Source: Phycisphaerae bacterium RAS2
GTDB taxonomy: Bacteria > Planctomycetota > Phycisphaerae > UBA1845 > UTPLA1
DNA length: 64,000 nt
Assembly (NCBI GenBank): GCA_007753915.1
Contig: CP036352.1
Span: forward strand, 372,001-436,000
Direction: 5' to 3'
This document shows positions 1 to 64,000 of this stretch, piece after piece. A program made the translations under genes and the position numbers. The notes below the pieces were generated by a model. It worked only from the letters and a program-made list of their open reading frames with translations. It was not told the origin of the DNA and ran no database searches. Position 1 is the stretch's first letter. Each line of letters starts with the position of its first letter.

Positions 1-187
1 GCATTACACGCGACCGCGTGTGTATGAGGGGATGGAAGTGCCGGAGATTCTGCTAAGCGGCGATCACGCGAAGATCAAAGCGTGGCGGCGCGAGCAGGCG
101 ATCCGGCGGACACGAACCATGAGGCCCGATTTGTTGTCGGGCGAGGTCCGGCGCGACGGCCAGGGGCCGACCGCTGCCGACGGTTGA
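1..187 (+). CDS. trmD: tRNA (guanine-N1)-methyltransferase, C-terminal end (partial)
   Basis: The frame is open from the window edge and stops with TGA at 185-187. The visible 61 residues carry the family's C-terminal signature: YTRP, then [18 protein letters not shown], then a [10 protein letters not shown] stretch and RPDLL. TrmD uses SAM to methylate G37 next to the anticodon of a tRNA subset; the knotted SAM-binding domain lies off the window. rplS follows after 65 bp, the conserved trmD-rplS order of the ribosomal rpsP-rimM-trmD-rplS operon, which supports both calls. Confidence 0.92.
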
Positions 188-252
188 CCGAACGAACAAG
201 AACAAGACAGCGCGACGTGACGTTTGCCGATCGCCAAGCAGGGAGATGACCG

Positions 253-693
253 ATGCGGAACCGAATCATCGAAGCCATTGAGCAGGAACACTATCGCAAA
301 GACGTGCCCAAGTTCGAAATCGGCGACACGGTCAGCGTCGGCGTCCGGATCATCGAAGGGACCAAGGAGCGCATCCAGCCGTTCATCGGCACGGTGATCG
401 CGGTCCATGGCAAGGGCATGAACCAGACGTTCACTGTCCGGCGCATCGTCGCGAACGAAGGCGTGGAGCGCGTCTTCCCGATTCAGTCGCCGCGCGTCGT
501 GGGCGTCGAAGTCATCCGCCACGGCAAGGTCCGCCGCGGCAAGCTCTTCTATCTGCGCGATCGCGTCGGCAAGTCGCGGAAGCTGCGCGAACGACGCATG
601 GGCGCCGACGAGGCCGGCGACTCCGGCGAGTCTGCTCCTGCCGGCGCCGCGTCGCGCGGCCGCTCGGCCGAAGCCGCCGTTGCCACGGTCTAA
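253..693 (+). CDS. rplS: 50S ribosomal protein L19
   Basis: L19 sits at the interface of the 30S and 50S subunits. The first ~115 residues are typical: KFEIGDTVSVGVRIIEGTKE, then FIGTVIAVHGKG and the RRG-LFYLRDRVGKSRKLRER end. The ATG at 253 follows GGGAGATGACCG, a good ribosome binding site. The protein is 146 aa, about 30 longer than usual. The extra C-terminal tail is acidic then Ala/Ser/Arg-rich (GADEAGDSGES and onwards), low in complexity and probably disordered. It is downstream of trmD and 18 bp ahead of the YraN gene. Confidence 0.97.
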   Translation: MRNRIIEAIEQEHYRKDVPKFEIGDTVSVGVRIIEGTKERIQPFIGTVIAVHGKGMNQTFTVRRIVANEGVERVFPIQSPRVVGVEVIRHGKVRRGKLFYLRDRVGKSRKLRERRMGADEAGDSGESAPAGAASRGRSAEAAVATV

Positions 694-711
694 CTCGGCG
701 CAGCGCTCACC

Positions 712-1089
712 ATGGCGTTCTGGAACCGAAAGGAACTGGGCGACGCGGGGGAATCGCTGGCCTGCAAGTTCCTCAAGAAGTCCGGCTATCGAATCCTCGC
801 GCGCAACTTCGAGTGCCCCGTCGGCGAGATTGACATCATCTGCTCCACCGACGGCGTGATCGCATTCGTCGAGGTGAAGACGCGCGTTGACGACTCCGCC
901 GCCGATCCCGAGAACAACATCCGCCGCGACAAGAAGCGCCACATCGAACGCACGGCGCGATGCTGGCTCGCGCAGAACGGCAATCCGCCGGGGGCCTACC
1001 GCTTCGATGCAATCAGCATCGTGATGCCCGAAAAAGGCGATCCGGTCGTGCGGCATATCGTGGATGCATTCCGCGCGTCGGGCGGTTAA
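712..1089 (+). CDS. YraN/UPF0102 family putative endonuclease
   Basis: A 125-aa protein with the UPF0102 core: ELGDAGESLACKFLKKSGY near the N-terminus, then GEIDIICSTDGVIAFVEVKTR at about residues 38-58. The E, D and ExK residues match the PD-(D/E)xK-like fold assigned to this family, whose cellular role is not settled. Length is normal. It starts 18 bp after rplS with no clear Shine-Dalgarno, so it is probably translated from the same message. The rplS-yraN pairing recurs in many bacteria. Confidence 0.87.
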   Translation: MAFWNRKELGDAGESLACKFLKKSGYRILARNFECPVGEIDIICSTDGVIAFVEVKTRVDDSAADPENNIRRDKKRHIERTARCWLAQNGNPPGAYRFDAISIVMPEKGDPVVRHIVDAFRASGG

Positions 1090-1199
1090 TCCACGCTGCG
1101 TCCAAAGAGCCGGTCGCGCGAACAATCGAAACCATGCCCGTCGCGCGCCGCGTGCGGTAGAATCCCTGTGCGGACGTTTCACCCATCGGAGCGCGGGGC

Positions 1200-2006
1200 A
1201 TGGCCGGGCTGATCGATTCTCACTGCCACCTGACGTATGAAGGCCTGATCGAGCGGATCGATCATGTCATCGAATCGGCACGCGCCGCGGGCGTGGACGA
1301 GTTCATCACGATCTCGACCGATCTGCGCGACGCCGCGCGGGCGCAGGCACTGGCCGAGCGGCGGCCGAGCATTCACATCGTCTCGGGGATTCACCCGCAC
1401 CAGGCCGCGCAAGCCGAGAAAGACTGGGAGCCGGCGCTGGAGGCGATCGTGCGCCGACCCGACGTGTACGCCGTCGGCGAGATGGGGCTGGATTATCATT
1501 ACGATTTTTCGGATCGCGCGTCGCAGGCGCGCGTGTTCGAGGGGCAACTGGCGATTGCCGCGCGCGTGAACAAACCGGTCGTGATTCATTGCCGCGAGGC
1601 GCACGATGATGTCATGGCGATGCTGGCGAACTTCCCGCGGGTGCGGTCGGTCGTGTTTCACTGTTTCACCGGCACGATGACGCAGGCCGAGCAGATCTGG
1701 TCGCGCGGGTATTGGTTGAGCCTCACCGGCGTCGTGACGTTCAAGAAGTCCGACGAGCTGCGCGAGGTGGCGCGCGCGATGCCCGGCGATCGCCTTATGG
1801 TCGAGACCGATTCGCCGTATCTTTCGCCCGAACCGGTGCGCAGCGTGCGACCGAACGAGCCTGCGCACCTTGCCTACACGGCGGCCTGCATCGCGCGGGC
1901 GCGTGGAATGAGCCTTGACGATCTGACGCACCAATCGGCGGAGAACACGCGCCGCTTTTTCGGCCTTCCGCGAGGCGACGCGACCCCAGCCAGCGAGGCG
2001 CCATGA
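1200..2006 (+). CDS. TatD family metal-dependent hydrolase (deoxyribonuclease)
   Basis: 268 aa, full length for the family. Metal ligands are visible in order: DSHCHL at residues 6-11, VGEMGLDYHYD near 95-105, VIHCREAHDD near 130, VFHCFTGT near 157 and ETDSPYL near 203. TatD proteins are TIM-barrel 3'-5' exonucleases linked to DNA repair and RNA quality control. The last codons overlap the start of the ROK kinase gene (ATGA, 2003-2006), so the two are translationally coupled. Which TatD subgroup it belongs to cannot be read from sequence alone. Confidence 0.95.
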   Translation: MAGLIDSHCHLTYEGLIERIDHVIESARAAGVDEFITISTDLRDAARAQALAERRPSIHIVSGIHPHQAAQAEKDWEPALEAIVRRPDVYAVGEMGLDYHYDFSDRASQARVFEGQLAIAARVNKPVVIHCREAHDDVMAMLANFPRVRSVVFHCFTGTMTQAEQIWSRGYWLSLTGVVTFKKSDELREVARAMPGDRLMVETDSPYLSPEPVRSVRPNEPAHLAYTAACIARARGMSLDDLTHQSAENTRRFFGLPRGDATPASEAP

Positions 2007-2968
2007 CAAGCGACAACCGTCTTTACATCGGCATCGACCTGGGCGGCACGGCGATCAAGGGCGGCCTCGTGCAGGCGGACGGCGTGATCGTGGAAAACAA
2101 ATCGATCCCGACCGAGGCCGATCGCGGCGTCGACCATGTGATTCATCGAATGGTGGGGCTGGTTCGCGAGATGAGCGACCGCGCCGGCGCTCTGCAGCGC
2201 GTCGCGGAGGCCGTTGGACTGGGCGTGCCGGGGACGTTGAGCCACGCGACGGGAATGGTGATAGCGCCGCCGAATCTGCCGGGCTGGCGAAACGTGCCGA
2301 TCGTCAGGCGCCTGGTGGAGGCGACAGGGTTTCGCGTGGTGCTGGAGAACGACGCGAACGCGGCAGCGTGGGGCGAATACTGCTGCGGCGCCGGGCGCGG
2401 CTGCCGGTCGATGGTGATGATTACCCTCGGCACCGGGGTCGGCGGGGGTTTCGTTTTTGACGGGCGTCTGTTTCGAGGCAGTCACGAGAGCGGGGCCGAG
2501 GTCGGCCACATGATCGTCGTGCCCGGCGAGCGGCTGTGCGGGTGCGGTCAGCGCGGCTGCCTGGAGGCGTACGCGTCGGCGAGCAACACGGCCCTTCGAG
2601 CGGTCGAGCGGTTGCGCGCGGGCGAGTCGTCGCGCCTGCGAACCGTGTTCGAGTCCGGCGCGGCCCTGACAAGTGAAGACGTGGTGACGGCTGCTGAACA
2701 AGGCGACCCGCTCGCGCGCGAAGTCTGGCGCGAGACCTGTGAGCTGCTCGCGACGGCCATGGTGAGCCTCCAGCATACGATCGACCCGGAGCGGTTTGTC
2801 CTCGCCGGCGGAATGAGCAAGGCGGGGGATCGATTGATCGCGCCGGTGCGCGAAGCCGCTGCGCGATTCGCGTCGCCAATTTTTGGAAAACCTCCCGATG
2901 TCTGCATCGCGTTGCTCGGCTCGGACGCGGGCCTCGTCGGCGCCGCGATGGCAGCTCGCGACGCATGA
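2003..2968 (+). CDS. ROK family sugar kinase (probable glucokinase)
   Basis: 321 aa. Phosphate-binding motif DLGGTAIKGG is at residues 10-19, the catalytic region LENDANAAAWGE near 113, LGTGVGGG near 146, and the ROK zinc cluster CGCGQRGCLEAYAS near 178-191 preceded by the GH of EVGHMIV. These features identify an ATP-dependent hexose kinase of the ROK fold rather than a ROK repressor, because no N-terminal helix-turn-helix is present. Substrate is inferred as glucose or a related hexose; the GH and zinc motif favour kinase activity. It overlaps the TatD gene by 4 bp. Confidence 0.92.
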   Translation: MTSDNRLYIGIDLGGTAIKGGLVQADGVIVENKSIPTEADRGVDHVIHRMVGLVREMSDRAGALQRVAEAVGLGVPGTLSHATGMVIAPPNLPGWRNVPIVRRLVEATGFRVVLENDANAAAWGEYCCGAGRGCRSMVMITLGTGVGGGFVFDGRLFRGSHESGAEVGHMIVVPGERLCGCGQRGCLEAYASASNTALRAVERLRAGESSRLRTVFESGAALTSEDVVTAAEQGDPLAREVWRETCELLATAMVSLQHTIDPERFVLAGGMSKAGDRLIAPVREAAARFASPIFGKPPDVCIALLGSDAGLVGAAMAARDA

Positions 2969-3215
2969 AATGCGCCCGACACCCTCTCTTGAAACAACCA
3001 TCTCACTCAATTCTTGCAACTCGGGCATCTCGTCCGCGGCCTCACCGGCGTGGGACCGGCGCTGTGGGAGATTCGTAATAAGCCCCTTTTAAGTCACCGT
3101 CGCGTCTCCCAATCAGAGGCCTTGCGCTGCCTCCCTAAAAAAAGTTTGGATGTCTTAACTTGTTTCGCCGCAATCATTTATCGCGCTCAAGCCCGTTGCA
3201 ATCGTGCTCCGCGAA

Positions 3216-3244
3216 TTGAAACGGCTGCTTCGTTCCGCTATGAT
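3216..3244 (+). promoter_or_regulatory. sigma70-like promoter of the fasciclin cluster
   Basis: TTGAAA at 3216-3221, a 17-bp spacer, and TATGAT at 3239-3244. This is one of the best sigma70-type matches in the window. It predicts a start site near 3251 and a 5' leader of about 150 nt before the ATG at 3401. Confidence 0.7.
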
Positions 3245-3257
3245 CGTTTTGAACGAT
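3243..3257. promoter_or_regulatory. Palindrome at the predicted transcription start (possible operator)
   Basis: ATCGTT-TTG-AACGAT is a perfect 6+6 inverted repeat that overlaps the end of the -10 box and the predicted start site. A related half site, AATCGT, follows at about 3261-3266. The position suits a repressor site. No regulator gene is adjacent, so the factor is unknown. Confidence 0.45.
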
Positions 3258-3333
3258 TCAAATCGTGCTAGGCTTGGGTGATCGTCAGCTAGATCAAGTG
3301 CACCAGGCAGCGGCCTAACAGAGGAAATCACGT

Positions 3334-3373
3334 ACTTACGCTGGTATTCGAGCGTTCGATGACACGCGTAAGT
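3334..3373 (+). other. Leader hairpin before the fasciclin gene
   Basis: ACTTACGC at 3334-3341 pairs perfectly with GCGTAAGT at 3366-3373. The enclosed 24 nt contain a second small hairpin, TCGA-GCGT-TCGA (3348-3359). The structure lies in the predicted 5' leader about 28 nt before the start codon and could affect mRNA stability or translation. Confidence 0.45.
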
Positions 3374-3400
3374 CAGATGCAGTGAAACGGAGCAGAGATC

Positions 3401-4276
3401 ATGACGAAGTATCGAGTGAACGTATTGCACGTTTGTGCATGGGTCGTCGGCCTTTCCGCGTCGCATGCCATGGCGGGCCAGAAGAACATCGTTGAGACGG
3501 CCGTGGCTGCCGGCAGCTTCAAGACTTTGGCGACGGCCCTGAAGGCGGCGGACCTCGTTGAAACGCTTAGCGGCAAGGGGCCGTTCACCGTTCTGGCGCC
3601 GACGGACGCGGCGTTCGCCAAGTTGCCCGCGGGGGCGCTGGACAATCTCCTGAAGAACAAAGATCAGCTCCGCGCCGTGCTGTTTCAGCACGTCGTGTCC
3701 GGCGAGGCGATGTCGAAGGATGTCGTGAAGATGGCATCGATCAAGACGCTGCTCGGGCAGACCGTTCCGGTCGATGCGAGCCACGGCGTTCGCATCGGGT
3801 CCGCCACGGTGACCCAGCCGGACATCGCATGCAGCAACGGCGTCATTCACGTGATCGACAGCGTTCTGCTGCCGAAGAACGACCTCGTCGAGACGGCGCG
3901 AAACGCCGGCAGTTTCAAGACGCTGTTGACCGCGCTGGATGCCGCCGGCCTAACGGACACGCTGCGGTCAGAAGGCCCCTTCACGGTGTTCGCGCCGACG
4001 GACGACGCGTTCGCCAAGCTGCCCAAAGGCACGCTCGATTCGCTGCTGAAGGACAAGAAGAAGCTGGCCTCGATCCTCACCTACCACGTCGTGCCGGGTC
4101 GCGTCATGGCGGCGGATGTCGTCAAGCTGAAGGAAGCAAAGACCGTGCAGGGTCAGTCCGTGAAGATCGACACGAGCAGCGGCGTCCAGGTGGACGGCGC
4201 GCGGGTCATCAAGCCCGATGTGAAGTCCGACAACGGCGTCATTCACGTGATCGACACGGTGATTCTGCCGAAGTAA
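3401..4276 (+). CDS. Exported protein with two fasciclin (FAS1) domains
   Basis: 291 aa. A short N-terminal hydrophobic segment ending in SASHAMAGQ looks like a signal peptide. Two FAS1 domains follow at about residues 27-157 and 160-290. Each has [15 protein letters not shown] or its variant [15 protein letters not shown], and each ends with NGVIHVID(S/T)V(L/I)LPK. FAS1 domains act in adhesion and surface association. The two copies are similar enough to suggest internal duplication. The gene is the first of a cluster behind the promoter at 3216. A weak GGAGCAGAG precedes the ATG. Confidence 0.93.
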
Positions 4277-4384
4277 CCGCCTCGCGCGGCGGCCCCCAGG
4301 CGAGCCGGGGCCGTGCGCGAGTCGCTCGAAGCGAATGGAGTTCGGACGAACAAAGGTATTTCCAAAGGAACACAGGAGAAAACG

Positions 4385-4612
4385 ATGAAAGTGTTTGATG
4401 TGATCGCGGCGGCGTTGCTGGTTGTGGGCGGCTTGAATTGGGGGCTGGTCGGCGTGGCGCAGTTTGATCTGGTCGCCGCACTGCTGGGCGCCGGCTCGGT
4501 GTTGTCCAACATCGTTTACTCGCTGGTCGGCGCGGCGGCGCTGTATCAGGCGGTCGGATTGCGCGGGATTCAAAAGCGCTGGAACGTGGGCCGCGCGCCC
4601 GCACTGGCGTGA
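4385..4612 (+). CDS. DUF378 family small membrane protein
   Basis: 75 aa starting MKVFDVIAAALLVVGGLNWGLVG, the DUF378 signature, with two transmembrane helices (about residues 5-25 and 32-55). The ATG at 4385 has AGGAGA just upstream; a longer upstream reading frame lacks support. DUF378 proteins have no known function and often occur in stress-inducible sets. It lies 108 bp after the fasciclin gene on the same strand and probably shares its message. Confidence 0.9.
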   Translation: MKVFDVIAAALLVVGGLNWGLVGVAQFDLVAALLGAGSVLSNIVYSLVGAAALYQAVGLRGIQKRWNVGRAPALA

Positions 4613-4635
4613 GAGTGCCGGATTGGAGTGGGGGC

Positions 4636-4674
4636 GGCAGGAGCATCCGGGCCGGAGCGTCCGGTGCTCCTGCC
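4636..4674 (+). other. Strong intergenic hairpin
   Basis: GGCAGGAGC (4636-4644) pairs with GCTCCTGCC (4666-4674), and inner bases add CCGG/CCGG pairing. There is no following T-tract, so a classical terminator is unlikely. It may be a processing or partial-attenuation structure between the DUF378 and lipocalin genes. Confidence 0.45.
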
Positions 4675-4743
4675 AACTTGTTAGGAACCCAGCCATCGGC
4701 GCAGGGTTTGTGCGTGCGCCGCAGCAAAAGAGAGGATCCAAGC

Positions 4744-5298
4744 ATGGAATTGCGAAAGTTCAGATGGGTGGTCGGAGTCTTGCTTGGCGCAGGGAGCCTG
4801 ACGGGCTGCCAGTTGTTTGCGCCGGGTCCACCCTTGGAAACGGTCTCCAGCGTCGACATTGCCCGATACATGGGCACCTGGTACGAAATCGCCAAGTATC
4901 CGAACGGTTTCGAGCAGGGTTGCTTTGGCGTGACGGCCGAATACACCCTGCGCGACGACGGAACCGTTCGAGTTGTCAACGTCTGCCGCAACGCCGACGG
5001 CACGCGCAACGAGCGCAACATCGAGGGATTCGCGACGGTTGCTGACGCGACCACGAATTCCAAACTCACGGTTTACTTTTTCTTCCCGTTCGGCGCGCCG
5101 TACTGGATCATCGATCTCGATGAAGATTACCAGTACGCCGTCGTCGGCGACCCGAGCCGGACGTTTCTGTGGATTCTTAGCCGCACGCCCACGCTCGATG
5201 AGGCCACGTATCAGGGCATCCTCGATCGGCTTCCGGCCAAGGGCTACGATCCCGCGAGGCTTGAGTTGATGCCGCAATTTCCGGCGCAGTCGCCGTAA
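4744..5298 (+). CDS. Lipocalin family outer-membrane lipoprotein (Blc-like)
   Basis: 184 aa. A lipoprotein signal ends in the lipobox LTGC (Cys near residue 21). The lipocalin GxW motif is present as YMGTWYEIAKYPN near residue 40, followed by a beta-barrel with VTAEYTL and YAVVGDPSRTFLWILSR, as in bacterial Blc. Blc-type lipocalins bind fatty acids or lysophospholipids and are induced under envelope stress. The start at 4744 follows GAGAGGATCC. The usual anchor for this family is the outer membrane. Confidence 0.93.
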   Translation: MELRKFRWVVGVLLGAGSLTGCQLFAPGPPLETVSSVDIARYMGTWYEIAKYPNGFEQGCFGVTAEYTLRDDGTVRVVNVCRNADGTRNERNIEGFATVADATTNSKLTVYFFFPFGAPYWIIDLDEDYQYAVVGDPSRTFLWILSRTPTLDEATYQGILDRLPAKGYDPARLELMPQFPAQSP

Positions 5299-5341
5299 CC
5301 GAAGCGCGCGCGAGCACTTGCTCTTGAACGAGGAGGCCATC

Positions 5342-6883
5342 ATGAATTCCCCATGCGAACCCGAGACCGGCGTTTCACGCGTGCTGGTCACCGGTGCGAC
5401 GGGCTACATCGGTGGTCGTCTTGTTCCGCGGTTGCTTGCGGCGGGGTATCGCGTGCGGTGCTTGGCCCGCGATGCGCGGAAGCTTGCTTCGCGCGTGTGG
5501 ATCGAGAACCCGAATGTTGAGATCGTGGAGTGCGACATCGGCGCGACCGAGGAGGTCGCCCGCGCCATGCGGGGCTGTGACGCGGCGTATTACCTTGTGC
5601 ATTCGATGCTCGCGGCCGGACCTGCCTATCGGCGTGTGGATCGTGATTTGGCGGAATCGTTTGCCCGGTCCGCCCGGGATGCCGGACTGGTTCGCATCAT
5701 CTACCTAGGCGGGCTCGGCGAAACCGGTGACGGGTTAAGCGAGCATCTTTCGTCGCGCCGCGAAGTCGAGAACGCTTTGGCCTCGACCGGCGTGCCGGTG
5801 ACCGTTTTTCGGGCGGCCATGATCATCGGTTCCGGTTCGGCGTCGTTTGAGATTCTTCGTTACCTCGTGGAACGGCTTCCGGTGATGGTAACACCGAGAT
5901 GGGTTCATACGCGATGCCAGCCGATCGCCGTGCGCGATGTGCTTCACTATCTTGTGGCATGTCTGGAAGCGCCGAGTACCCTAGGCCGGACGCTCGATAT
6001 TGGTGGTCCGGACGTATTGACTTACCGCACATTGATGGACCTCATGAGCGACGCGCTGGGCCTTCGCCGCCGGCGCGTGATCCCGGTTCCAGTTTTAACG
6101 CCGCGATTGAGTTCGCTGTGGATTCACCTGGTCACGCCGATCAGCCATCGCATCGCGCGACCGCTCGCCGAAGGTTTGCGGAACCGCGTCGTGTGCAGAG
6201 ACCACGATGTGCTGGGGCTGTTGCCCCACGATTGCATGACGGTTCGAGAAGCGATTTTCGCGGCGCTGGGCAAACGTAGCCGTGCCGAGATTGAATCTTC
6301 CTGGATCGACGCCGGTCCGATTCCGGGCGACGCGGATTGGGCAGGCGGAAAAGTTTTTATTGATCGCCGCCGCGTTGAGATTGCCGCGCCGCCGGAGGCT
6401 GTTTTTGAAGTCATAAATCGCCTGGGCGGCGATCACGGTTACTTTGCTGCGGACTGGCTGTGGCGATTGCGCGGGGCGATGGATCGCATCGTCGGCGGTC
6501 CGGGCCTGCGCCGCGGTCGTCGCCATCCGACGCAGCTGGCTTTTGGCGAAGCGCTGGATTTCTGGCGCGTAACGAAGCTTGAAGCCGGTCGTCTGCTGGA
6601 GCTTCGCGCGGAAATGCGCCTTCCGGGGATTGCAACGCTGACCTTTGAAGCGATCCCGCGCGACAAGGGCGGCAGCGTGCTGATTCAGACCGCCCGGTTC
6701 AAACCGCTCGGGCTGGCAGGAATCGCGTACTGGTACGCCGTCGCGCCGCTGCATGGAATCGTCTTTCAGGGCATGTTGGATGGCATCCGAGCCGCGGCCG
6801 AGTCCGGACCAGTTGGCCCCAGGGCATCGTGCGCGGAAAAAGTGGAGCCACCCAAACATCCAATGGCAACTTCGGTGATCTGA
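5342..6883 (+). CDS. NAD(P)-binding SDR protein with DUF2867 domain
   Basis: 513 aa. The N-terminal Rossmann motif VLVTGATGYIGGRL is at residues 13-26, and the following sequence resembles NmrA/atypical SDR proteins (YYLVHSM and IYLGGLGE). From about residue 335 a DUF2867/START-like domain begins with VEIAAPPEAVFEVINRLGG. This two-part architecture is common in bacteria; function is unknown, and redox or lipid-related roles are only inferred. The ATG at 5342 has GAGGAGG seven bases upstream. Neighbouring lipocalin and SRPBCC genes fit a lipid or stress context. Confidence 0.9.
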   Translation: MNSPCEPETGVSRVLVTGATGYIGGRLVPRLLAAGYRVRCLARDARKLASRVWIENPNVEIVECDIGATEEVARAMRGCDAAYYLVHSMLAAGPAYRRVDRDLAESFARSARDAGLVRIIYLGGLGETGDGLSEHLSSRREVENALASTGVPVTVFRAAMIIGSGSASFEILRYLVERLPVMVTPRWVHTRCQPIAVRDVLHYLVACLEAPSTLGRTLDIGGPDVLTYRTLMDLMSDALGLRRRRVIPVPVLTPRLSSLWIHLVTPISHRIARPLAEGLRNRVVCRDHDVLGLLPHDCMTVREAIFAALGKRSRAEIESSWIDAGPIPGDADWAGGKVFIDRRRVEIAAPPEAVFEVINRLGGDHGYFAADWLWRLRGAMDRIVGGPGLRRGRRHPTQLAFGEALDFWRVTKLEAGRLLELRAEMRLPGIATLTFEAIPRDKGGSVLIQTARFKPLGLAGIAYWYAVAPLHGIVFQGMLDGIRAAAESGPVGPRASCAEKVEPPKHPMATSVI

Positions 6884-6902
6884 CTCGTTGGGAACAAGAC
6901 AC

Positions 6903-8171
6903 ATGAGAGGAATCGAACGAGAATCGTGCAGAAGCGCTCGGGCTGTTGTGGTGATCCTGCTCATGGTCGTGATCGGTGCGGGCGCACCGGCGGGGAACGC
7001 CGAGGATCGGGACAACTGGCCCCAATGGCGTGGTCCCCATCGCGACTCGATCATCACGGGCGGTTCGGCGTGGCCCAAGGACTTAAAGAATCTCTCGCGC
7101 CAGTGGCGCGTGGCGTTGGGTCCGGGTTACGGCGGTCCGATTGTCTGGGGGGACCAGGTTTTCACGGTGGAGACTCTCTCGGCGAAGGACGAAGTGGTTC
7201 GATCGCTGAATCGCTCGGATGGACGGGAGCGGTGGCGGGCGTCGTGGGCGGGGGCCATGCGCGTTCCCTTTTTTGCGAGGCGCAACGGAGACTGGATCCG
7301 AGCGACGCCGGCTTGTGATGGTGAGTCGCTGTACGTCGCGGGGATGCGCGATGTGCTAGTTTGTCTTAATACGCAGGATGGGACGGAGCGCTGGCGGGTG
7401 GATTTTCCGGCGAAACTGGAAACGCCGCTGCCCTCGTTTGGATTTGTATCTTCGCCGCTGGTCATTGGGGAATTTGTTTACGTTCAGGCAGGCGGCGCGT
7501 TCATCAAGCTCAAAAAGACAACGGGGGAGATTCTCTGGCGAACCCTGGACGACGGCGGCGGCATGAGCAGCTCGTTTTCATCGCCGATCGAGGCGACGCT
7601 GCATGGCGAGAGGCAGCTTGTCGTTCAGATGCGCGAGGAACTGGCCGGGGTTGATCCGCATGACGGGGCCGTGCTGTGGAAGCAAACGGTCCCGTCGTAT
7701 CGCGGCATGAACATCCTGACGCCAACCGTCTTCGGCAACGGGTTGTTTACCAGCACCCACAAGAACAAGACATTCTTCTATAACATAGGCCGATCGGAAG
7801 GTGGCTTCGAGGCCTCGCAGGCCTGGACGCTGCCCGGTCAGGGGTACATGTCTTCTCCCGTGGTCATCGATGGCCACGCCTATCTGCACCTCGGGAACGG
7901 TCGGCTTTGCTGCATCGATTTGAGATCCGGCAAGCAAACCTGGCGCTCGCGACCCTTTGGACAGTATTGGAGCATGATCGCCCGCGGGGATCGGATTCTC
8001 GCGCTGGATGAACGCGGCGAACTCCTGCTCATTGCGGCGAATCCTCGCGAGTTCCAACTCCTGGATCGGCGGGAAGTGGGCGAGGGAGAATCGTGGGCGC
8101 ATCTGGCGATTTGTGATGATCAGGTTTTCGTGCGCGATCTCACGGGGATTTCAGTCTTCCGGTGGAAGTAG
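6903..8171 (+). CDS. Exported PQQ-like beta-propeller protein (BamB-like fold)
   Basis: 422 aa from the ATG at 6903; a TTG five codons upstream is possible. An N-terminal hydrophobic segment (about residues 14-32) precedes NWPQWRGPHRDSI, the typical opening of planctomycete PQQ-like repeat proteins. Repeated blades follow, such as VLVCLNTQDGTERWRVDF, FIKLKKTTGEILWR, GVDPHDGAVLWKQ and CCIDLRSGKQTWRS. No PQQ catalytic residues can be claimed. It probably works in the periplasm as a binding or scaffold protein. It starts 19 bp after the SDR gene. Confidence 0.9.
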   Translation: MRGIERESCRSARAVVVILLMVVIGAGAPAGNAEDRDNWPQWRGPHRDSIITGGSAWPKDLKNLSRQWRVALGPGYGGPIVWGDQVFTVETLSAKDEVVRSLNRSDGRERWRASWAGAMRVPFFARRNGDWIRATPACDGESLYVAGMRDVLVCLNTQDGTERWRVDFPAKLETPLPSFGFVSSPLVIGEFVYVQAGGAFIKLKKTTGEILWRTLDDGGGMSSSFSSPIEATLHGERQLVVQMREELAGVDPHDGAVLWKQTVPSYRGMNILTPTVFGNGLFTSTHKNKTFFYNIGRSEGGFEASQAWTLPGQGYMSSPVVIDGHAYLHLGNGRLCCIDLRSGKQTWRSRPFGQYWSMIARGDRILALDERGELLLIAANPREFQLLDRREVGEGESWAHLAICDDQVFVRDLTGISVFRWK

Positions 8172-8208
8172 CGTCGTGCCTGGAGGGCGCAACGCGGAGA
8201 CGAGTGTC

Positions 8209-8691
8209 ATGCCCGGACCGCTGCAAACTTATTGCCTTGTTCGCCGACAGCGCCTGGCGTTGCCGATTGGGAACGTTTTTTCCTTTTTCTCCGATCCGCA
8301 CAACCTCGATCTTTTGACCCCGCCGTACATGCACTTTCGTATCGAATCGCAGTCGCCCGATCACATGGCGATTGGCACGCGGCTTCTGTACACCATCCGG
8401 TGGCGCGGGCTGCCGATGCGATGGTTGACCGAGATTGTCGAATGGGAACCGGGCCGAAGATTCGTGGATCAGCAAATACGCGGCCCCTATCGCCGCTGGC
8501 ATCACACCCATACCTTCGAGCCGGACGGCGACGGCACGATCATGGAGGACATCGTTGAGTATGCGCTGCCCCTCGGACCGATCGGCCGGCTGGCGCACGC
8601 GTTGATGGTGCGCCGTGACGTGCATCAGATATTCGATTATCGAGCACAGCGCATCGCCGAGTGGGCGGGCGGCGCGCCTCTGGCCAATTGA
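8209..8691 (+). CDS. SRPBCC (START/Bet v1-like) family protein
   Basis: 160 aa. It opens with TYCLVRRQRLALPIGNVFSFFSDPHNLDLLTPP, the standard start of this SRPBCC group, and continues to WRGLPMRWLTEIVEWEPGRRFVDQQIRGPYRRWHH and a C-terminal helix. These proteins form a hydrophobic cavity for a small ligand; no ligand is known here. The ATG at 8209 was chosen because it begins just before the conserved domain. It lies 37 bp after the PQQ-propeller gene. The association with SDR-DUF2867 and lipocalin genes is seen in other bacteria. Confidence 0.88.
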   Translation: MPGPLQTYCLVRRQRLALPIGNVFSFFSDPHNLDLLTPPYMHFRIESQSPDHMAIGTRLLYTIRWRGLPMRWLTEIVEWEPGRRFVDQQIRGPYRRWHHTHTFEPDGDGTIMEDIVEYALPLGPIGRLAHALMVRRDVHQIFDYRAQRIAEWAGGAPLAN

Positions 8692-8771
8692 CGCCATCCC
8701 GGCGAAGATGGGCGACGGTGGCGGCGCCGACGCGGGTCGCCGCGAGAAGTACATGACGTGGGAGGCGTTCC

Positions 8772-9182
8772 GTGACTCCTGGCGACACGCGACCGGCGAC
8801 GATTCTCATCGTCGATGACAACGCGCAGAACCTTGAACTGCTCGAGGCCTATCTGGAAGAGCTGCCCAGCGCGCGTGTTCTGACCGCGACGAGCGGGCAG
8901 GACGCGCTGGCGAAGGTCGCGTCCGACAAGCCCGACCTGATGCTGCTGGACATCATGATGCCGAAGATGAGCGGCTTTGAAGTCTGCAAAAAGATCAAGG
9001 CCGACCCGGCGACGAAGGACATTCCGGTCATTCTCGTGACCGCGCTGCATGAAATGGGGGACCAGGAACGCGGCGTGGAAATGGGAGCGGATGATTTCCT
9101 GACCAAGCCGGTCAACCGCGTTGATCTCATCGCGCGGATTCAGGCCCAGCTGGCAAAGCGCTTTAGTGGCCCGGTGAATTAG
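8772..9182 (+). CDS. Stand-alone response regulator receiver (REC) protein
   Basis: 136 aa with only a receiver domain. Residues seen: acidic pair in ILIVDDN, phospho-acceptor D near residue 59 in LLLDIMMPKM, T/A in VTALHE and K in FLTKPVN. The GTG start at 8772 has GGAGGCGTTCC directly upstream, which decides it. No output domain or partner kinase is adjacent, so it may act by protein contact or belong to a distant system. Confidence 0.93.
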   Translation: MTPGDTRPATILIVDDNAQNLELLEAYLEELPSARVLTATSGQDALAKVASDKPDLMLLDIMMPKMSGFEVCKKIKADPATKDIPVILVTALHEMGDQERGVEMGADDFLTKPVNRVDLIARIQAQLAKRFSGPVN

Positions 9183-9280
9183 CCGCGGTCTTGCCGCCGA
9201 TTTTCACCCATCTATAATCGCGCCCGATCAACCCGGCGGGGCATGGGGGGCAGGAGGCCCGCGGTCAGAAGGGAAATCGG

Positions 9281-10657
9281 ATGTCCGAGTCTCCGGCGGA
9301 AATCAAGCGCATCCATTGGTCCGACGTTTTCGCGTTCACGGCGGTCTTTCGCTCGTTTCGCATGGCCCTGGACTGGAAGACGCTGCTGCTGGCGTTCTTC
9401 GGTTTGTTCGTGACCTATCTCGGCGGGCGCACGCTCGATCTCGTCTGGGCATCGAGCCACATGCCGATCGTTTCCGCTTCGCACGTGTCCGAGCTGGATG
9501 CCTACGCTGCCGGCGGCCGCGTGGGAGCGAAGCAGTTCATCAAGGAGCACGATGATCGGAAGGATTCCCGCCGCGTCGGCGCGTTCGCCCTGCTCTTGCA
9601 GCACGCGCGCGTGACTGCCAATCGCGCCATGCATGGCGTGATGGCGCTCAACCCCGGCGAAGTGCTTGGCGCGATCTACGGCGCAGCGCTGGCGACGCTC
9701 TGGCTGGTCAGTGTGCATCCTCTGTACGGAGCCTTGTTCGTCCTGCTCAAGCTAAGTGTCTGGGCGCTGTTCGGCGGGGCCGCCTGCCGCGTGGCGATGA
9801 TGCGCGCGGCGCGCGATGAGCGCATCCCGTTGAGCGAGGCGCTGGCCTTTGCGCGAGCGCGGTTTGGTTCGCTCCTGCTCGCGCCGGCGCTTGGATTCGG
9901 AGTCGTTCTGATCGCGGGACTGGTGTTGATGCTGTTTGGTCTGGTCGGCGCGATTCCGTGGGTGGGCGATCTGGTAGTGGGGCTGTTGTTCGGGCTGGTC
10001 ATTGCCGCAGCCCTGGGCATCGCGTTTATTCTAATCGGCGCTTGCGCAGGGATGCCGCTGGTCTATCCAGCCATCGCGGCGGAAGGCTCCGATCCGTTCG
10101 ACGCGCTCAACCGCAGTGTTTCATTTATCTACGAGCATCCGTGGCGATCGGCGCTGTATTTCGGCGCGGCCACGGTCTACGGCGCGATCTGCCTGCTGTT
10201 CGTGAAGTTCTTTGTTCGGCTCGGTCTCGCGGCGGCGGCGCTGTTCCTCGGCGCGACGATGAACCTGGGCGGCGCCACGGCCGGCGCGACCAAGCTGCCC
10301 GACGGCGTCGGCAAGCTGACTGCCGTTTGGCAAGCGCCGACGCTCACATTCGACAGCGCCTTCGTCGGCAGGTTCGACGAGCACGAAGTCGGCGGCATGA
10401 GCCGCTTCAGCCGGTTTCTCATCAAGGGCTGGCTGTACGCGGTGTGGGGACTGGTCGCTGCTTTCGCAATCAGTTTCTACTACGCCGCGGCGTCGATTGT
10501 CTATCTGCTGCTTCGCCGCGAGGCGGACGCCACCGACATGGAAGACGTATTCGTTGACGATTATCCCGCGGAAGCGCTGGCAGCCGCGCCGGCCCCGGCG
10601 GGCAATGCGCCCGCGGCGCAGGGCGGCGGATTGAATCTGCCGGTGATCGGTCAGTAG
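9281..10657 (+). CDS. Multi-pass membrane protein of unknown function
   Basis: 458 aa. I do not recognise a named family. About six to seven hydrophobic segments are visible, among them LLLAFFGLFVTYLGG near residue 38, VHPLYGALFVLLKLSVWALF near 150, LLAPALGFGVVLIAGLVLML near 205, DLVVGLLFGLVIAAALGIAF near 230, and a pair near 290 and 400. The C-terminus is an Ala/Pro-rich tail. The stretch EGSDPFDALNRSVSFIYEHPWR between helices looks conserved. It is preceded by AGGGAAATCGG and stands alone between a receiver gene and a lipoprotein gene. Confidence 0.75.
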   Translation: MSESPAEIKRIHWSDVFAFTAVFRSFRMALDWKTLLLAFFGLFVTYLGGRTLDLVWASSHMPIVSASHVSELDAYAAGGRVGAKQFIKEHDDRKDSRRVGAFALLLQHARVTANRAMHGVMALNPGEVLGAIYGAALATLWLVSVHPLYGALFVLLKLSVWALFGGAACRVAMMRAARDERIPLSEALAFARARFGSLLLAPALGFGVVLIAGLVLMLFGLVGAIPWVGDLVVGLLFGLVIAAALGIAFILIGACAGMPLVYPAIAAEGSDPFDALNRSVSFIYEHPWRSALYFGAATVYGAICLLFVKFFVRLGLAAAALFLGATMNLGGATAGATKLPDGVGKLTAVWQAPTLTFDSAFVGRFDEHEVGGMSRFSRFLIKGWLYAVWGLVAAFAISFYYAAASIVYLLLRREADATDMEDVFVDDYPAEALAAAPAPAGNAPAAQGGGLNLPVIGQ

Positions 10658-10778
10658 GAAGCCCCATCGGTCCGGGGGGCGTGGAAACGGCGGCCGTAAC
10701 AGACGCCGGGGCACGTCCGGGTGCGATGATTCGTCGCGCCCAAGAGTTGAAGGAAGCCTCGCCTCGGAGGAAGGTGCC

Positions 10779-12209
10779 ATGCGCCGCCCGAATCGGTTCC
10801 CGGTCCTCTCGCTCATTGCGACATGTGTATTGATCAGCAGCGGCTGCACCGAGCTGTACCTGATCTTCGGCCCCGGCGGGCCGTATCCACCCGGCGGCTC
10901 CAACAATCGCCCCGGTGGATCGACCACGCAGCCGTCGGCCATCCCCGGCCCGCTCTTCGCTTCGCGCCAGATCGACCCGGCCCTGGAAAGCACCGCCGGC
11001 GCCCGCGTCATCGTCGCCGCCGACATGAACGGCGACGGCCTGACCGACTTTGTCTCCGGCTCGGCCGAGAACCAACCCGTGCAAATCCACCTGCGCGACA
11101 ACGCCGTCACGCTCGATTTCACGACCTTCTCCATCGCGGGCGGCGCGCCGATCTCCACCATGTACGATCTCGCCATCGACGACTTCGATCAGGACGGCCG
11201 GCTTGATATTGCCGTGCTGGTGAACGACACAGGCTTCGTGCCCGTGACGGGCGCGATGAAGCGCGGCGCGGTGGTAATCCTGTTCGCACCGGTGAACGCG
11301 GCCGACGCGCTGCTCTGGCAGGCGACGACGATCACGAGCACGTTCTTTCTTCCGGGCGATGCCGACGGCGTGACGGATTTTGCCGTGGGTGATTTCGACG
11401 GGGTTGCCGGGCCGGACATCGTGCTTGGCTCGAACGAGCAACTGGCGACGCCGCCGGACCTGAACCCGATCTACCTGTACGCGAACCCCGGCGGGGCCAA
11501 CGCGCGCAGCGGCAACGCCTGGGTGCAGGTGCAGATCGGCGCCGACGTGCCGCAGTTCAAACAGCTTGAGGCGGCCGACATCGACGCCGACGGCGATCTG
11601 GATATCGTCGCGACGTATCCCTTCGCCAAGAGCTTCAACATCCGCTGGCTGCGCAACCCGTTGATCGAGGGCGGCACGGCGGCTGTGCTGGCCGGCAACT
11701 GGATCACGCGCACCGTCGGCGAGCAGCGCATCCTGCAGCAGCCGGGCGACGAGCAGGTTCCGGGGGCGGACTTCGTCTCGGTCGGTGATGTCGACGGCGA
11801 CGGCGATCTCGACGTGGTCAGCGTCTTCGCGCAACTTGATCTCATCCAATGGTTCGAGAATCCCGGCCCGTCGGTGGGCCTGCAGACCTTTCCGTGGAAC
11901 GTGTACAACCTCGGCACGTTCAAGACGGATGTCTCCGTTACCGCGCTGCAACTGGTCGATCTGAATCTCGATGGGCGGCTGGATTGCTTCGCCGGCGCCA
12001 GCGGCAGCATGGTCGGCTACCAGCCGGGCCTGGACCCGCGCGATTTCTGGACGCCGTTCACGATCCTCGGCACCAACCCCCCGGCGACAATCGGCCGCTG
12101 CGCCTTTGCCGACATCGACGGCAACGGCCTGCTGGACATCGCCGCGCCGCTGGACCGCGACGGCGTGACGCAGGATCAGTTTCTGCTCCTGACGCGCCTG
12201 ACGCCGTAG
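10779..12209 (+). CDS. FG-GAP/VCBS repeat lipoprotein
   Basis: 476 aa. A signal peptide ends in LISSGC, a lipobox at about residue 23. A Pro/Gly/Ser linker (YPPGGSNNRPGGSTTQPS) follows. The rest contains repeated calcium-binding loops of the FG-GAP/VCBS kind: ADMNGDGLTDF, DDFDQDGRLDIAV, GDFDGVAGPDIVLG, ADIDADGDLDIVA, GDVDGDGDLDVVS, LVDLNLDGRLDCF and ADIDGNGLLDIAAP, together making a seven-bladed propeller. It is probably surface- or periplasm-anchored. Ligand unknown. GGAGGAAGGTGCC provides the ribosome binding site. Confidence 0.9.
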   Translation: MRRPNRFPVLSLIATCVLISSGCTELYLIFGPGGPYPPGGSNNRPGGSTTQPSAIPGPLFASRQIDPALESTAGARVIVAADMNGDGLTDFVSGSAENQPVQIHLRDNAVTLDFTTFSIAGGAPISTMYDLAIDDFDQDGRLDIAVLVNDTGFVPVTGAMKRGAVVILFAPVNAADALLWQATTITSTFFLPGDADGVTDFAVGDFDGVAGPDIVLGSNEQLATPPDLNPIYLYANPGGANARSGNAWVQVQIGADVPQFKQLEAADIDADGDLDIVATYPFAKSFNIRWLRNPLIEGGTAAVLAGNWITRTVGEQRILQQPGDEQVPGADFVSVGDVDGDGDLDVVSVFAQLDLIQWFENPGPSVGLQTFPWNVYNLGTFKTDVSVTALQLVDLNLDGRLDCFAGASGSMVGYQPGLDPRDFWTPFTILGTNPPATIGRCAFADIDGNGLLDIAAPLDRDGVTQDQFLLLTRLTP

Positions 12210-12272
12210 AGATGCCTCGCGCCGCGCGCTGATTCCTGCACACTGGGTCGGACGTTCGTATAGATCGGGTTC

Positions 12273-12321
12273 GCAGACCCGACATTGCCTCTTGCAACGC
12301 GCGCAGAATCGTCGGGTCTGC
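12273..12321. terminator. Long inverted repeat between convergent genes
   Basis: GCAGACCCGAC (12273-12283) pairs perfectly with GTCGGGTCTGC (12311-12321), enclosing 27 nt. It sits between the end of the lipoprotein gene (+) and the end of the MazF-like gene (-). A two-way terminator function is plausible, but there is no long T-tract on either strand. Confidence 0.4.
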
Positions 12322-12338
12322 GCGCTTATCGTGTACAT

Positions 12339-12713
12339 TTATTCAGAGCGATTCAGTCGTTTATGAAGTTCGACAATCTCCAAAAGATGTCTGGTGGGCA
12401 CTGCCCCTTTGATCTCGACAACATCGCTGGGCCTGACGACCATTACCCAGTCACAAACAGCCGCACTTCGTCGCGCGAGTTTTGTTAAGGGGTGCCGGTT
12501 ACGCGACCACGGAAGTTCAACCATGTTGCTTGGGGCGGGCGACGGAAACGATGTGGTGATTGCAACGGCGACGAACGGTTCATCCAAGATCATCTCGTGG
12601 GTGGAACTTATCACGACCACAGGCCTAAGCTTGAAGTTGCCTCGTGGATCCGGCACGTTTGCCCAGACAATGGATCCCTGCGCCAAGCCGAGCGAGTTCT
12701 CCACAGTTGTCAA
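12339..12713 (-). CDS. MazF/PemK-like type II toxin
   Basis: 124 aa. It shows the MazF/PemK fold pattern: QGSIVWANVPDPRGNFKLRPVVVIS at residues 12-36, VAVAITTSFPSP near 50, an exposed RRSAAVCDWVMVVRPSDVVEIKG near 82-104 and a final LLEIVELHKRL helix. MazF enzymes are sequence-specific endoribonucleases neutralised by a co-transcribed antitoxin. The start codon overlaps the stop of the upstream small gene (12710-12713), so the pair is translationally coupled. Base composition is clearly lower in GC than the flanks, which suggests transfer. Confidence 0.82.
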   Translation of the reverse strand: MTTVENSLGLAQGSIVWANVPDPRGNFKLRPVVVISSTHEMILDEPFVAVAITTSFPSPAPSNMVELPWSRNRHPLTKLARRSAAVCDWVMVVRPSDVVEIKGAVPTRHLLEIVELHKRLNRSE

Positions 12714-12943
12714 TCAGCGTCAGGAGTGAACGGATCGGCAGTCTCGTCCCACCATGATTGAGGGGGTTGATTTGTGGGTCTTGTTGCCCACTCCAGTAAG
12801 GTTGACCTCGCAGGCGTGGATTGTGCCAATTGCTCTTGGTAATTGCCGATGTTTGCAATGCGTATTTCCGTAACTTCCAACGTCACGGAATCGTCCGATT
12901 TCGTTTCTATCGACATTGCGTCATTGAAGATTGCATTAGTCAT
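12710..12943 (-). CDS. Small acidic protein, candidate antitoxin to the MazF-like toxin
   Basis: 77 aa. I do not recognise the family. The sequence has no evident DNA-binding motif. The second half looks disordered and ends in an aromatic-acidic motif, SWWDETADPFTPDAD. Size, position immediately before the toxin and the 4-bp overlap are typical of antitoxins, and the acidic aromatic tail could wrap a toxin. It also overlaps the upstream DUF6941-like gene by 8 bp. The antitoxin role is inferred from arrangement only. Confidence 0.6.
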   Translation of the reverse strand: MTNAIFNDAMSIETKSDDSVTLEVTEIRIANIGNYQEQLAQSTPARSTLLEWATRPTNQPPQSWWDETADPFTPDAD

Positions 12944-13373
12944 GACCCATCTCCGCCTTCCGTTGCTCCCTTATTCTTACCAGTAGGGGCCGTTGTTGGA
13001 GTAGCTCGCCATCAGCCTTCACAAATACCCAGTATTTTCCGGGCTTCTCGAAAACGATCCCCTCCAGTCTAACGTGTATATCGGTAACAGCCAACGGCGT
13101 ATCAAAGTTCGTCGCACCCGTTAGCATCATTATAGTAACGCCAGATTGTTCATGTTCGATCCCGATCTCCAGTTTGTACTCCCCATTCCCATTCGTCAGT
13201 GTTGCCAAGACTGACATCTGGTGATGCCTGCATGGGAACGCCGAAGCTTCAATTGTGTTAAACGTACCGACCAGAATGAGATTCTTGCTGGCCTCATCGC
13301 GATAAATATCATTACATACGATAATCGAAATGCACGACAAAACCTCTGGGTTCGGCACTTTCCCTGCACTCAT
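12936..13373 (-). CDS. DUF6941-like protein
   Basis: 145 aa from ATG at 13373; a longer frame to 13445 exists without better support. The core CNDIYRDEASKNLILVGTFN, followed by HHQMSVLATLTNGNGEY and FEKPGKYWVFVKADGELL, resembles the DUF6941 group, beta-rich proteins of unknown function. It is the first of three overlapping genes on this strand. The operon position before a toxin pair is unusual for this family as far as I know. Composition is lower in GC than the neighbours. Confidence 0.72.
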   Translation of the reverse strand: MSAGKVPNPEVLSCISIIVCNDIYRDEASKNLILVGTFNTIEASAFPCRHHQMSVLATLTNGNGEYKLEIGIEHEQSGVTIMMLTGATNFDTPLAVTDIHVRLEGIVFEKPGKYWVFVKADGELLQQRPLLVRIREQRKAEMGHD

Positions 13374-13517
13374 AAAAGCCCACTCAATCTCCGATCGGGT
13401 AATTCGCCGGGCCAGTTGAGCCCTCGTCCATCCGACGCAGAACATTTTAGGGTTACCATTCTGGAAACACCCAAAGAGTTGGGGCTCGATTTGCTTCCAG
13501 TTTTCAGTCTCAGGCTA

Positions 13518-16154
13518 TTATCGTCCCCCTAGGGCTCCGGTTGCAAGTCTGTCACGCTTGCTCGGCCCGGCTCTGCGCAAGGCGTCGGTCACGATCTGCG
13601 GCGTGAGCAGTTCGGGGAGAATCTGCGGGTTGTCCGTGTCGCCGGGCGAATAGACGAGATAGAGCGGCACGCCGGCACGTTTGAATCGTTCCAACACGGA
13701 CTTGATCATCGGGTCTTCGCTCGAGTAGTCGGCCTCGATCGGCACGACGTTCAGTTCGCGCATCAAGGCGCGCGTTGCCTCGACGTCGATGGAGGTCTTG
13801 AGATTCGTCTTGCACGAGGCGCACCAGCTCGCCGTAAAATCGACAAACACCGTGTACCCCGCCTCGACGTAACGGCGGACGTGCTCTTCGTCGTACTCCA
13901 GCCACGGGATGCCCCGGCTCCAGTCGGGCTTCCATGCGACCTCGCCGCGCTTCTCGGGGTCGAGCTGGGCATACAGCTTGCCATCGTTGATCAGCTTGCG
14001 GCGGTGCGACACATCGAGCCGCAGATCGTCAATGGTGTCCATCGCGCGGAAGGGCAGCAGCCAGCCGGCCGCGACAATCGCCAGCGCCACGCCGTTCATC
14101 GCCAGCTTGCGCGTCGGCGGGTCGCCGAATTGAATGCGGCCCTTCACCCATACCGCCAGTGAGACAAACAGCAAGAAGATGATCGTGAGCAGCAGGCCCC
14201 AGTCGCCGATTTGATCGCGGAGCGGATTGAGCAGCCACACGGCTGTCCCCAGCAGCAGGAAGCCCATCAGCACTTCGAACGTGTGCATCCACGGGCCGGG
14301 CTTGGGCACGAACTTCAGCCATGCCGGCTGGGCCGACAACAACACGAACGGAAACGCCATGCCCACACCGACGGCCATGAAGATCATCGCGCCCTGCGCG
14401 GGCGGGTAGCGCGTCGCCGCGCCGACGGCCGCCGAGAGAAACGGCGCGGTGCAGGCCGTGCCGAGAAACGTGGCGAGCAGGCCGGTGGCGAAGGCCGACG
14501 GCAGCCCCTCGCGCTCGGCGGCTTTCTGGCCGAGGTGATCGATGACCTTGGGTGTGAAGACGGCGAAGACGCCGAAGAGGCTAAGCGCGAAGGCCGTGAC
14601 GACCGCGGCGAGACCGATGACGACGCGCGGCTTCTGAAAGAGCTGACCCCAGCCGGTGCCGGTCGTGGCGAAGAGCACGGCGAGGAAGCCGAAGAAAACG
14701 AGAATCCCGGCGCAGTAGGTGAGGCCCAGCGCGAGGATTCGACCGCGATCTTCGCCGGCTTGGCGCACGAACGAGAGCACCTTGAGCGAGATGACGGGCA
14801 GAACGCATGGCATGAGGTTCAGCACAAGCCCGCCGATGAAAGCCATGGCGAGCACGCCGGTGAACCCGTAGCGGTTGAAGAATGCCTCGGCGGAAGAGAG
14901 CCAGGTTGCGAGATTCGAGGAATTGGATGCGGAAGGGGTTGCAGAGCCGTGGAGCGTCGCGCCGGATGATGCCTCGCCGGTTTGATCGTCCGGTGCAACG
15001 GATGCTGACGCCTGCTCCGGATCGGGCGCTCCGAGTACCCGCTCGCTCGCACTCGGGGCCAGGATGGACACAAACTCGTCATCGCCGGCCGCCGGTGCGG
15101 GGCCGCCTTCCATGCGGATCGGCAGCGACCATTCGATCCGCTGCGGCGGGTAGCACGTGCCCGAATCGTTGCAGATCTGGTATTGCAGGATGCCGTGAAC
15201 GCGACGCGGCGCGGTGCCTGCATCGTCATTCACCGTCACGGGCACCTTGAACGCGACCTTGCCGGAATACTCGCTCAATTTGCCCAGCACTTTGTCGTTG
15301 CGCTCGACGCCGGGCGGATAAACCACGTCGCCGATCTCGAAACCATCGGCCGGCTCGACGAAGACATACGCCGCAATGTAGTCTTCATCGAGCGGCTTGT
15401 GCGATTGCATGTGCGCCCCGCGCTCGATGTCGGCTGTGACGATCGCGTTGAACGCCTTGCCCGGTGCGGCAGTGGGGGCGTCGGCCGCGACGGTGACCTT
15501 CACATGCTCGGCTTTGTCGAGCGGTTCGGGCAGCGCGCGGCGAGCGCGTTTGAAAATATCTTCATTGGCCGGCGACGGCTTGGCGCCCGGCCCGGCGACC
15601 GGCAGCGTAAGCGTCAGCTTCGCCTTGCCGGGGATGCACTCCTTCTTGCAGGCGAGGAACGACACTTCGGCGGTCAACTCGATTGTCTTGCCGCGAGCGG
15701 CGTTCTTCGGTCCGCGCACGGGTGTCAATATAACGGCATTCGAAGGGAGATAGTACGAGTCGCCCTCCAGCGTCGGGTCGTACTTCACCGTCGGCGTAGG
15801 ATAGCGCGAGCGGCCGACATGCCACCCGGCAGAGCCGCTCCACTTCACCTCGGTCGGCAGTCCGCCGTTCGGTCCGGGGTTGATCCAATAGACGTGCCAG
15901 CCATCCTCGGGTTTGAGCGTCACGGCGAAGTTCACGATCTCGCCGGGAACGAACTCGGCACGATCGGCAAACGCCTGAACCGTGACGTGCGATGCGGTCA
16001 CCGGCTTGCTGGCTGCCTGGCCTAGCGCGGTTGCTGCGGGAAGCAGACCCGACAACAAAGTGACCGCGACCATGGCGGCTCGGCTACGCGCGACATCACC
16101 TCGCGGCACGCCGGAAGCGGAACGGGAAATCAACAAGCGGCATCTGGCTGGCAA
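13518..16154 (-). CDS. DsbD-like thiol:disulfide interchange protein
   Basis: 878 aa (an internal ATG at 16073 would give a cleaner signal peptide). After the export signal an nDsbD-type immunoglobulin domain has FLACKKECIPGKA near residue 168. The central membrane part, about residues 430-690, has eight or so helices with the paired membrane cysteines in LMPCVLPVISLKV and GTACTAPFLSAA. A thioredoxin-like C-terminal domain carries FTASWCASCKTN near residue 785. Such proteins pass electrons from cytosolic thioredoxin to the periplasm. All three cysteine pairs are intact. A linker rich in Ser/Ala/Gly separates the first two parts. Confidence 0.93.
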   Translation of the reverse strand: MPARCRLLISRSASGVPRGDVARSRAAMVAVTLLSGLLPAATALGQAASKPVTASHVTVQAFADRAEFVPGEIVNFAVTLKPEDGWHVYWINPGPNGGLPTEVKWSGSAGWHVGRSRYPTPTVKYDPTLEGDSYYLPSNAVILTPVRGPKNAARGKTIELTAEVSFLACKKECIPGKAKLTLTLPVAGPGAKPSPANEDIFKRARRALPEPLDKAEHVKVTVAADAPTAAPGKAFNAIVTADIERGAHMQSHKPLDEDYIAAYVFVEPADGFEIGDVVYPPGVERNDKVLGKLSEYSGKVAFKVPVTVNDDAGTAPRRVHGILQYQICNDSGTCYPPQRIEWSLPIRMEGGPAPAAGDDEFVSILAPSASERVLGAPDPEQASASVAPDDQTGEASSGATLHGSATPSASNSSNLATWLSSAEAFFNRYGFTGVLAMAFIGGLVLNLMPCVLPVISLKVLSFVRQAGEDRGRILALGLTYCAGILVFFGFLAVLFATTGTGWGQLFQKPRVVIGLAAVVTAFALSLFGVFAVFTPKVIDHLGQKAAEREGLPSAFATGLLATFLGTACTAPFLSAAVGAATRYPPAQGAMIFMAVGVGMAFPFVLLSAQPAWLKFVPKPGPWMHTFEVLMGFLLLGTAVWLLNPLRDQIGDWGLLLTIIFLLFVSLAVWVKGRIQFGDPPTRKLAMNGVALAIVAAGWLLPFRAMDTIDDLRLDVSHRRKLINDGKLYAQLDPEKRGEVAWKPDWSRGIPWLEYDEEHVRRYVEAGYTVFVDFTASWCASCKTNLKTSIDVEATRALMRELNVVPIEADYSSEDPMIKSVLERFKRAGVPLYLVYSPGDTDNPQILPELLTPQIVTDALRRAGPSKRDRLATGALGGR

Positions 16155-16365
16155 TCGAAACTCCCTCGCAATGGTGCATGCCGCCGGTCAGTGGCGGACC
16201 AACAAGTTCGGTACAGGCATATACGGCCTCAACCGGCGGTCCATTCCCACTTCGCCACCGATCGCACAGTTTCCGATGCAGGGCGGGCAGCCGCTCCGCG
16301 TCGCCGAAATCGCCCTAATTCTAAGCGTATCAACCAGTTCCGTGCGGATCGTGGTCGAAAACTTC

Positions 16366-16393
16366 TTGACGACAAGGCCCGGGCATTTATACT
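16366..16393 (+). promoter_or_regulatory. sigma70-like promoter upstream of rny
   Basis: TTGACG at 16366-16371, a 16-bp spacer and TATACT at 16388-16393. The expected start site is near 16400. It points towards rny, which begins about 640 bp further on. Confidence 0.6.
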
Positions 16394-16404
16394 CTACCGC
16401 AGTC

Positions 16405-16428
16405 CAGGCGCGACAAGCCTCGTGCCTG
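16405..16428 (+). other. Hairpin at the start of the predicted rny leader
   Basis: CAGGCGCGA pairs with TCGTGCCTG through nine pairs including one G-U, closing a short loop. It would form at the very 5' end of the transcript from the 16366 promoter, a position where hairpins protect mRNA or begin a small RNA. Confidence 0.4.
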
Positions 16429-17042
16429 ATTATAGATAGATGCGCGGCGGATGCGGGCGACTCGGGTCGTTCGAATCGGTCGTGCGCGGCGGAGTCGCAA
16501 GACTCGCCATGAAAAGGAGTTTCGGTTTGCGTCGCCCGGCATGAGTTTCCGGCGAGGGCAGATCGAGTCCGTGGATCCCCTAACTTTCGGCGTCGCCCTT
16601 TTGATCGGCGCCGATTTGAAGTACGGCAGTGCAACTGGTTGTGAGCCGACCCAGCGTAACGTTGAATTTGATGCGAACCTTCGGAAGCAGTTTGGCTGTT
16701 CGGGCGACGATGGGCGAGTGGTTCCATTCGCGATCGACGCCGATTCGAGCGGCCGTGACGCAGGCGGGTGTCGTCGGAAGCATGTAAGGACGATTCACTC
16801 TCTGGCGACACGATGCGTTGAGGGTTCGCTCACCTGGGCCGGACGGGCGACACAAGTTCCCCATTCATGACCGGCGCTCGCCGCCGCCGGGCCATCCACA
16901 CTTGATCGTTGCAGACCCTTTGTCCGCGAACTTCTGTTCGGCAGACGGTGTTGAGCGTTTTCGCGGTGCGCGCGTTCGCCCTGGCGAACGTTTCGCCCGG
17001 TTGGCTGTTTGTTAAGGTTGAAAGAATTGAAAGGTGAAGATC

Positions 17043-18629
17043 ATGGGACCCTGCATGGTGGCGGAGGTCTCGACGGGCATGTCGGTGGGATTGATGGTCC
17101 TCGGGCTGGTGCTGGGCGGCGGCGTCGCGTACGCGGTGCTGTCGATGCAGGCCAAGTCCCGTGCGGGCGCCCGCCGTCAGGAAGCGGAGCGGATCATCGG
17201 CGAGGCGCAGTCGAAGGCCGCCGAAATCGTCCGTGCCGCCGAAGTCGAGACCAAGGCAACATTTGTGAAGCGTCAGGAGGAGTTCGACCGCCTGACGACC
17301 AATACGCGCAACGAAATCCGCGAGGCGGAGAAACGGCTGGACAAGCGCGAGGACCAGCTCGAGCGCAAGCTGGACATGCTGAACATCAAGGAGAAGAACA
17401 TCGAGCGCGGCGAGGCGCAGGTTAAGGAGCGCCAGGCGGAGATGGAGAAGAAATCCGCCGAGATCGACGAGATGGTAAACAAGCAGAAGACGGAACTGCT
17501 CAAGGTGTCGGGCCTGAACATGGACGACGCAAAGAAGCAATTGTTCCAATTGTTGGAGCAGCAGCTTGAGCACGAGTGCGCCGAACTCGTCGCGAAGAAG
17601 ATCAACGACGCCCAGGAAGAGGCCGAGAACAAATCGCGCGACATCGTCGTCACGGCGATCCAGCGCTACGCCGCCGCGCACACCTCGGCCAGCACGGTCA
17701 GCACGATCGACATCCCCTCGGACGAGATCAAGGGCCGCGTGATCGGGCGCGAGGGGCGGAACATCCGCGCGTTTGAGAAGGCCACGGGCGTGGACGTGAT
17801 CGTCGACGACACCCCGGGCGTGATCGAGGTGACGTGCTTCGACCCGATCAAGCGCGAGGTGGCGCGCGTCTCGATGCAGAAGCTGATTGTCGACGGGCGG
17901 ATTCACCCGACGCGGATCGAAGAAGTCGTCGAAGAGGTCCGTCAGTCGGTCGAGAAGGACATCATGGAGTACGGCAAGAAGGCGTCGCTCGAGGCCAACG
18001 TGCAGGGCCTGCCCAAGAAGCTGATCGAGTTGCTCGGCCGACTGCACTATCGCACGAGCTACGGGCAAAACGTCCTGCGGCATTCGATCGAGGTCGCGTA
18101 CCTCTGCCAGATCATGGCGGACGAACTCGGGCTGAACGGCACGCTCGCGCGGCGCTGCGGCCTGCTGCACGACATCGGCAAGGCGGTCGTGCACGAAGTC
18201 GAAGGCAGTCACCCCGCGCTGGGCGAGGAGATCTGCCGCAAGTTGAACGAGCGGCCGGAGGTGCTCAACGCCGTCGCCGGTCACCACGGCGACATTCCGT
18301 CGACCAGTCCGTACACGCCGCTCGTGGCGGCGGCGGACGCAATCAGCGCGGCCCGGCCGGGCAGCCGGCGCGAAAGCCTTGAGCGATACATCAAACGGCT
18401 GGAGCAGTTGGAAGGCATCGCCATGGCGATCAACGGCGTGAAGCTGGCGTACGCGATCCAGGCCGGTCGCGAAGTGCGCGTGATCGTCGATGCCGACAAG
18501 GTGGACGATTCCAGCGCGATGCGAATCGCCCGCGAGATCGCGCAGAAGATCGAAGCCGAAATGACCTACCCCGGCGAGGTGAAAGTGACCTGTTTGCGCG
18601 AGGTGCGTGCCGTGGAGTACGCGCGGTAA
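17043..18629 (+). CDS. rny: Ribonuclease Y
   Basis: 528 aa. N-terminal transmembrane helix at about residues 12-30, then a long charged coiled coil (about 40-190), a KH domain ([17 protein letters not shown] near 230) and an HD domain with RHSIEVAYL and [18 protein letters not shown] near 345-390. RNase Y is a membrane-tethered endoribonuclease that starts mRNA decay. ATG at 17043 was chosen because AAAGGTGA lies at the right distance; a GTG at 17034 overlaps that site. The gene stands alone after a long leader. Confidence 0.97.
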
Positions 18630-18668
18630 AAGGGATTGGCGCGAGCGGCATGACAACGTGCCGCCGCG

Positions 18669-19589
18669 TCAGGGGATCGTCGAGAGGGGGGCGGTCGCGG
18701 GTTCATCGGGAAGGGGGGCTTCCGACTCGGGGTCCGCGCTATCTTTCGGATCGAAGGCGTCGGCGCGGGCCAGTCGCAGCAACTCGCTGTCGCGCAGCAG
18801 TTCACTCTGGGTCTGAACGCGTCGCAGCCAGGCACGATTGACCGGGTCCAGTGCGTCGCGATTGAGATACTCCAGGACAAATCGCAACTGGTCGCTCTTG
18901 GAGCAGAAGTCCGGCGCGAGCACGCCCATCGCCGCCACGTCGCGCACGATGCTCTCCTGCCGCCGAGTCGTAATTCGAATTCGCTTGCCGACCGAAGCAT
19001 CGAGAAAGTAGAACTCGAATCGCTCGTCGGGCAGCGAGCGGATCAGCACGTTTCGCCAGAACAGGTCGCGGTGGACAAACCCCGCCTCGTGCATGTGGCG
19101 CACCTGCCGCGCCAGCGAGAGCAGGATCTCCCGCCGCGCGCGGCGCACGCGCGACGACTCGGGGAAATCGCTGTATCGACGGATGAACGATGACAGGCTT
19201 ATGGCATCCGGCACGGCCTCGGTGATGAGAAAGCAGCTTCGCAGGAAGTGGGCCGTCCGCCGCTCGCCATAGGCCACCGGGCGAATTGCCTGAATGCCCA
19301 GGTCGCGCATCAGCGTCAGCGTGTGAAACTCGTTACGGGCGCGGCTCGCTTTGCAGAACGTACCGCGGAAGAACCCGCGAATCCGCTGCTTCCACCGCGG
19401 GTAGTGGTAGCGCTTCACATAGAGCGATGCACCGTCGTCCAGCGTGCAGCGGATCGTGTCGCTTGTGCGGCTCCACGCGGCGAGATGATCGCCGAGCCGC
19501 TCCAGCACCGCCTGCACGCTGTCCAGCCTCGCCGCGGCCAGTCGCTCACGAAACGGCGGATCGATGTGAATCGTGTCGGTGTGGAGCAT
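18669..19589 (-). CDS. Lipopolysaccharide kinase InaA/RfaP-like protein
   Basis: 306 aa with the protein-kinase-like fold of LPS core kinases: an ATP-lysine region LYVKRYHYPRWKQR near residue 55, a catalytic loop HEAGFVHRDLFWRNVLIRS near 168-186 (HRD...N) and FLDASVGKRI near 198 in place of DFG. These enzymes phosphorylate the heptose or Kdo core of LPS at the inner membrane. The next gene upstream on this strand encodes a heptosyltransferase, which supports a role in LPS core assembly. The C-terminal 30 residues are Pro/Ala-rich and probably disordered. It converges with rny. Confidence 0.88.
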   Translation of the reverse strand: MLHTDTIHIDPPFRERLAAARLDSVQAVLERLGDHLAAWSRTSDTIRCTLDDGASLYVKRYHYPRWKQRIRGFFRGTFCKASRARNEFHTLTLMRDLGIQAIRPVAYGERRTAHFLRSCFLITEAVPDAISLSSFIRRYSDFPESSRVRRARREILLSLARQVRHMHEAGFVHRDLFWRNVLIRSLPDERFEFYFLDASVGKRIRITTRRQESIVRDVAAMGVLAPDFCSKSDQLRFVLEYLNRDALDPVNRAWLRRVQTQSELLRDSELLRLARADAFDPKDSADPESEAPLPDEPATAPLSTIP

Positions 19590-19591
19590 GT

Positions 19592-19645
19592 AAAACGCCG
19601 AAACATCAAAACGTCAAAAAGTCGAAACCTCAAGAAGTCGAAGCG
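19592..19645. repeat. Degenerate period-8 short tandem repeat array
   Basis: Six successive 8-mers: AAAACGCC, GAAACATC, AAAACGTC, AAAAAGTC, GAAACCTC, AAGAAGTC, then GAAGCG. The phase is kept through the array although units differ. It lies directly upstream of the start codon of the LPS kinase gene. Similar arrays appear at 19717, 22852, 58717 and 60661. Confidence 0.65.
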
Positions 19646-19684
19646 TGCCGTCGCAGCGCCTCGCTCGCCACCAAGCCGGGCAAA

Positions 19685-19706
19685 TGGCGGGCAACGCCCA
19701 TCCTAC
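19685..19706. repeat. Dispersed palindrome (GTAGG-type) at the end of the heptosyltransferase gene
   Basis: On the minus strand this reads GTAGGATGGGC-GTT-GCCCGCCA, a hairpin of the same design as copies at 58757 and 57404 and related to those at 21798 and 31408. Its leading GTAGG contains the TAG stop codon (19703-19705) of the heptosyltransferase gene. Confidence 0.65.
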
Positions 19707-20770
19707 GGTCCTGCTATCTTCGTGCCCTCGTGCCTCCCAGCCTTTGTGCCTTCACCCAATAACATCGCCGCCGCATCGTACACCCGATCCGGCTCCAACT
19801 GGTTCATGCAATTGTGATGCCCCAGCGGGCAGGTTCGCTTCATGCAGGGCTGGCAATCCAGCTTGAGCATCACATTCCGCTCGCGGGCAAAGCGTGTGTC
19901 GGTCCACGCCGGGTCGCTCGATCCGAACACCGTCACCACCGGCACGCCGAACGCCGCCGCGAAGTGGCGCGGCCCCGTGTCGTTCGTCACCAGCAGATCG
20001 CACCGCCGCACCAGCGCCTTGAGCGGCCCCAGCCCCAGCGGCGGATCAATACATATTTCAACATTCTGCGTCGCCGTTGCCAGCCGCTCGGCGATTGCTC
20101 GCTCCTTCGGCCCGAGCGACGCCACCACGCGCGCGCCGCGCTCCCGCACTAGCCGATCCGCCAGCGCCGCGTACTTCTCCGCCGGCCAGCACTTGGCCGA
20201 TCCGTAATTCGCGCCGGGGTTGAACACCACGAGCGGCGCATCGCCCGCCTTTCGCGCACCGATCCGTTGATCAATGGCCGCTTCATCTTCCGGCGTCGTC
20301 GCCAGTATGAGCTGGTCGCCCGGCGACGGGCAGCCCGCCGCGACCGCCAGTGCGTTGTAGTAGTCCAATGCGGGAATCGGCGTGAACTTTCCCTCCGCGC
20401 GCGGCGCGTGCAACCGATGAGTCAGCAGCCAGCCGCGGCCATCCCGCGCGTATCCAATCCGATGTGTCACGCGCGCCAGCCGCGCCAGCAGCGCCGAGCG
20501 AAAGGAATTGGTGAACAGGACCGCGAGATCAAAACGCTCCCGCTTCAATCGCGCCGCCAGCCCCAGCAGGCTCCCGATTCCCCCGTCGGGCCAGGGGATG
20601 AACTCGTCCGCCAACCCCGCGCCGGCCAGCACATCGCCCACATACGGGCGCATCAGGTGCGCGATTCGCGCATCGGGGTAGCGCCGGCGAAGGGCCTGCA
20701 TGGCGGCCGTCGCCATGACGACATCGCCGACCCAGTTGGGAACAAAAACGAGGATTCGCGTGGGTGTCAT
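19703..20770 (-). CDS. waaF: ADP-heptose--LPS heptosyltransferase (GT9 family)
   Basis: 355 aa from ATG at 20770. N-terminal ILVFVPNWVGDVVMATAAMQALRR is the GT9 signature. VVFNPGANYGSAKCWPAEKYAALA near 195 and LLVTNDTGPRHFAAAFGVPVVTVFGSSDP near 280-310 form the ADP-heptose site. CQPCMKRTCPLGHHNCMNQL near the end matches the WaaF Cys-rich region. The enzyme adds the second heptose to the LPS inner core. The last ~20 codons (GEGTKAGRHEGTKIAGP) are encoded by a period-8 repeat array, and the stop codon lies in a dispersed palindrome, so the native C-terminus was probably altered. A start further upstream (20830) lacks support. Confidence 0.93.
   Translation of the reverse strand: MTPTRILVFVPNWVGDVVMATAAMQALRRRYPDARIAHLMRPYVGDVLAGAGLADEFIPWPDGGIGSLLGLAARLKRERFDLAVLFTNSFRSALLARLARVTHRIGYARDGRGWLLTHRLHAPRAEGKFTPIPALDYYNALAVAAGCPSPGDQLILATTPEDEAAIDQRIGARKAGDAPLVVFNPGANYGSAKCWPAEKYAALADRLVRERGARVVASLGPKERAIAERLATATQNVEICIDPPLGLGPLKALVRRCDLLVTNDTGPRHFAAAFGVPVVTVFGSSDPAWTDTRFARERNVMLKLDCQPCMKRTCPLGHHNCMNQLEPDRVYDAAAMLLGEGTKAGRHEGTKIAGP
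19717..19756. repeat. Degenerate period-8 array inside the 3' end of waaF
   Basis: Plus-strand units TCTTCGTG, CCCTCGTG, CCTCCCAG, CCTTTGTG, CCTTCACC, five in phase. Two identical CCTTCGTG units occur at 60661. The array encodes the final residues of the heptosyltransferase on the other strand. Confidence 0.65.
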
Positions 20771-20985
20771 GCCTGGATGCCGGCCGGGGCGGTCGCAACC
20801 CGCCGACGGCCGTATGTTATGCGATGACAACCAATTAGCCTATTCGCCGGGGCGAAATGCATCCGCCGCTGGAGCGGGCCTCAACTGGACAGCCCGCGCC
20901 GGCGGGCCTAAAGTAGCGGGATTCATTCCCCGCGGAGAAAAGCCGCGGCGGTCGGCCGTCCGGGGCGGCAGGTGAGGAACGCGTC

Positions 20986-21759
20986 ATGGGTTTGATGTCG
21001 GGTAAGAAGGGCGTCGTGTTCGGCGTGGCGAACGATTACAGCCTCGCCTGGTACATCGCCGAGCAGTTGCACAAAGAGGGCGCCGAGATGGCGTTTAACC
21101 ATCTTCCGGGCGAGAAGATGGAGCGCCGCGTGCGCAAGCTCGTTGAGCCGATTGGGGCGAAGGTCATCGCCCCGTGCGACGTGTCGAAGGACGAAGACAT
21201 CGAATCCTTCATGAACCGCGTGCGCGACACGTACGACCAGATCGACTTCATCGTGCATGCCGTGGCTTTCGCCAATCGCGATTGCCTGACCAACCGCTTC
21301 TGGGAGACCCGCCGCGAGGACTTCAAGCAGGCCATGGACATCAGCGTTTACTCGCTGATCGGCGTCTGCCAGAAGGCCTACAACATGCTGCGGGAGGGCG
21401 CGAGCGTGCTCACCTTGAGCTACCTCGGCGCGGTGCGATTTGTGCCCGGCTACAACGTCATGGGCGTCTGCAAGGCCGCGCTGGAGAGCACGGTGCGATA
21501 CCTGTCGGCCGACCTTGGTGATCTGCGCCGGGTGCGCGTGAACGCGATCTCGGCCGGCCCGTGCCGCACGTTGAGTTCATCGGGCATCAGCGGGTTCGAC
21601 CAGATTCTCGAGCATTACCCCACCAAGACGCCCCTGCGGCGGAACATCACGTCGGATGAGGTCGGCAAGTCCGGCCTGTATCTGTGCAGCGATCTATCGA
21701 GCGGCGTGACCGGCGAAATTCACTATGTGGATGCCGGGTACAACATGGTCGGGTGGTAG
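20986..21759 (+). CDS. fabI: Enoyl-[acyl-carrier-protein] reductase (NADH)
   Basis: 257 aa, normal length. FabI markers: GVANDYSLAWYIA cofactor loop at residues 12-24, DVSKDEDIESF near 65, VHAVAFAN near 92, LSYLGAVRFVPGYNVMGVCKAALE with the Tyr-x6-Lys dyad (Y156, K163), and AISAGPCRTLSSSGI near 190. It performs the last reduction of the fatty-acid elongation cycle in the cytosol. The start has GAGGAACGCGTC upstream. The gene is alone between the waaF gene and a convergent orphan. Confidence 0.96.
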   Translation: MGLMSGKKGVVFGVANDYSLAWYIAEQLHKEGAEMAFNHLPGEKMERRVRKLVEPIGAKVIAPCDVSKDEDIESFMNRVRDTYDQIDFIVHAVAFANRDCLTNRFWETRREDFKQAMDISVYSLIGVCQKAYNMLREGASVLTLSYLGAVRFVPGYNVMGVCKAALESTVRYLSADLGDLRRVRVNAISAGPCRTLSSSGISGFDQILEHYPTKTPLRRNITSDEVGKSGLYLCSDLSSGVTGEIHYVDAGYNMVGW

Positions 21760-21797
21760 AGACGGCGAAACGCCGAACACGCCCACCTGCGCCGGAT

Positions 21798-21822
21798 TGG
21801 TGCGTCGAGGACGCACCCTACG
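21798..21822. repeat. Dispersed palindrome, copy 1 of the GGTGCGTC element
   Basis: TGGTGCGTCGAGGACGCACC followed by CTACG. GGTGCGTC and GACGCACC form a perfect 8-bp stem with a 3-nt loop. The reverse complement of this 25-mer recurs without a mismatch at 31408-31432. Here it lies 38 bp after fabI, between convergent genes. Confidence 0.75.
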
Positions 21823-21849
21823 CGGGAGTGAATGGGGCGAGGAATCGCC

Positions 21850-22794
21850 CTACGGTTTCGCTTCCCCCCACGGCCACATCTTCTTCAGCGCCCATTCCGT
21901 CCAGGTGTCGGTCTTGCCGCTTAGGTGCGCGCCGATGGCATCGACGAACGGCTTGGCCGAGCGCTCCAGGACCGTGAGCGCGCCCTCGCGCTGAATCTGA
22001 TCAATTGTCTGCCCGTAGGATGCGAGGATTTTTTCGCTTAGCAGATCGGTCGTCACGGCGCCGACGGCAAAGGCCGCGTCGATCGCCCGGCCGGCCTGCT
22101 TGCCGAGGTCGATGGTCATGAGGCCGACGATGGTGTCGACCGCCACGCCGTCGCGCTTGGCGAGCGCCTCCATCTGATTCCACAGGTCATCGATGCGCGG
22201 CATCAGGTTCGCCGCGTTCTTGAAGACGTTCGTATAGCCTCCGGTGATCCGGTCGCGCAGCTCGCGCACGGCCTTCACGTCCAGCGGCGGGGCGTCGAAG
22301 ACCTTGGCCGACTCCGATCCGGCTTGGCTCATGGAATCCAGCAGGTCGTCGAGCTTTTTGATGTCGGCGTCTTCGGGGATGACTTTGTTGGCCTTCAGCT
22401 CGGCGGTAAGGCGGCCGAGGTATTCCTTCGAGCCGCTGGCCACGTCGGTGGCGATGGCGAAGACCCACAACGGCGAAAGGTGCAGCGAAAAAATGCCGAC
22501 GGCGTCAACGACGTTGCCGGCGACCTTGCGCGGGACGAAGTCCTCGGGCAGGGCCTCGGCGGCCTCGCTGGCATACGCGCCCTGCACCTGTGCGACTTTC
22601 TCGATGAGAAAGCGCTGCGTGTTGCCCATGATGGCCGTGTAGGTGCTGGACTTGCGCAGCGGCTCGGGGATGACGATGTCGGTCACGAGTTTCGTCGTGC
22701 CGCCCAGGGCCGCGGCGACGGAGCGCACCAGCCGCTCGGGCAGGCTCAACGTGTAGCCGAAGGCGTTGAAGAGGTCATTCATGGAGGGAAGCAT
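21850..22794 (-). CDS. Protein of unknown function, mostly helical
   Basis: 314 aa. No family recognised. The sequence is helical and amphipathic with a moderately hydrophobic stretch near residues 95-115 (VVDAVGIFSLHLSPLWVFAIAT) and another near 235 (AIDAAFAVGAVTTDLL), not clearly transmembrane. There are no cysteines and no catalytic motif that I can name. Start at 22794 follows GAAAGGCAGGCC on the minus strand; an internal ATG at 22782 lacks a site. A period-7 repeat array lies just upstream. It is convergent with fabI. Confidence 0.7.
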   Translation of the reverse strand: MLPSMNDLFNAFGYTLSLPERLVRSVAAALGGTTKLVTDIVIPEPLRKSSTYTAIMGNTQRFLIEKVAQVQGAYASEAAEALPEDFVPRKVAGNVVDAVGIFSLHLSPLWVFAIATDVASGSKEYLGRLTAELKANKVIPEDADIKKLDDLLDSMSQAGSESAKVFDAPPLDVKAVRELRDRITGGYTNVFKNAANLMPRIDDLWNQMEALAKRDGVAVDTIVGLMTIDLGKQAGRAIDAAFAVGAVTTDLLSEKILASYGQTIDQIQREGALTVLERSAKPFVDAIGAHLSGKTDTWTEWALKKMWPWGEAKP

Positions 22795-22851
22795 GTGGCC
22801 TGCCTTTCAATTATGCCCGACGCGGTCTCGCGTAGGAGTTGGTCTAATTGT

Positions 22852-22945
22852 AATTGCGAATAGCGAATTGCGAATAGCGAAGTCCTGCATCGAACGCGTT
22901 GTCCGCCGCCAGTTTCCTTTCGTCATTCGCTATTCAACATTTCGA
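22852..22945. repeat. Two period-7 short repeat arrays in opposite orientation
   Basis: First array, 22852-22886: AATTGCG, AATAGCG, AATTGCG, AATAGCG, AAGTCCT. Second array, 22918-22945: TTTCGTC, ATTCGCT, ATTCAAC, ATTTCGA. The unit AATAGCG/AGCGAAT of the first is the complement of ATTCGCT in the second, so together they form a large imperfect inverted repeat. The space between is about 30 bp. Confidence 0.6.
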
Positions 22946-22983
22946 CCTCCTCGGTGTCCATCCGCCCGCGCTCGGGGCAAGGA

Positions 22984-23802
22984 TCAGGCGACCCACCCCC
23001 GGCCGCGGCCGTACAACATCAACGCCCCAACCGCCACCGGAGCGATGGGGCCGCAGGTCGCCAGGAACGGCGCAATCGCGCCGGGGTCATCGCGCAGGCG
23101 CACGATCGCCTCGTGTTCGTCGCGCGACTCGGCGGTTTGCCAGCGCGCCGTCAGTTCATCGGCCGTCAGCGCGACCCGCGCCTCAAACAGCATCTCGGGT
23201 TGATGAATCTCCCGATCGCGGATCAACCCGGCGCAGACGATCTCGCGGATGTCCGAGCGTTCTAACGCCAATTCCTCGTGCAACTCACGCAGCACTGATG
23301 CGAACGCATCAACGCGGCCATTTGGCCCGGCGTCGCAGGCCTCCAGCGCGCCGCCGAAGGTATGGACGTGGTTGGCGTGATAGGAGACGCGCCTCGAGCG
23401 GCGGCCGTAACAAATGAAGCCGTCGGTCGTGAGAATGGTGGCGGTCGTGCCGATGGGGTTGGAGAAACGATGCCAGCCGAATTCGTCGACGCGGTGGCGG
23501 TTGAAGAGATTGGTGCCGACAAAGTCTCGGTAGTTCGTCGGGCCGACGCGCAGCGTGAGCGCGTCGCCATCGGGCGTCGTGGTTTGTTCGTGCGCGATGT
23601 AGCGGAGCATGTCGCCGTTGAACAGGACGCGCCCGGCAGCCTGCGCAGCGCGGAGCTGCTCGTCCCACGTCGCGGCGATGGCGGCGTCGATCTCGGGCGA
23701 CGACTCGCGCGGCGTGGTTTCGAGCGCAAGATGCAACCGCTCCGGCGCGAAACGGCCGTACGCGAGGATGACGAACGGCATCGCATCGTCGGCCTGAATC
23801 AT
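22984..23802 (-). CDS. Nudix hydrolase resembling eukaryotic NUDT22
   Basis: 272 aa from ATG at 23802. The C-terminal half has a Nudix box: GGALEACDAG, then VLRELHEELAL near residues 169-179, which keeps the RExxEE core, but the loop before it is longer than standard. Ahead of it lies VGPTNYRDFVGTNLFNR near 100-116, a motif I associate with NUDT22 (UDP-glucose/galactose hydrolase). The inferred role is UDP-sugar hydrolysis, moderate certainty. The longer frame to 23886 would overlap the promoter of the divergent gene, so I prefer the internal start, although no strong ribosome site is seen. Confidence 0.75.
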   Translation of the reverse strand: MIQADDAMPFVILAYGRFAPERLHLALETTPRESSPEIDAAIAATWDEQLRAAQAAGRVLFNGDMLRYIAHEQTTTPDGDALTLRVGPTNYRDFVGTNLFNRHRVDEFGWHRFSNPIGTTATILTTDGFICYGRRSRRVSYHANHVHTFGGALEACDAGPNGRVDAFASVLRELHEELALERSDIREIVCAGLIRDREIHQPEMLFEARVALTADELTARWQTAESRDEHEAIVRLRDDPGAIAPFLATCGPIAPVAVGALMLYGRGRGWVA

Positions 23803-23857
23803 GAGGGAATCCACGCGGAATGGCCGCGAAGTTCGGCGCGAGCGAATCTCGCGCGGG

Positions 23858-23887
23858 TTGAATCGGCGGCTCGATCCGTGGTACATT
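23858..23887 (+). promoter_or_regulatory. sigma70-like promoter of the NxxGxxxAF/dockerin gene
   Basis: TTGAAT at 23858-23863, an 18-bp spacer and TACATT at 23882-23887. Predicted start near 23894, about 28 nt before the ATG, with AGGGGATTGCC as ribosome site. Confidence 0.55.
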
Positions 23888-23921
23888 ATGCGAAGGTTGA
23901 CCCGCCCAAAAGGGGATTGCC

Positions 23922-25364
23922 ATGCATCGCCGATTCGCCCAGGAAACGCCCGCGTGGATGCTCCGCGCCGGCTTGTTCGCCGGTCTCATCGCGGCATTCG
24001 TCGCACCGGTTGCGCACGGGGGCGTGCCGCTTTACACGCAGTATCAATTGCAGGCCCGCGCGAATTTCTCCGGCGCGTTCAACCTGCCCAACGGCGCGTT
24101 CTTCGCCAACAACACGCCGCAGATCAGCGATGCCGGCCGCGTTGCGTTTCACCTCTCCGTCCTGCCGCCGCCGAATGATCTCAAGAAAGGCATCTGGTTC
24201 GGCGGAAACGGCGCGGGCAGCATCGTGCACATGGCGGCTGACGATGCCTTTGTCAGCGGCGCGACGCTGAACAACAACGAGCGCGTCGCGTGGGAGCAGA
24301 CCTTCTCCGCGCAAAACGGCCTCTGGGTCTACACGCATTCGACGATGACGGCCGTGCGCCAGACGACGCTGCCGATCGGGGCGAGCAACTGGTCCAGCCC
24401 GACGCTGAATGACGCGAACCAGATCGGCTATCGCGTGACGTTTTCCGGCACGGGGCAGGCGTGGTATTCGTACACGCCGACGCCCGCGCCGTCGGCCGCG
24501 CTGCACGTCGCCGACAACGGCGTGCTGCCGGAGAGTCCGTACTCGTTTGTGTTCACGCCGGCATTCAACAATCAGCGGCAGATCGCCGGCAAGCTGCGAC
24601 TCGGCCCGCCGGGCCAGGTCGGAAACTCCCAGCCCGATCAGATTCGCATCTTCAACGCCGATTCGACCAGCGTCTTAATCGCCGAGGATCGCGATTCCAA
24701 TCCGGCGTCGCCGTTTTCGGCGTTTGACAATTCCGTCGCGCTGACGAATGACGGCCGCGTGGCGTTCATCGCCAACCTGTTTGCCGGCGGGCGAGGCGTG
24801 TATCTGTCCGACGGCGCGACGACCATCGAGATCGCGCACACGGCGACCAGCGCGGCGACGAACATCGAGTTCTTTGCCCCGGCGGTGAACGAACAGGGCT
24901 GGGTCGCGTTTCGCGCGTTTGAGGGCGGCTTCCGGGCAATCTGGGTTGGCGACGGCACGACGCTGCGGCGCGTGGTGCGCGAGCACGACATACTGCCGTC
25001 GGACCTCGGCCCTGCGCGAGTCGATCAGAACAACGCGTCCGATCCTGTGTTCGGCGGCGGCGTCTCGATCAACGAATGCGGCGACGTGATCTTCAATGCC
25101 GGCCTTGCCCCGCCCGACAACGATCAGATCGAATGGGGCAGCGGCGTGTATGTGGCGATCGCCCCGCGCGAAACGAAGGGCGATCTTGATTGCAGTTGCA
25201 CCGTCACACTCGACGACGTCGGCCCGTTCGTGCAGGCGCTGATTGATCCGGTTGCGTACGGCGCGGCCCACCCCGATTGCCCGATTGCCAACGCCGACTT
25301 CAACGGGGATACGTTCGCCGACGGGCAGGACATCCCGCACTTCATCGCCGCACTGATTCCATAG
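23922..25364 (+). CDS. Exported NxxGxxxAF-repeat beta-propeller with dockerin-like C-terminus
   Basis: 480 aa. A signal peptide ends near residue 34 (APVAHGG). At least six repeats of the NxxGxxxAF pattern follow: ISDAGRVAFHL, LNNNERVAWEQ, LNDANQIGYRV, LTNDGRVAFIA, VNEQGWVAFRA and INECGDVIFNA, spaced about 50-60 residues as in a beta-propeller. The last 60 residues (GDLDCSCTVTLDDVGPFVQALI, then ADFNGDTFADGQDIPHFIAALI) are two calcium-loop helices of the dockerin-like end common in Planctomycetota exported proteins. Function is unknown; cell-surface display is inferred. Confidence 0.9.
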   Translation: MHRRFAQETPAWMLRAGLFAGLIAAFVAPVAHGGVPLYTQYQLQARANFSGAFNLPNGAFFANNTPQISDAGRVAFHLSVLPPPNDLKKGIWFGGNGAGSIVHMAADDAFVSGATLNNNERVAWEQTFSAQNGLWVYTHSTMTAVRQTTLPIGASNWSSPTLNDANQIGYRVTFSGTGQAWYSYTPTPAPSAALHVADNGVLPESPYSFVFTPAFNNQRQIAGKLRLGPPGQVGNSQPDQIRIFNADSTSVLIAEDRDSNPASPFSAFDNSVALTNDGRVAFIANLFAGGRGVYLSDGATTIEIAHTATSAATNIEFFAPAVNEQGWVAFRAFEGGFRAIWVGDGTTLRRVVREHDILPSDLGPARVDQNNASDPVFGGGVSINECGDVIFNAGLAPPDNDQIEWGSGVYVAIAPRETKGDLDCSCTVTLDDVGPFVQALIDPVAYGAAHPDCPIANADFNGDTFADGQDIPHFIAALIP

Positions 25365-25498
25365 CAACCGGCGTACTCGTCGCGCAATTCAGAGCCGGCT
25401 CGTGCCGAACTGGAGAACGGGCGTTGGCCCCCGTTTTACCGGTGCGACGTGCCTCGGCTCCGATCAAGTCGATGCGTGATTGAAGCGATCCAATCAAC

Positions 25499-26080
25499 TC
25501 AAGTCGCGATGAAATCTGCCGCCCAGTGCGCTGCTACCGCATCGCCCGCCGCGATCCGCGACAACGCCTCTCGTGCGCCCGGCGGCCCGACGCGCCATGC
25601 GACGAGGCCAAGCATGGATAACCGCGCCGACTCGTCGCCGTCCTCCGCCAGGCTATCCAGCACGAGCTGCTCGGCCTCGCGCGCGCCCAGCGCCGGTCGT
25701 CTCATTTCGGTCCATGTCGTTGACAGGTGTCGCAGGAATGCCTCGCCGTCCTCATCGCGCGACTTGAGACAGGTGAATGTCAGCAGGGCGGCCGACTCCA
25801 GTTCCCAGTCGGAATGATGAGCCATGCCGAATTTCTTCGCAGCGTCGGCCATGTCGCCGGTCCGCAACCTCTCCGCGCCGAGTAGAAACCACGCCGCCGC
25901 TCGGTCCGGCCCGGTTGCGAATGGCTCCAGTGCTTCGGCGCGCCGGTCCGGCGGCGCCGCGCGCCAGGCTTGAATCGCTGACCGATAACGCGCGCGACGC
26001 GCCCGCACGGAGAACACTGTGCCCAACGACACACCGCCGCCTGCAAGCATCCCCATAACCACGAGCGCCTTCCACCACAT
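25499..26080 (-). CDS. Membrane-anchored helical-repeat protein
   Basis: 193 aa. One N-terminal transmembrane helix (about residues 4-24), then helical hairpins that look TPR-like: WFLLGAERLRTGDMADAAKKFGMAHHSD near 64-91. A conserved function cannot be assigned. It ends next to the dockerin protein gene (convergent) and starts 176 bp before the divergent Hpt gene. Confidence 0.7.
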   Translation of the reverse strand: MWWKALVVMGMLAGGGVSLGTVFSVRARRARYRSAIQAWRAAPPDRRAEALEPFATGPDRAAAWFLLGAERLRTGDMADAAKKFGMAHHSDWELESAALLTFTCLKSRDEDGEAFLRHLSTTWTEMRRPALGAREAEQLVLDSLAEDGDESARLSMLGLVAWRVGPPGAREALSRIAAGDAVAAHWAADFIAT

Positions 26081-26256
26081 ATCGCGCGTTTTTACGAACG
26101 CAACTCGGACCTGTCAATTACCCCCGCATGGCCTCGCCCGCTACTGAATCGCTCGGCATGGATCGTCGATAGTGATGGGGCAAGCCGCCGGACGATGAAG
26201 CGCGCCGCAGGCGGCCTGCCGTGTGCCGTGTGCAGCGCCGGCGGGAGTGGAGCAAC

Positions 26257-26580
26257 ATGACGCAGACACGATCCGACATTCTCGTGAGCGAGTTGGAATC
26301 CGACCTGGATCTGCGCGATCTGGTCGAGTTGTTTGTTCAGGAGCTGCCCAAACGGGTGACGGCGTTGCAGGCCGCGCACGCGGAGCGCGACTATCTCGCC
26401 ATGGCGCGCCTGTCGCACCAGCTCAAGGGGTCGGCGGGGGGCTATGGTTTCCCGCAGATCACCGACGCGGCCAAGGTGCTGGAATCGATTGTGAAATCGC
26501 GCGGGAGCGATGCCGATATGCAGGCTTCATTGAATCGACTGGCCGACTTGTGCGCCAAAGCGCGCGCAACGTCGGACTAG
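26257..26580 (+). CDS. Histidine phosphotransfer (Hpt) domain protein
   Basis: 107 aa. The Hpt site HQLKGSAGGYGFPQI is at residues 54-68, with the phospho-acceptor His54, inside a four-helix bundle (DLVELFVQELPKRVTALQAA before, AAKVLESIVK after). Hpt proteins relay phosphate between receiver domains. ATG at 26257 fits the domain boundary. It is followed after 17 bp by a REC-GGDEF gene, which makes a phosphorelay to c-di-GMP synthesis likely. Confidence 0.92.
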   Translation: MTQTRSDILVSELESDLDLRDLVELFVQELPKRVTALQAAHAERDYLAMARLSHQLKGSAGGYGFPQITDAAKVLESIVKSRGSDADMQASLNRLADLCAKARATSD

Positions 26581-26597
26581 AGGAGGAGGGTGGCTCG

Positions 26598-27587
26598 GTG
26601 GGCACGCGGGTCCTGATTGTCGATGACGATGTCGCTGCGCTCGATCTGATCGAGCGTTATCTTTCCACACAGGGTTACGAAGTACTTCGCGCGACCACGA
26701 CCGATGAGGCCATGGCGCGGATGTTCAGCGACGAGCCGAAGATCGTGCTCACCGACCTGAACATGCCCGGGCTGAACGGGCTGGACTTCTGCCGCACGCT
26801 GCGCTCCCACGAGGGCGTCGGCTTTGCTTACGTCATCGTCCTGACGGCGCAATCAGATTCCCAGACACTGATTCAGGCGTTTGATGCCGGGGCTGACGGA
26901 TTCATCGCCAAACCCGTCGATAAGCAAACGCTCCTGTCGTGGATGCGCTCGGCGGATCGAATGGTCAGCCTCGACCAGGGCATCGCGCGACGCCAGCTTG
27001 AAATCTGCCGCCTTAGCGCCGAGATGACCATCGCCAACGAGAAACTCGCCGAGGCCAACAAGAAGCTCCAGGTCATGGCCGTCACCGACGAGCTGACCGG
27101 CGCCTACAACCGGCGCGAGGCGATGTCCCGGCTTAAGTCCCTGACTCACGCCGGCGATCGGTACGGGCAATTGTTCAGTTGCGTCCTGCTCGACATTGAC
27201 TACTTCAAGAAGTTCAACGACCGGCACGGACACGCCGCGGGCGATTACGTGCTTCGAAATGTGACCGAAATCGTCCAGCGCTGCGTGCGCGTGACGGACG
27301 CCGTCTGCCGGATCGGCGGCGAGGAGTTTCTCATCATTTGCCCGTTCACGCCGATCGAGGGCGCGCTGGCCTGTGCCGAGAAGATTCGCCGCGATATCGC
27401 CGACGCTGTCTTTGAAGTCGGCGAGGCCAAGCTCAACGTCACCGTCAGCCTCGGCGTCGCCCAGCGCGAAGGGCGCGAGGCCGTGGACGACATTCTGCAC
27501 CGGGCCGACGAAGCGCTCTACGCATCCAAACAGGCGGGTCGCAATCGCGTGACGACTGCCGAGCACGCCGTCGCGGCCTGCGGCTGA
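26598..27587 (+). CDS. Response regulator diguanylate cyclase (REC-GGDEF)
   Basis: 329 aa. Receiver domain residues 1-120, with D in VLTDLNMPG near 53 and K in FIAKPVDK. A coiled linker (ICRLSAEMTIANEKLAEANKKL) leads to a GGDEF domain with active-site RIGGEEFLI near 238-246. An RVTD inhibitory site stands five residues before GGEEF, so product inhibition is expected. It makes cyclic di-GMP from two GTP. The GTG start at 26598 is preceded by AGGAGGAGGG. It is co-transcribed with the Hpt gene. Confidence 0.95.
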   Translation: MGTRVLIVDDDVAALDLIERYLSTQGYEVLRATTTDEAMARMFSDEPKIVLTDLNMPGLNGLDFCRTLRSHEGVGFAYVIVLTAQSDSQTLIQAFDAGADGFIAKPVDKQTLLSWMRSADRMVSLDQGIARRQLEICRLSAEMTIANEKLAEANKKLQVMAVTDELTGAYNRREAMSRLKSLTHAGDRYGQLFSCVLLDIDYFKKFNDRHGHAAGDYVLRNVTEIVQRCVRVTDAVCRIGGEEFLIICPFTPIEGALACAEKIRRDIADAVFEVGEAKLNVTVSLGVAQREGREAVDDILHRADEALYASKQAGRNRVTTAEHAVAACG

Positions 27588-27602
27588 TTCGGCCCGGTCC
27601 GC

Positions 27603-27631
27603 TTCACCGGTTTCGCATCCGCTCTTACCAT
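27603..27631 (+). promoter_or_regulatory. Probable alaS promoter giving a leaderless message
   Basis: TTCACC (27603-27608), a 17-bp spacer and TACCAT (27626-27631). The start site would fall at or next to the ATG at 27638, and no Shine-Dalgarno is present before that ATG. Both facts point to a leaderless transcript. Confidence 0.45.
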
Positions 27632-27637
27632 ATCGGG

Positions 27638-30600
27638 ATGAACACACCCCGATCCGCCGCCCAGATTCGCCGCGAATTCATTGAGTATTTCGTCCGGCGC
27701 TGCGGCCATACTTTCGTCCCCAGCAGCCCGGTCGTCCCGCATGACGACCCGACGCTGATGTTCACCAACGCCGGCATGAACCAGTTCAAGCCGATCTTCC
27801 TCGGCCAGCGCGCGCCGGACGTCGACAAATGGCCCGGCGCGACGCCCGGCATGGCCTCCCGCGCCGCGAACACCCAGAAGTGCATCCGCGCCGGCGGCAA
27901 ACACAACGATCTCGACGACGTCGGCCACGACACCTATCACCACACGTTCTTCGAGATGCTCGGCAACTGGTCCTTCGGCGATTACTTCAAGAAAGAGGCC
28001 ATCGAGTGGGCGTGGGATTTGCTCACCAACGTTTGGGGCATTGATCCCGGCCGCCTGCACGCGACGTATTTCGAGGGTGACGCGAGCGAGGGTCTGGAGC
28101 CGGACAACGAAGCGCGCGATTTGTGGCTGAAGATTCTGCCTCCCGAGCGCGTCCACCCCGGCAACAAGAAGGACAACTTCTGGGAGATGGGCGACACCGG
28201 CCCCTGCGGGCCGTGCAGCGAGGTTCACATCGACCTCACGCCCGACAAGAGCGGCGGCAAGCTGGTCAACGCCGGCGACGCGCGCGTGATGGAAATCTGG
28301 AATCTTGTCTTTATTCAGTTCAACCGCGGCCCGGACGGAAAGCTCTCGCCCCTGCCCGCCAAGCACGTCGACACCGGCATGGGTTTCGAGCGCATCTGTT
28401 CCGTCATCCGTGGAACCGAAACCGGCCGACTGGGCCAGGTCAGCAATTACGACACCGATGTCTTCACGCCGATCTTCGCCGCCATCCAGCGCGTCACCGG
28501 CGCGGCGGCGTATACGGGGTTGCTCGAGAGCGGAACACAGGACTCAAACCTCAAGCCCCAGGTCTTCAAAGACGTGGCCTACCGCGTCGTCGCCGATCAC
28601 CTGCGCACGCTCACCTTCGCCATCACGGACGGCGCGTCGCCGAGCAACGAAGGCCGCGGGTATGTCCTGCGGCGCATTCTGCGCCGCGCGGTGCGCTACG
28701 GGCGACAATACCTCGGCACGAGCAAGCCTTTCCTGTGCGAGCTGATTCCCGCCGTCGCCGACGCGATGGGCGAGGCGTTCCCCGAACTGCGCAGCGCCCA
28801 CGGCGGGAAGAATGTGGATCACGTCGCCGCGATCATCCGCGACGAAGAGGCATCATTCATCAAGACGCTCGACCGCGGCATTGCGCTGTTCGACGAAGCC
28901 GCCAAGTACGCGGCGCAGCATCACCACGGCCGCATCAGCGGCGAAGACGCCTTCAAGCTGCACGACACCTACGGATTCCCCATCGATTTGACGGAGTTGA
29001 TGGCCGAAGAGCGCGGCATGACGGTGAATATTGGCGAATATGAGCGGTTGATGGAGGAGGCGCGGGAGAAGGCACGGGGTGCGGGCAAGTCTGAAGCGGC
29101 GATGCCGTTAGGCATTGAGGGCGCGCCGCGCGCCACGGACGACACACCGAAGTTCACGTCGCGTTCGGTTCGGTCGAAAGTGATCGCGTACTCACATGAG
29201 GCCCGATGGCACGGTTCCGGCCCTGCTCCAACGGGCTGTGCAGTAGGCATCGTCGTCGCATCCACCTGTGCGTATGGAGAGCAGGGTGGGCAGGTCGGTG
29301 ATAGCGGTATGATCAGAACTGCAAACGGCGAGTTTCGTTTCGAGGAAACGAAACGGCTAAATGACATTGTCATTCATATCGGAAAGGTTCTACGAGGAAA
29401 CGTTTCAATTGGCGACGAAGCATCGATCGAAGTTGACTCGTTTCGTGAAACCATCACGCGCAATCACACCGCCACGCACCTCATGAACTGGGCGTTGCGC
29501 GAGGTGCTGGGCGAGCACGTGCAGCAGAAAGGCTCGCTCGTCGATCCCGACAAGACGCGGTTCGATCTGTCGCATCACGCGGCCATCACAGAGGACGAGC
29601 TGGCCCGCATCGAGCAACTGACGAACGAGCAGATCGCCCGCGACCTGCCCGTCTTCACCAACGACAACGTGCCGGTCGATCAGAAGAGCGCGATGAAGAT
29701 CAACGGCCTCCGCGCCGTCTTCGGCGAAAAATATCCCGATCAGGTCCGCGTCGTTTCCATCGGCGTGCCCGTCACCGACGAGGACGCGAAGCGCGCTCGC
29801 GACAAGAGCGAGTGGTCCGGCGCCGGCTCGCTGCTCGGCTCGCCCGGCAATCCGGAATGGCGGAAGTACTCCGTCGAGTTCTGCGGCGGCACGCACGTGA
29901 AGCGCACCGGCGAGATTGCGCAACTTCCCAACGGCTCCCGCGCCGACCGTGCGTTCGTACTCGTTGAGGAGTCAGCCGTCGCCAAGGGCATTCGTCGCGT
30001 CGTCGGCGTGACGGGTGAGAAAGCCGTCGCGGCGCAGCAGGCGGCCGATCAGCTATCGCGCGAATTGGACGCAGCGCTCACCGCCGCGCGCAATGAATCG
30101 CCCAACGAGCCGTCCAACGAGCCGCGGGCTTCAGCCCGCGCGGCCGCTCAAACACAAGTGCCGCCTCCGACATCGGAACAGCTCGTGGCCGACCTGAACG
30201 CGCGACTTGCAACAACCGAATTGCCCGTGCTGGCGCGGCATCATCTGCGCGCCAAGCTCGCCGAGTTACAGGAACTTGCGAAGAAGCAGAAGAAAGAGCA
30301 GTCCAAGGCGGGAGCGGCCGACGTGATCGCCCGGGCCGACGAACTGCTCGCCGCCGCGGAGCGTGTCAACGGCGTGGCACTCATCTGCGGCGAACTGGGC
30401 AGCGCCGGCGTGGAACAGCTCCGCGGCGCCTGTGACTCGCTTCGCTCCCGCGCGGGCAGCGCCGCCATCCTGCTGGCCGCCGAGAACGACGGCAAGGCCG
30501 TGCTGCTTGCGGCGATGACGGCCGACGTGGTCGCGCGCGGGATTAAGGCAGGCGACCTCATCAAGGAGATCGCGCCGCTCGTCGGCGGCAAGGGCGGCGG

Positions 30601-30697
30601 CAAGCCCGACCTCGCCCAGGGCGGCGGCCCGGACGCGGGCAAAATCGGCGACGCGATTGCGGCTACGGCGGCGTGGCTGAAAACGAAACTCGGCTAG
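27638..30697 (+). CDS. alaS: Alanine--tRNA ligase
   Basis: 1019 aa, longer than the usual ~875. Class II core at the N-terminus (RREFIEYFVRRCGHTFVPSS, FTNAGMNQFKP, GDTGPCGPCSEVHID). The editing domain has RNHTATHLMNWAL near 610 and zinc ligand CGGTHVKRTGEI near 748. A C-Ala/DHHA1 domain ends the protein with GGGKPDLAQGGG. The extra length comes partly from a linker near residues 820-850 that contains a dispersed DNA repeat. The segment at about 29147-29455, the beta-barrel before the editing site, has plainly different codon use. The frame is intact throughout. Confidence 0.96.
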   Translation: MNTPRSAAQIRREFIEYFVRRCGHTFVPSSPVVPHDDPTLMFTNAGMNQFKPIFLGQRAPDVDKWPGATPGMASRAANTQKCIRAGGKHNDLDDVGHDTYHHTFFEMLGNWSFGDYFKKEAIEWAWDLLTNVWGIDPGRLHATYFEGDASEGLEPDNEARDLWLKILPPERVHPGNKKDNFWEMGDTGPCGPCSEVHIDLTPDKSGGKLVNAGDARVMEIWNLVFIQFNRGPDGKLSPLPAKHVDTGMGFERICSVIRGTETGRLGQVSNYDTDVFTPIFAAIQRVTGAAAYTGLLESGTQDSNLKPQVFKDVAYRVVADHLRTLTFAITDGASPSNEGRGYVLRRILRRAVRYGRQYLGTSKPFLCELIPAVADAMGEAFPELRSAHGGKNVDHVAAIIRDEEASFIKTLDRGIALFDEAAKYAAQHHHGRISGEDAFKLHDTYGFPIDLTELMAEERGMTVNIGEYERLMEEAREKARGAGKSEAAMPLGIEGAPRATDDTPKFTSRSVRSKVIAYSHEARWHGSGPAPTGCAVGIVVASTCAYGEQGGQVGDSGMIRTANGEFRFEETKRLNDIVIHIGKVLRGNVSIGDEASIEVDSFRETITRNHTATHLMNWALREVLGEHVQQKGSLVDPDKTRFDLSHHAAITEDELARIEQLTNEQIARDLPVFTNDNVPVDQKSAMKINGLRAVFGEKYPDQVRVVSIGVPVTDEDAKRARDKSEWSGAGSLLGSPGNPEWRKYSVEFCGGTHVKRTGEIAQLPNGSRADRAFVLVEESAVAKGIRRVVGVTGEKAVAAQQAADQLSRELDAALTAARNESPNEPSNEPRASARAAAQTQVPPPTSEQLVADLNARLATTELPVLARHHLRAKLAELQELAKKQKKEQSKAGAADVIARADELLAAAERVNGVALICGELGSAGVEQLRGACDSLRSRAGSAAILLAAENDGKAVLLAAMTADVVARGIKAGDLIKEIAPLVGGKGGGKPDLAQGGGPDAGKIGDAIAATAAWLKTKLG
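30115..30144. repeat. GCCGCGGGCTTCAGCCCGCG element inside alaS
   Basis: A 30-bp palindromic element beginning CAACGAGCCGCGGGCTTCAG. The reverse complement recurs without a mismatch at 45426-45455. Here it is translated in frame as part of a low-complexity linker (NEPRASARAA). Confidence 0.8.
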
Positions 30698-30701
30698 TTT
30701 C

Positions 30702-31412
30702 ATGAGTTGGATTCACGAAATCCCCGATGCCGCCGCCACCGGGCCGCTCAAGGCCATGTACGACGCCGCGATTCAGCGCGCCGGGCGCGTGCACAACATC
30801 CTGCGCGTCATGAGCCTCAATCCCGACGCGCTGCGCGATTCGATGGCGATGTATCGCACGCTGATGTTCGGGCCGTCGGGCCTGTCGCGGGCGCTGCGCG
30901 AGTTCATCGCCGTCGTCGTGAGCCGGGCCAATCAATGCTTCTACTGAACACAGGCGCACGCGAACGATCTCCGTGTTGAGATCGAACGGGATTGGGAGTC
31001 GCTCACGGGGACGGCGGCGCCCCTTCGCGCCGAACCAGACGGCGATGCGAGTCCGAGCCGCGCGCCCAATCAGAGCCGCGACCGTCAGGGAGCGCCAAGT
31101 GACGCCGATGCGCGGCTGGATGCATTCGTGCACCAGGCCGTGGATGACTGGCGAGCGCTGGCACTGACTCCTGCGGTGCGAGCCTTGCTCGATCATGCCG
31201 AGAAGCTGACACTTCGCCCGGCGGATTGCACCGAGCCAGACATCGCGGCGCTGCGGGCCGTCGGCTGGACTGATCGCGACATCCACGACGCCGTGCAGGT
31301 GACAAGCTATTTCAATTACATCAATCGCGTGGCCGATGCGCTCGGCGTGAGGGACGAGCCGGGCATGCGGCGATGGGGAATGGGCGCAGCCGGCGAAGGG
31401 GCAAACCCGTAG
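30702..31412 (+). CDS. AhpD-like (carboxymuconolactone decarboxylase fold) protein, probable selenoprotein
   Basis: One frame of 236 residues if the TGA at 30945-30947 is read as selenocysteine (position 82). Upstream part: MSWIHEIPDAAATGPLKAMY, then REFIAVVVSRANQCFY. Downstream part, same frame, no other stop: TQAHANDLRVEIERDW, then ALLDHAEKLTL and VQVTSYFNYINRVADALGV. Together they give the AhpD/peroxidase-related CxxCxxxH motif as C79-F-Y-U82-T-Q-A-H86. AhpD proteins reduce peroxides through this pair. A hairpin matching bacterial SECIS rules starts 17 nt after the TGA. A repeat-derived linker (about residues 105-140) and a repeat-derived stop codon are also present. It begins 4 bp after alaS. 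The alternative is a nonsense-mutated pseudogene. Confidence 0.78.
30965..30984 (+). promoter_or_regulatory. Bacterial SECIS-like hairpin
   Basis: CGATCTC (30965-30971), loop CGTGTT (30972-30977), GAGATCG (30978-30984): a perfect 7-bp stem with a G at the second loop position. The loop begins 24 nt after the TGA. As I recall the bacterial SECIS model, it asks for a loop 16-37 nt after the UGA and a G in the first two loop bases; both hold. The loop bases GTGTT are also complementary to AACAC at 30947-30951, so a pseudoknot with the recoding site is possible. Confidence 0.7.
31046..31096. repeat. Dispersed repeat (PDGRGSD type) inserted in the selenoprotein gene
   Basis: The minus strand of this stretch encodes LPDGRGSDWARGSDS, a phrase I associate with repeat-derived ORFs in planctomycetes. 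On the plus strand it is read in frame as an Arg/Ser/Pro linker (PSRAPNQSRDRQGAP) absent from typical family members. A weaker copy is at 35919. Confidence 0.5.
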
Positions 31413-31432
31413 GGTGCGTCCTCGACGCACCA
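31408..31432. repeat. Dispersed palindrome, copy 2 of the GGTGCGTC element
   Basis: CGTAGGGTGCGTCCTCGACG followed by CACCA; exact reverse complement of 21798-21822. The TAG at 31410-31412 in its first bases is the stop codon of the selenoprotein frame. Confidence 0.75.
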
Positions 31433-31550
31433 CTGTCTCAATCCCGAACCCGCTCCCTTATGGTCGCGGCACGGATCGAAGGGCAAGCGCTTCCGGCGTC
31501 AGAAATCACAATATCATGCCGCCGCCGGCAATTCCGCGTAAACTGTCGTC

Positions 31551-32867
31551 ATGCCGCATTGGGGTTCGTTACTCATCGGTTTGATGGTCGGCGCTGCGCT
31601 CGGCGCGCTGGCTGCGTGGCGATTCTTCCGCGCGACGCCGGGGGCCGAGGCCGCCGCGCTGAACGCGACGTTGAATGAACTGCGGGCACAAACCGCCGCG
31701 CGCGAGGCGGAGTTGAAGCGCGAGTTAAATGACGCGCGCGCCGTCGCCGAGCAACAGCGCGACGCGGCGACGCAGGCGCAGACGAAGCTCGAATCCGCGC
31801 GCGAGTTCTTCGCCGAGCAACGCCGCCAGATTGAGGAGATGGACAAGAAGCTGCGTGAGACGTTCGGCGCGCTGGCCGCCAAGGCGCTGCAGAGCAACAA
31901 CGAGCAGTTCGTGACGCTTGCCGGTGAGCGGCTCAAACCGCTTCGCGAGCAGTTGCTGCGCTACGAGGAACAGATCAAATCGCTGGAGAAGGCGCGTCAG
32001 GAAGCATATGGCGGGTTGTCTGAAAAGCTGACCACGTTGGATCAGAGCAGCCAGAAGCTCGGCAAGGAGGCGCAGGAACTCGTCGCCGCGCTGCGGCAGC
32101 CGGGCGCGAAGGGAAAGTGGGGCGAAATCACGCTCCAGCGCATCGTCGAAATCACCGGTCTCTCGCCGCACTGCGATTTCGAGGTGCAGGCGACCACGGC
32201 CGGCGGCCAGCGGCCCGACCTGATCGTGCGTCTGCCGAACAACCGCGTCATCGCCATCGACTCGAAGGTGAACACGACGGCCTATCTTGACGCGATAGCC
32301 GCGACCGACGAAGCCGGTCGAAAGCGACACATGGAGAAATATGCGGCCACGGTCCGCGGGACCCTCAAGGCCCTCGCCGCGAAGGACTACGCCGCCGGCA
32401 TCTCCGGCACGATCGAATTCGTCGTCATGTTCATTCCCGGTGAGGCGTTCTTCTCCGCCGCGCTGGAGCACGACCCCGACCTGCTCATCGACGGCGTCGA
32501 TCAAAAGGTCGTCCTCACCAGCCCGAGCACGCTCATCGCGCTCCTGCTCGCCGTGCGCCACGGTTGGCAGCAGCAGCGCGTCGCCGAAAACGCCCAGCGC
32601 ATCGCCGACGCCGGCCGCGAGCTGTACGACCGGCTTATTACATTTGTCGATCACCTGGAAAAAATCCGCCGCGGCCTCGAGGGCGCGACCGACGCGTACA
32701 ACAAGGCCGTCGGCAGTTGGTCCTCTCGCACGCTCCCGTCCGCTGCAAAGCTGCGCGACTTGGGGGCGGCCCGGGCCGACGCGCCGGCGCTGGACATGTC
32801 GCCGCTGGAATCATCGCTCCGTCCGGCGCCGGAAACGCCCGAAGCGGAACCGTCCTCGCGCGCGTGA
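31551..32867 (+). CDS. rmuC: DNA recombination protein RmuC homologue
   Basis: 438 aa. N-terminal membrane helix (WGSLLIGLMVGAALGALAAWRFF, residues 3-25), a long coiled coil to about residue 185, then the RmuC nuclease-like domain: KGKWGEITLQRIVEITGLSPHCDFEVQ, RPDLIVRLPNNRVIAIDSKVNTTAYLDA, YAAGISGTIEFVVMFIPGEAFFSAAL and SPSTLIALLLAVRHGWQQQ. It has a PD-(D/E)xK-like core (D...IDSK). RmuC limits inversions at short inverted repeats in E. coli. No clear ribosome site; TAAACT lies 7 bp before the ATG region. Confidence 0.93.
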   Translation: MPHWGSLLIGLMVGAALGALAAWRFFRATPGAEAAALNATLNELRAQTAAREAELKRELNDARAVAEQQRDAATQAQTKLESAREFFAEQRRQIEEMDKKLRETFGALAAKALQSNNEQFVTLAGERLKPLREQLLRYEEQIKSLEKARQEAYGGLSEKLTTLDQSSQKLGKEAQELVAALRQPGAKGKWGEITLQRIVEITGLSPHCDFEVQATTAGGQRPDLIVRLPNNRVIAIDSKVNTTAYLDAIAATDEAGRKRHMEKYAATVRGTLKALAAKDYAAGISGTIEFVVMFIPGEAFFSAALEHDPDLLIDGVDQKVVLTSPSTLIALLLAVRHGWQQQRVAENAQRIADAGRELYDRLITFVDHLEKIRRGLEGATDAYNKAVGSWSSRTLPSAAKLRDLGAARADAPALDMSPLESSLRPAPETPEAEPSSRA

Positions 32868-32960
32868 TGCCGTCGCGGGCACTTCCGGCTGCGATTTGTT
32901 ACAATGATGAATGCGTCGCGCTCCGATTTGAGGGAGGAGGAGCGAGCCAGGATCACTCTG

Positions 32961-34403
32961 ATGCATCATCGACAACTCTTCTGCCTGTGCGTAGCCATCG
33001 GAGCGGTCGTGCTTCCTGCAACCTTGCGCGCCGACGACCCACCCCGGCCGCAGACCGAGATCATCTATTACGACTCCCTCGACGAAAACGGCAACCTCGC
33101 CGGCGGCATGCTCGAACTGCCTTTCGAAAAGCCCGGCTGGGCCATCAAATCCGGCTCGCCCGAGCTGCGCGGCGGGCCTGACAATCGCATCGACATCGTC
33201 ATCGTTGGCGACGGCTACACCGCGGCGCAGCAGGGCACGTTTCATGCAAACGCGGCTTTCGCCATGTCCACGATGTTCGCCCAGCAGCCCTTCGCGACCT
33301 ACGCCCCGCTCTTTCTCATTCACGAGGTCGAGGTCTTCTCCATTGAGTCAGGCGTCGATAACGACCCGACGCAGGGAATCCTCAAGAACACCGCCCTGGA
33401 CATGGCTTTCTGGTGCGGCGGCACCGAGCGCCTGCTCTGCGTCAACGTGAACAAGGCCTACAACGCCGCGTCGGCCGCGCCCGATGTCGATCTCGTCCTC
33501 GCGCTCGCGAACTCCACCAAATACGGCGGCGCGGGCTACACGGCGTCGGACCTCGCCACCTCCTCGGGGGGCAACCTCTCCGCTCCCGAAATCGCCATCC
33601 ACGAATTCGGCCACAGCCTCGGCAACCTCGCCGACGAGTACACCTACGGCGGCCCGACGAACTACACCGGCGCCGAACCGAGTGCCATCAATGTGTCTAA
33701 GCTCAATGCCGCCGCCATGGCCACCGCCGGCACGAAGTGGGCCGCCTGGCTCGGCACGAACAATCCCGCCTTCGACGGCCTGTGCGACACCTTCGAGGGC
33801 GGCATGTACAGCGTCACCGGCATTTACCGCCCGTCGAACAACTCCAAAATGCGCGCCCTCGGTCGGCCGTTCAATCATCCGTCGGTCGAGGCGCTGATCA
33901 TCGAGATTTACAAACTCGTGCGGCCGATTGACGACGCGACACCGACCGTCGGCACGCTCAACGGAAGCGAGACCGTGTTTGTGGACCCGGTCGATCCTGT
34001 CGGCAATCCGCTGGCGATCACGTGGAAGCTGGACGGCAACGTGCTGCCCGGAGCGACGGGCGAGACGCTCGATCTGACAACCGTGCCGCTGCCGGCCGGG
34101 GCGCACACGTTGCAAGCAACCGTAAAGGACACGACGACGCTGGTGCGAAACGAAACCGCGCGGCAGACATGGATGACCGAGTCGAGGGCATGGAATCTGC
34201 TCGTGCCGCATCGCCCCGGCGACGTGAACTGCGACGGCATCGCCGACCTTGACGATGTCCCCGCCTTGGTCCTGGCGCTGCTGGACCCGGCCGAGTACGC
34301 GGCCCAGTTCCCCGGCTGCCCAACGTCGCAGGCCGATGTGAGCGGCGACACGCAGCGCGACGGCGGGGACATCGCGGCGTTTCTCTCGGTACTGATGCCA
34401 TAA
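32961..34403 (+). CDS. Exported M64-type (IgA) metallopeptidase with dockerin-like end
   Basis: 480 aa from ATG at 32961, which opens a clear signal peptide ending at ATLRADD; the frame can extend to 32904. RIDIVIVGDGYTAAQQGTF is the M64 opening. Zinc site EIAIHEFGHSLGNLADEYTYGG with HEFGH near residue 214 and the characteristic LADEY. C-terminal: an immunoglobulin-like region (about 320-400), then GDVNCDGIADLDDVPALVLALL and ADVSGDTQRDGGDIAAFLSVL, the dockerin-like pair. It is probably secreted or surface-bound. The stop overlaps the next gene by one base. Confidence 0.9.
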   Translation: MHHRQLFCLCVAIGAVVLPATLRADDPPRPQTEIIYYDSLDENGNLAGGMLELPFEKPGWAIKSGSPELRGGPDNRIDIVIVGDGYTAAQQGTFHANAAFAMSTMFAQQPFATYAPLFLIHEVEVFSIESGVDNDPTQGILKNTALDMAFWCGGTERLLCVNVNKAYNAASAAPDVDLVLALANSTKYGGAGYTASDLATSSGGNLSAPEIAIHEFGHSLGNLADEYTYGGPTNYTGAEPSAINVSKLNAAAMATAGTKWAAWLGTNNPAFDGLCDTFEGGMYSVTGIYRPSNNSKMRALGRPFNHPSVEALIIEIYKLVRPIDDATPTVGTLNGSETVFVDPVDPVGNPLAITWKLDGNVLPGATGETLDLTTVPLPAGAHTLQATVKDTTTLVRNETARQTWMTESRAWNLLVPHRPGDVNCDGIADLDDVPALVLALLDPAEYAAQFPGCPTSQADVSGDTQRDGGDIAAFLSVLMP

Positions 34404-35236
34404 TGGCGACACCTTCGACAACGCATTCAGGAATGGGCTTCCTCACTTCGCGCCGCCCCGCGCTGATCGCGATGATCCACGTCGGTGCGTTGCCCGGCAC
34501 GCCGCGAGGCGAAAAATCCGTCGCTCAACTCGCCGCGCAGGCCGTCGAAGAGGCGAAGCTGCTCACCGACGCCGGCGTCGATGCCATCCTGCTGGAGAAC
34601 ATGCACGACCTGCCGTATCTGAATCGCGCGGTCGGCCCAGAGATCGTCGCGGGGATGACGGCTGTTTGCTCCGCCGTTCGCGCGGCAACGAAGCTGCCGC
34701 TCGGCGTGCAGGTATTGGCGGGGGCAAATCAGGCGGCGATTGCTGTCGCGCAAGCCGCCGGTTGCCAGTTCATCCGGGCCGAGGGGTTTGTCTTCGCGCA
34801 CGTGGCTGACGAGGGGCTGATGGCCCAGGCAGACGCGGGACCGCTGCTTCGATACCGTCGCGCGATCGGCGCGACCGGCATCGCCATCCTCGCCGACATC
34901 AAGAAGAAGCACTCGGCCCATGCCATCACGGCTGATGTCGATCTCGCCGAAACGGCCCGCGCCGCGGAATTCTTCGGGGCCGACGGCGTCATCGTGACCG
35001 GTACGGCCACCGGAAGCCCCGCCGATCCGAAGGACGTTGCCGCTGTGCGAAAGGCGGTCGGCGTGCCCGTGCTGGTCGGCTCCGGCGTGACGCCCGACAA
35101 CCTCGCCGCTTTCGCCCCGCACGCCCACGCGATCATTGTCGGCAGCTTTCTGAAAAAGGATGGCGACTGGCAAAATGCGCCCGACCGGAAGCGGGTAGAA
35201 TCACTTGTATCACAACTTACGCAAATGAAGCTATGA
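34403..35236 (+). CDS. BtpA/SgcQ family TIM-barrel protein
   Basis: 277 aa. Motifs ALIAMIHVGALPGTP at residues 20-34, AGVDAILLENMHDLPY near 60, LPLGVQVLAGANQAAIAVAQAAGCQFIRAEGFVFAHVADEG near 99-139, ADIKKKHSAHAIT near 164, and a phosphate-loop-like end VPVLVGSGVTPDNLAAF and IIVGSFLKKDG. BtpA was named from cyanobacterial photosystem I studies, but most members are not in phototrophs and the substrate is unknown. It begins inside the stop codon of the M64 gene and overlaps the next gene by 4 bp, so all three are coupled. Confidence 0.9.
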   Translation: MATPSTTHSGMGFLTSRRPALIAMIHVGALPGTPRGEKSVAQLAAQAVEEAKLLTDAGVDAILLENMHDLPYLNRAVGPEIVAGMTAVCSAVRAATKLPLGVQVLAGANQAAIAVAQAAGCQFIRAEGFVFAHVADEGLMAQADAGPLLRYRRAIGATGIAILADIKKKHSAHAITADVDLAETARAAEFFGADGVIVTGTATGSPADPKDVAAVRKAVGVPVLVGSGVTPDNLAAFAPHAHAIIVGSFLKKDGDWQNAPDRKRVESLVSQLTQMKL

Positions 35237-35730
35237 GTGGGCCCGGTAGTGCGATGGGTGATTCAAACGGCGCGAGTATTCTGGACCGCAAACTCTCCAA
35301 TCGAGCGTTGTTGTGGATCATTCTCATTTGTTTGTCCATTGTCGTACTCATGCGCATCGTCATCGTGCCTCCGGATCGGACTGCCGAAGCCGCAGGATTC
35401 AGATTGAAGGTGAAATTGGATGATGGGCTTCGTGATCAACTGACCATCGGGGATCGAAACGCATTACATGCCCTGTTGGTCCTGACAGAGCTTCCCGACT
35501 TCAGAACTCGAGCATTGAGAACAATCGAGCAGATCGTTCCAGAGTCGGCGTGGGAGGATCGAAGTCCGCTTGCCTCTCGTGACTGGCTAAAGGCTAACAT
35601 CGATAAACTGGTCTTTGATCGTGAGACTAAGATGTTCTGCACTCCCGAAGTACTGCATTCACTTCGCGCGGCGACTTCCCAGCCAACGACCCAGCCCGTC
35701 GATACAACAGCGAGCGATTCACAATCCTGA
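35233..35730 (+). CDS. Small single-pass membrane protein of unknown function
   Basis: 165 aa. One membrane helix, ALLWIILICLSIVVLMRIVIV, at about residues 26-46, then an exported or cytosolic mixed domain and a Thr/Gln/Ser-rich tail (ATSQPTTQPVDTTASDSQS). No family recognised. The first codons overlap the BtpA gene. Lower GC and a different codon choice from the two genes ahead of it suggest a separate origin. Confidence 0.75.
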   Translation: MSGPGSAMGDSNGASILDRKLSNRALLWIILICLSIVVLMRIVIVPPDRTAEAAGFRLKVKLDDGLRDQLTIGDRNALHALLVLTELPDFRTRALRTIEQIVPESAWEDRSPLASRDWLKANIDKLVFDRETKMFCTPEVLHSLRAATSQPTTQPVDTTASDSQS

Positions 35731-36049
35731 TACTCCGGAGATTCTCAATTGCGGGTCTTCGTAGAGCCGTTCGCGCCGTGGCGCAACGCAAATTGCCGGA
35801 TCGGGACTCCCGAACTTTTCACAGCCTCCGTCGTAATCTTACCGGCGATCCATTGATCCGGCGGCTGCATCGGCTAGTCTACCGCCCGGCGTCGCGAGAT
35901 CACGCAACGCCGCGACCGATCCGATCCGCGACCATCAGGTCGTTGACTCGCCGTGGCGAGGAGCGGATTCTTGTTTGCCTCTTGGCATTCGTATCGGGAC
36001 CAACGCATCGAAGCAATCACAACCATCCGCCCCCATCGGAGTACTCCAC
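35731..36049. other. Intergenic region before the L,D-transpeptidase gene
   Basis: 319 bp. Long reading frames are present but show no family resemblance. It holds a diverged copy of the PDGRGSD-type repeat (35919-35946, core ATCCGCGACCATCAGG). A weak promoter-like TTGACT-N17-GATTCT begins at 35943. Confidence 0.5.
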
Positions 36050-37204
36050 GTGTCATTCAGTTCTCGCAGTCGCAGCAGCAGTTTCTGGCCCGTCGCCGCC
36101 GCCGTCGTTGTTGCCGCCAGCATTTGGGGCCTGTACGCATGGCGCGCCACCGACTCGGGCAATAGTCCGGCCGAGCAGGTCGCGCAAGGGCAGGACGCCG
36201 CAACCGGTGAATCCGATTCCGACACCGGTTCGCACATGGTCTCCCTTCGCGCGACACGACCCGCGCAGCCCGCGCCGATGCAAACCGGCTCGCTGGTCTC
36301 CAACGGACAGATTCCCACTCCCGGCGAAGAAAAGCCCGCGACCGGAAGCAGCGCCGATTCGCAGGAAGTTCGCGCGGCGTCGTCGGCCGCATGGGCCAAT
36401 CGCCCGCTCTCGATCAGCGAAAGCCGCGACGGCGGCGTCACGGTTCAGTTGCCCGATTCGCCCGGCGCGGCCGAGATGGAACGAGCCCGCGCCGTCATGG
36501 CCAAGGGCGATCTGCTGGGAGCGCGCGGTCTGCTCTCGCTCGCGCTGAAGAACGGTTTGTCCGAAGCCGACGAGGAGTTCGCCCGTGGCGAGTTGGGCCG
36601 CATCGCCGACGTGCTGCTCTTCTCCCGAGCGACCAACATCGGTGACCCGCTGACCGGTGTGCATGCCGTCGAACCGGGCGACACGCTCAACGCCATTGCC
36701 GTGCGCAATCGCATCTCCGAGGACGTCATCGCCCGAATCAACGGCATGGCGCACCCCGACTTGCTCCAGGTGGGGCAGCGTCTCAAGTACATTCGGGGGC
36801 CGTTTCACGCCGTGGTGCACAAGAGCAAGTTCCGAATGGACGTGATGCTGGGCAGCACGTTGGTGCGCTCGATTCGCGTTGGTCTTGGGGCCGATGGCTC
36901 CACCCCGACGGGCGACTGGCTCGTGCGCGACAAGCTGAAAAACCCCGACTGGACCGATCCCGTCACCAACCGCCACTACTCGGCTGGCGATCCGGAGAAT
37001 CCGATCGGCAACCGCTGGATCGCGTTGGAGGGTCTTTCCGGCGAGGCCGTCGGAAAGCGCGGCTTCGGCATTCACGGTACGGTAGACGCGGAGAGCATCG
37101 GACAAGAAATGTCGATGGGCTGTGTGCGGCTGCTTCCGGGTGACATCGAGTTCCTGTTTGACCTCGTGGTGGTGCGACAAACGCGAGTCGAAGTACGGCA
37201 GTGA
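36050..37204 (+). CDS. LysM-containing L,D-transpeptidase (YkuD)
   Basis: 384 aa. GTG at 36050 is chosen because CGGAGTACTCCAC lies just upstream; the frame also extends to 35975. A membrane anchor WPVAAAVVVAASIWGLYAW is at about residues 12-30. A disordered linker leads to a LysM motif (HAVEPGDTLNAIAVRNRISEDVI near 204-226) and a YkuD domain ending GIHGTVDAES then SMGCVRLLPGDIEFLF, with His342 and Cys358 as catalytic residues. It makes 3-3 cross-links or anchors proteins in peptidoglycan, evidence that this lineage has a cell wall. Confidence 0.93.
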   Translation: MSFSSRSRSSSFWPVAAAVVVAASIWGLYAWRATDSGNSPAEQVAQGQDAATGESDSDTGSHMVSLRATRPAQPAPMQTGSLVSNGQIPTPGEEKPATGSSADSQEVRAASSAAWANRPLSISESRDGGVTVQLPDSPGAAEMERARAVMAKGDLLGARGLLSLALKNGLSEADEEFARGELGRIADVLLFSRATNIGDPLTGVHAVEPGDTLNAIAVRNRISEDVIARINGMAHPDLLQVGQRLKYIRGPFHAVVHKSKFRMDVMLGSTLVRSIRVGLGADGSTPTGDWLVRDKLKNPDWTDPVTNRHYSAGDPENPIGNRWIALEGLSGEAVGKRGFGIHGTVDAESIGQEMSMGCVRLLPGDIEFLFDLVVVRQTRVEVRQ

Positions 37205-37242
37205 TGGCAGTTAGCGTCAAATCGTGACACTATCGGCCAATA

Positions 37243-37315
37243 AATGGGGACAACCCCCCATTGCAAAGCGCCCTAAAACGGACCAAACTTATTACGCTTC
37301 TCCGCACTGGAGAAG
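37243..37315 (+). other. Two intergenic hairpins
   Basis: AATGGGG (37243-37249) pairs with CCCCATT (37256-37262), and CTTCTCC (37297-37303) pairs with GGAGAAG (37309-37315). Both are perfect 7-bp stems. They precede the terminator at 37336. Confidence 0.45.
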
Positions 37316-37335
37316 GACTACCCACTCCACGAGTC

Positions 37336-37370
37336 AAGACCCGCGATCCCCCGCGGGTCTTGGCATTTTT
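37336..37370 (+). terminator. Rho-independent terminator after the L,D-transpeptidase gene
   Basis: AAGACCCGCG (37336-37345), loop ATCCCC, CGCGGGTCTT (37352-37361): a perfect 10-bp stem, then GGCA and TTTTT (37366-37370). Confidence 0.85.
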
Positions 37371-37416
37371 ACCGGACGACTTGATGCGTGGCAGCTTTTT
37401 CGTGGGGTGACCCGGC

Positions 37417-37444
37417 TTGATTGAGCCTGCCGTTCGGTTATGCT
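37417..37444 (+). promoter_or_regulatory. sigma70-like promoter of the PpiD/SurA-like gene
   Basis: TTGATT (37417-37422), 16-bp spacer, TATGCT (37439-37444). It lies between the terminator at 37336 and the ATG at 37499, as a new transcription unit requires. Confidence 0.5.
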
Positions 37445-37498
37445 GCCGTGCTTTGCCGTTTTCCTGCCAACTAGCGGCGGCTTAAGGAGTTGCACCCC

Positions 37499-39601
37499 AT
37501 GATGAAGTGGCTTCGCGCGCACACCAAGAAGATCATGGTCGGCGTGGTCTTGCTTGCAATGCTGGCCTTCCTCGGAAGCGAGGCCATGTTCCAGTTGCTG
37601 TCGCCCCAGGACACAGCGATCCCCGTCGCACGGGCCTTTGGAACAGAGATTACCAATTTCGATTTGCGACCGGCGCAGAGCGACGTGACGGCGCTGGACG
37701 CCCTCGGGGCGCAGTGGCGCTACGACGCGGATGGCAAGATGAGCGTCGAGCATTGGTTTGTCCTGTTGAAGGAAGCCGAGCGCGCCGGTGTCGTGGTCTC
37801 TGACTCGGAAGTGGAAGACGAGATCAACGCGGTGCAGCAGTCGATGACCCAGCGCGGCCTCACGCAGAGTCTCTTCGACGTGCTGCGCACCCAGAAGAAC
37901 ATCACGCCGCCGGAGCTGCGCCGTGCGGTTCACAATCACATCATGATCCGCAAGCACGCGGGGAATGTTCACATGGCGTCGGTGCCGTCCGAACCGGAAG
38001 TGCGCCATTGGGTTCGCGAGACCGAAGACAAGATCAAAGCGCGGATCGCCACCCTCGACGCCCAGCTCTTCTTCAAGGACACGATCCCGGTCACTGCCGA
38101 AGAGCTGGTTCAGCAGTTCGAGAAGAACAAGGACTACCTCGCGGCCGACAGCCCGACCGGCTACGGCTACAAGTATCCGCATCGCGTGAAGCTGCAATAC
38201 GTCGTCGCGCACATCAGCACGTTGTCGGGTCAGATCGCGCCGAGCCTGGACGAGCTGACCGCCTATTGGAAAAGCAATCGCACAAAGTATCAGAAAGTGA
38301 CCTATGACGTTCCGCCGATCACAACGACCCAGCCGGAGGGGACCCCGCCGCCCGAGCCGAAGCGCGTGACGGTGGAGAAGACCTTCAGCGAGGCCCGGCC
38401 CGACGTGGAGCGCGATGTGAAATCTCGCAACGCGCAACAGGCGGCCGATCAGGCGATGCGCAAGATTGCGTCGCTTTTGAGCCGGCCGTGGCAGGGCGTG
38501 CGCACCGATGCGCAGACGGGTTACAAGCCGATTCCGGCCGGCGTGGACGCGCCGGATTACATGAAAAACATCGTCGCGCAGGTGGAGCGCGAGATGAACA
38601 TCAAGCTGACCTACGCTGAATCCCCGTTGATGTCGGCCGACGACCTTCGCAACGATTCCGATCTGCGCAACCTCGTGCTGGGAGGCGAGGGGCAGAGCGG
38701 CCTGATGATCCGCGACTATGCGTTTCGGGTGCCGCCGTTCCATAAGCATGAGGCCGGCGCGGAGCTGGTGCTCTCGCTTCAGCTTTTCCAGTCGCCCGAT
38801 GCACCGCTGACGGCGAATACGTTTGCGTTTGCGGACGGCAAGTTTGTTCCCGCCGTGGAGCGCATTGGGTTGTTCCGCGTGATCGAGGCGAAGGAGTCCG
38901 AAGTTCCCGCGGCGATGAACGATGTGCTGACGCAGGTCGAGCGCGACGTCCAGATGCAAAAGGCGTTTGACGAAATGGAGCCGGTGGCGCAGCAGTTGTA
39001 CGCGGCGGCGTTGCGAGTCGGCTTGCAGGCCGCGGCAAGCCACTTCCCGGACAAGCTCACCCCCGCGTCCATCAACGACAAGCCGACGACCGATGCCGGC
39101 CCCTTCGCGCGAATGACCCGCATCGATCAGCAGCGAATGATGTCGGCCCTGCGCGAAGGCAAGCCGATGCTCGAACCGTGGAACGTTGTCGGCGTCGGCA
39201 GTTCGCAGGAGTTTGTCGATGCGGTCTTCGCGATGACGCAGGAGGGCTGGCGTCCCGTGCCGGCCACAGCGACCGACGGGCCGGGAATGGCAGCTGCCGC
39301 GACCCAGCCGGCGTTGATTCCCGAGCCGAAGATCACGATCGTGTCTGTGCCCAAACTGAAGAAGAAGTTCGTCGTCGAATTGCTGGAGCACACGCCGGTC
39401 GACGAGACGCGCTACGAGACGGACCTGCGCCAGACCGGTTACTTCGCCTTGCTCTCAAGCCGGGCGGCGGCGATGCGATGGAGCTGGTTTGACGTGAAAC
39501 ACATCGAATCACGCAGCGGTTTCAGCCGCATTGCCGAGGAGCCGACGCCGCCCTCGTCCGGCGGCCTCGCGCCGAATCCGGCCCGGGCAGCGATGCCCTG
39601 A
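37499..39601 (+). CDS. Membrane-anchored PpiD/SurA-like periplasmic protein
   Basis: 700 aa. An N-terminal anchor KKIMVGVVLLAMLAFLGSEAMF (about residues 11-32) is followed by a SurA-N-like region (ITNFDLRPAQSDV, SDSEVEDEINAVQQ, PELRRAVHNHIMIRKH). A long helical and beta region follows, with SVPKLKKKFVVELLEHTPVDE near the end. I do not see an intact parvulin active site, so it may be a chaperone rather than an isomerase. AAGGAG stands 10 bases before the ATG at 37499; a TTG at 37490 is less likely. Confidence 0.8.
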   Translation: MMKWLRAHTKKIMVGVVLLAMLAFLGSEAMFQLLSPQDTAIPVARAFGTEITNFDLRPAQSDVTALDALGAQWRYDADGKMSVEHWFVLLKEAERAGVVVSDSEVEDEINAVQQSMTQRGLTQSLFDVLRTQKNITPPELRRAVHNHIMIRKHAGNVHMASVPSEPEVRHWVRETEDKIKARIATLDAQLFFKDTIPVTAEELVQQFEKNKDYLAADSPTGYGYKYPHRVKLQYVVAHISTLSGQIAPSLDELTAYWKSNRTKYQKVTYDVPPITTTQPEGTPPPEPKRVTVEKTFSEARPDVERDVKSRNAQQAADQAMRKIASLLSRPWQGVRTDAQTGYKPIPAGVDAPDYMKNIVAQVEREMNIKLTYAESPLMSADDLRNDSDLRNLVLGGEGQSGLMIRDYAFRVPPFHKHEAGAELVLSLQLFQSPDAPLTANTFAFADGKFVPAVERIGLFRVIEAKESEVPAAMNDVLTQVERDVQMQKAFDEMEPVAQQLYAAALRVGLQAAASHFPDKLTPASINDKPTTDAGPFARMTRIDQQRMMSALREGKPMLEPWNVVGVGSSQEFVDAVFAMTQEGWRPVPATATDGPGMAAAATQPALIPEPKITIVSVPKLKKKFVVELLEHTPVDETRYETDLRQTGYFALLSSRAAAMRWSWFDVKHIESRSGFSRIAEEPTPPSSGGLAPNPARAAMP

Positions 39602-39646
39602 TGCGGCGTTCCCTGCGCTCGCGCGATGAGAGGTGTCCGGCTGCTT

Positions 39647-40039
39647 TCATTCCCGGATCGGCACCGGCTTGCCGTCGCTGCCCACCGCGACATAGGTGAT
39701 GTTCGCCGACGTGACCGGCACGCGCGTGCCGGGTGTCTCGAAGCGGTCGGCCTCGACTCGCACCCGAATCCGCGCCGACGAGCGCCCGACGTGGTCCGGC
39801 TCGGTGTAAAAGCTCAACACGTCGCCGACGAAGACGGGCTGCTTGAATTCCACCGTGTCCATTGCGACCGTAACGACCTTGTGGCGACAGCCCAGCTTTC
39901 GGGCCTCAATCGCGCCGGCCTGGTCGAGGTAGCTAAGAATGACGCCGCCGAAGATGGTGCCGTGGGCGTTGGTGTCGCGCGGCATCATCATTACGCGGAT
40001 CACGGGTTCGGACGCGGGAGGCAGGTCGGTTCGGGTCAC
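39647..40039 (-). CDS. Acyl-CoA thioesterase (hotdog fold)
   Basis: 130 aa. Hotdog core: MMPRDTNAHGTIFGGVILSYLDQAGAIEARK at residues 16-46, VTVAMDTVEFKQPVFVGDVLSFYTEPDHVGRSSARIRVRVEA, then TYVAVGSDGKPVPI. The HGTIFGG loop and the D of YLDQAG are as in the YciA/acyl-CoA hydrolase group. GTG at 40039 is chosen because GAGGAACC lies upstream on the minus strand and the conserved domain starts soon after; a longer frame to 40162 has no support. The likely role is hydrolysis of short or medium acyl-CoA in the cytosol. Confidence 0.9.
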   Translation of the reverse strand: MTRTDLPPASEPVIRVMMMPRDTNAHGTIFGGVILSYLDQAGAIEARKLGCRHKVVTVAMDTVEFKQPVFVGDVLSFYTEPDHVGRSSARIRVRVEADRFETPGTRVPVTSANITYVAVGSDGKPVPIRE

Positions 40040-40265
40040 GAAGGTGGTTCCTCGGTTGGAGCGGCCGGCCTTACGCGATCCGGCGTCTGGATCAAGATCG
40101 CCGTGATTGTAGCGGCGGCCAGTTAGGGCGGCATTCCACCTAAGCGACCGCCCCTTTGTCATGCGGGAGCGGCTGGGTTAAAATGGGGCCGTAGGCGGTC
40201 GGGCACCCGCCGTCGCGAGCTGCCGGCCGACCACAGGGATTCACTTCGCACACGGGTCCACGCAC

Positions 40266-40655
40266 ATGAAACTTCCGAATTTCCGGTTGTATGACACGCA
40301 GGCGACGACCTCGATGCTGGTTGCCATCTTCTGTTCCTTGTGTCTGATCATGATGACAGCTGTGATATTCAAGGGGATCAATACCGAGAATTGGGTGATC
40401 CCGTACAACCCCGAAGCGGGCATGGGCCAGTATCGCCCGTCGCTCGTGCTGCTTTTTACGGCGGTGTCAATTCTCGGTGGTGGGGTGGCAGCCTTCATGG
40501 GATTCCGCAGTCTCGGCCAGCAGCGCAACAGCAAGCAGGGTCGCTCAATGGTGGGCCTGTTGCTGGGCGTTGTGGTGATCCCACTTTCGATCGTGCTCTA
40601 CGCAACGTGGAAAGAGCTTTCCGAGCCGATCATCCGCTCGACCGGCGCGGCCTGA
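40266..40655 (+). CDS. Small membrane protein of unknown function
   Basis: 129 aa. Three hydrophobic segments: SMLVAIFCSLCLIMMTAVIF (residues 16-35), SLVLLFTAVSILGGGVAAFMG (59-79) and MVGLLLGVVVIPLSIVLYATW (94-114). No family recognised. It is followed by another small membrane gene on the same strand after 80 bp. Confidence 0.75.
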   Translation: MKLPNFRLYDTQATTSMLVAIFCSLCLIMMTAVIFKGINTENWVIPYNPEAGMGQYRPSLVLLFTAVSILGGGVAAFMGFRSLGQQRNSKQGRSMVGLLLGVVVIPLSIVLYATWKELSEPIIRSTGAA

Positions 40656-40735
40656 TGGGCCTTTCGCCCGGCAAGAGGGCGATTCTTCAAAAGGCGCGGC
40701 GAGGAAATTCGTTTGCATAGTCTGGAAGCGTTTCC

Positions 40736-41200
40736 ATGGCCTGGGTGCTGAACATTCTGTTTCCCGGGGTGGGCCTGATCCTGCGCCGGCGAGAATGGCT
40801 CGGTCTGTCGCACGCGATTTTGTTTGCGCTTTGCGCCAACGTGGCGATCGCGGCGTGGCTGATCGTCCCGGACGCGATCCCCCCCTGGCTCGCGACGCTG
40901 GCGACGCTGCTCACGGTTTTGGCCTGGCTGGCAGCGCAATGGTTGTTCGCGCGGCATCAGAAGGAGATGCATCGCCGGGCGCGGGCGCTGGCGACGTTGA
41001 TTCAGGAGGCGCGCCAGTCGCTGGGAGCCGGTCGACTGGACGTCGCCCGCGTGGCGCTGGAAAGCGCGCTGGAAATCGACAGCGAACACGCCGAAGTCAA
41101 GGCGTTGTGGGATCGGTTGGGTGAGTTGGAGATCGGAGATCGCAATGCCGCCGCGCCGGCCTGCCCGGAGGGCGGCCGATCGTCCGTGGTCGGTGGTTAG
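40736..41200 (+). CDS. Small membrane protein with C-terminal helical repeat
   Basis: 154 aa. Two membrane helices (about residues 20-45 and 50-72), then a TPR-like helix pair: ALATLIQEARQSLGAGRLDVARVALESALEIDSEHAEVKALWDRL, residues 84-128. No family recognised. The N-terminal MAWVLNILFPGVGLILRRREWLGLSHAI recalls short planctomycete membrane proteins. The C-terminal tail is disordered. Confidence 0.72.
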   Translation: MAWVLNILFPGVGLILRRREWLGLSHAILFALCANVAIAAWLIVPDAIPPWLATLATLLTVLAWLAAQWLFARHQKEMHRRARALATLIQEARQSLGAGRLDVARVALESALEIDSEHAEVKALWDRLGELEIGDRNAAAPACPEGGRSSVVGG

Positions 41201-41577
41201 GGGTGTTGGGCGCCGGCAGCCCGCCGCCAGCAGATCCGGGTTTGTTTCTCGGACGGCGTGCGAGCGAGGCCCGCGGTAGTCCACGTCAATTTGTCGAAAT
41301 TCCAGCCGCCGGATGCGAATCCGGACCTTGTCCCGTCCGGGCCGGCGGGCCTAGCATGAATTGGGAGCAGCCGCGCGAGTCGAACGCCCACACGGCGTTG
41401 TGAATCCGCGCGAGGAGGCGTCGCCGAGCGCATGCGGCGGCGCGGGGGGTTCGCCGAAAAGCGAATCAATCCTGAACAAAGACCATGACCTCATCGCGCG
41501 CCGGGCGCGCGATGAACGGAGCCGGTCCGCGCCGGCTTCGTAAGGAAGCTGTTCGCACAAAGAGGGGAGGACGACTC
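41201..41577. other. Intergenic region before the PEP-CTERM gene
   Basis: 377 bp with no credible gene. It holds a long perfect hairpin at 41491-41515 (11 bp plus 3-nt loop CGG) and a second, smaller one at about 41519-41540 (GAGCCGG/CCGGCTT). The remainder shows nothing I can name. Confidence 0.6.
41491..41515. other. Perfect 11-bp palindromic hairpin
   Basis: TCATCGCGCGC-CGG-GCGCGCGATGA. It lies 62 bp before the PEP-CTERM start codon, presumably within or near its leader. Confidence 0.55.
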
Positions 41578-42165
41578 ATGCTGTCTCGCAATCGGATTCG
41601 AATGATGCTCGGGCTGGCGGGCCTGTTGACCGCTGCGTCGGCTGCCGTACCTGCGGCACGGGCGGACATCGTGAACTTTACGTACACAAGTACGACGAAC
41701 AACGCCTATAACAACCGGGCTTTCTTCCTGAACACGGGCCTGTCGGTGCAGGCCGGCGATCAGATTCGCATTCAGGGCACGGGAAGCGTTTACGTCGGCG
41801 GCGGGTATTACGTCCTAAGCAATTTCGACATGGGTATGATATCGACGCTGAATCAGCCGTCGCTGGTGCGTGATTACCACGGAAACGGCACGAGCTACAC
41901 CGGAACGCCGTACCCCCTCGCGGGCGAAAGCGTGCTCTTCTCGCAGGACCGCGTCAGCCTGACCGACGACCACCACCTGAACATCGTTGTGACGGCGCAA
42001 TCCGCCGGAAAAGTCTATATCGGGATGTTCGATAATTACTTCGCGGACAATACCGGAAGTCACCAGTTCACGCTCGAAGTCATCCCCGAACCGGCGACGG
42101 CGTCGCTGGCCCTGTTCGCGGTCCTGGGCTGCCTGGCCCGCCGGCGCACAAACATTCGCCGGTAA
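41578..42165 (+). CDS. PEP-CTERM sorted exported protein
   Basis: 195 aa. Signal peptide at residues 1-30 (MLGLAGLLTAASAAVPAARAD). The mature part is beta-rich and Tyr/Asn/Thr-rich (YTSTTNNAYNNRAFF, YHGNGTSYTGTPYPL). The C-terminus has the full PEP-CTERM tag: VIPEPATASLALFAVLGCLARRRTN, i.e. PEP, hydrophobic helix, Arg cluster. Such proteins are processed by exosortase; no exosortase gene is in the window. GAGGGGAGGACGACTC gives a strong ribosome site for ATG 41578. Confidence 0.92.
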   Translation: MLSRNRIRMMLGLAGLLTAASAAVPAARADIVNFTYTSTTNNAYNNRAFFLNTGLSVQAGDQIRIQGTGSVYVGGGYYVLSNFDMGMISTLNQPSLVRDYHGNGTSYTGTPYPLAGESVLFSQDRVSLTDDHHLNIVVTAQSAGKVYIGMFDNYFADNTGSHQFTLEVIPEPATASLALFAVLGCLARRRTNIRR

Positions 42166-42243
42166 ATTGGTTAGGCACGGGGTTGTATCCGATACTACCT
42201 TCGGAAACGGCTTGTTTTGTGCAGGTCCGGTAGGATCGTGCAT

Positions 42244-42272
42244 TTGAACGCGCCGTGCGCGGCTACTACAAT
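42244..42272 (+). promoter_or_regulatory. sigma70-like promoter of clpC
   Basis: TTGAAC (42244-42249), 17-bp spacer, TACAAT (42267-42272). The leader to the ATG at 42444 would be about 165 nt. No CIRCE-type or CtsR-like direct repeat was seen around it. Confidence 0.65.
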
Positions 42273-42443
42273 CGGACAAGAACTCACGGCGCGTTTGGGC
42301 GAAGCCGATTGCCAAGCAGGAGCCGCGGCCCTTCAAGGAGGCCGACCGGAGGTTGGGTAGAGGCGGGGCGGGCTGTTTCGATGACATCGGAGCGGTTTGC
42401 CTGAACTGGGCGGGAAGCACAGACCCCGAGAGGACCGAGAGAT

Positions 42444-44972
42444 ATGTTCGAGCGATTTACCGACCGTGCACGCAAGGTGATGGCGCTGGCCAATCAGGAA
42501 GCGCAGCGGTTCAACCACGAATACATCGGGACGGAGCACATTCTGCTGGGCCTCGTGAAAGAGGGCAGCGGCGTCGGGGCGAACGTGCTCAAGAATCTCG
42601 AAGTGGATCTGCGCAAGGTCCGGCTGGAAGTGGAAAAGCTCGTAAAGAGCGGGCCGGACATGGTGACCATGGGCAAACTTCCGCAGACCCCTCGCGCGAA
42701 GAAGGTCATCGAGTACGCGATCGAAGAAGCAAGAAATTTGAATCACAACTACGTGGGCACCGAGCATCTGCTCCTAGGATTGCTTAGAGAGCAGGACGGC
42801 GTGGCCGCCCAGGTGCTGATGAACCTCGGCATCAAGCTCGAAGAAGTGCGCGAAGAAGTTCTCAATCTGCTGGGTGCGGGCGTGGAAAACGAAGAGAGCG
42901 GGACATCCGGATCACAGGGCGCGCCGGAGACCGGTCGCAAGGGCGGCAAGAGCCGAACCCCGGCGCTGGATTCGTTCGGTCGCGACCTGACGGAGATGGC
43001 GCGGAACGGCAAGCTGGACCCGGTCATCGGCCGAGCCGGTGAGATCGAGCGCCTGCTCGTCGTGCTTTGCCGGCGATACAAGAACAACCCGGTGCTGCTG
43101 GGCGAGGCGGGCGTCGGCAAAACGGCGATTGTCGAGGGCCTGGCGCAGCGCATCGTCTCGAACGACGTGCCGGAGATCCTTGCGGACAAGCGCATCGTCG
43201 TGCTGGACCTGGCGATGATGGTCGCGGGCACGAAGTACCGCGGTCAGTTTGAAGAGCGCATCAAGGCGGTGATGAACGAAGTCCGCCGGGCGCGCAACGT
43301 GATCCTGTTCATCGACGAGTTGCACACGCTGGTGGGCGCGGGCGGGGCCGAAGGCGCGATCGACGCGTCGAACGTGCTGAAGCCGGCGCTGTCTCGCGGC
43401 GAGATACAGTGCATCGGCGCGACCACGCTGGACGAATACCGCAAGTACATTGAGAAGGACGGCGCGCTGGAGCGCCGATTCCAGCAGATCATCGTCGAGC
43501 CGCCCAGCCGGGAGGAGACGTTGCAGATTCTCCACGGCCTGCGCGATCGGTACGAGGCGCACCACCGCGTGAAGATCGAGGACGTGGCCCTGGAGGCAGC
43601 GGTCGAGCTGTCGATGCGGTATGTGCCGTCGCGCGTGTTGCCCGACAAGGCCATCGACGTGATCGACGAGGCCGGGGCGCGCGTCCGGTTGAAGGCGATG
43701 ACCAAGCCCGAGTCGCTGACGAAGCTGGAAGAAGAGATCAAGCGGCTGAACATCGAGAAGGACGAGAGCGTCAAGAACGCCGACTACGAGCGCGCGGCGC
43801 ACCTGCGCGATCAATCCATCACGCTGGCATCCGAGAAGGAGCGGATGGAGAAGGAATGGCACGAGCGGCGCAACGAGACCGACGGCGTGGTCGATGAGGA
43901 AGTCATCGCGGAAGTCGTCAGCAAGATGACCGGCGTGCCGTTGAAGCGCCTGGAGAAGGAAGAGGCCGAGCGGCTGCTGGAGCTGGAGACCGAGCTTCAC
44001 AAGCGCGTCATCAGCCAGGAAGAGGCGATCAGCGCCGTGTCGCGGAGCGTCCGCCGTTCGCGCAGCGGGTTGAAGGATCCGAATCGACCGATGGGCAGCT
44101 TCATCTTCATCGGCCCGTCGGGCGTTGGAAAGACGCTGCTGGCCAAGAGCCTCGCCGAGTTCATGTTCGGCGCGGAAGAGGCGCTGATTACGATCGACAT
44201 GTCGGAATACATGGAGAAGCACAACGTCAGCCGGTTGATCGGCGCGCCGCCGGGCTACGTCGGTTACGAAGAGGGCGGGCAGCTCACCGAGCGCATCCGC
44301 CGTCGGCCGTACGCCGTCGTGCTGCTCGATGAAATCGAGAAAGCGCACCCCGACGTGTTCAACATGCTGCTGCAGATCATGGAAGAAGGCCGCCTGACGG
44401 ACTCGTTCGGCCGGCACGTGGACTTCCGCAACACCGTGCTGATCATGACGAGCAACATCGGGGCCGACAAGATCACGCATCAGACGACGTTCGGCTTCGA
44501 GAAGCGCGACGAGAACATCACGTACGAGAAGATGCGCAACACGCTCAAGAGCGAGCTGGACAACTACTTCCGGCCCGAGTTTCTCAACCGCGTGGACGAA
44601 GTCGTCGTCTTCCACAAGCTGGGTCATAAGGACCTGGTCCGCATCGTGGACCTCGAGCTGAACAAGGTCTCGAAGCGGCTGAAGGAGCACGGCCTTGTCA
44701 TGGAGTTGACCGAAGAGGCCCGCGAGTTGCTGCTGGAGCGCGGGACCGATGAGAAGTTCGGCGCTCGGCCGCTTCGCCGGGCGATCGAGCAGCAGTTGGA
44801 AGATCCTCTTAGCGAGGGCCTGCTGCGCGGCCACTTCCGCGGCAAGGCGAAGATTGTTGTCGGCGTCGAGAACGGCGACGACGGCAAGAAGAAGCTGAAG
44901 TTCGAAGGCGTGGATGCTCCGAAGGCGAAGGAGCCGGAGCTTGCCGGCGCCGGCGCGGGCGAGGGGACGTGA
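42444..44972 (+). CDS. clpC: ATP-dependent Clp protease ATP-binding subunit ClpC
   Basis: 842 aa. Two Clp_N repeats ([19 protein letters not shown] and [25 protein letters not shown]), first AAA+ with Walker A GEAGVGKT near 217, a UVR region ([13 protein letters not shown] near 448), second AAA+ with GPSGVGKT near 557 and [14 protein letters not shown], and a C-terminal D2-small domain. ClpC unfolds proteins for ClpP. It is a single gene followed by a strong terminator. The last ~30 residues are charged and Ala/Gly-rich. ClpP is not in the window. Confidence 0.97.
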
Positions 44973-45013
44973 CGCCGCGAACGATGCGTAGCAGAATCTG
45001 ATCGACTTACCAG

Positions 45014-45043
45014 CCCCGCGAGCGACCCTCGCGGGGTTTTTTT
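45014..45043 (+). terminator. Rho-independent terminator of clpC
   Basis: CCCCGCGAG (45014-45022), loop CGACC, CTCGCGGGG (45028-45036), then seven T. Confidence 0.92.
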
Positions 45044-45067
45044 GCGCACGGGCAAGGGCCAACTCAT

Positions 45068-45096
45068 TTGACGATTTCACCGCGTCGGCGTAATCT
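45068..45096 (+). promoter_or_regulatory. sigma70-like promoter of the carrier protein gene
   Basis: TTGACG (45068-45073), 17-bp spacer, TAATCT (45091-45096). The expected start site is within a base or two of the ATG at 45105, so the message should be leaderless; no Shine-Dalgarno is present. Confidence 0.6.
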
Positions 45097-45104
45097 TTGG
45101 CTCC

Positions 45105-45353
45105 ATGAGCACGCACGAGACCTTGCGAACTTATCTGTTCGGCACGCTGATCCCCACACCGGCCGAGAGCTGGCCGGGCGATGAGGCTGATCTGTTTGAG
45201 GCCGGCATGGACTCGTTGCGCGTGATGCAGTTGCTGGTCTTCGTCGAAGACAAGCTGGGGGTGAACCTGCCCGATCACGAGGTGACGCCGGAGCGGATCG
45301 GCACCGTCGCGGCCCTGGTCGGCTGGATCGAGTCGCACAAGAAGTCGCGCTGA
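45105..45353 (+). CDS. Acyl/peptidyl carrier protein
   Basis: 82 aa. The phosphopantetheine site is FEAGMDSLRVMQLLVFVEDKLG, with Ser near residue 37. The helical pattern and the final VAALVGWIESHK helix complete the carrier fold. Because it stands beside a stand-alone adenylation enzyme and away from fatty-acid genes, it is more likely a specialised carrier than the AcpP of lipid synthesis. It has its own terminator-promoter boundary with clpC. Confidence 0.9.
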   Translation: MSTHETLRTYLFGTLIPTPAESWPGDEADLFEAGMDSLRVMQLLVFVEDKLGVNLPDHEVTPERIGTVAALVGWIESHKKSR

Positions 45354-45425
45354 ACCCCCAGTGCGAGCGTTTCTGGTCTTTATTGGTTGATCACTGATCA
45401 CATCGGCGTTCCTTCCGTTCGATCA

Positions 45426-45499
45426 GCCGCGCGGGCTGAAGCCCGCGGCTCGTTGAGCGGTAGAGCAGGTTGACGCCCGCGGCTCTTTGAACGGCCGCG
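45426..45499. repeat. GCCGCGGGCTTCAGCCCGCG element with a second partial copy
   Basis: 45426-45455 is the exact reverse complement of the copy inside alaS (30115-30144). A diverged copy follows at about 45466-45499 (GTTGACGCCCGCGGCTCTTT, GAACGGCC). The second copy supplies TTGAAC, the -35 box of the next gene's promoter. Confidence 0.75.
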
Positions 45500-45515
45500 C
45501 CGGTTCGGCGATAAT
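45487..45515 (+). promoter_or_regulatory. Promoter of the adenylation gene, built partly from the repeat
   Basis: TTGAAC (45487-45492), 17-bp spacer, GATAAT (45510-45515). ATG is at 45524, so the start site would lie at or one to two bases before it. There is no Shine-Dalgarno. Confidence 0.6.
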
Positions 45516-45523
45516 CCCACCGA

Positions 45524-47113
45524 ATGACTCAAACGCTTTTCACCTTGCTGGAGTCGGCCGCCGCGCGGCATGGGGATCGGCCCGCGGTCTGTTACGAAGG
45601 CCGCACGATGACGTACCGGGCGCTGCTCGATTCGGCGAATCGGCTCGCATCGGCGCTCGCGGAGTATGGGGCGGGGCCTGGGCAGCAGGTGGCGTTTTGT
45701 TTTCGCAAGAGCATCGACGCGATCGTGACGATGTTCGCGCTGGTTCGCACGGGCGCGTGTTATGTGCCGCTGGACCCGGCTTGGCCGGCCGAACGCTGCG
45801 CGATGATCTGCGAAGACGCGTCGATTCGGCTTTGGACGGGCAGCGTGCCGCCTGCAGTTGGGATCGGCGGGATTGCCCGGGCGGTTTGCACGAGCCTGAC
45901 GGGCGCGGGCAGCGCGCCGGGAAGCGGCGCGACGGTTGACGCCGGGACCGGGGCAAGCGGCGCATCGCGGAATGTCTCATTCATGTCACTCGCTGACGCG
46001 ATGCAGTCGGCGTCCCCGGCGTGGTCGCCGCGTGAGCCGGCGGGGGGAATCGCCAATCTGTTGTTCACATCCGGCTCGACGGGGCGGCCCAAGGGCGTGC
46101 AGATCACGACGTTGAGCCTGCTTCATTATTCGCAGTGGGTCGTGGATTTCTTCGGACTGACGACCGAGGACCGCGTCGCCAATCACGCACCGTACAACTT
46201 CGATCTCTCGACGCTGGACATTTTCGCGGCCGTTCGAGCGGGCGCGGCGATGATACCGGTGCCCGAGAAACTGAAGATGTTTCCGTATCAGATGGCAAAG
46301 TTCATCGCCGACGAGCGGATCACGACGTGGTACTCCGTGCCGTCGGCGCTCATCATGATGCAACTGCGCGGCAAGTTTCGCGAGCACGACCTGTCGGCTC
46401 TGCGGCACGTTATCTTCGCCGGCGAGGTGATGCCCAAACCGGCGCTGCAGGCGCTGGCGGCCGATCTGCCGCCGGTCACACTGACCAATCTGTACGGGCC
46501 AACGGAGACGAACGTCTGTACATACCACTCCTGTACGGCGGTCGATCTCGCCGATGACGGGCCGGTGCCCATCGGCGTGCCGATCTCCGACACGCGCGTG
46601 TGGATTGTGGACGATGCGATGCAGTCGGTTCCGGCGGGCGACGCCGGTGAGCTGCTGGTGGCCGGGCCGACGGTGACGACGGGGTATTTCGGCGACGCGA
46701 CGAAGACGGCCGAGCGTTTGGCGCCCGCGCCGGATGGCGACGGCATGGCCTATCGCACGGGCGATCGAGTGCGCGCGCGGGCGGACGGCGTGCTGATGTT
46801 CGAGGGCCGCATTGATCGCATGATCAAGGCGCGCGGCCACCGCATCGAGCCGGGTGAGATCGAGGCGGCGCTGGCGAAGCACCCGGCGGTGAAGGAAGCG
46901 GCGGTGGTGCCGATTCCCGACCCGGTGTTCGGCAATCGGATCAAAGCGTGTCTCGCGCCGCGCGACGGGGCGTCCTTGGTGGAGGCCGACCTCGCGGCGT
47001 TTTGCAAGACGCACCTTCCGCCGTACATGTTGCCCGACATCTGGGCGTTCTATCCCGCGCTGCCACGCACCGATCGCGAGAAGATTGATTTGCAGCAGTT
47101 GATGTCGGCGTGA
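45524..47113 (+). CDS. Stand-alone amino-acid/acyl adenylation enzyme
   Basis: 529 aa, ANL superfamily. A3 motif LLFTSGSTGRPKGVQI near 178-193, A4/A5 region APYNFDLSTLDIF and NLYGPTETN near 323, A8 YRTGDRVRARADGVLMFEGRIDRMIKARGHRIEPGEIEAAL near 408-448, and A10 LPRTDREKIDLQQL with the catalytic Lys at the C-terminus. It activates a substrate as an AMP ester and loads it on a carrier, most likely the adjacent protein at 45105. The domain resembles DltA and stand-alone prolyl/aminoacyl-carrier ligases, but I cannot name the substrate. A Gly/Ala/Ser insert (about 128-145) is unusual. Confidence 0.88.
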   Translation: MTQTLFTLLESAAARHGDRPAVCYEGRTMTYRALLDSANRLASALAEYGAGPGQQVAFCFRKSIDAIVTMFALVRTGACYVPLDPAWPAERCAMICEDASIRLWTGSVPPAVGIGGIARAVCTSLTGAGSAPGSGATVDAGTGASGASRNVSFMSLADAMQSASPAWSPREPAGGIANLLFTSGSTGRPKGVQITTLSLLHYSQWVVDFFGLTTEDRVANHAPYNFDLSTLDIFAAVRAGAAMIPVPEKLKMFPYQMAKFIADERITTWYSVPSALIMMQLRGKFREHDLSALRHVIFAGEVMPKPALQALAADLPPVTLTNLYGPTETNVCTYHSCTAVDLADDGPVPIGVPISDTRVWIVDDAMQSVPAGDAGELLVAGPTVTTGYFGDATKTAERLAPAPDGDGMAYRTGDRVRARADGVLMFEGRIDRMIKARGHRIEPGEIEAALAKHPAVKEAAVVPIPDPVFGNRIKACLAPRDGASLVEADLAAFCKTHLPPYMLPDIWAFYPALPRTDREKIDLQQLMSA

Positions 47114-47148
47114 GTGCTCCGTACCACGGATTCGTCGTTCGGTGCGCA

Positions 47149-47178
47149 AGAAAAAGCCCCAGGAAAATTCCTGGGGCT
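47149..47178 (-). terminator. Terminator of the rpsO-pnp unit
   Basis: AGCCCCAGG (47155-47163) and CCTGGGGCT (47170-47178) form a 9-bp stem. On the minus strand it is followed by TTTTTCTT (complement of 47148-47155), so it fits termination of pnp. On the plus strand no T-tract follows. Confidence 0.8.
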
Positions 47179-47284
47179 CTTGAGTGTGATCGTATCGGCG
47201 CGCCGCGCTGAAGCGCTTTGCGCCGGATTGCATCGCAATCGCGCCGCGCGGCAAATCCGCGGGCGGAGCGCCGAGCGAGCCTGA

Positions 47285-49417
47285 TTACGCGCTGGCGACC
47301 GGTTCGCCCTTGGACTTCTCCTCCATCAGCACGGCCTTGCGCGAGAGCTTCACGCGGCCGGTGTCGTCGATCAGGATGACCTTCACGCGCATCTCGTCGC
47401 CGATCTTGCAGACGTCGGTTACTTTCTGCACGTAGCCGTCGGAGAGTTCGCTGATGTGGCAGAGGCCGTCGAGGCCGGGCGCCACTTCGATGAACGCGCC
47501 GAATTCCTTGATCGAGGTGACCTTGCCGTTGTAGACCTTGCCGAGCTTGACGCCTTCGGAGATCTGCTCGATGGCTTCGTAGGCGGCGCGGGCCGAATCG
47601 GCGTTGACGCTGGAGATGAAGACCGTGCCGTCGTCCTGGATGTCGATCGTGGCGCCGGTGTTGGCCTCGAGGGCTTTGATGCCCTTGCCTCCGGGGCCGA
47701 TGATCTTGCCGATCTTGTCCTGGTGAACCTTGATGGAGAGCAACCGCGGGGCGTAGTTGCTGATGTCGGCACGCGGGGCCGGCAGGGCCTTGAGCATGTC
47801 CTTGAGGATCTTCAGCCGAGCCTTCTTCGCCAGCTCAAGCACTTCAACGATCTGGGCCTGGCTGATCTCGCGCGTCTTGAGGTCGAGCTGGACGGCCGTG
47901 ATGCCGACCTGGCTGCCGGAGACCTTGAAGTCCATGTCGCCGAAGTGGTCTTCCTCGCCCATGATGTCAACGAGCAATTTGTAGCGATTGTCGTCGTGGA
48001 CCATGCCGATGCTGATGCCGGCGACGGGGTGTCGGATCGGCACGCCGGCGTCCATGAGGGCGAGTGTGCCGCCGCAGACGCTGGCCATGCTGCTGGACCC
48101 GTTGGACTCCATGATGTCGCTGACGAGCCGAATGGTGTACGGGAACTTGTCGGGCGTGGGGAGGACCGCCTGAATACTCCGCTCGGCGAGGTTGCCGTGG
48201 CCGATCTCGCGGCGGCTGACGGCGCCGATGCGCTTGGCCTCGCCGGTGCAGAACGGCGGGAAGTTGTAGTGCAGCATGAACTTCTTGCTGTATTCCTCGA
48301 TCAGGTCATCGACCATCTGCTCGTCGCGGCTGGTGCCGAGCGTCGTGACGACCAAGGCCTGCGTCTCGCCGCGGGTAAACAGGGCCGAGCCGTGCGTTCG
48401 CGGCAGGACGCCGACTTCGCACGTGATCTGGCGAATGTCTTCGACACCGCGACCGTCGGACCGAACGCCCTCATCGAGTACGCCCATGTGAAACAGGCGC
48501 TCCTCGATTTTCTGGAGTTCGTTGACGACATCGTTCTTGGTGTAAAGCAGCTTCTTCGCCGCGGCTTCGTCTTCGGGGATGAGGGCGGCGATGACCTTCT
48601 GATAAACGTCCTTGACGCCGGCCTTGCGGTCTTCCTTTTTGGCAGAGCGGCGGGCGTTCTTAAGATCAAACTGCTCGCAGAGCTTGGCGACCTTTTCGGG
48701 AAGCGACGCGTCTTTTTCCGGCGGCGTCCATTCCTTGGCGCGGCCGACCTTCTGGCCCAGCTCCTGGATCAGCGCGACGATCTTCTTCGCGTGTTCGTGG
48801 CCGAAGGCGATGGCGTCGGCGACGTCTTTCTCGGGGAGTTCGTTGGCGGCGACTTCGATCATGTTGACGCCATAGCGATGAACGGCGAGAACGACTTCGA
48901 TGTCGCTGACGGCGCGCTCGGCGATGGTGGGATTGATGACCCATTGGCCATCGACTCGGCCGACGCGAACGCCGGCGACTGGTCCGTCAAAGGGGATGTT
49001 GCTGACCATGAGGGCGGCGGATGCGCCGGACATGGCGAGCACGTCGGCGTCGTTTTCCTGATCGGACGAGAGGACCATGCATTGAATCTGGACCTCGTTC
49101 ATGAATCCGTCGGGAAAGAGCGGGCGCAGCGGTCGATCGGTGAGCCGCATGGTGAGGATTTCCTTCTGGGTCGGCCGGGCCTCGCGTTTGAAGAAACCGC
49201 CCGGGAACTTGCCGGCGGCGTACATCTTCTCGCGATAGTCGATGGTGAGCGGGAAGAAGTCGATTCCCTCGCGGGGTTTGTCCATGACGGCCGTGCAGAG
49301 CACGACCGTGTCGCCATAGGTGACCGTGACCGCGCCGGAAGCCAGCTTGGCCAGCTTGCCGGTTTCAAACTTCATGATTCGTCCGCCGATTTCCGCTTCA
49401 ACGCTGTGCATCGTCAT
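47285..49417 (-). CDS. pnp: Polyribonucleotide nucleotidyltransferase (PNPase)
   Basis: 710 aa. Two RNase PH domains ([56 protein letters not shown]; then [18 protein letters not shown] and ICGG-type [15 protein letters not shown]), a KH domain ([18 protein letters not shown] near 570) and an S1 domain ([26 protein letters not shown] near 634). It degrades RNA 3'-5' by phosphorolysis. ATG at 49417 has AAGGCAACTCACC upstream; the longer frame to 49549 is not supported. It follows rpsO on the same strand, the usual order. Confidence 0.97.
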
Positions 49418-49648
49418 GGTGAGTTGCCTTTTCCTCGTGTCCGTCGTTTCGATTTTCGTTCTGTCTATTTCTGTGGGGGGCGCGGGATCGCCGCCACCGC
49501 GGTCGGTTGGATGCGACGGCGCGCAACCCGTGCAGCGCTCGGCGCGCAACGACCGATGCGGTTCCCAGCTTCCGGAAACGGCCGAACCCGGCCGACAAGA
49601 AATGGAAAGCGATAAGGAATGCGGAGCGCCGTCGCTCCGTCGTGCCGA

Positions 49649-49918
49649 CTACTTTCGCAGACCCAGTGTGTCAATGATCTTCTGATAGCGCTCGCGGTCC
49701 GTGCGCGCGAGGAACTTCTGCAGGCTCGAGCGCGCGCCGACCATCTTCAGCAAACCACGGCGCGAGTCGTGATCCTTGCGGTGCGTCTTGAGGTGTTCCG
49801 TCAGTTGCTCGATGCGGCTGGTCAACAGGGCGATCTGCACTTCCGGCGAACCGGTGTCCTTCTCGTGGCGACGGTGGTTATGCACCAGTCGCGTCTTGCT
49901 TTCAGCCGTCAATGACAT
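49649..49918 (-). CDS. rpsO: 30S ribosomal protein S15
   Basis: 89 aa. VHNHRRHEKDTGSPEVQIALLTSRIEQLTEHLKTH is diagnostic, followed by HRKDHDSRRGLLKMVGARSSLQKFLARTD. S15 binds 16S rRNA early in 30S assembly. ATG at 49918 gives the standard length; the upstream extension to 50026 has no homology. pnp starts 231 bp downstream; the intervening region is longer than usual and could hold the RNase III-type leader hairpin seen in other rpsO-pnp units. Confidence 0.97.
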   Translation of the reverse strand: MSLTAESKTRLVHNHRRHEKDTGSPEVQIALLTSRIEQLTEHLKTHRKDHDSRRGLLKMVGARSSLQKFLARTDRERYQKIIDTLGLRK

Positions 49919-50138
49919 GCCAGATACAACTCCAGATTTCCAATCACCTTGCAGGGAAGACGACGGGCCGCAGGCCCCATGGGCTGGTTTCCGTTTCTGT
50001 CCTGTCCGTTTCCTGTTACGCTGCAAACACGATAACCGGCTGCGGGCAATCCTGCAAGCCGGGGGTCTCCTGCGAGATCGCGGAGAGATCAGAGTCGTTC
50101 AATCGGCTGTAAAGTATTGATCCGTCGGATGTTAAATG

Positions 50139-50543
50139 CTACTCGGCCTCGATGAACTCGCCGCCCAGCAGCCTGCAGGCGGTCTCCATGAGCTTGTCGA
50201 GGCTGAACGGCTTGCTTAGGTACTCGTTCACACCCAGGTGTCGGGCATAAAGCTCGTGCCGCTTGCCTTCATTGGCCGTGATCATGATGACGTAGGGCCG
50301 GGTATTGGTTTCGTGCCCCGGTTTGAGCGTCTCCATCACAAGGAACCCGCTTCGCTTGGGCATCATCATGTCCAGCACGATAAGGTCGGGATCGAAGCGC
50401 TTGGCGAAGTCGAGGGCCTTGTTGCCGTCGTTGGCGGTAGTGACCTTCGCGCCGGCCTGTTCAAAGGCGATGCGAACGGTTTGCAGGATTTCGGGATCGT
50501 CGTCGACAACGAGAACGGATCGACCATCGAGTCTTGCCGGCAT
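50139..50543 (-). CDS. Stand-alone response regulator receiver protein
   Basis: 134 aa, receiver only. VLVVDDDPEILQTVRIAFEQAGAKV at the N-terminus, phospho-acceptor D58 in LIVLDMMMPKRSG, T in MITANEGK, and K in YLSKPFSLDKL. No output domain. It lies upstream of rpsO on the same strand with a 220-bp gap, so a shared message is uncertain. The partner kinase is not in the window. Confidence 0.92.
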   Translation of the reverse strand: MPARLDGRSVLVVDDDPEILQTVRIAFEQAGAKVTTANDGNKALDFAKRFDPDLIVLDMMMPKRSGFLVMETLKPGHETNTRPYVIMITANEGKRHELYARHLGVNEYLSKPFSLDKLMETACRLLGGEFIEAE

Positions 50544-50599
50544 GGTGATTCTCCAACCCCCGATCGGCGACGTCCCGCCTGCGCCGCTCTTGCACGTGA

Positions 50600-50628
50600 T
50601 TCACAAATTCGTTGAAAAAGTATAGGAT
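50600..50628 (+). promoter_or_regulatory. sigma70-like promoter of the lipoprotein esterase gene
   Basis: TTCACA (50600-50605), 17-bp spacer, TAGGAT (50623-50628). The leader would be about 27 nt before the ATG at 50662. Confidence 0.5.
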
Positions 50629-50661
50629 GGGCACCATCAGCGAGCAACCCCGCTTTCCGGC

Positions 50662-51720
50662 ATGATCCGCCCAAAGCCAGTCATTCCTTCAACGAAACCG
50701 CTTCGTTCCCGGTCCTGGACGAAGGTTGGTCCGCGTACGGTCACCGCAGTTGGCCTCTTGACCCTCGTGTTCATCTGTGCAGGGTGCCCCTCGCTGGAAC
50801 CGTTGCCGACCAAGGCCGCGATCACCGAGCAAACGGAGGGCCGCACGCAAAAGCCGTATCTCCTATACATTCCGAGTCGCTACACCGATTCACGCCCCTG
50901 GCCGCTTCTGATCCTTTGTCACGGGACTTGGCCGTACGACACCCCGAAGTTGCAAATGCAGGAGTGGGCGACGTTCTGCGAGACGAACGGGATCATCGTG
51001 GCCGCGCCGCAACTGGAGGGGACAAAGGGCGACTTTCCGCCGCCGCCGGAGAAACAGATCGCGCTGCAGCAACAGGACGAGCAGACCATCCTCGGCGTGG
51101 TCGCGTCGATGAAACAGCGCTACCGCATCGCCGAGGAACAGGTGTTCATGACCGGCTGGTCGGCCGGGGCCTTCTCCATTCTCTACACGGGGATACGAAA
51201 TGCCGACGTTTTTCGAGCGCTGGCGGTGCGGCAGGGGTCGTTTGATGCGCGGTACTTCGCTGACATCCCCGAAGAGTGCTTTGATCCGTGGCAGCCGATC
51301 AAGGTGATCTACGGAACAACGGATGTGTTGCGCGATCAGACGCTGGCGTGCATCGCGTGGTTGCGCGACCAGAAGATGTACGTGTCCGCCGAGGAGATTC
51401 CCGGCACGCACCGGCGGATCGAGCCTTCGGTTGTCTGGCGCTACTTCAAGGAAGTGATGCGCGAGCGATTATGGGTGCGGATTCGCGCCAGGCCTGTTGA
51501 TGAGGCCGACCCGTTGACCGTGCGATTTGAGTTGGACGCGATTCCCGAAGTGGTCCGGCAACGTTGGTACTTCTCGGAATCTGATGATACCACCGAGGCG
51601 ACGCCGGTGCGAACGTTTCCACGGCCGGGCAAATACAAGATCGCGGTGAACGTGGCGCTGAAGAATCGCAAGAGCTACACGCGCACGCGGACGATCGAGG
51701 TGGGGCCGCAGCGGCGCTAA
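50662..51720 (+). CDS. Alpha/beta-hydrolase lipoprotein (esterase/PHB-depolymerase-like)
   Basis: 352 aa. Signal with lipobox FICAGC near residue 42 (Cys42). YLLYIPSRYTDSRPWPLLILCHGTWPYD begins the hydrolase fold. The nucleophile elbow is FMTGWSAGAFSILYTG near 170 (Ser in GWSAG), an acidic residue is probably in IKVIYGTTDVLR near 215, and His in EIPGTHRRIEP near 252. A C-terminal beta domain (RPVDEADPLTVRFELDAIPE, GKYKIAVNVALKNRKSYTRT) is added after residue 275. It is likely a periplasmic or outer-membrane esterase. The stop overlaps the convergent transporter gene by 4 bp. Confidence 0.87.
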   Translation: MIRPKPVIPSTKPLRSRSWTKVGPRTVTAVGLLTLVFICAGCPSLEPLPTKAAITEQTEGRTQKPYLLYIPSRYTDSRPWPLLILCHGTWPYDTPKLQMQEWATFCETNGIIVAAPQLEGTKGDFPPPPEKQIALQQQDEQTILGVVASMKQRYRIAEEQVFMTGWSAGAFSILYTGIRNADVFRALAVRQGSFDARYFADIPEECFDPWQPIKVIYGTTDVLRDQTLACIAWLRDQKMYVSAEEIPGTHRRIEPSVVWRYFKEVMRERLWVRIRARPVDEADPLTVRFELDAIPEVVRQRWYFSESDDTTEATPVRTFPRPGKYKIAVNVALKNRKSYTRTRTIEVGPQRR

Positions 51721-52466
51721 TCCTTCAGCGAAAACGGCGTGAAGTTTGTCGCCCGGTCGTAGTAGTCTTCGCCTTCGGCGCGTTTGACCGCACCGACGAC
51801 GAGGTAGGTCATCGGCGTGAAGATCGCCTCGATGCCGACCTTGAACGCCCAATTGAAGGCCATGACGCGCCACATGCTGTCGGCTCCGCCCCAGGTTCCG
51901 TAGAAGGCAAGCGGATAGAAGATAGCGCTGTCAACGCCCTGACCGGCGAAAGTCGAGCCGATGGTGCGCATCCAAAGGAACCGGCCGCGCGTCCAGACTT
52001 TCATCTTCGCCAGGACATAGCTGTTGACGAAGTCGCCTGCCCAGAACGCGATGATGGATGCCGTGACGATGCGCCAGCCGGGGCCGAAGACGGTTTCGAT
52101 CGCCGGTTGGATGACAGCGTTGAACGGCTCCTTCGGATAGATCGGCAGGCGGATGACGACCTGCGACATAATGACGTAGAAGACCATCGCGCCGAAGCCG
52201 GCCCAGATGACCTTGCGCGCGCGGGCGTAGCCGTACACCTCGGTGAGCACGTCGCCGAAGATGTAGGAGATGGGGAAGAAGATGTTTCCCGCGCCGAAGA
52301 CGACGGCGCCGAGCAGGGGCAGATGCACTTCGCAGACTTTGCCCGGCCCGATCATGTTCGAGCAGAGCAGAACGGTGACGAACGCCGCCATCAGCAGTTC
52401 GTAATAGCGGTACGCGCGGCGCGGGGCGGTGGTCGCAGTCGCGTGAGCTTGCACGTGCGGATTCAT
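51717..52466 (-). CDS. Queuosine precursor transporter (YhhQ/VUT family)
   Basis: 249 aa, six or so membrane helices. Family pattern: YELLMAAFVTVLLCSNMIGPGKV near 22-44, GAGNIFFPISYIFGDVLTEVYGYARARKVIWAGF near 58-91, FWAGDFVNSYVLAKMKVWTRGRFLWMRTIGSTFAGQGVDSAIFYPLAF near 141-188. These proteins import preQ0/preQ1 or queuosine bases for tRNA modification. The conserved DVLTEVYG and D/Q in the second half are intact. No que genes are nearby. Confidence 0.92.
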   Translation of the reverse strand: MNPHVQAHATATTAPRRAYRYYELLMAAFVTVLLCSNMIGPGKVCEVHLPLLGAVVFGAGNIFFPISYIFGDVLTEVYGYARARKVIWAGFGAMVFYVIMSQVVIRLPIYPKEPFNAVIQPAIETVFGPGWRIVTASIIAFWAGDFVNSYVLAKMKVWTRGRFLWMRTIGSTFAGQGVDSAIFYPLAFYGTWGGADSMWRVMAFNWAFKVGIEAIFTPMTYLVVGAVKRAEGEDYYDRATNFTPFSLKD

Positions 52467-52480
52467 GGTTTCGGCGGATG

Positions 52481-55201
52481 CTACCGCGAAACCGCGTCAC
52501 CCGTCACGGTCAATTCCTCGGGCGTCGGAAGGTCCAGCCCCTTGAGTTGCTCAAGGATCGTCTTGCGATCGCCCACCAGGACAAGCAGGGCGTTCTCGAC
52601 CGGCAGCGCCGGACCGGCCAGTGCATTGAGCGCCGTGGCGTCGGCCTTGCTCAACGCGGCTAGGTCCGCGCCGATCGTGCTGAACGGCAGCCCGTTCCGC
52701 TCAAGTTCGACGGCCGTCGCAAGGACGCCGCCCAGCCCCTGAAACGCCTGCACGTATTCGACGCGGTTGGTCTCGCGGGCCTTGCCGGCTTCGCCCGCGG
52801 AGATGTCGCCGCCGCGGATGCGCTTGAACTCGGCCAGGAATTCGCGAATCGATTCACCCGTGTGCTCGGCCTGCACATCGCTGGATGCGGTGAAGTAACC
52901 CATGCCGGGCGTCATCATGAAGCGCGAGCCCGCACCGTAGGTGAAGCCCTTGGCCTCGCGCAGGTTCTGATTCAGCCGGCTCGTGAAGCTTCCGCCAAGG
53001 ATGGTGTTGATCAGGTCGGCGTTGATGCGATGGGGGTCGCCGTAAGCGATGCCCGGCATGTAGAAACGAATGACCGTCTGCACGGCGCCGGGCTTGTCCA
53101 CTAGCGCGACGCGCAGACTCTTCTTCTGCGCAGGGGGCGCCTTTGTTTCGCGCACGGCCGTTTCCATGTCGTGGACGCCCGCGCCGGTTCGTTCCCATTT
53201 GCCCAGCGCCTTGTCCAGCGACGAGCGCGCCTGATCGACCGTCAGGTCACCCGCGATGAAAAGCACGGCCTTGTCGGGCCGCAGGTACTCGTGCCAGGCG
53301 TCCTTGATTGAAGCGAGCGATAGATCGGTGACCGTCTTCACCGTGCCGTCAACCGGTCGGCCGTAGGGATGTTCGTCGCCGAAGAAGGCGCGCATGCCGA
53401 CGCGCGAGGCGACGGCGGTGGGGCGGTCTTCAAGCTGCTTGAGGCCGTCCAGGTGGAGAGCCTTCACGCGCGACCATTCCTTCTCCTCGAAGCGCGGGCG
53501 CATGATGGCGTTGGCGTAGAGTGCGAGCGCCGGGTCGAGATTGCGGCGCAGGGCCGAGAGGTTGATCGTGATCGTGTCCTGCCCGGCCGATGCGGAGAAC
53601 GTCGAGCCGAGTTGATCGAGGGCGTCGGAGAACTCCAGCGAGCCGCGCTCGCCGGCGCCTTCGTCCAGCATGGACGCCATCAGGTAGGCGCGACCGGCCA
53701 TGTGCGGATCGTCGATGCAGGCGCCGCCGCGAATCATGAGCGAAGCCGAGACGAGCGGCAGTTCGGATTTCGGCCAGAGTCGAACCTCCAGCCCGTTGGA
53801 AAGCTTGAACGTCTCCGGCATCGGCGGGGCGAAATCCTTCGCAGCCAGCGCGTCGGGCTTCTTCTCACGCGGCGCGGGGGCCTCCGGTGTTTCCGGCAGG
53901 ACATGCATGACGAGCCGTTTGTCCTGCGTGAGGACTTTCTTCGACCAGTCGCGCACCGCTGCGGTTGTCGCGGTGCGATAACGGTCGAGGTCGCGCTTGA
54001 AGGAGTTCGGCTCGCCCCAGGCGAATTGATACTGGTTGAGGCGATCCGCCTTGGCGAGGATGGATTGCAATCCGTTCAGCATGCCGAACTCGATGCGCGT
54101 CTTCTGCCGGTCCAGCTCTTCATCGTTCGGGCCGTTGGCGAGGAATTCGGCGAGCACTTCATCCGCGGCGGCCTCGATCTTTTCCAGCGGAACGTCGGGC
54201 TTGGCGGTGATCTCCACCTGAAAAAGCGATTGCAGGATGTTGGAGTTCTGCACGGCCGACACGTCGGTCGCGATCTTGTCGTCATAGACGAGGCGCTTGT
54301 AGAGCCGACTGCTCTTGCCGTCGGCGAGGACGGCGGCGGCGAGGTCCATCTCGGCGTCACCCGGCCCGAAGTGCGGCGGGCTGTGATAGACGTATGTCAC
54401 GCGGGGAAACTGCACCTGGTCCGTGTACGTCACGCGGCGAACGCCTTCGAGCGCCGCCGGCGCGGCTTTTGCATGGACGGGCTGGGCATCGCGCGGCAGC
54501 GTGCCGAAGAGCTTGTCGATCAGCGGCTTGATCTGCTTCGAATCGAAATCGCCGGCGACGACCAGCGAGGCGTTGTTGGGGACGTAGAAGCGTGCAAAGA
54601 AGTTTTTCACGTCCTGCACGGTCGCGGCCTGGAGCTCTTCGTGCGTTCCGATGACGCTGATGTGGTAAGGATGCCCCGGCGGGTACATCAGCTCGGTGAT
54701 CTTCAGGTCGGCCTTGCCGTAGGGTTGCATCTCGCTGGTCTGGCGGCGCTCGTTGCGGACGACGTCGCGCTGCTTGTCGAGTTTCTCCTGCGTCATTTCC
54801 TTGCCGAGGTCCTCGAGCCGGTCGGCGTCAAGCCAGAGCAGCGTGGGGAGCAGGCTCGACGGGCCGAACGAGAAGTAGTTCGTGCGATCGTTGGAGGTGC
54901 TGGCATTGTTGAAACCGCCACCCGATTCCATGAGCACGTCGAAATCCGACCCCGGCACACGCCGCGTTCCCATGAACATCAGATGTTCGAAGAGATGGGC
55001 GAATCCCGATCGGCCGGGTGACTCATCCTTTGAGCCGACGTAGTACCAGATGTTGACGCATGCGACCGGCAGCGAATGATCCTCGTGCAGGATGACGGTC
55101 ATGCCGTTCGCGAGTTGGTACTTCTCGCATGGCACGTCCTGTGCTCGCGTCGTTGCAGAGAAGAGAAAGCACAGCGAGGAAGCAAACAGCAGCTTTTTCA
55201 T
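52481..55201 (-). CDS. Exported M16 family zinc metallopeptidase (two-module)
   Basis: 906 aa. Signal peptide MKKLLFASSLCFLFSATTRA. The first M16 module has the inverted zinc motif HLFEHLMFMG near residue 70 and the distal glutamate region of the RNERRQTSEMQ area. A second module begins around residue 460 (FKLSNGLEVRLWPKSELPLVSASLMIRGG) and lacks HxxEH, as normal for the non-catalytic half. The start at 55201 opens the signal peptide; longer frames are unsupported. It is a periplasmic peptidase of insulinase type, substrate unknown. It lies 15 bp upstream of the transporter gene. Confidence 0.94.
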   Translation of the reverse strand: MKKLLFASSLCFLFSATTRAQDVPCEKYQLANGMTVILHEDHSLPVACVNIWYYVGSKDESPGRSGFAHLFEHLMFMGTRRVPGSDFDVLMESGGGFNNASTSNDRTNYFSFGPSSLLPTLLWLDADRLEDLGKEMTQEKLDKQRDVVRNERRQTSEMQPYGKADLKITELMYPPGHPYHISVIGTHEELQAATVQDVKNFFARFYVPNNASLVVAGDFDSKQIKPLIDKLFGTLPRDAQPVHAKAAPAALEGVRRVTYTDQVQFPRVTYVYHSPPHFGPGDAEMDLAAAVLADGKSSRLYKRLVYDDKIATDVSAVQNSNILQSLFQVEITAKPDVPLEKIEAAADEVLAEFLANGPNDEELDRQKTRIEFGMLNGLQSILAKADRLNQYQFAWGEPNSFKRDLDRYRTATTAAVRDWSKKVLTQDKRLVMHVLPETPEAPAPREKKPDALAAKDFAPPMPETFKLSNGLEVRLWPKSELPLVSASLMIRGGACIDDPHMAGRAYLMASMLDEGAGERGSLEFSDALDQLGSTFSASAGQDTITINLSALRRNLDPALALYANAIMRPRFEEKEWSRVKALHLDGLKQLEDRPTAVASRVGMRAFFGDEHPYGRPVDGTVKTVTDLSLASIKDAWHEYLRPDKAVLFIAGDLTVDQARSSLDKALGKWERTGAGVHDMETAVRETKAPPAQKKSLRVALVDKPGAVQTVIRFYMPGIAYGDPHRINADLINTILGGSFTSRLNQNLREAKGFTYGAGSRFMMTPGMGYFTASSDVQAEHTGESIREFLAEFKRIRGGDISAGEAGKARETNRVEYVQAFQGLGGVLATAVELERNGLPFSTIGADLAALSKADATALNALAGPALPVENALLVLVGDRKTILEQLKGLDLPTPEELTVTGDAVSR

Positions 55202-55328
55202 GGAGGCACCCCATTCGTGGCTTAGTCCAACAGAACGGAAGCCGACGGATTGCAATCCGCCGGCTTCGAAGGATTCGTCAAGAAACACGTCAATGCCGAC
55301 GGCGCAATCCACGCCAACGGCACGACGA

Positions 55329-55790
55329 TCAATAATCGTCGATCCCGCCGCCGAAGCCCCCTCCACCGCCGCCACCGCCTCGGCGCGGCTGGTCACCCTT
55401 CATGGACTGGTAGCAATCGCGGCAATAGACCGGTCGACCTTCCATCGGCTTGAACGGCACCTGGGTCGATTGACCACAGTTGGAGCAAGTGGCCGTGTGC
55501 ATCTCGCGCGGTCCACGCGAGCCGCCACCGCCTCCTCCTCCTCCGCCGCCGCCAAATCGTCCGCGACCACCGCCGCCACCCCCGCCACCGTGACCACTTC
55601 TTCGATGCCCACCGCCGCCGCCGCCACCGCCACCACCCGGTCCGGATGCCTTTCGCTTTTCGCGACACTCGCGGCACCGGCGCGGTTCATTGGTGAAGCC
55701 GCGCTCGGCATAGCGCTTCTGATCTTCGGCGGAGTGGATGAAATCCGCGCCGCAATCGGCGCACGTGATGGTCTTGTCGGCGAACTCCAT
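55329..55790 (-). CDS. Gly-rich protein with two zinc ribbons
   Basis: 153 aa. N-terminal zinc ribbon DKTITCADCGADFIHSAEDQ to CRECREK (two CxxC pairs, residues 10-13 and 39-42), a Gly-rich linker with Arg/His (about 50-95), a second CxxC-x17-CxxC ribbon (CSNCGQSTQVPFKPMEGRPVYC, then RDC) near 101-125, and a Gly-rich tail ending FGGGIDDY. Both ribbons are intact. Small proteins of this kind are widespread in Planctomycetota and some archaea; RNA or DNA binding is inferred. The Gly-rich parts would be strongly disordered. Confidence 0.87.
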   Translation of the reverse strand: MEFADKTITCADCGADFIHSAEDQKRYAERGFTNEPRRCRECREKRKASGPGGGGGGGGGGHRRSGHGGGGGGGGRGRFGGGGGGGGGGGSRGPREMHTATCSNCGQSTQVPFKPMEGRPVYCRDCYQSMKGDQPRRGGGGGGGGFGGGIDDY

Positions 55791-56004
55791 GGATCAACCT
55801 CGCTGGATCGGGGAAAGGGAGGGTTTGCACCGCCGCGGCCCGTCTGGTCCGGTGTCAACGATGCGTGGGGAATGCGTCTCCTGTGTGGCCGGCGCCGAAA
55901 CCATCCGGCTGCGCGGGGGGTCAGCCGCTGTGAATACTTTCGCAGCATGCAAATCGCAACCGATGCCGCGGGCGATGTCAAGCAAGCTCACCCGATCCCC
56001 CGAC

Positions 56005-59000
56005 TTACCGGCTTCTTCCGGTCACCGGCCCCTGGAGTGCCGGTCGGCCGCGCAGTGTGGGGTCGCCGCCCAGCCCCGGCATGGGGCGCTTCCGCCACTT
56101 GTCATCGTGTTCGGTGTGCCGGCTGGTCAATTCGACCTGCTGCCCGTCGATGAAGAGGGCGACGACCTGGTTCGACGCCTGCAAGGGGGAATCCGTCGAG
56201 ATGAACAAGTTGGCCATCTTGCCTGGCTCCAGCGAACCGAGCCGGTCGTCAACGCCAAGAATGCGTGCCGCGTCGAGGGTGATCGCCTGCACGGCTCGTG
56301 CTTCGTCCAGACCGTGCGCCACGCTCATGCCGGCCTCGATGCCGACATGCTTGGCCAGCGGGGCCTCCCCGGTGCCGAAACAGAATCGCACGCCTGCGCG
56401 GGCCAGCTCGGCCGCGTTGCGATAGGAACTGTCCCACGGATCAAACTCGCCGGGGTACGGCGTCATCGCGCCGCGGAGAATCACGTCCACCTTTTTCGCC
56501 GCCAGCTCGTCGGCCACTTTCCATGCATCCTGCCCGCCAACGATGATCGGCCGCAGTCCGTAGCGCTCTGCGAATTTCAATGCTTCGCGGATTTGCTTGT
56601 GGCCGTTGGCGGCGAAAAAGACAGGCTTAGTGCCGTCCATGATGGGGATCATGGCATCGAGCAGGCGGTCGGGCTTCAAGCCTCCGGAGATTTCCAACGT
56701 CGAAGAGATATGGGCTTGCTTCTTCGCGGCGGCGTAAGTCTTCGCCTTGCGGAAGAAGTCCTCGATGCGCGCCATCTGCTCGCGCGTGTTTTTGGTCTGC
56801 TCCTCGATGCGATCGGGCGGGGTGTCGTCGCGCCAGCGATCCGGCAGTGACGGGAGACTGACCACCTGGCCGACGTACGACTCGATCATCGCTTCGGGCA
56901 TCGACCAGCCGGTGAGCTTCACGAGGCCGGCCTGGCCGCTGACGCGCCCGCCGCCGGGCATCACCATCGCGTTCGTCACGCCCTCGCATCGTGTCACATT
57001 TATGGCAGTTGCGAACGGGTTGTAGGCCGAAAGCGCCATCAGGTCGGGCTGAAACTCCGCGATCTCGTTCTCGTCGACCGTCGCCGCGATCATGTCGATC
57101 TCGTGCAGGCCCATGTTCGTGTCGGCGTTGATCAACCCGGGCCAGACGTGCAGGCCTTTGCCGTCGATGAAGACGGTCTCGGGATTGGGGTTCTGCTCGG
57201 CCCAGGGCGCGACGAGGAAGATGTCGCCGTCGGCCATGGCCACGAGCGCGTTCTCAATCGGCGGCCCGCTGATGGGATGCGCCGTCACGCCGGTGATCCA
57301 GTACAGGCCCATGTGTGAATACGGAATGTTCAGCGGCGCGCGCTGCATGGGAAGCGCGGCGACTTGCGACCGGGGGCTGATGGCCTGACCCATCGGCGCT
57401 GCCGTAGCGTGGGCACTGCCCACCCCGGCCGTGGCGCCGGCCGGCGCGAAATCACGATGCTGAAAATAAACTTCGCCGTCGATCAGCGTCATCACGCACT
57501 TGGCCCGCGTGTCCAGGGGATGGCTGTCGAAGATGGCGAGGTCGCCGAGTTTGCCGGCTTCGAGCGAGCCGACGTGTTCGGCGACGCCGAGCTGCATCGC
57601 CCCGTTGAGTGTGACGAGCTTCATGCAGTCGTTGGGCGACAGCCCGCCGAAGCGCAGCGACTTGGCCGCTTCAAGATTGAGATGGCGCACCAGTTCGGCC
57701 GAATCGGAATTGACCGTCGCGTTGACGCCGCCCTGTTCCATTCGTGCGGCATTGAACGGGGTCGCGTCGTACGCCTCGATCTTGTAGGCCCACCAGTCGG
57801 AGAAGGTGCTCGCGCCGCAGCCATGCCGCCGCATCTCCGGGATGACGCGATAGCCTTCGAGAATGTGCTGCAGGACAGCGATTCGGAAACCAAAATCCTC
57901 GGCCATCGCCAGCAGCCGCAGCACTTCATCCGCGCGGTAGCAGTGACAGTGCACCCAGATGAGGCCGTCGTGAATCGCGGCGAGGGCCTCAAGTCGCAGG
58001 TCGCGTCGCGGGGGGCGCGGGTCTTGGCCGGCATCCTTCATCGATCGGTAGGCTCCCCATTCGTGTTTGTAATCCATCGCTGCGTCGAAGCTGCGCCGGA
58101 AGACCGCCTCGACGCCCATGCGCGAATTGGGGAAGCGCGTGCCGCGCGTGTTCGAGTTGGCCTGCTTCACGTTCTCGCCCAGCGCGAACTTGACCGTGCG
58201 CGGAGCCGGTTCGAAGCGCCATTCGGCGGCGGGTTTGCCGTATTTGAGTCGCAGCACGACATTCTGCCCGCCGATCGTGTTGGCCGAGCCGTGCATCGTG
58301 TGGATCATCGTCACGCCGCCGGCCAGCGCGCGAAACGCCGCCACGTCGCGGTGGTTCACGATGTCGCCGATGCGCACTTCGGGTGTCACCGAGAGCGTGC
58401 CTTCGTTCAGGCCGCCCTCGCTGCACATATGCGAGTGACAGTCGATGATGCCGGGGCTGATGAAGTAGCCCGACAGGTCGAGAGTCGCCGCGCCGGCCGG
58501 CGCGGATAGATTCTTGCCGATTGTCTTGATGACGCCCTTCTCAATCAGGATGTCGGTCTGCGGCTGATCGCCCTGCGTGATTGTGAGCAACGTTGCGTTG
58601 CGCAGCAGTACGTTGCCGCCGGTCTGCGTCGCCGGCTTGCGGTCGGCCTCGATCTCCACCGCGAACGTCGGCTGTGCCGGCTGCGAGGTCGGCGCGCTGG
58701 TGGGCTGCGACGAAGGGAGGCTTGAGACTTGAGGCGTGAGGCTTGCATCTTGCGTCGTAGGGTGGGCATCGCCCACCGTCTCCGGCGCAGGCTGCGATCC
58801 GGGCGCGCTATCCGCCATCGGCGCGCTGGTCGGCTGCGATGTCGGTTCCTTCTCCGGCAGCGCCGAAGCATCGATCGTGAAGCGCTTGCCCTCGACGAAC
58901 ACCCAGCGCGTCTTCGCCTTCTCGTCCTTGAACGGCTTGTTCATCACGACAAGATTCGCCAGCCGGCCGGGCGCGATTTCGCCGAGTTGATCGGCCACGC

Positions 59001-60495
59001 CGAGCAAGCCGGCCGCGTTCGTCGTGAGTGCCGCCAGCGCGACATCCTCTGGCAGGCCGCGCTCGATGGCCTTGCGCAGGTTGGCGTGAATGTCGGCCAG
59101 TGACTTCATCTCGAACGTGCCGATGGCGAACGCAATGCCGGCTTCGTGCAACCGCAGGGCGTTATCAACTTCTTCGCCCCAGAGTCGCTTGCGCTCGTCG
59201 GTGACGCGCTTCGGCTCGAAGGGCTGCTTCTCCCATTCGTCGTCGAAGATCGGGGAGTATGCGTCGCCCGGCTTGGGCTTGTCGGGTTCCTTCTCCTTGT
59301 TCTCATCGTCGGGGGATTCGCTCTCGGGATCGGGTCGATCGCCTCCGCGATCGCCTCTCGGGCCGCCGCGGCGACCCCCGAAACCGCCCGAGCCGCCACG
59401 TCGCCCTCCGCGACCGCCCCGCGCGCCACGATCGTCCTTCTCTCCAGGCGCCTTCGGCTCCTTTGACCAGTTCAGGCTCAAGATGATCGGGACGGCTTCG
59501 CGCTTCAGCCGCTCGGTCACGCGCCATGCTTCGCGCCCGCCGACGATGATCGGCCGCAGCTTGAACTCGGCGGCCATGTCCAGCGTGCGATGAATCTCGT
59601 TCTCGCTGTTGGCAAAGAACGCCACGGGCATTTTGTTATCCAGGGCCGGCCAGAGCGCTTCGAGGCCGGGGTCGTTCGCGGCGCGTTTTTCCTGCGGATG
59701 GCGCAGTGACCACGCCAGCACATCGCGATGCCACTGCGCGTCGCTCATCACCTGTCGAAACGCGGCCATCGCGCCCATGGTCGTGCCCGGATAGCCGAAG
59801 TCAGCCGGTCGCTCGAATCGACCACCCGGCCCGCGCTGGGGCCGTTCGGTTCCCAGGGGTCGTGTCAGAAATGCGGCATGCATGGCGACCTCGCCGCGCA
59901 GAATCGACCTTCGCCGCGGCAGATCGCCGAGCTGCACGACGGCGCTGGTGCCGGAAACGATCACCACGCGCGGCGAGACGAGCGCCGTGGCAAAACCCAG
60001 CGCGCGCCAATCGTCCAGCTTGTCGGCCTTCGGGTCGTACAATTCCTCGGTGCGCCATTGCGGATGCATCATGCGGCGAAGGGCGTGGACGGTGGCCGAC
60101 TGCGGGCCTTGTACGACGTCGGGATTCTCGTCTTCCCAGACGGTGCGCTGGTCGCCCGCCGGCTCCTCGCGCGGCATGCCCGCGTTGGTGTTCGCGTCAA
60201 TGAAGCCGGCATAAATCACCATGTCGTCGGCGGGAAGCGTCTCGGCGCCGGCCGGCGCGTTCAACGACGGCCCGACTGCCGCGATGCGACCATCGCGGAT
60301 CAGCACGTCGCAGCGGGGGATGGATTTTCCCGGCGCGGGAATGACCGTCGCGTTGCGAAGCATGACCGGCGGGTCAAACTCGGCGCGGGCCGCGCTGGAG
60401 AACAAAGCTCCGGCGAACGTGATCAGGGCCGCGAGAAGCAGCGTTGCCCGCGCTGATGGCGCGAAAGCAATGAAATTGAATGGTGCGAAACGCAT
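56005..60495 (-). CDS. Giant exported amidohydrolase with three modules
   Basis: 1496 aa from ATG 60495 (GAGGATC upstream). Signal peptide near 10-35. Three successive amidohydrolase-type modules: about 36-600, 640-1100 and 1105-1490, each starting with a beta segment of the LRNATVIPAPG or LRNATLLTITQG sort. Only the middle one has the metal motif IIDCHSHMC (near 688). The first has DANTNAG and the third has INADTNMG at that place, so both probably lost the metal site. Module 1 has an Arg/Gly insert near 350-390 (GGRGGRRGGSGGFGG). The linker between modules 1 and 2 is made of TSQP/TSAP repeats and contains dispersed DNA repeats. Imidazolonepropionase-like fold; substrate unknown. Confidence 0.9.
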   Translation of the reverse strand: MRFAPFNFIAFAPSARATLLLAALITFAGALFSSAARAEFDPPVMLRNATVIPAPGKSIPRCDVLIRDGRIAAVGPSLNAPAGAETLPADDMVIYAGFIDANTNAGMPREEPAGDQRTVWEDENPDVVQGPQSATVHALRRMMHPQWRTEELYDPKADKLDDWRALGFATALVSPRVVIVSGTSAVVQLGDLPRRRSILRGEVAMHAAFLTRPLGTERPQRGPGGRFERPADFGYPGTTMGAMAAFRQVMSDAQWHRDVLAWSLRHPQEKRAANDPGLEALWPALDNKMPVAFFANSENEIHRTLDMAAEFKLRPIIVGGREAWRVTERLKREAVPIILSLNWSKEPKAPGEKDDRGARGGRGGRRGGSGGFGGRRGGPRGDRGGDRPDPESESPDDENKEKEPDKPKPGDAYSPIFDDEWEKQPFEPKRVTDERKRLWGEEVDNALRLHEAGIAFAIGTFEMKSLADIHANLRKAIERGLPEDVALAALTTNAAGLLGVADQLGEIAPGRLANLVVMNKPFKDEKAKTRWVFVEGKRFTIDASALPEKEPTSQPTSAPMADSAPGSQPAPETVGDAHPTTQDASLTPQVSSLPSSQPTSAPTSQPAQPTFAVEIEADRKPATQTGGNVLLRNATLLTITQGDQPQTDILIEKGVIKTIGKNLSAPAGAATLDLSGYFISPGIIDCHSHMCSEGGLNEGTLSVTPEVRIGDIVNHRDVAAFRALAGGVTMIHTMHGSANTIGGQNVVLRLKYGKPAAEWRFEPAPRTVKFALGENVKQANSNTRGTRFPNSRMGVEAVFRRSFDAAMDYKHEWGAYRSMKDAGQDPRPPRRDLRLEALAAIHDGLIWVHCHCYRADEVLRLLAMAEDFGFRIAVLQHILEGYRVIPEMRRHGCGASTFSDWWAYKIEAYDATPFNAARMEQGGVNATVNSDSAELVRHLNLEAAKSLRFGGLSPNDCMKLVTLNGAMQLGVAEHVGSLEAGKLGDLAIFDSHPLDTRAKCVMTLIDGEVYFQHRDFAPAGATAGVGSAHATAAPMGQAISPRSQVAALPMQRAPLNIPYSHMGLYWITGVTAHPISGPPIENALVAMADGDIFLVAPWAEQNPNPETVFIDGKGLHVWPGLINADTNMGLHEIDMIAATVDENEIAEFQPDLMALSAYNPFATAINVTRCEGVTNAMVMPGGGRVSGQAGLVKLTGWSMPEAMIESYVGQVVSLPSLPDRWRDDTPPDRIEEQTKNTREQMARIEDFFRKAKTYAAAKKQAHISSTLEISGGLKPDRLLDAMIPIMDGTKPVFFAANGHKQIREALKFAERYGLRPIIVGGQDAWKVADELAAKKVDVILRGAMTPYPGEFDPWDSSYRNAAELARAGVRFCFGTGEAPLAKHVGIEAGMSVAHGLDEARAVQAITLDAARILGVDDRLGSLEPGKMANLFISTDSPLQASNQVVALFIDGQQVELTSRHTEHDDKWRKRPMPGLGGDPTLRGRPALQGPVTGRSR
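57404..57428. repeat. GTAGG-type palindrome inside the amidohydrolase gene
   Basis: GTAGCGTGGGCACTGCCCAC followed by CCCGG; stem GTGGGCA/TGCCCAC. Translated on the minus strand as a short Ala/Gly/His linker (GVGSAHATAAP) between modules 2 and 3. Confidence 0.6.
58717..58778. repeat. Period-7 array joined to a GTAGG palindrome, inside the amidohydrolase gene
   Basis: Six heptamers in phase at 58717-58758: GAGGCTT, GAGACTT, GAGGCGT, GAGGCTT, GCATCTT, GCGTCGT. GTAGGGTGGGC-ATC-GCCCACCG follows at 58757-58778. The unit is read in frame as the linker GDAHPTTQDASLTPQVSS between modules 1 and 2. Confidence 0.7.
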
Positions 60496-60660
60496 GGCAG
60501 ATCCTCGATCGTCGCTGATGAAGTTGGGGAAAATCGGAGGGTATTTCAAGCGATGACGGGAGCTTTCGCAAAGGCCGGCGGGCGGTGCGGTTCGAAAGCC
60601 CCCGACATGGCGTCAATCGCGGAGCGCGATTCGCCGATTAGCAGCCTTTGGACGGTGTCC

Positions 60661-60684
60661 CCTTCGTGCCTTCGTGTTTCGGGA
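60661..60684. repeat. Short period-8 array in front of the amidohydrolase gene
   Basis: CCTTCGTG twice exactly, then TTTCGGGA. The unit is shared with the array at 19717. It lies between the ends of the helicase gene and the start of the amidohydrolase gene. Confidence 0.6.
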
Positions 60685-60694
60685 GTGCAGATTC

Positions 60695-62902
60695 CTATCC
60701 CCAGAGCTTGCCGAGCCGGCGATCCAGCTCCTGCATTGACACGTGCCCCGGTCCGCCGCGCCCCGCACCGGTGATGGCGACGCTCCGTTCGTGGAAGCAT
60801 TCGCGAGCTTGCGGAGTCAGGAATCGCGTGAGCTGGGCGTAGGTATGCAGATCGTGCAACCCGCCGCGGTGCTTGTGGTAGTAGCGAAGCGGAAAATAGA
60901 CATACAGCATATCCCGGGCGCGCGTCAGGGCGACGTAAAATAGCCGGCGCTCCTCTTCGATGCCGTCCTCGTCGCGCGTGGCCATGTCGGATGGGATCAT
61001 TCCGTCGGCCGCATGCAGCACATGCACGATGTCCCACTCGCAGCCCTTGGCGGAGTGGATGGTGCTCAACGTGGTCCAGTCATCTTCGAGGAAGGGCGGC
61101 CCGGCGAGGTCGGCCGTGGAAGTTGGTGGATCGAGCGTCAGGTCGCTGATGAAATTTTCGCGCGAACGATAGCCTCGCGCGATTTGTTCGAGCTGCTCGA
61201 TGTCGCGCAGGCGCGGGGCGGGGTTTTCGTAGCGGCGCGCAAGGAGCGGTTCATACAACTTGCGAATGCGTTCCAGTTGCGCCGCAAGTGGAAGCGGCGC
61301 CGTCGTCGATAGCGAGGCGGATTCGTCCTTTCCTGCTGCCGGAACGATCCGCACGCTGCTGCAATCGGCCAACGCATGACGCAGCGCTTCGAACTCCTTC
61401 CGCGCGCCGGCCGGAACCGTCGGCGGCGCGAGAAAGAGGCGTTTGAGCGGGGTCCATGCATCTGAGCCTTCAACCGGCGATGCCCCGGCCGACTGGGGTT
61501 CAGGCGTTGCCGGCGGCCGCACTTCGGCGCTGCCGGTGCGCACGCCGAGAGACGCGATGATGCGCTGGGCCGTCGCCGGGCCGACGCTCTCCAGCAGCAG
61601 AAGCAGCCGGTGCCAACTGATTTCGTCGTACGGATTCTCCAGCACGCGCAGAAACGCCATCATGTCTTTGATGTGCGCGGCTTCGACGAACTTCAACCCG
61701 CCGAACTTCACGAATGGGATGTTTCGCCTCGCCAGCTCGACTTCGAGCATGTCGCTGTGATGTCCCGCGCGAAACAGCACGGCCTGCCGCCGCAGCGGGA
61801 TGCCGCGTTCCAAGTGCGTGATAATGTGATCGCAGACCAGGTCCGTCTGTTGGCGCTCATCCTCGCATGTGAGCAGCATCGGCCGCACGTCGGAGCGACG
61901 TGAGGAATAGAGCGTCTTCGCGTGGCGATGGCTCGCGGCGCTCATGACGGTGTTGGATGCATCGAGGATGCGCTGCGTGCTGCGGTAGTTCTCTTCCAGT
62001 TTGACGACCTTTGCGCCGGGAAACTGTTCCGGGAAATCGAGGATGTTCCGCACCGTCGCTGCGCGGAAGGAATAGATCGCCTGGGCGTCGTCGCCGACAA
62101 CCGTGAGCTTGCGGTTCGTGCGACGCAGGCCGTTAAGGATGTCGGCCTGCACGATGTTTGTATCCTGATACTCGTCCACGAGCACGTGGTCGTAAAGCCG
62201 CTCGACCGCCGCGCCGGCGCCGTCAGTCTCCATCAGCGCCTTCCACGCCAGGAGGAGGTCGTCGTAGTCCATCACGCGGCAGGCACGCTTGCGAAGCAGG
62301 TACTGCTCGAAGATCGTGCGGATTCCTTCCAGGTCGTCGCGGCACCAGGGAAACTGCTTCTCCAGGACCGACTCCAGCCGCTCCTGCGCGTTGACCGTGC
62401 GGGAGTAAATCGACACCAGCGTCTCTTTGCGTGGGAACCGCCGATCCTTCTTCGCCACGCCCAGCTCGGTGCGCACCATGGCCATCACATCGGCCGCGTC
62501 GGCCTGATCGATCACGCTGAAGTCCTGCGGGAGGCCGATGGCACGGCCGTACATGCGAAGCAGCCGATTGGCGACGGCGTGAAACGTGCCGCCCCAGGGC
62601 GCTGCGCCAGACCAGGACGCACCGCCGCCGGTGAGGGCGCCGGCGAATTGCTCGGCACGGCGCAGCATTTCCGACGCCGCGCGCCGCGTGAAAGTAAGCA
62701 GCAGGAGACGATCGGGTCGCACGCCGCGATGAATGAGATGGGCAACGCGCGCCACAAGCGTGCGCGTCTTGCCGGTACCCGCGCCGGCGACGATCAGCAG
62801 GGGGCCGTCTTCATGCACGACCGCTTCTCGCTGTGCAGAATTCAGATCCGCAAGCCACGGCGTTGACGGCGGGTCGGTGGGTGCGGGCAGCGACGCGGAC
62901 AT
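60695..62902 (-). CDS. UvrD/PcrA family ATP-dependent DNA helicase
   Basis: 735 aa. Superfamily 1A motifs in order: LNSAQREAVVHEDGPLLIVAGAGTGKTRTLVARV near 20-53, LLLTFTRRAASEML near 68, HAVANRLLRMYG, LVDEYQDTNIVQADIL near 246-261, VVGDDAQAIYSFRAA near 272, LEENYRSTQRIL near 302, LSTIHSAKGCEWDIVHV near 620 and FYVALTRARDMLYVY near 660. It is a 3'-5' helicase of repair and replication. ATG at 62902 has AAGGA nine bases upstream; the much longer frame to 63463 lies antisense to another gene. Confidence 0.95.
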   Translation of the reverse strand: MSASLPAPTDPPSTPWLADLNSAQREAVVHEDGPLLIVAGAGTGKTRTLVARVAHLIHRGVRPDRLLLLTFTRRAASEMLRRAEQFAGALTGGGASWSGAAPWGGTFHAVANRLLRMYGRAIGLPQDFSVIDQADAADVMAMVRTELGVAKKDRRFPRKETLVSIYSRTVNAQERLESVLEKQFPWCRDDLEGIRTIFEQYLLRKRACRVMDYDDLLLAWKALMETDGAGAAVERLYDHVLVDEYQDTNIVQADILNGLRRTNRKLTVVGDDAQAIYSFRAATVRNILDFPEQFPGAKVVKLEENYRSTQRILDASNTVMSAASHRHAKTLYSSRRSDVRPMLLTCEDERQQTDLVCDHIITHLERGIPLRRQAVLFRAGHHSDMLEVELARRNIPFVKFGGLKFVEAAHIKDMMAFLRVLENPYDEISWHRLLLLLESVGPATAQRIIASLGVRTGSAEVRPPATPEPQSAGASPVEGSDAWTPLKRLFLAPPTVPAGARKEFEALRHALADCSSVRIVPAAGKDESASLSTTAPLPLAAQLERIRKLYEPLLARRYENPAPRLRDIEQLEQIARGYRSRENFISDLTLDPPTSTADLAGPPFLEDDWTTLSTIHSAKGCEWDIVHVLHAADGMIPSDMATRDEDGIEEERRLFYVALTRARDMLYVYFPLRYYHKHRGGLHDLHTYAQLTRFLTPQARECFHERSVAITGAGRGGPGHVSMQELDRRLGKLWG

Positions 62903-62925
62903 GGAGTCCATTCCTTGCTTCTGAT

Positions 62926-62966
62926 GGAACGAGATTGTTCCGAACGATATCCTAACAAAGGATACC
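62926..62966. promoter_or_regulatory. Two inverted repeats between divergent genes
   Basis: GGAAC (62926-62930) with GTTCC (62937-62941), and GATATCC (62946-62952) with GGATACC (62960-62966, one mismatch). Both stand in the 186-bp region between the helicase and DUF4920 genes and could be operators or leader hairpins. No factor is known. Confidence 0.35.
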
Positions 62967-63018
62967 GGGGCGCGGGCCGACCGGCCACCGCGCCGGGTAC
63001 GCGTCCATCGTGCCGACA

Positions 63019-63047
63019 TTGCTGAATTCCCCGTTTTCCGCGATAAT
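63019..63047 (+). promoter_or_regulatory. sigma70-like promoter of the DUF4920 gene
   Basis: TTGCTG (63019-63024), 17-bp spacer, GATAAT (63042-63047). The leader is about 35 nt and contains CTGGAGACGC before the ATG. Confidence 0.6.
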
Positions 63048-63088
63048 CCGGCCGTCGCGCGAGTTACACACCCTCTGGAGACGCACCC

Positions 63089-63592
63089 ATGAAACGATTC
63101 CTGATGACGCTCTCGGCCCTGCTCCTCGTGACAGGCTGCCAACAGGCGACGAGCAACAACGGCAACTTCAAGCAGTTCGGCGGCCCGGTGGATGACGCGA
63201 ACACCCTGACCGTCTCGCAGGCCGTGAAGGAAGCCACGACCGAGGGCAAGGTCGTGACGGTTCGCGGCAGGATCGAGGAAGTCTGCGCCAACATGGGCTG
63301 CTGGATGACGGTGACGGATGGGAAGGAAGTGGTTCGCGTGCGGTTTACCGAAAGCGAAGGCTGCTCGGATGGGTATTTCGTCCCGCGGAATGCGGCCGGG
63401 CACGACGTGATTCTGGTAGGCAAAATCAAGCCGATGGAGATCAGCCAGGCCATGGCGCGGCACTATGCCGAAGAAGGGGGCAAGCCGAAGGGGGAGATCG
63501 AGAAGATCGCCGGGCCACAGAAGCAGATGATGGTCTTCGCGACGGGTGTCAAGATCAGCTCGCCCGAATCGCTCGATCCGCCGATTCGGTAG
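63089..63592 (+). CDS. DUF4920 family lipoprotein
   Basis: 167 aa. Lipoprotein signal with lipobox LVTGC (Cys18). The body is an OB-like beta domain: KVVTVRGRIEEVCANMGCWMTVTDGKEVVRVRF, where the NMGCWM motif with its flanking Cys is typical of DUF4920, then CSDGYFVPRNAAGHDVILVGKI. The function of the family is unknown; metal or redox roles have been guessed from the cysteines. It begins 187 bp from the divergent helicase. Confidence 0.9.
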   Translation: MKRFLMTLSALLLVTGCQQATSNNGNFKQFGGPVDDANTLTVSQAVKEATTEGKVVTVRGRIEEVCANMGCWMTVTDGKEVVRVRFTESEGCSDGYFVPRNAAGHDVILVGKIKPMEISQAMARHYAEEGGKPKGEIEKIAGPQKQMMVFATGVKISSPESLDPPIR

Positions 63593-63657
63593 GCCCGGTG
63601 TCGCACGATGGGGCGCGAAAACTGCCGCCCCGGCGTCGAACCTGCCGATAGAAACAG

Positions 63658-63695
63658 GGTGCCCCCGGTCCGGCGGTCATGCGACCGGGCGCACC
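63658..63695 (+). terminator. Hairpin after the DUF4920 gene
   Basis: GGTGCCCCCGGTC (63658-63670) pairs with GACCGGGCGCACC (63683-63695) with one mismatch, loop of 12, then ATTTATC. Probable terminator with a weak T-tract. Confidence 0.55.
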
Positions 63696-63703
63696 ATTTA
63701 TCT

Positions 63704-64000
63704 ATGACCAGTTTGCCCGCTCAATTCGTTGCCTCGCTGACCGACTCGAACGCGGACGCTGCGTTTGTCTGTGTTGGCTGCGGCCATCGCAAGAGCCGGG
63801 ATGCTGCCCTCCCGCGCGGCTGGCCCTGTCCGATGTGCCGGTGCGACGCCTGCGGGCTGATTCAGCAGTCTCCGCGGAACAGCGCGCGGTCGCCGGTGGG
63901 ACCGGTCAACGTTTCATTGAATGGCGACGCCCAATCGGAATCAGAGGCGTGGACTTCGGCGGTTCAACAATACGCATTGTGTCTGCTTCCGCTCGAATCG
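63704..64000 (+). CDS. Zinc-finger-like ORF, truncated by the window end
   Basis: 99 codons visible from ATG 63704, still open at the edge. It carries paired cysteines FVCVGCGHRKSR and WPCPMCRCDACGLIQQ (residues about 21-50), consistent with a small zinc ribbon at the N-terminus of a longer protein. The rest seen is Ser/Asn-rich. No family recognised and no ribosome site seen. Confidence 0.55.
   Translation, partial: MTSLPAQFVASLTDSNADAAFVCVGCGHRKSRDAALPRGWPCPMCRCDACGLIQQSPRNSARSPVGPVNVSLNGDAQSESEAWTSAVQQYALCLLPLES

Follow-up and report, generated by a model that had tools for sequence, protein, structure and literature searches.

We find that a gene at positions 30702–31412 (+ strand) of the 64,000-nucleotide stretch of DNA analysed here (the window) almost certainly encodes a selenocysteine-containing TIGR01926 member of the AhpD/CMD fold, in which the UGA at 30945 would be decoded as selenocysteine (Sec) by way of a SelB-bound hairpin. 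The assignment of this 236-residue AhpD-like, peroxidase-related protein, with Sec at residue 82, draws on the translation, on matches to TIGR01926 and PF02627 and on the predicted AhpD fold. The window covers positions 372001–436000 of a single-contig genome of 4,324,589 bases; there was no plasmid match, and we ruled out a plasmid origin for the DNA.

The frame runs from an ATG at 30702 to a TAG at 31410–31412, and its translation confirmed two statements of an initial annotation of this DNA: that the frame is continuous apart from a single in-frame TGA (30945–30947, residue 82), and that this TGA takes the place of the second Cys in the AhpD motif CxxCxxxH, here C79-F-Y-U82-T-Q-A-H86. With UGA read as Sec the product has 236 residues. 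Under translation table 11 the same frame breaks up into two ORFs, one of 81 aa and one of 94 aa that starts at a GTG at 31128, and standard annotation would truncate the gene to the 81-aa fragment. Directly upstream, across a gap of 4 nt, lies an alaS-like (alanyl-tRNA synthetase) gene (27638–30697, + strand), a label taken from the gene's own sequence and not from a family search; this adjacency is not conserved at the other homologous loci checked.

The initial annotation had seen no selA, selB, selC or selD in the window and had called for a search of the whole genome. The Sec machinery indeed sits outside the window: selA, selB, selD and a tRNA-Sec are all present in the 4.32-Mb genome. 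The tRNA-Sec scores 71 bits and has the anticodon TCA (UCA). selB precedes selA, with an overlap of 4 nt (locus L132, 3553–6974), and selD (L012, 1396–2628, − strand) has an in-frame TGA of its own, within CAGU, so that selD itself is probably a selenoprotein. A second AhpD-like gene, at 54 kb in the genome (L002, 1249–1803, − strand), also has TGA at the equivalent codon (CLYU), and its hairpin reads CGGACCTC-CGTGCC-GAGGTCCG. The group formed by this paralogue with L073 and L079 lacks the AhpD active-site Glu and has Val in its place.

A relative from the same order (L056) and a Phycisphaerae MAG (L024) encode one and the same protein, and on this basis we place the genome in the class Phycisphaerae of the Planctomycetota. 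We searched 294 genomes of the phylum and 298 genomes of the class with stops read through. In nearly all close matches the N-terminal segment held exactly one stop, a TGA, and not the further stops that would have marked a broken frame. In each of the 58 distinct homologues extracted from the phylum and class searches, TGA occupied the codon for residue 82 or its aligned residue, while 18 more distant homologues had TGC or TGT there; an alignment proposed at the outset to see whether position 82 is Cys or Sec thus returns Sec in the 58 relatives and Cys in the 18 more distant ones. Homology in the same frame on both sides of the TGA, as first reported for the window gene, was borne out in these relatives. 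Within the 294-genome phylum sample, selA was found in 82 of the 84 genomes for which a TGA form is listed, compared with 110 of the 210 others (Fisher P 4e-16, a descriptive value, as the genomes are related); the two TGA-form genomes with no selA match at the cut-off used, G050 and G061, are both draft assemblies. Sec forms of the TIGR01926 family are therefore widespread in the phylum, occurring in at least 84 of the 294 sampled genomes among the matches listed.

These comparisons bear on the possibility that the TGA is a true stop, that is, a nonsense mutation that left an 81-aa pseudogene remnant and a downstream frame that is either dead or starts at GTG 31128. Such a reading fits the two ORFs that table 11 yields, as well as a repeat-bearing insert farther along the frame that is found in none of the aligned homologues. 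Against it stand the TGA at the equivalent codon in 58 distinct homologues, the Sec machinery in the genome and the conservation of the frame between the TGA and 31128 (H86, D89, L90, R91, E93), and we consider it very improbable.

Downstream of the UGA, at 30965–30984 (+ strand), lies a candidate bacterial SECIS hairpin with a perfect 7-bp stem and a 6-nt loop, CGUGUU, whose second base is G (CGATCTC, 30965–30971; CGTGTT, 30972–30977; GAGATCG, 30978–30984). The initial annotation had described the same coordinates, stem, loop and G2, all of which hold, and had placed the start of the hairpin 24 nt after the TGA; the 24 nt is in fact the spacer from the UGA to the apical loop, and the stem begins 17 nt past the TGA. 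Folded in isolation, the hairpin has an energy of -8.2 kcal/mol. The published bSECIS limits are a loop of 3–9 nt, a stem of 4–16 bp, G in the first two loop positions, 16–37 nt from UGA to loop and an energy of at most -7.5 kcal/mol (PMC13188914). With 6 nt, 7 bp, G at position 2, 24 nt and -8.2 kcal/mol, the hairpin falls within all of them, in line with the bacterial SECIS geometry first claimed for it.

We also asked how often such a hairpin arises by chance. Synonymous resampling with local codon usage yielded one as good in 4.8% of cases, and of all the TGA triplets that the window contains, 1.7% are followed by a hairpin with 7 or more Watson-Crick pairs in the stem, a loop G and the correct spacing. 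A 51-nt fold was no more stable than its shuffles (z -0.45), and a 60-nt fold favoured a different structure over the hairpin; we dropped single-sequence folding as proof of a SECIS, since its values (z -0.45 and -0.14) are weak. An Rfam scan of the 64-kb window returned nothing at gathering thresholds. Taken alone, the hairpin of the window sequence is borderline above chance, with P about 0.05. Because it lies so near the chance level, it is the comparative evidence that makes a SECIS convincing.

Among the relatives, at least five of the six core pairs are present at the fixed position in 50 of the 58 Sec homologues and in 3 of the 18 Cys homologues, and a hairpin within the published bSECIS limits occurs anywhere in the allowed range in 49 of 58 and 3 of 18, respectively. 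Across the 58 distinct Sec homologues, 84% of stem cells are paired, versus 31–53% in slid controls. At base pair 24–37 these homologues have CG 43 times, UA 7 times and UG once. The pair links two codons: an Asp codon tracks the residue five codons on, GAC going with GTC/Val (43:1) and GAT with ATC/Ile (1:7), and because the third base of the Asp codon follows the choice between Val and Ile, the stem pair is kept. A same-genus homologue (L060) has C-G where the window has a U-A pair, and one sequence (L031) carries a double change from CTC/GAG to TTC/GAA. A column-shuffle control was beaten only moderately (covariation score 4/500), since the amino acids D-L-R-x-E also constrain several positions of the stem. 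The putative SECIS stem is thus conserved in position and covaries in the family, which also makes it a clean target for a reporter. The proposal, made at first from the window alone, that UGA is read as Sec draws support from the Sec machinery of the genome, from the TGA in relatives and from this covarying candidate SECIS.

A Cys codon, TGC or TGT, turned into TGA by an error of sequencing or assembly would agree with the Cys found at residue 82 in the more distant homologues. The TGA recurs at the equivalent codon in independent genomes, however, including that of the same-genus L060, and the SECIS-type hairpin goes with the TGA forms and rarely with the Cys forms, so that an error is extremely improbable. 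Decoding of the TGA as some other amino acid, by global reassignment or by leaky near-cognate readthrough, would leave the frame open, as any reading of TGA does, but many homologous genes end in a TGA stop, the only TGA of this gene sits at the catalytic Cys position and the genome has a dedicated tRNA-Sec, whose anticodon is UCA, and we give the idea negligible weight.

The protein scores 143.9 bits against TIGR01926 (peroxidase-related), for which the curated cut-off is 81.8, and 48.4 bits against PF02627; all 29 aligned members match TIGR01926 at E <= 0.001. Its score against NF041238 (AhpD_rel_CFYUT), 68.2 bits, is far under the curated cut-off of 175, and we rejected membership despite the CFYUT string. 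TIGR00777, AhpD proper, gives 16 bits, short of its curated cut-off of 191.95. An AlphaFold2 model of the window protein (pLDDT 91.6) matches the PDB structures 6k40, 3c1l, 2prr and 2oyo, with 6k40 and 3c1l the best. E67, C79, Y81, U82 and H86 reproduce the five-residue spacing of the AhpD active site, whose proton-relay residues are known from M. tuberculosis AhpD and P. aeruginosa PA0269 (PMC3141380). Fold, family model and active site together point to a TIGR01926 'peroxidase-related' AhpD-like protein. It may be a small thiol/selenol peroxidase or an AhpC-type adaptor, and its role is likely to be peroxide reduction.

We propose a model in which SelB binds the hairpin, the loop of which is 24 nt past the UGA at 30945, and brings Sec-tRNA(Sec) to that codon, where the ribosome would read through to make the 236-residue protein and would not stop at residue 81. 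U82, which corresponds to Cys133 of M. tuberculosis AhpD, would then act as a reactive selenolate, with C79 as the resolving thiol. The sequence itself establishes the frame, where the TGA lies, the Sec machinery, the conservation of the SECIS, the family and the fold model. Sec insertion, peroxidase activity, the parts assigned to U82 and C79 and the nature of the substrate are all predictions from sequence.

Alignment with 28 homologues shows about 24–28 extra residues in the window protein after residue 102. The corresponding insert of about 24–28 codons (31008–31094, + strand) is absent from the homologues and is modelled with low confidence, at a pLDDT of about 60. It ends in a copy of GAGCCGCGACCGTNAGGGAGCG (31073–31094, + strand), which reads in frame as SRDRQGA. 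At no more than one mismatch, this 22-bp repeat has 60 copies in the genome and 8 in a same-genus genome; a reversed control pattern had zero. In-frame copies also occur in a 1006-aa ORF and a peptidase-like ORF (PSRDREGA, PSRDRQGA), so that at least three lie in frame within protein-coding ORFs as (P)SRDR(Q/E)GA (L025, L095, L100). In the selenoprotein gene the copy falls in a loop of the protein and downstream of the SECIS, and therefore need not disturb either. Tentatively, the short dispersed repeat could be an in-frame peptide-coding insertion element that entered the selenoprotein gene and other enzyme genes and left recoding intact, although we hold this to be somewhat less than an even chance. 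As such it would resemble the Rickettsia palindromic elements, being a dispersed repeat inserted in frame as peptide-coding sequence, with some copies in inverted pairs. The members of these pairs are about 60–95 bp apart. A degenerate GAGCCGCGACCGTNAGGGAGCG-like copy lies at 31451–31472 (− strand). A literature search on the 22-bp repeat found nothing, and a survey of REP sequences mentions Planctomycetes in general terms only (PMC3733652).

Selenoproteins of the AhpD-like CxxU type are already on record from the Sargasso Sea (2005; PMC1088965) and from GOS (2008; PMC2398784), and the entry 'AhpD-like protein, TIGR01926, CxxU' appears among the prokaryotic selenoprotein families of a 2026 review (PMC13188914), in agreement with the statement in the initial annotation that such proteins exist in bacteria. 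Use of Sec in Planctomycetes has likewise been published (PMC4807772). Selenoproteins of this family have been recognised since 2005, and the family is common across the phylum; the finding is therefore correct but ordinary, and the gene is one more good example and not a discovery. With it, Phycisphaerae gain a clear case of Sec use, and the picture of selenoprotein families stays as it was. With NF041238, the model for an alkylhydroperoxidase-related (seleno)protein, the window protein has in common the CFYUT peptide around Sec but not equivalog membership. It shares the all-helical fold and the position of the CxxC site with 3c1l, 6k40, 2prr and 2oyo, which have Cys where the window protein has Sec. 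M. tuberculosis AhpD and PA0269 share with it the spacing E-x11-C-x-(H/Y)-C-x3-H (PMC3141380), but overall identity is low and they too have Cys instead of Sec. The closest likeness is to the known AhpD-like CxxU selenoproteins, where the family model, the CxxU motif, Sec in place of the second Cys and a SECIS near downstream are all alike; the one difference seen is that the window protein has an insert of about 24 residues, specific to its lineage, that carries a dispersed repeat.
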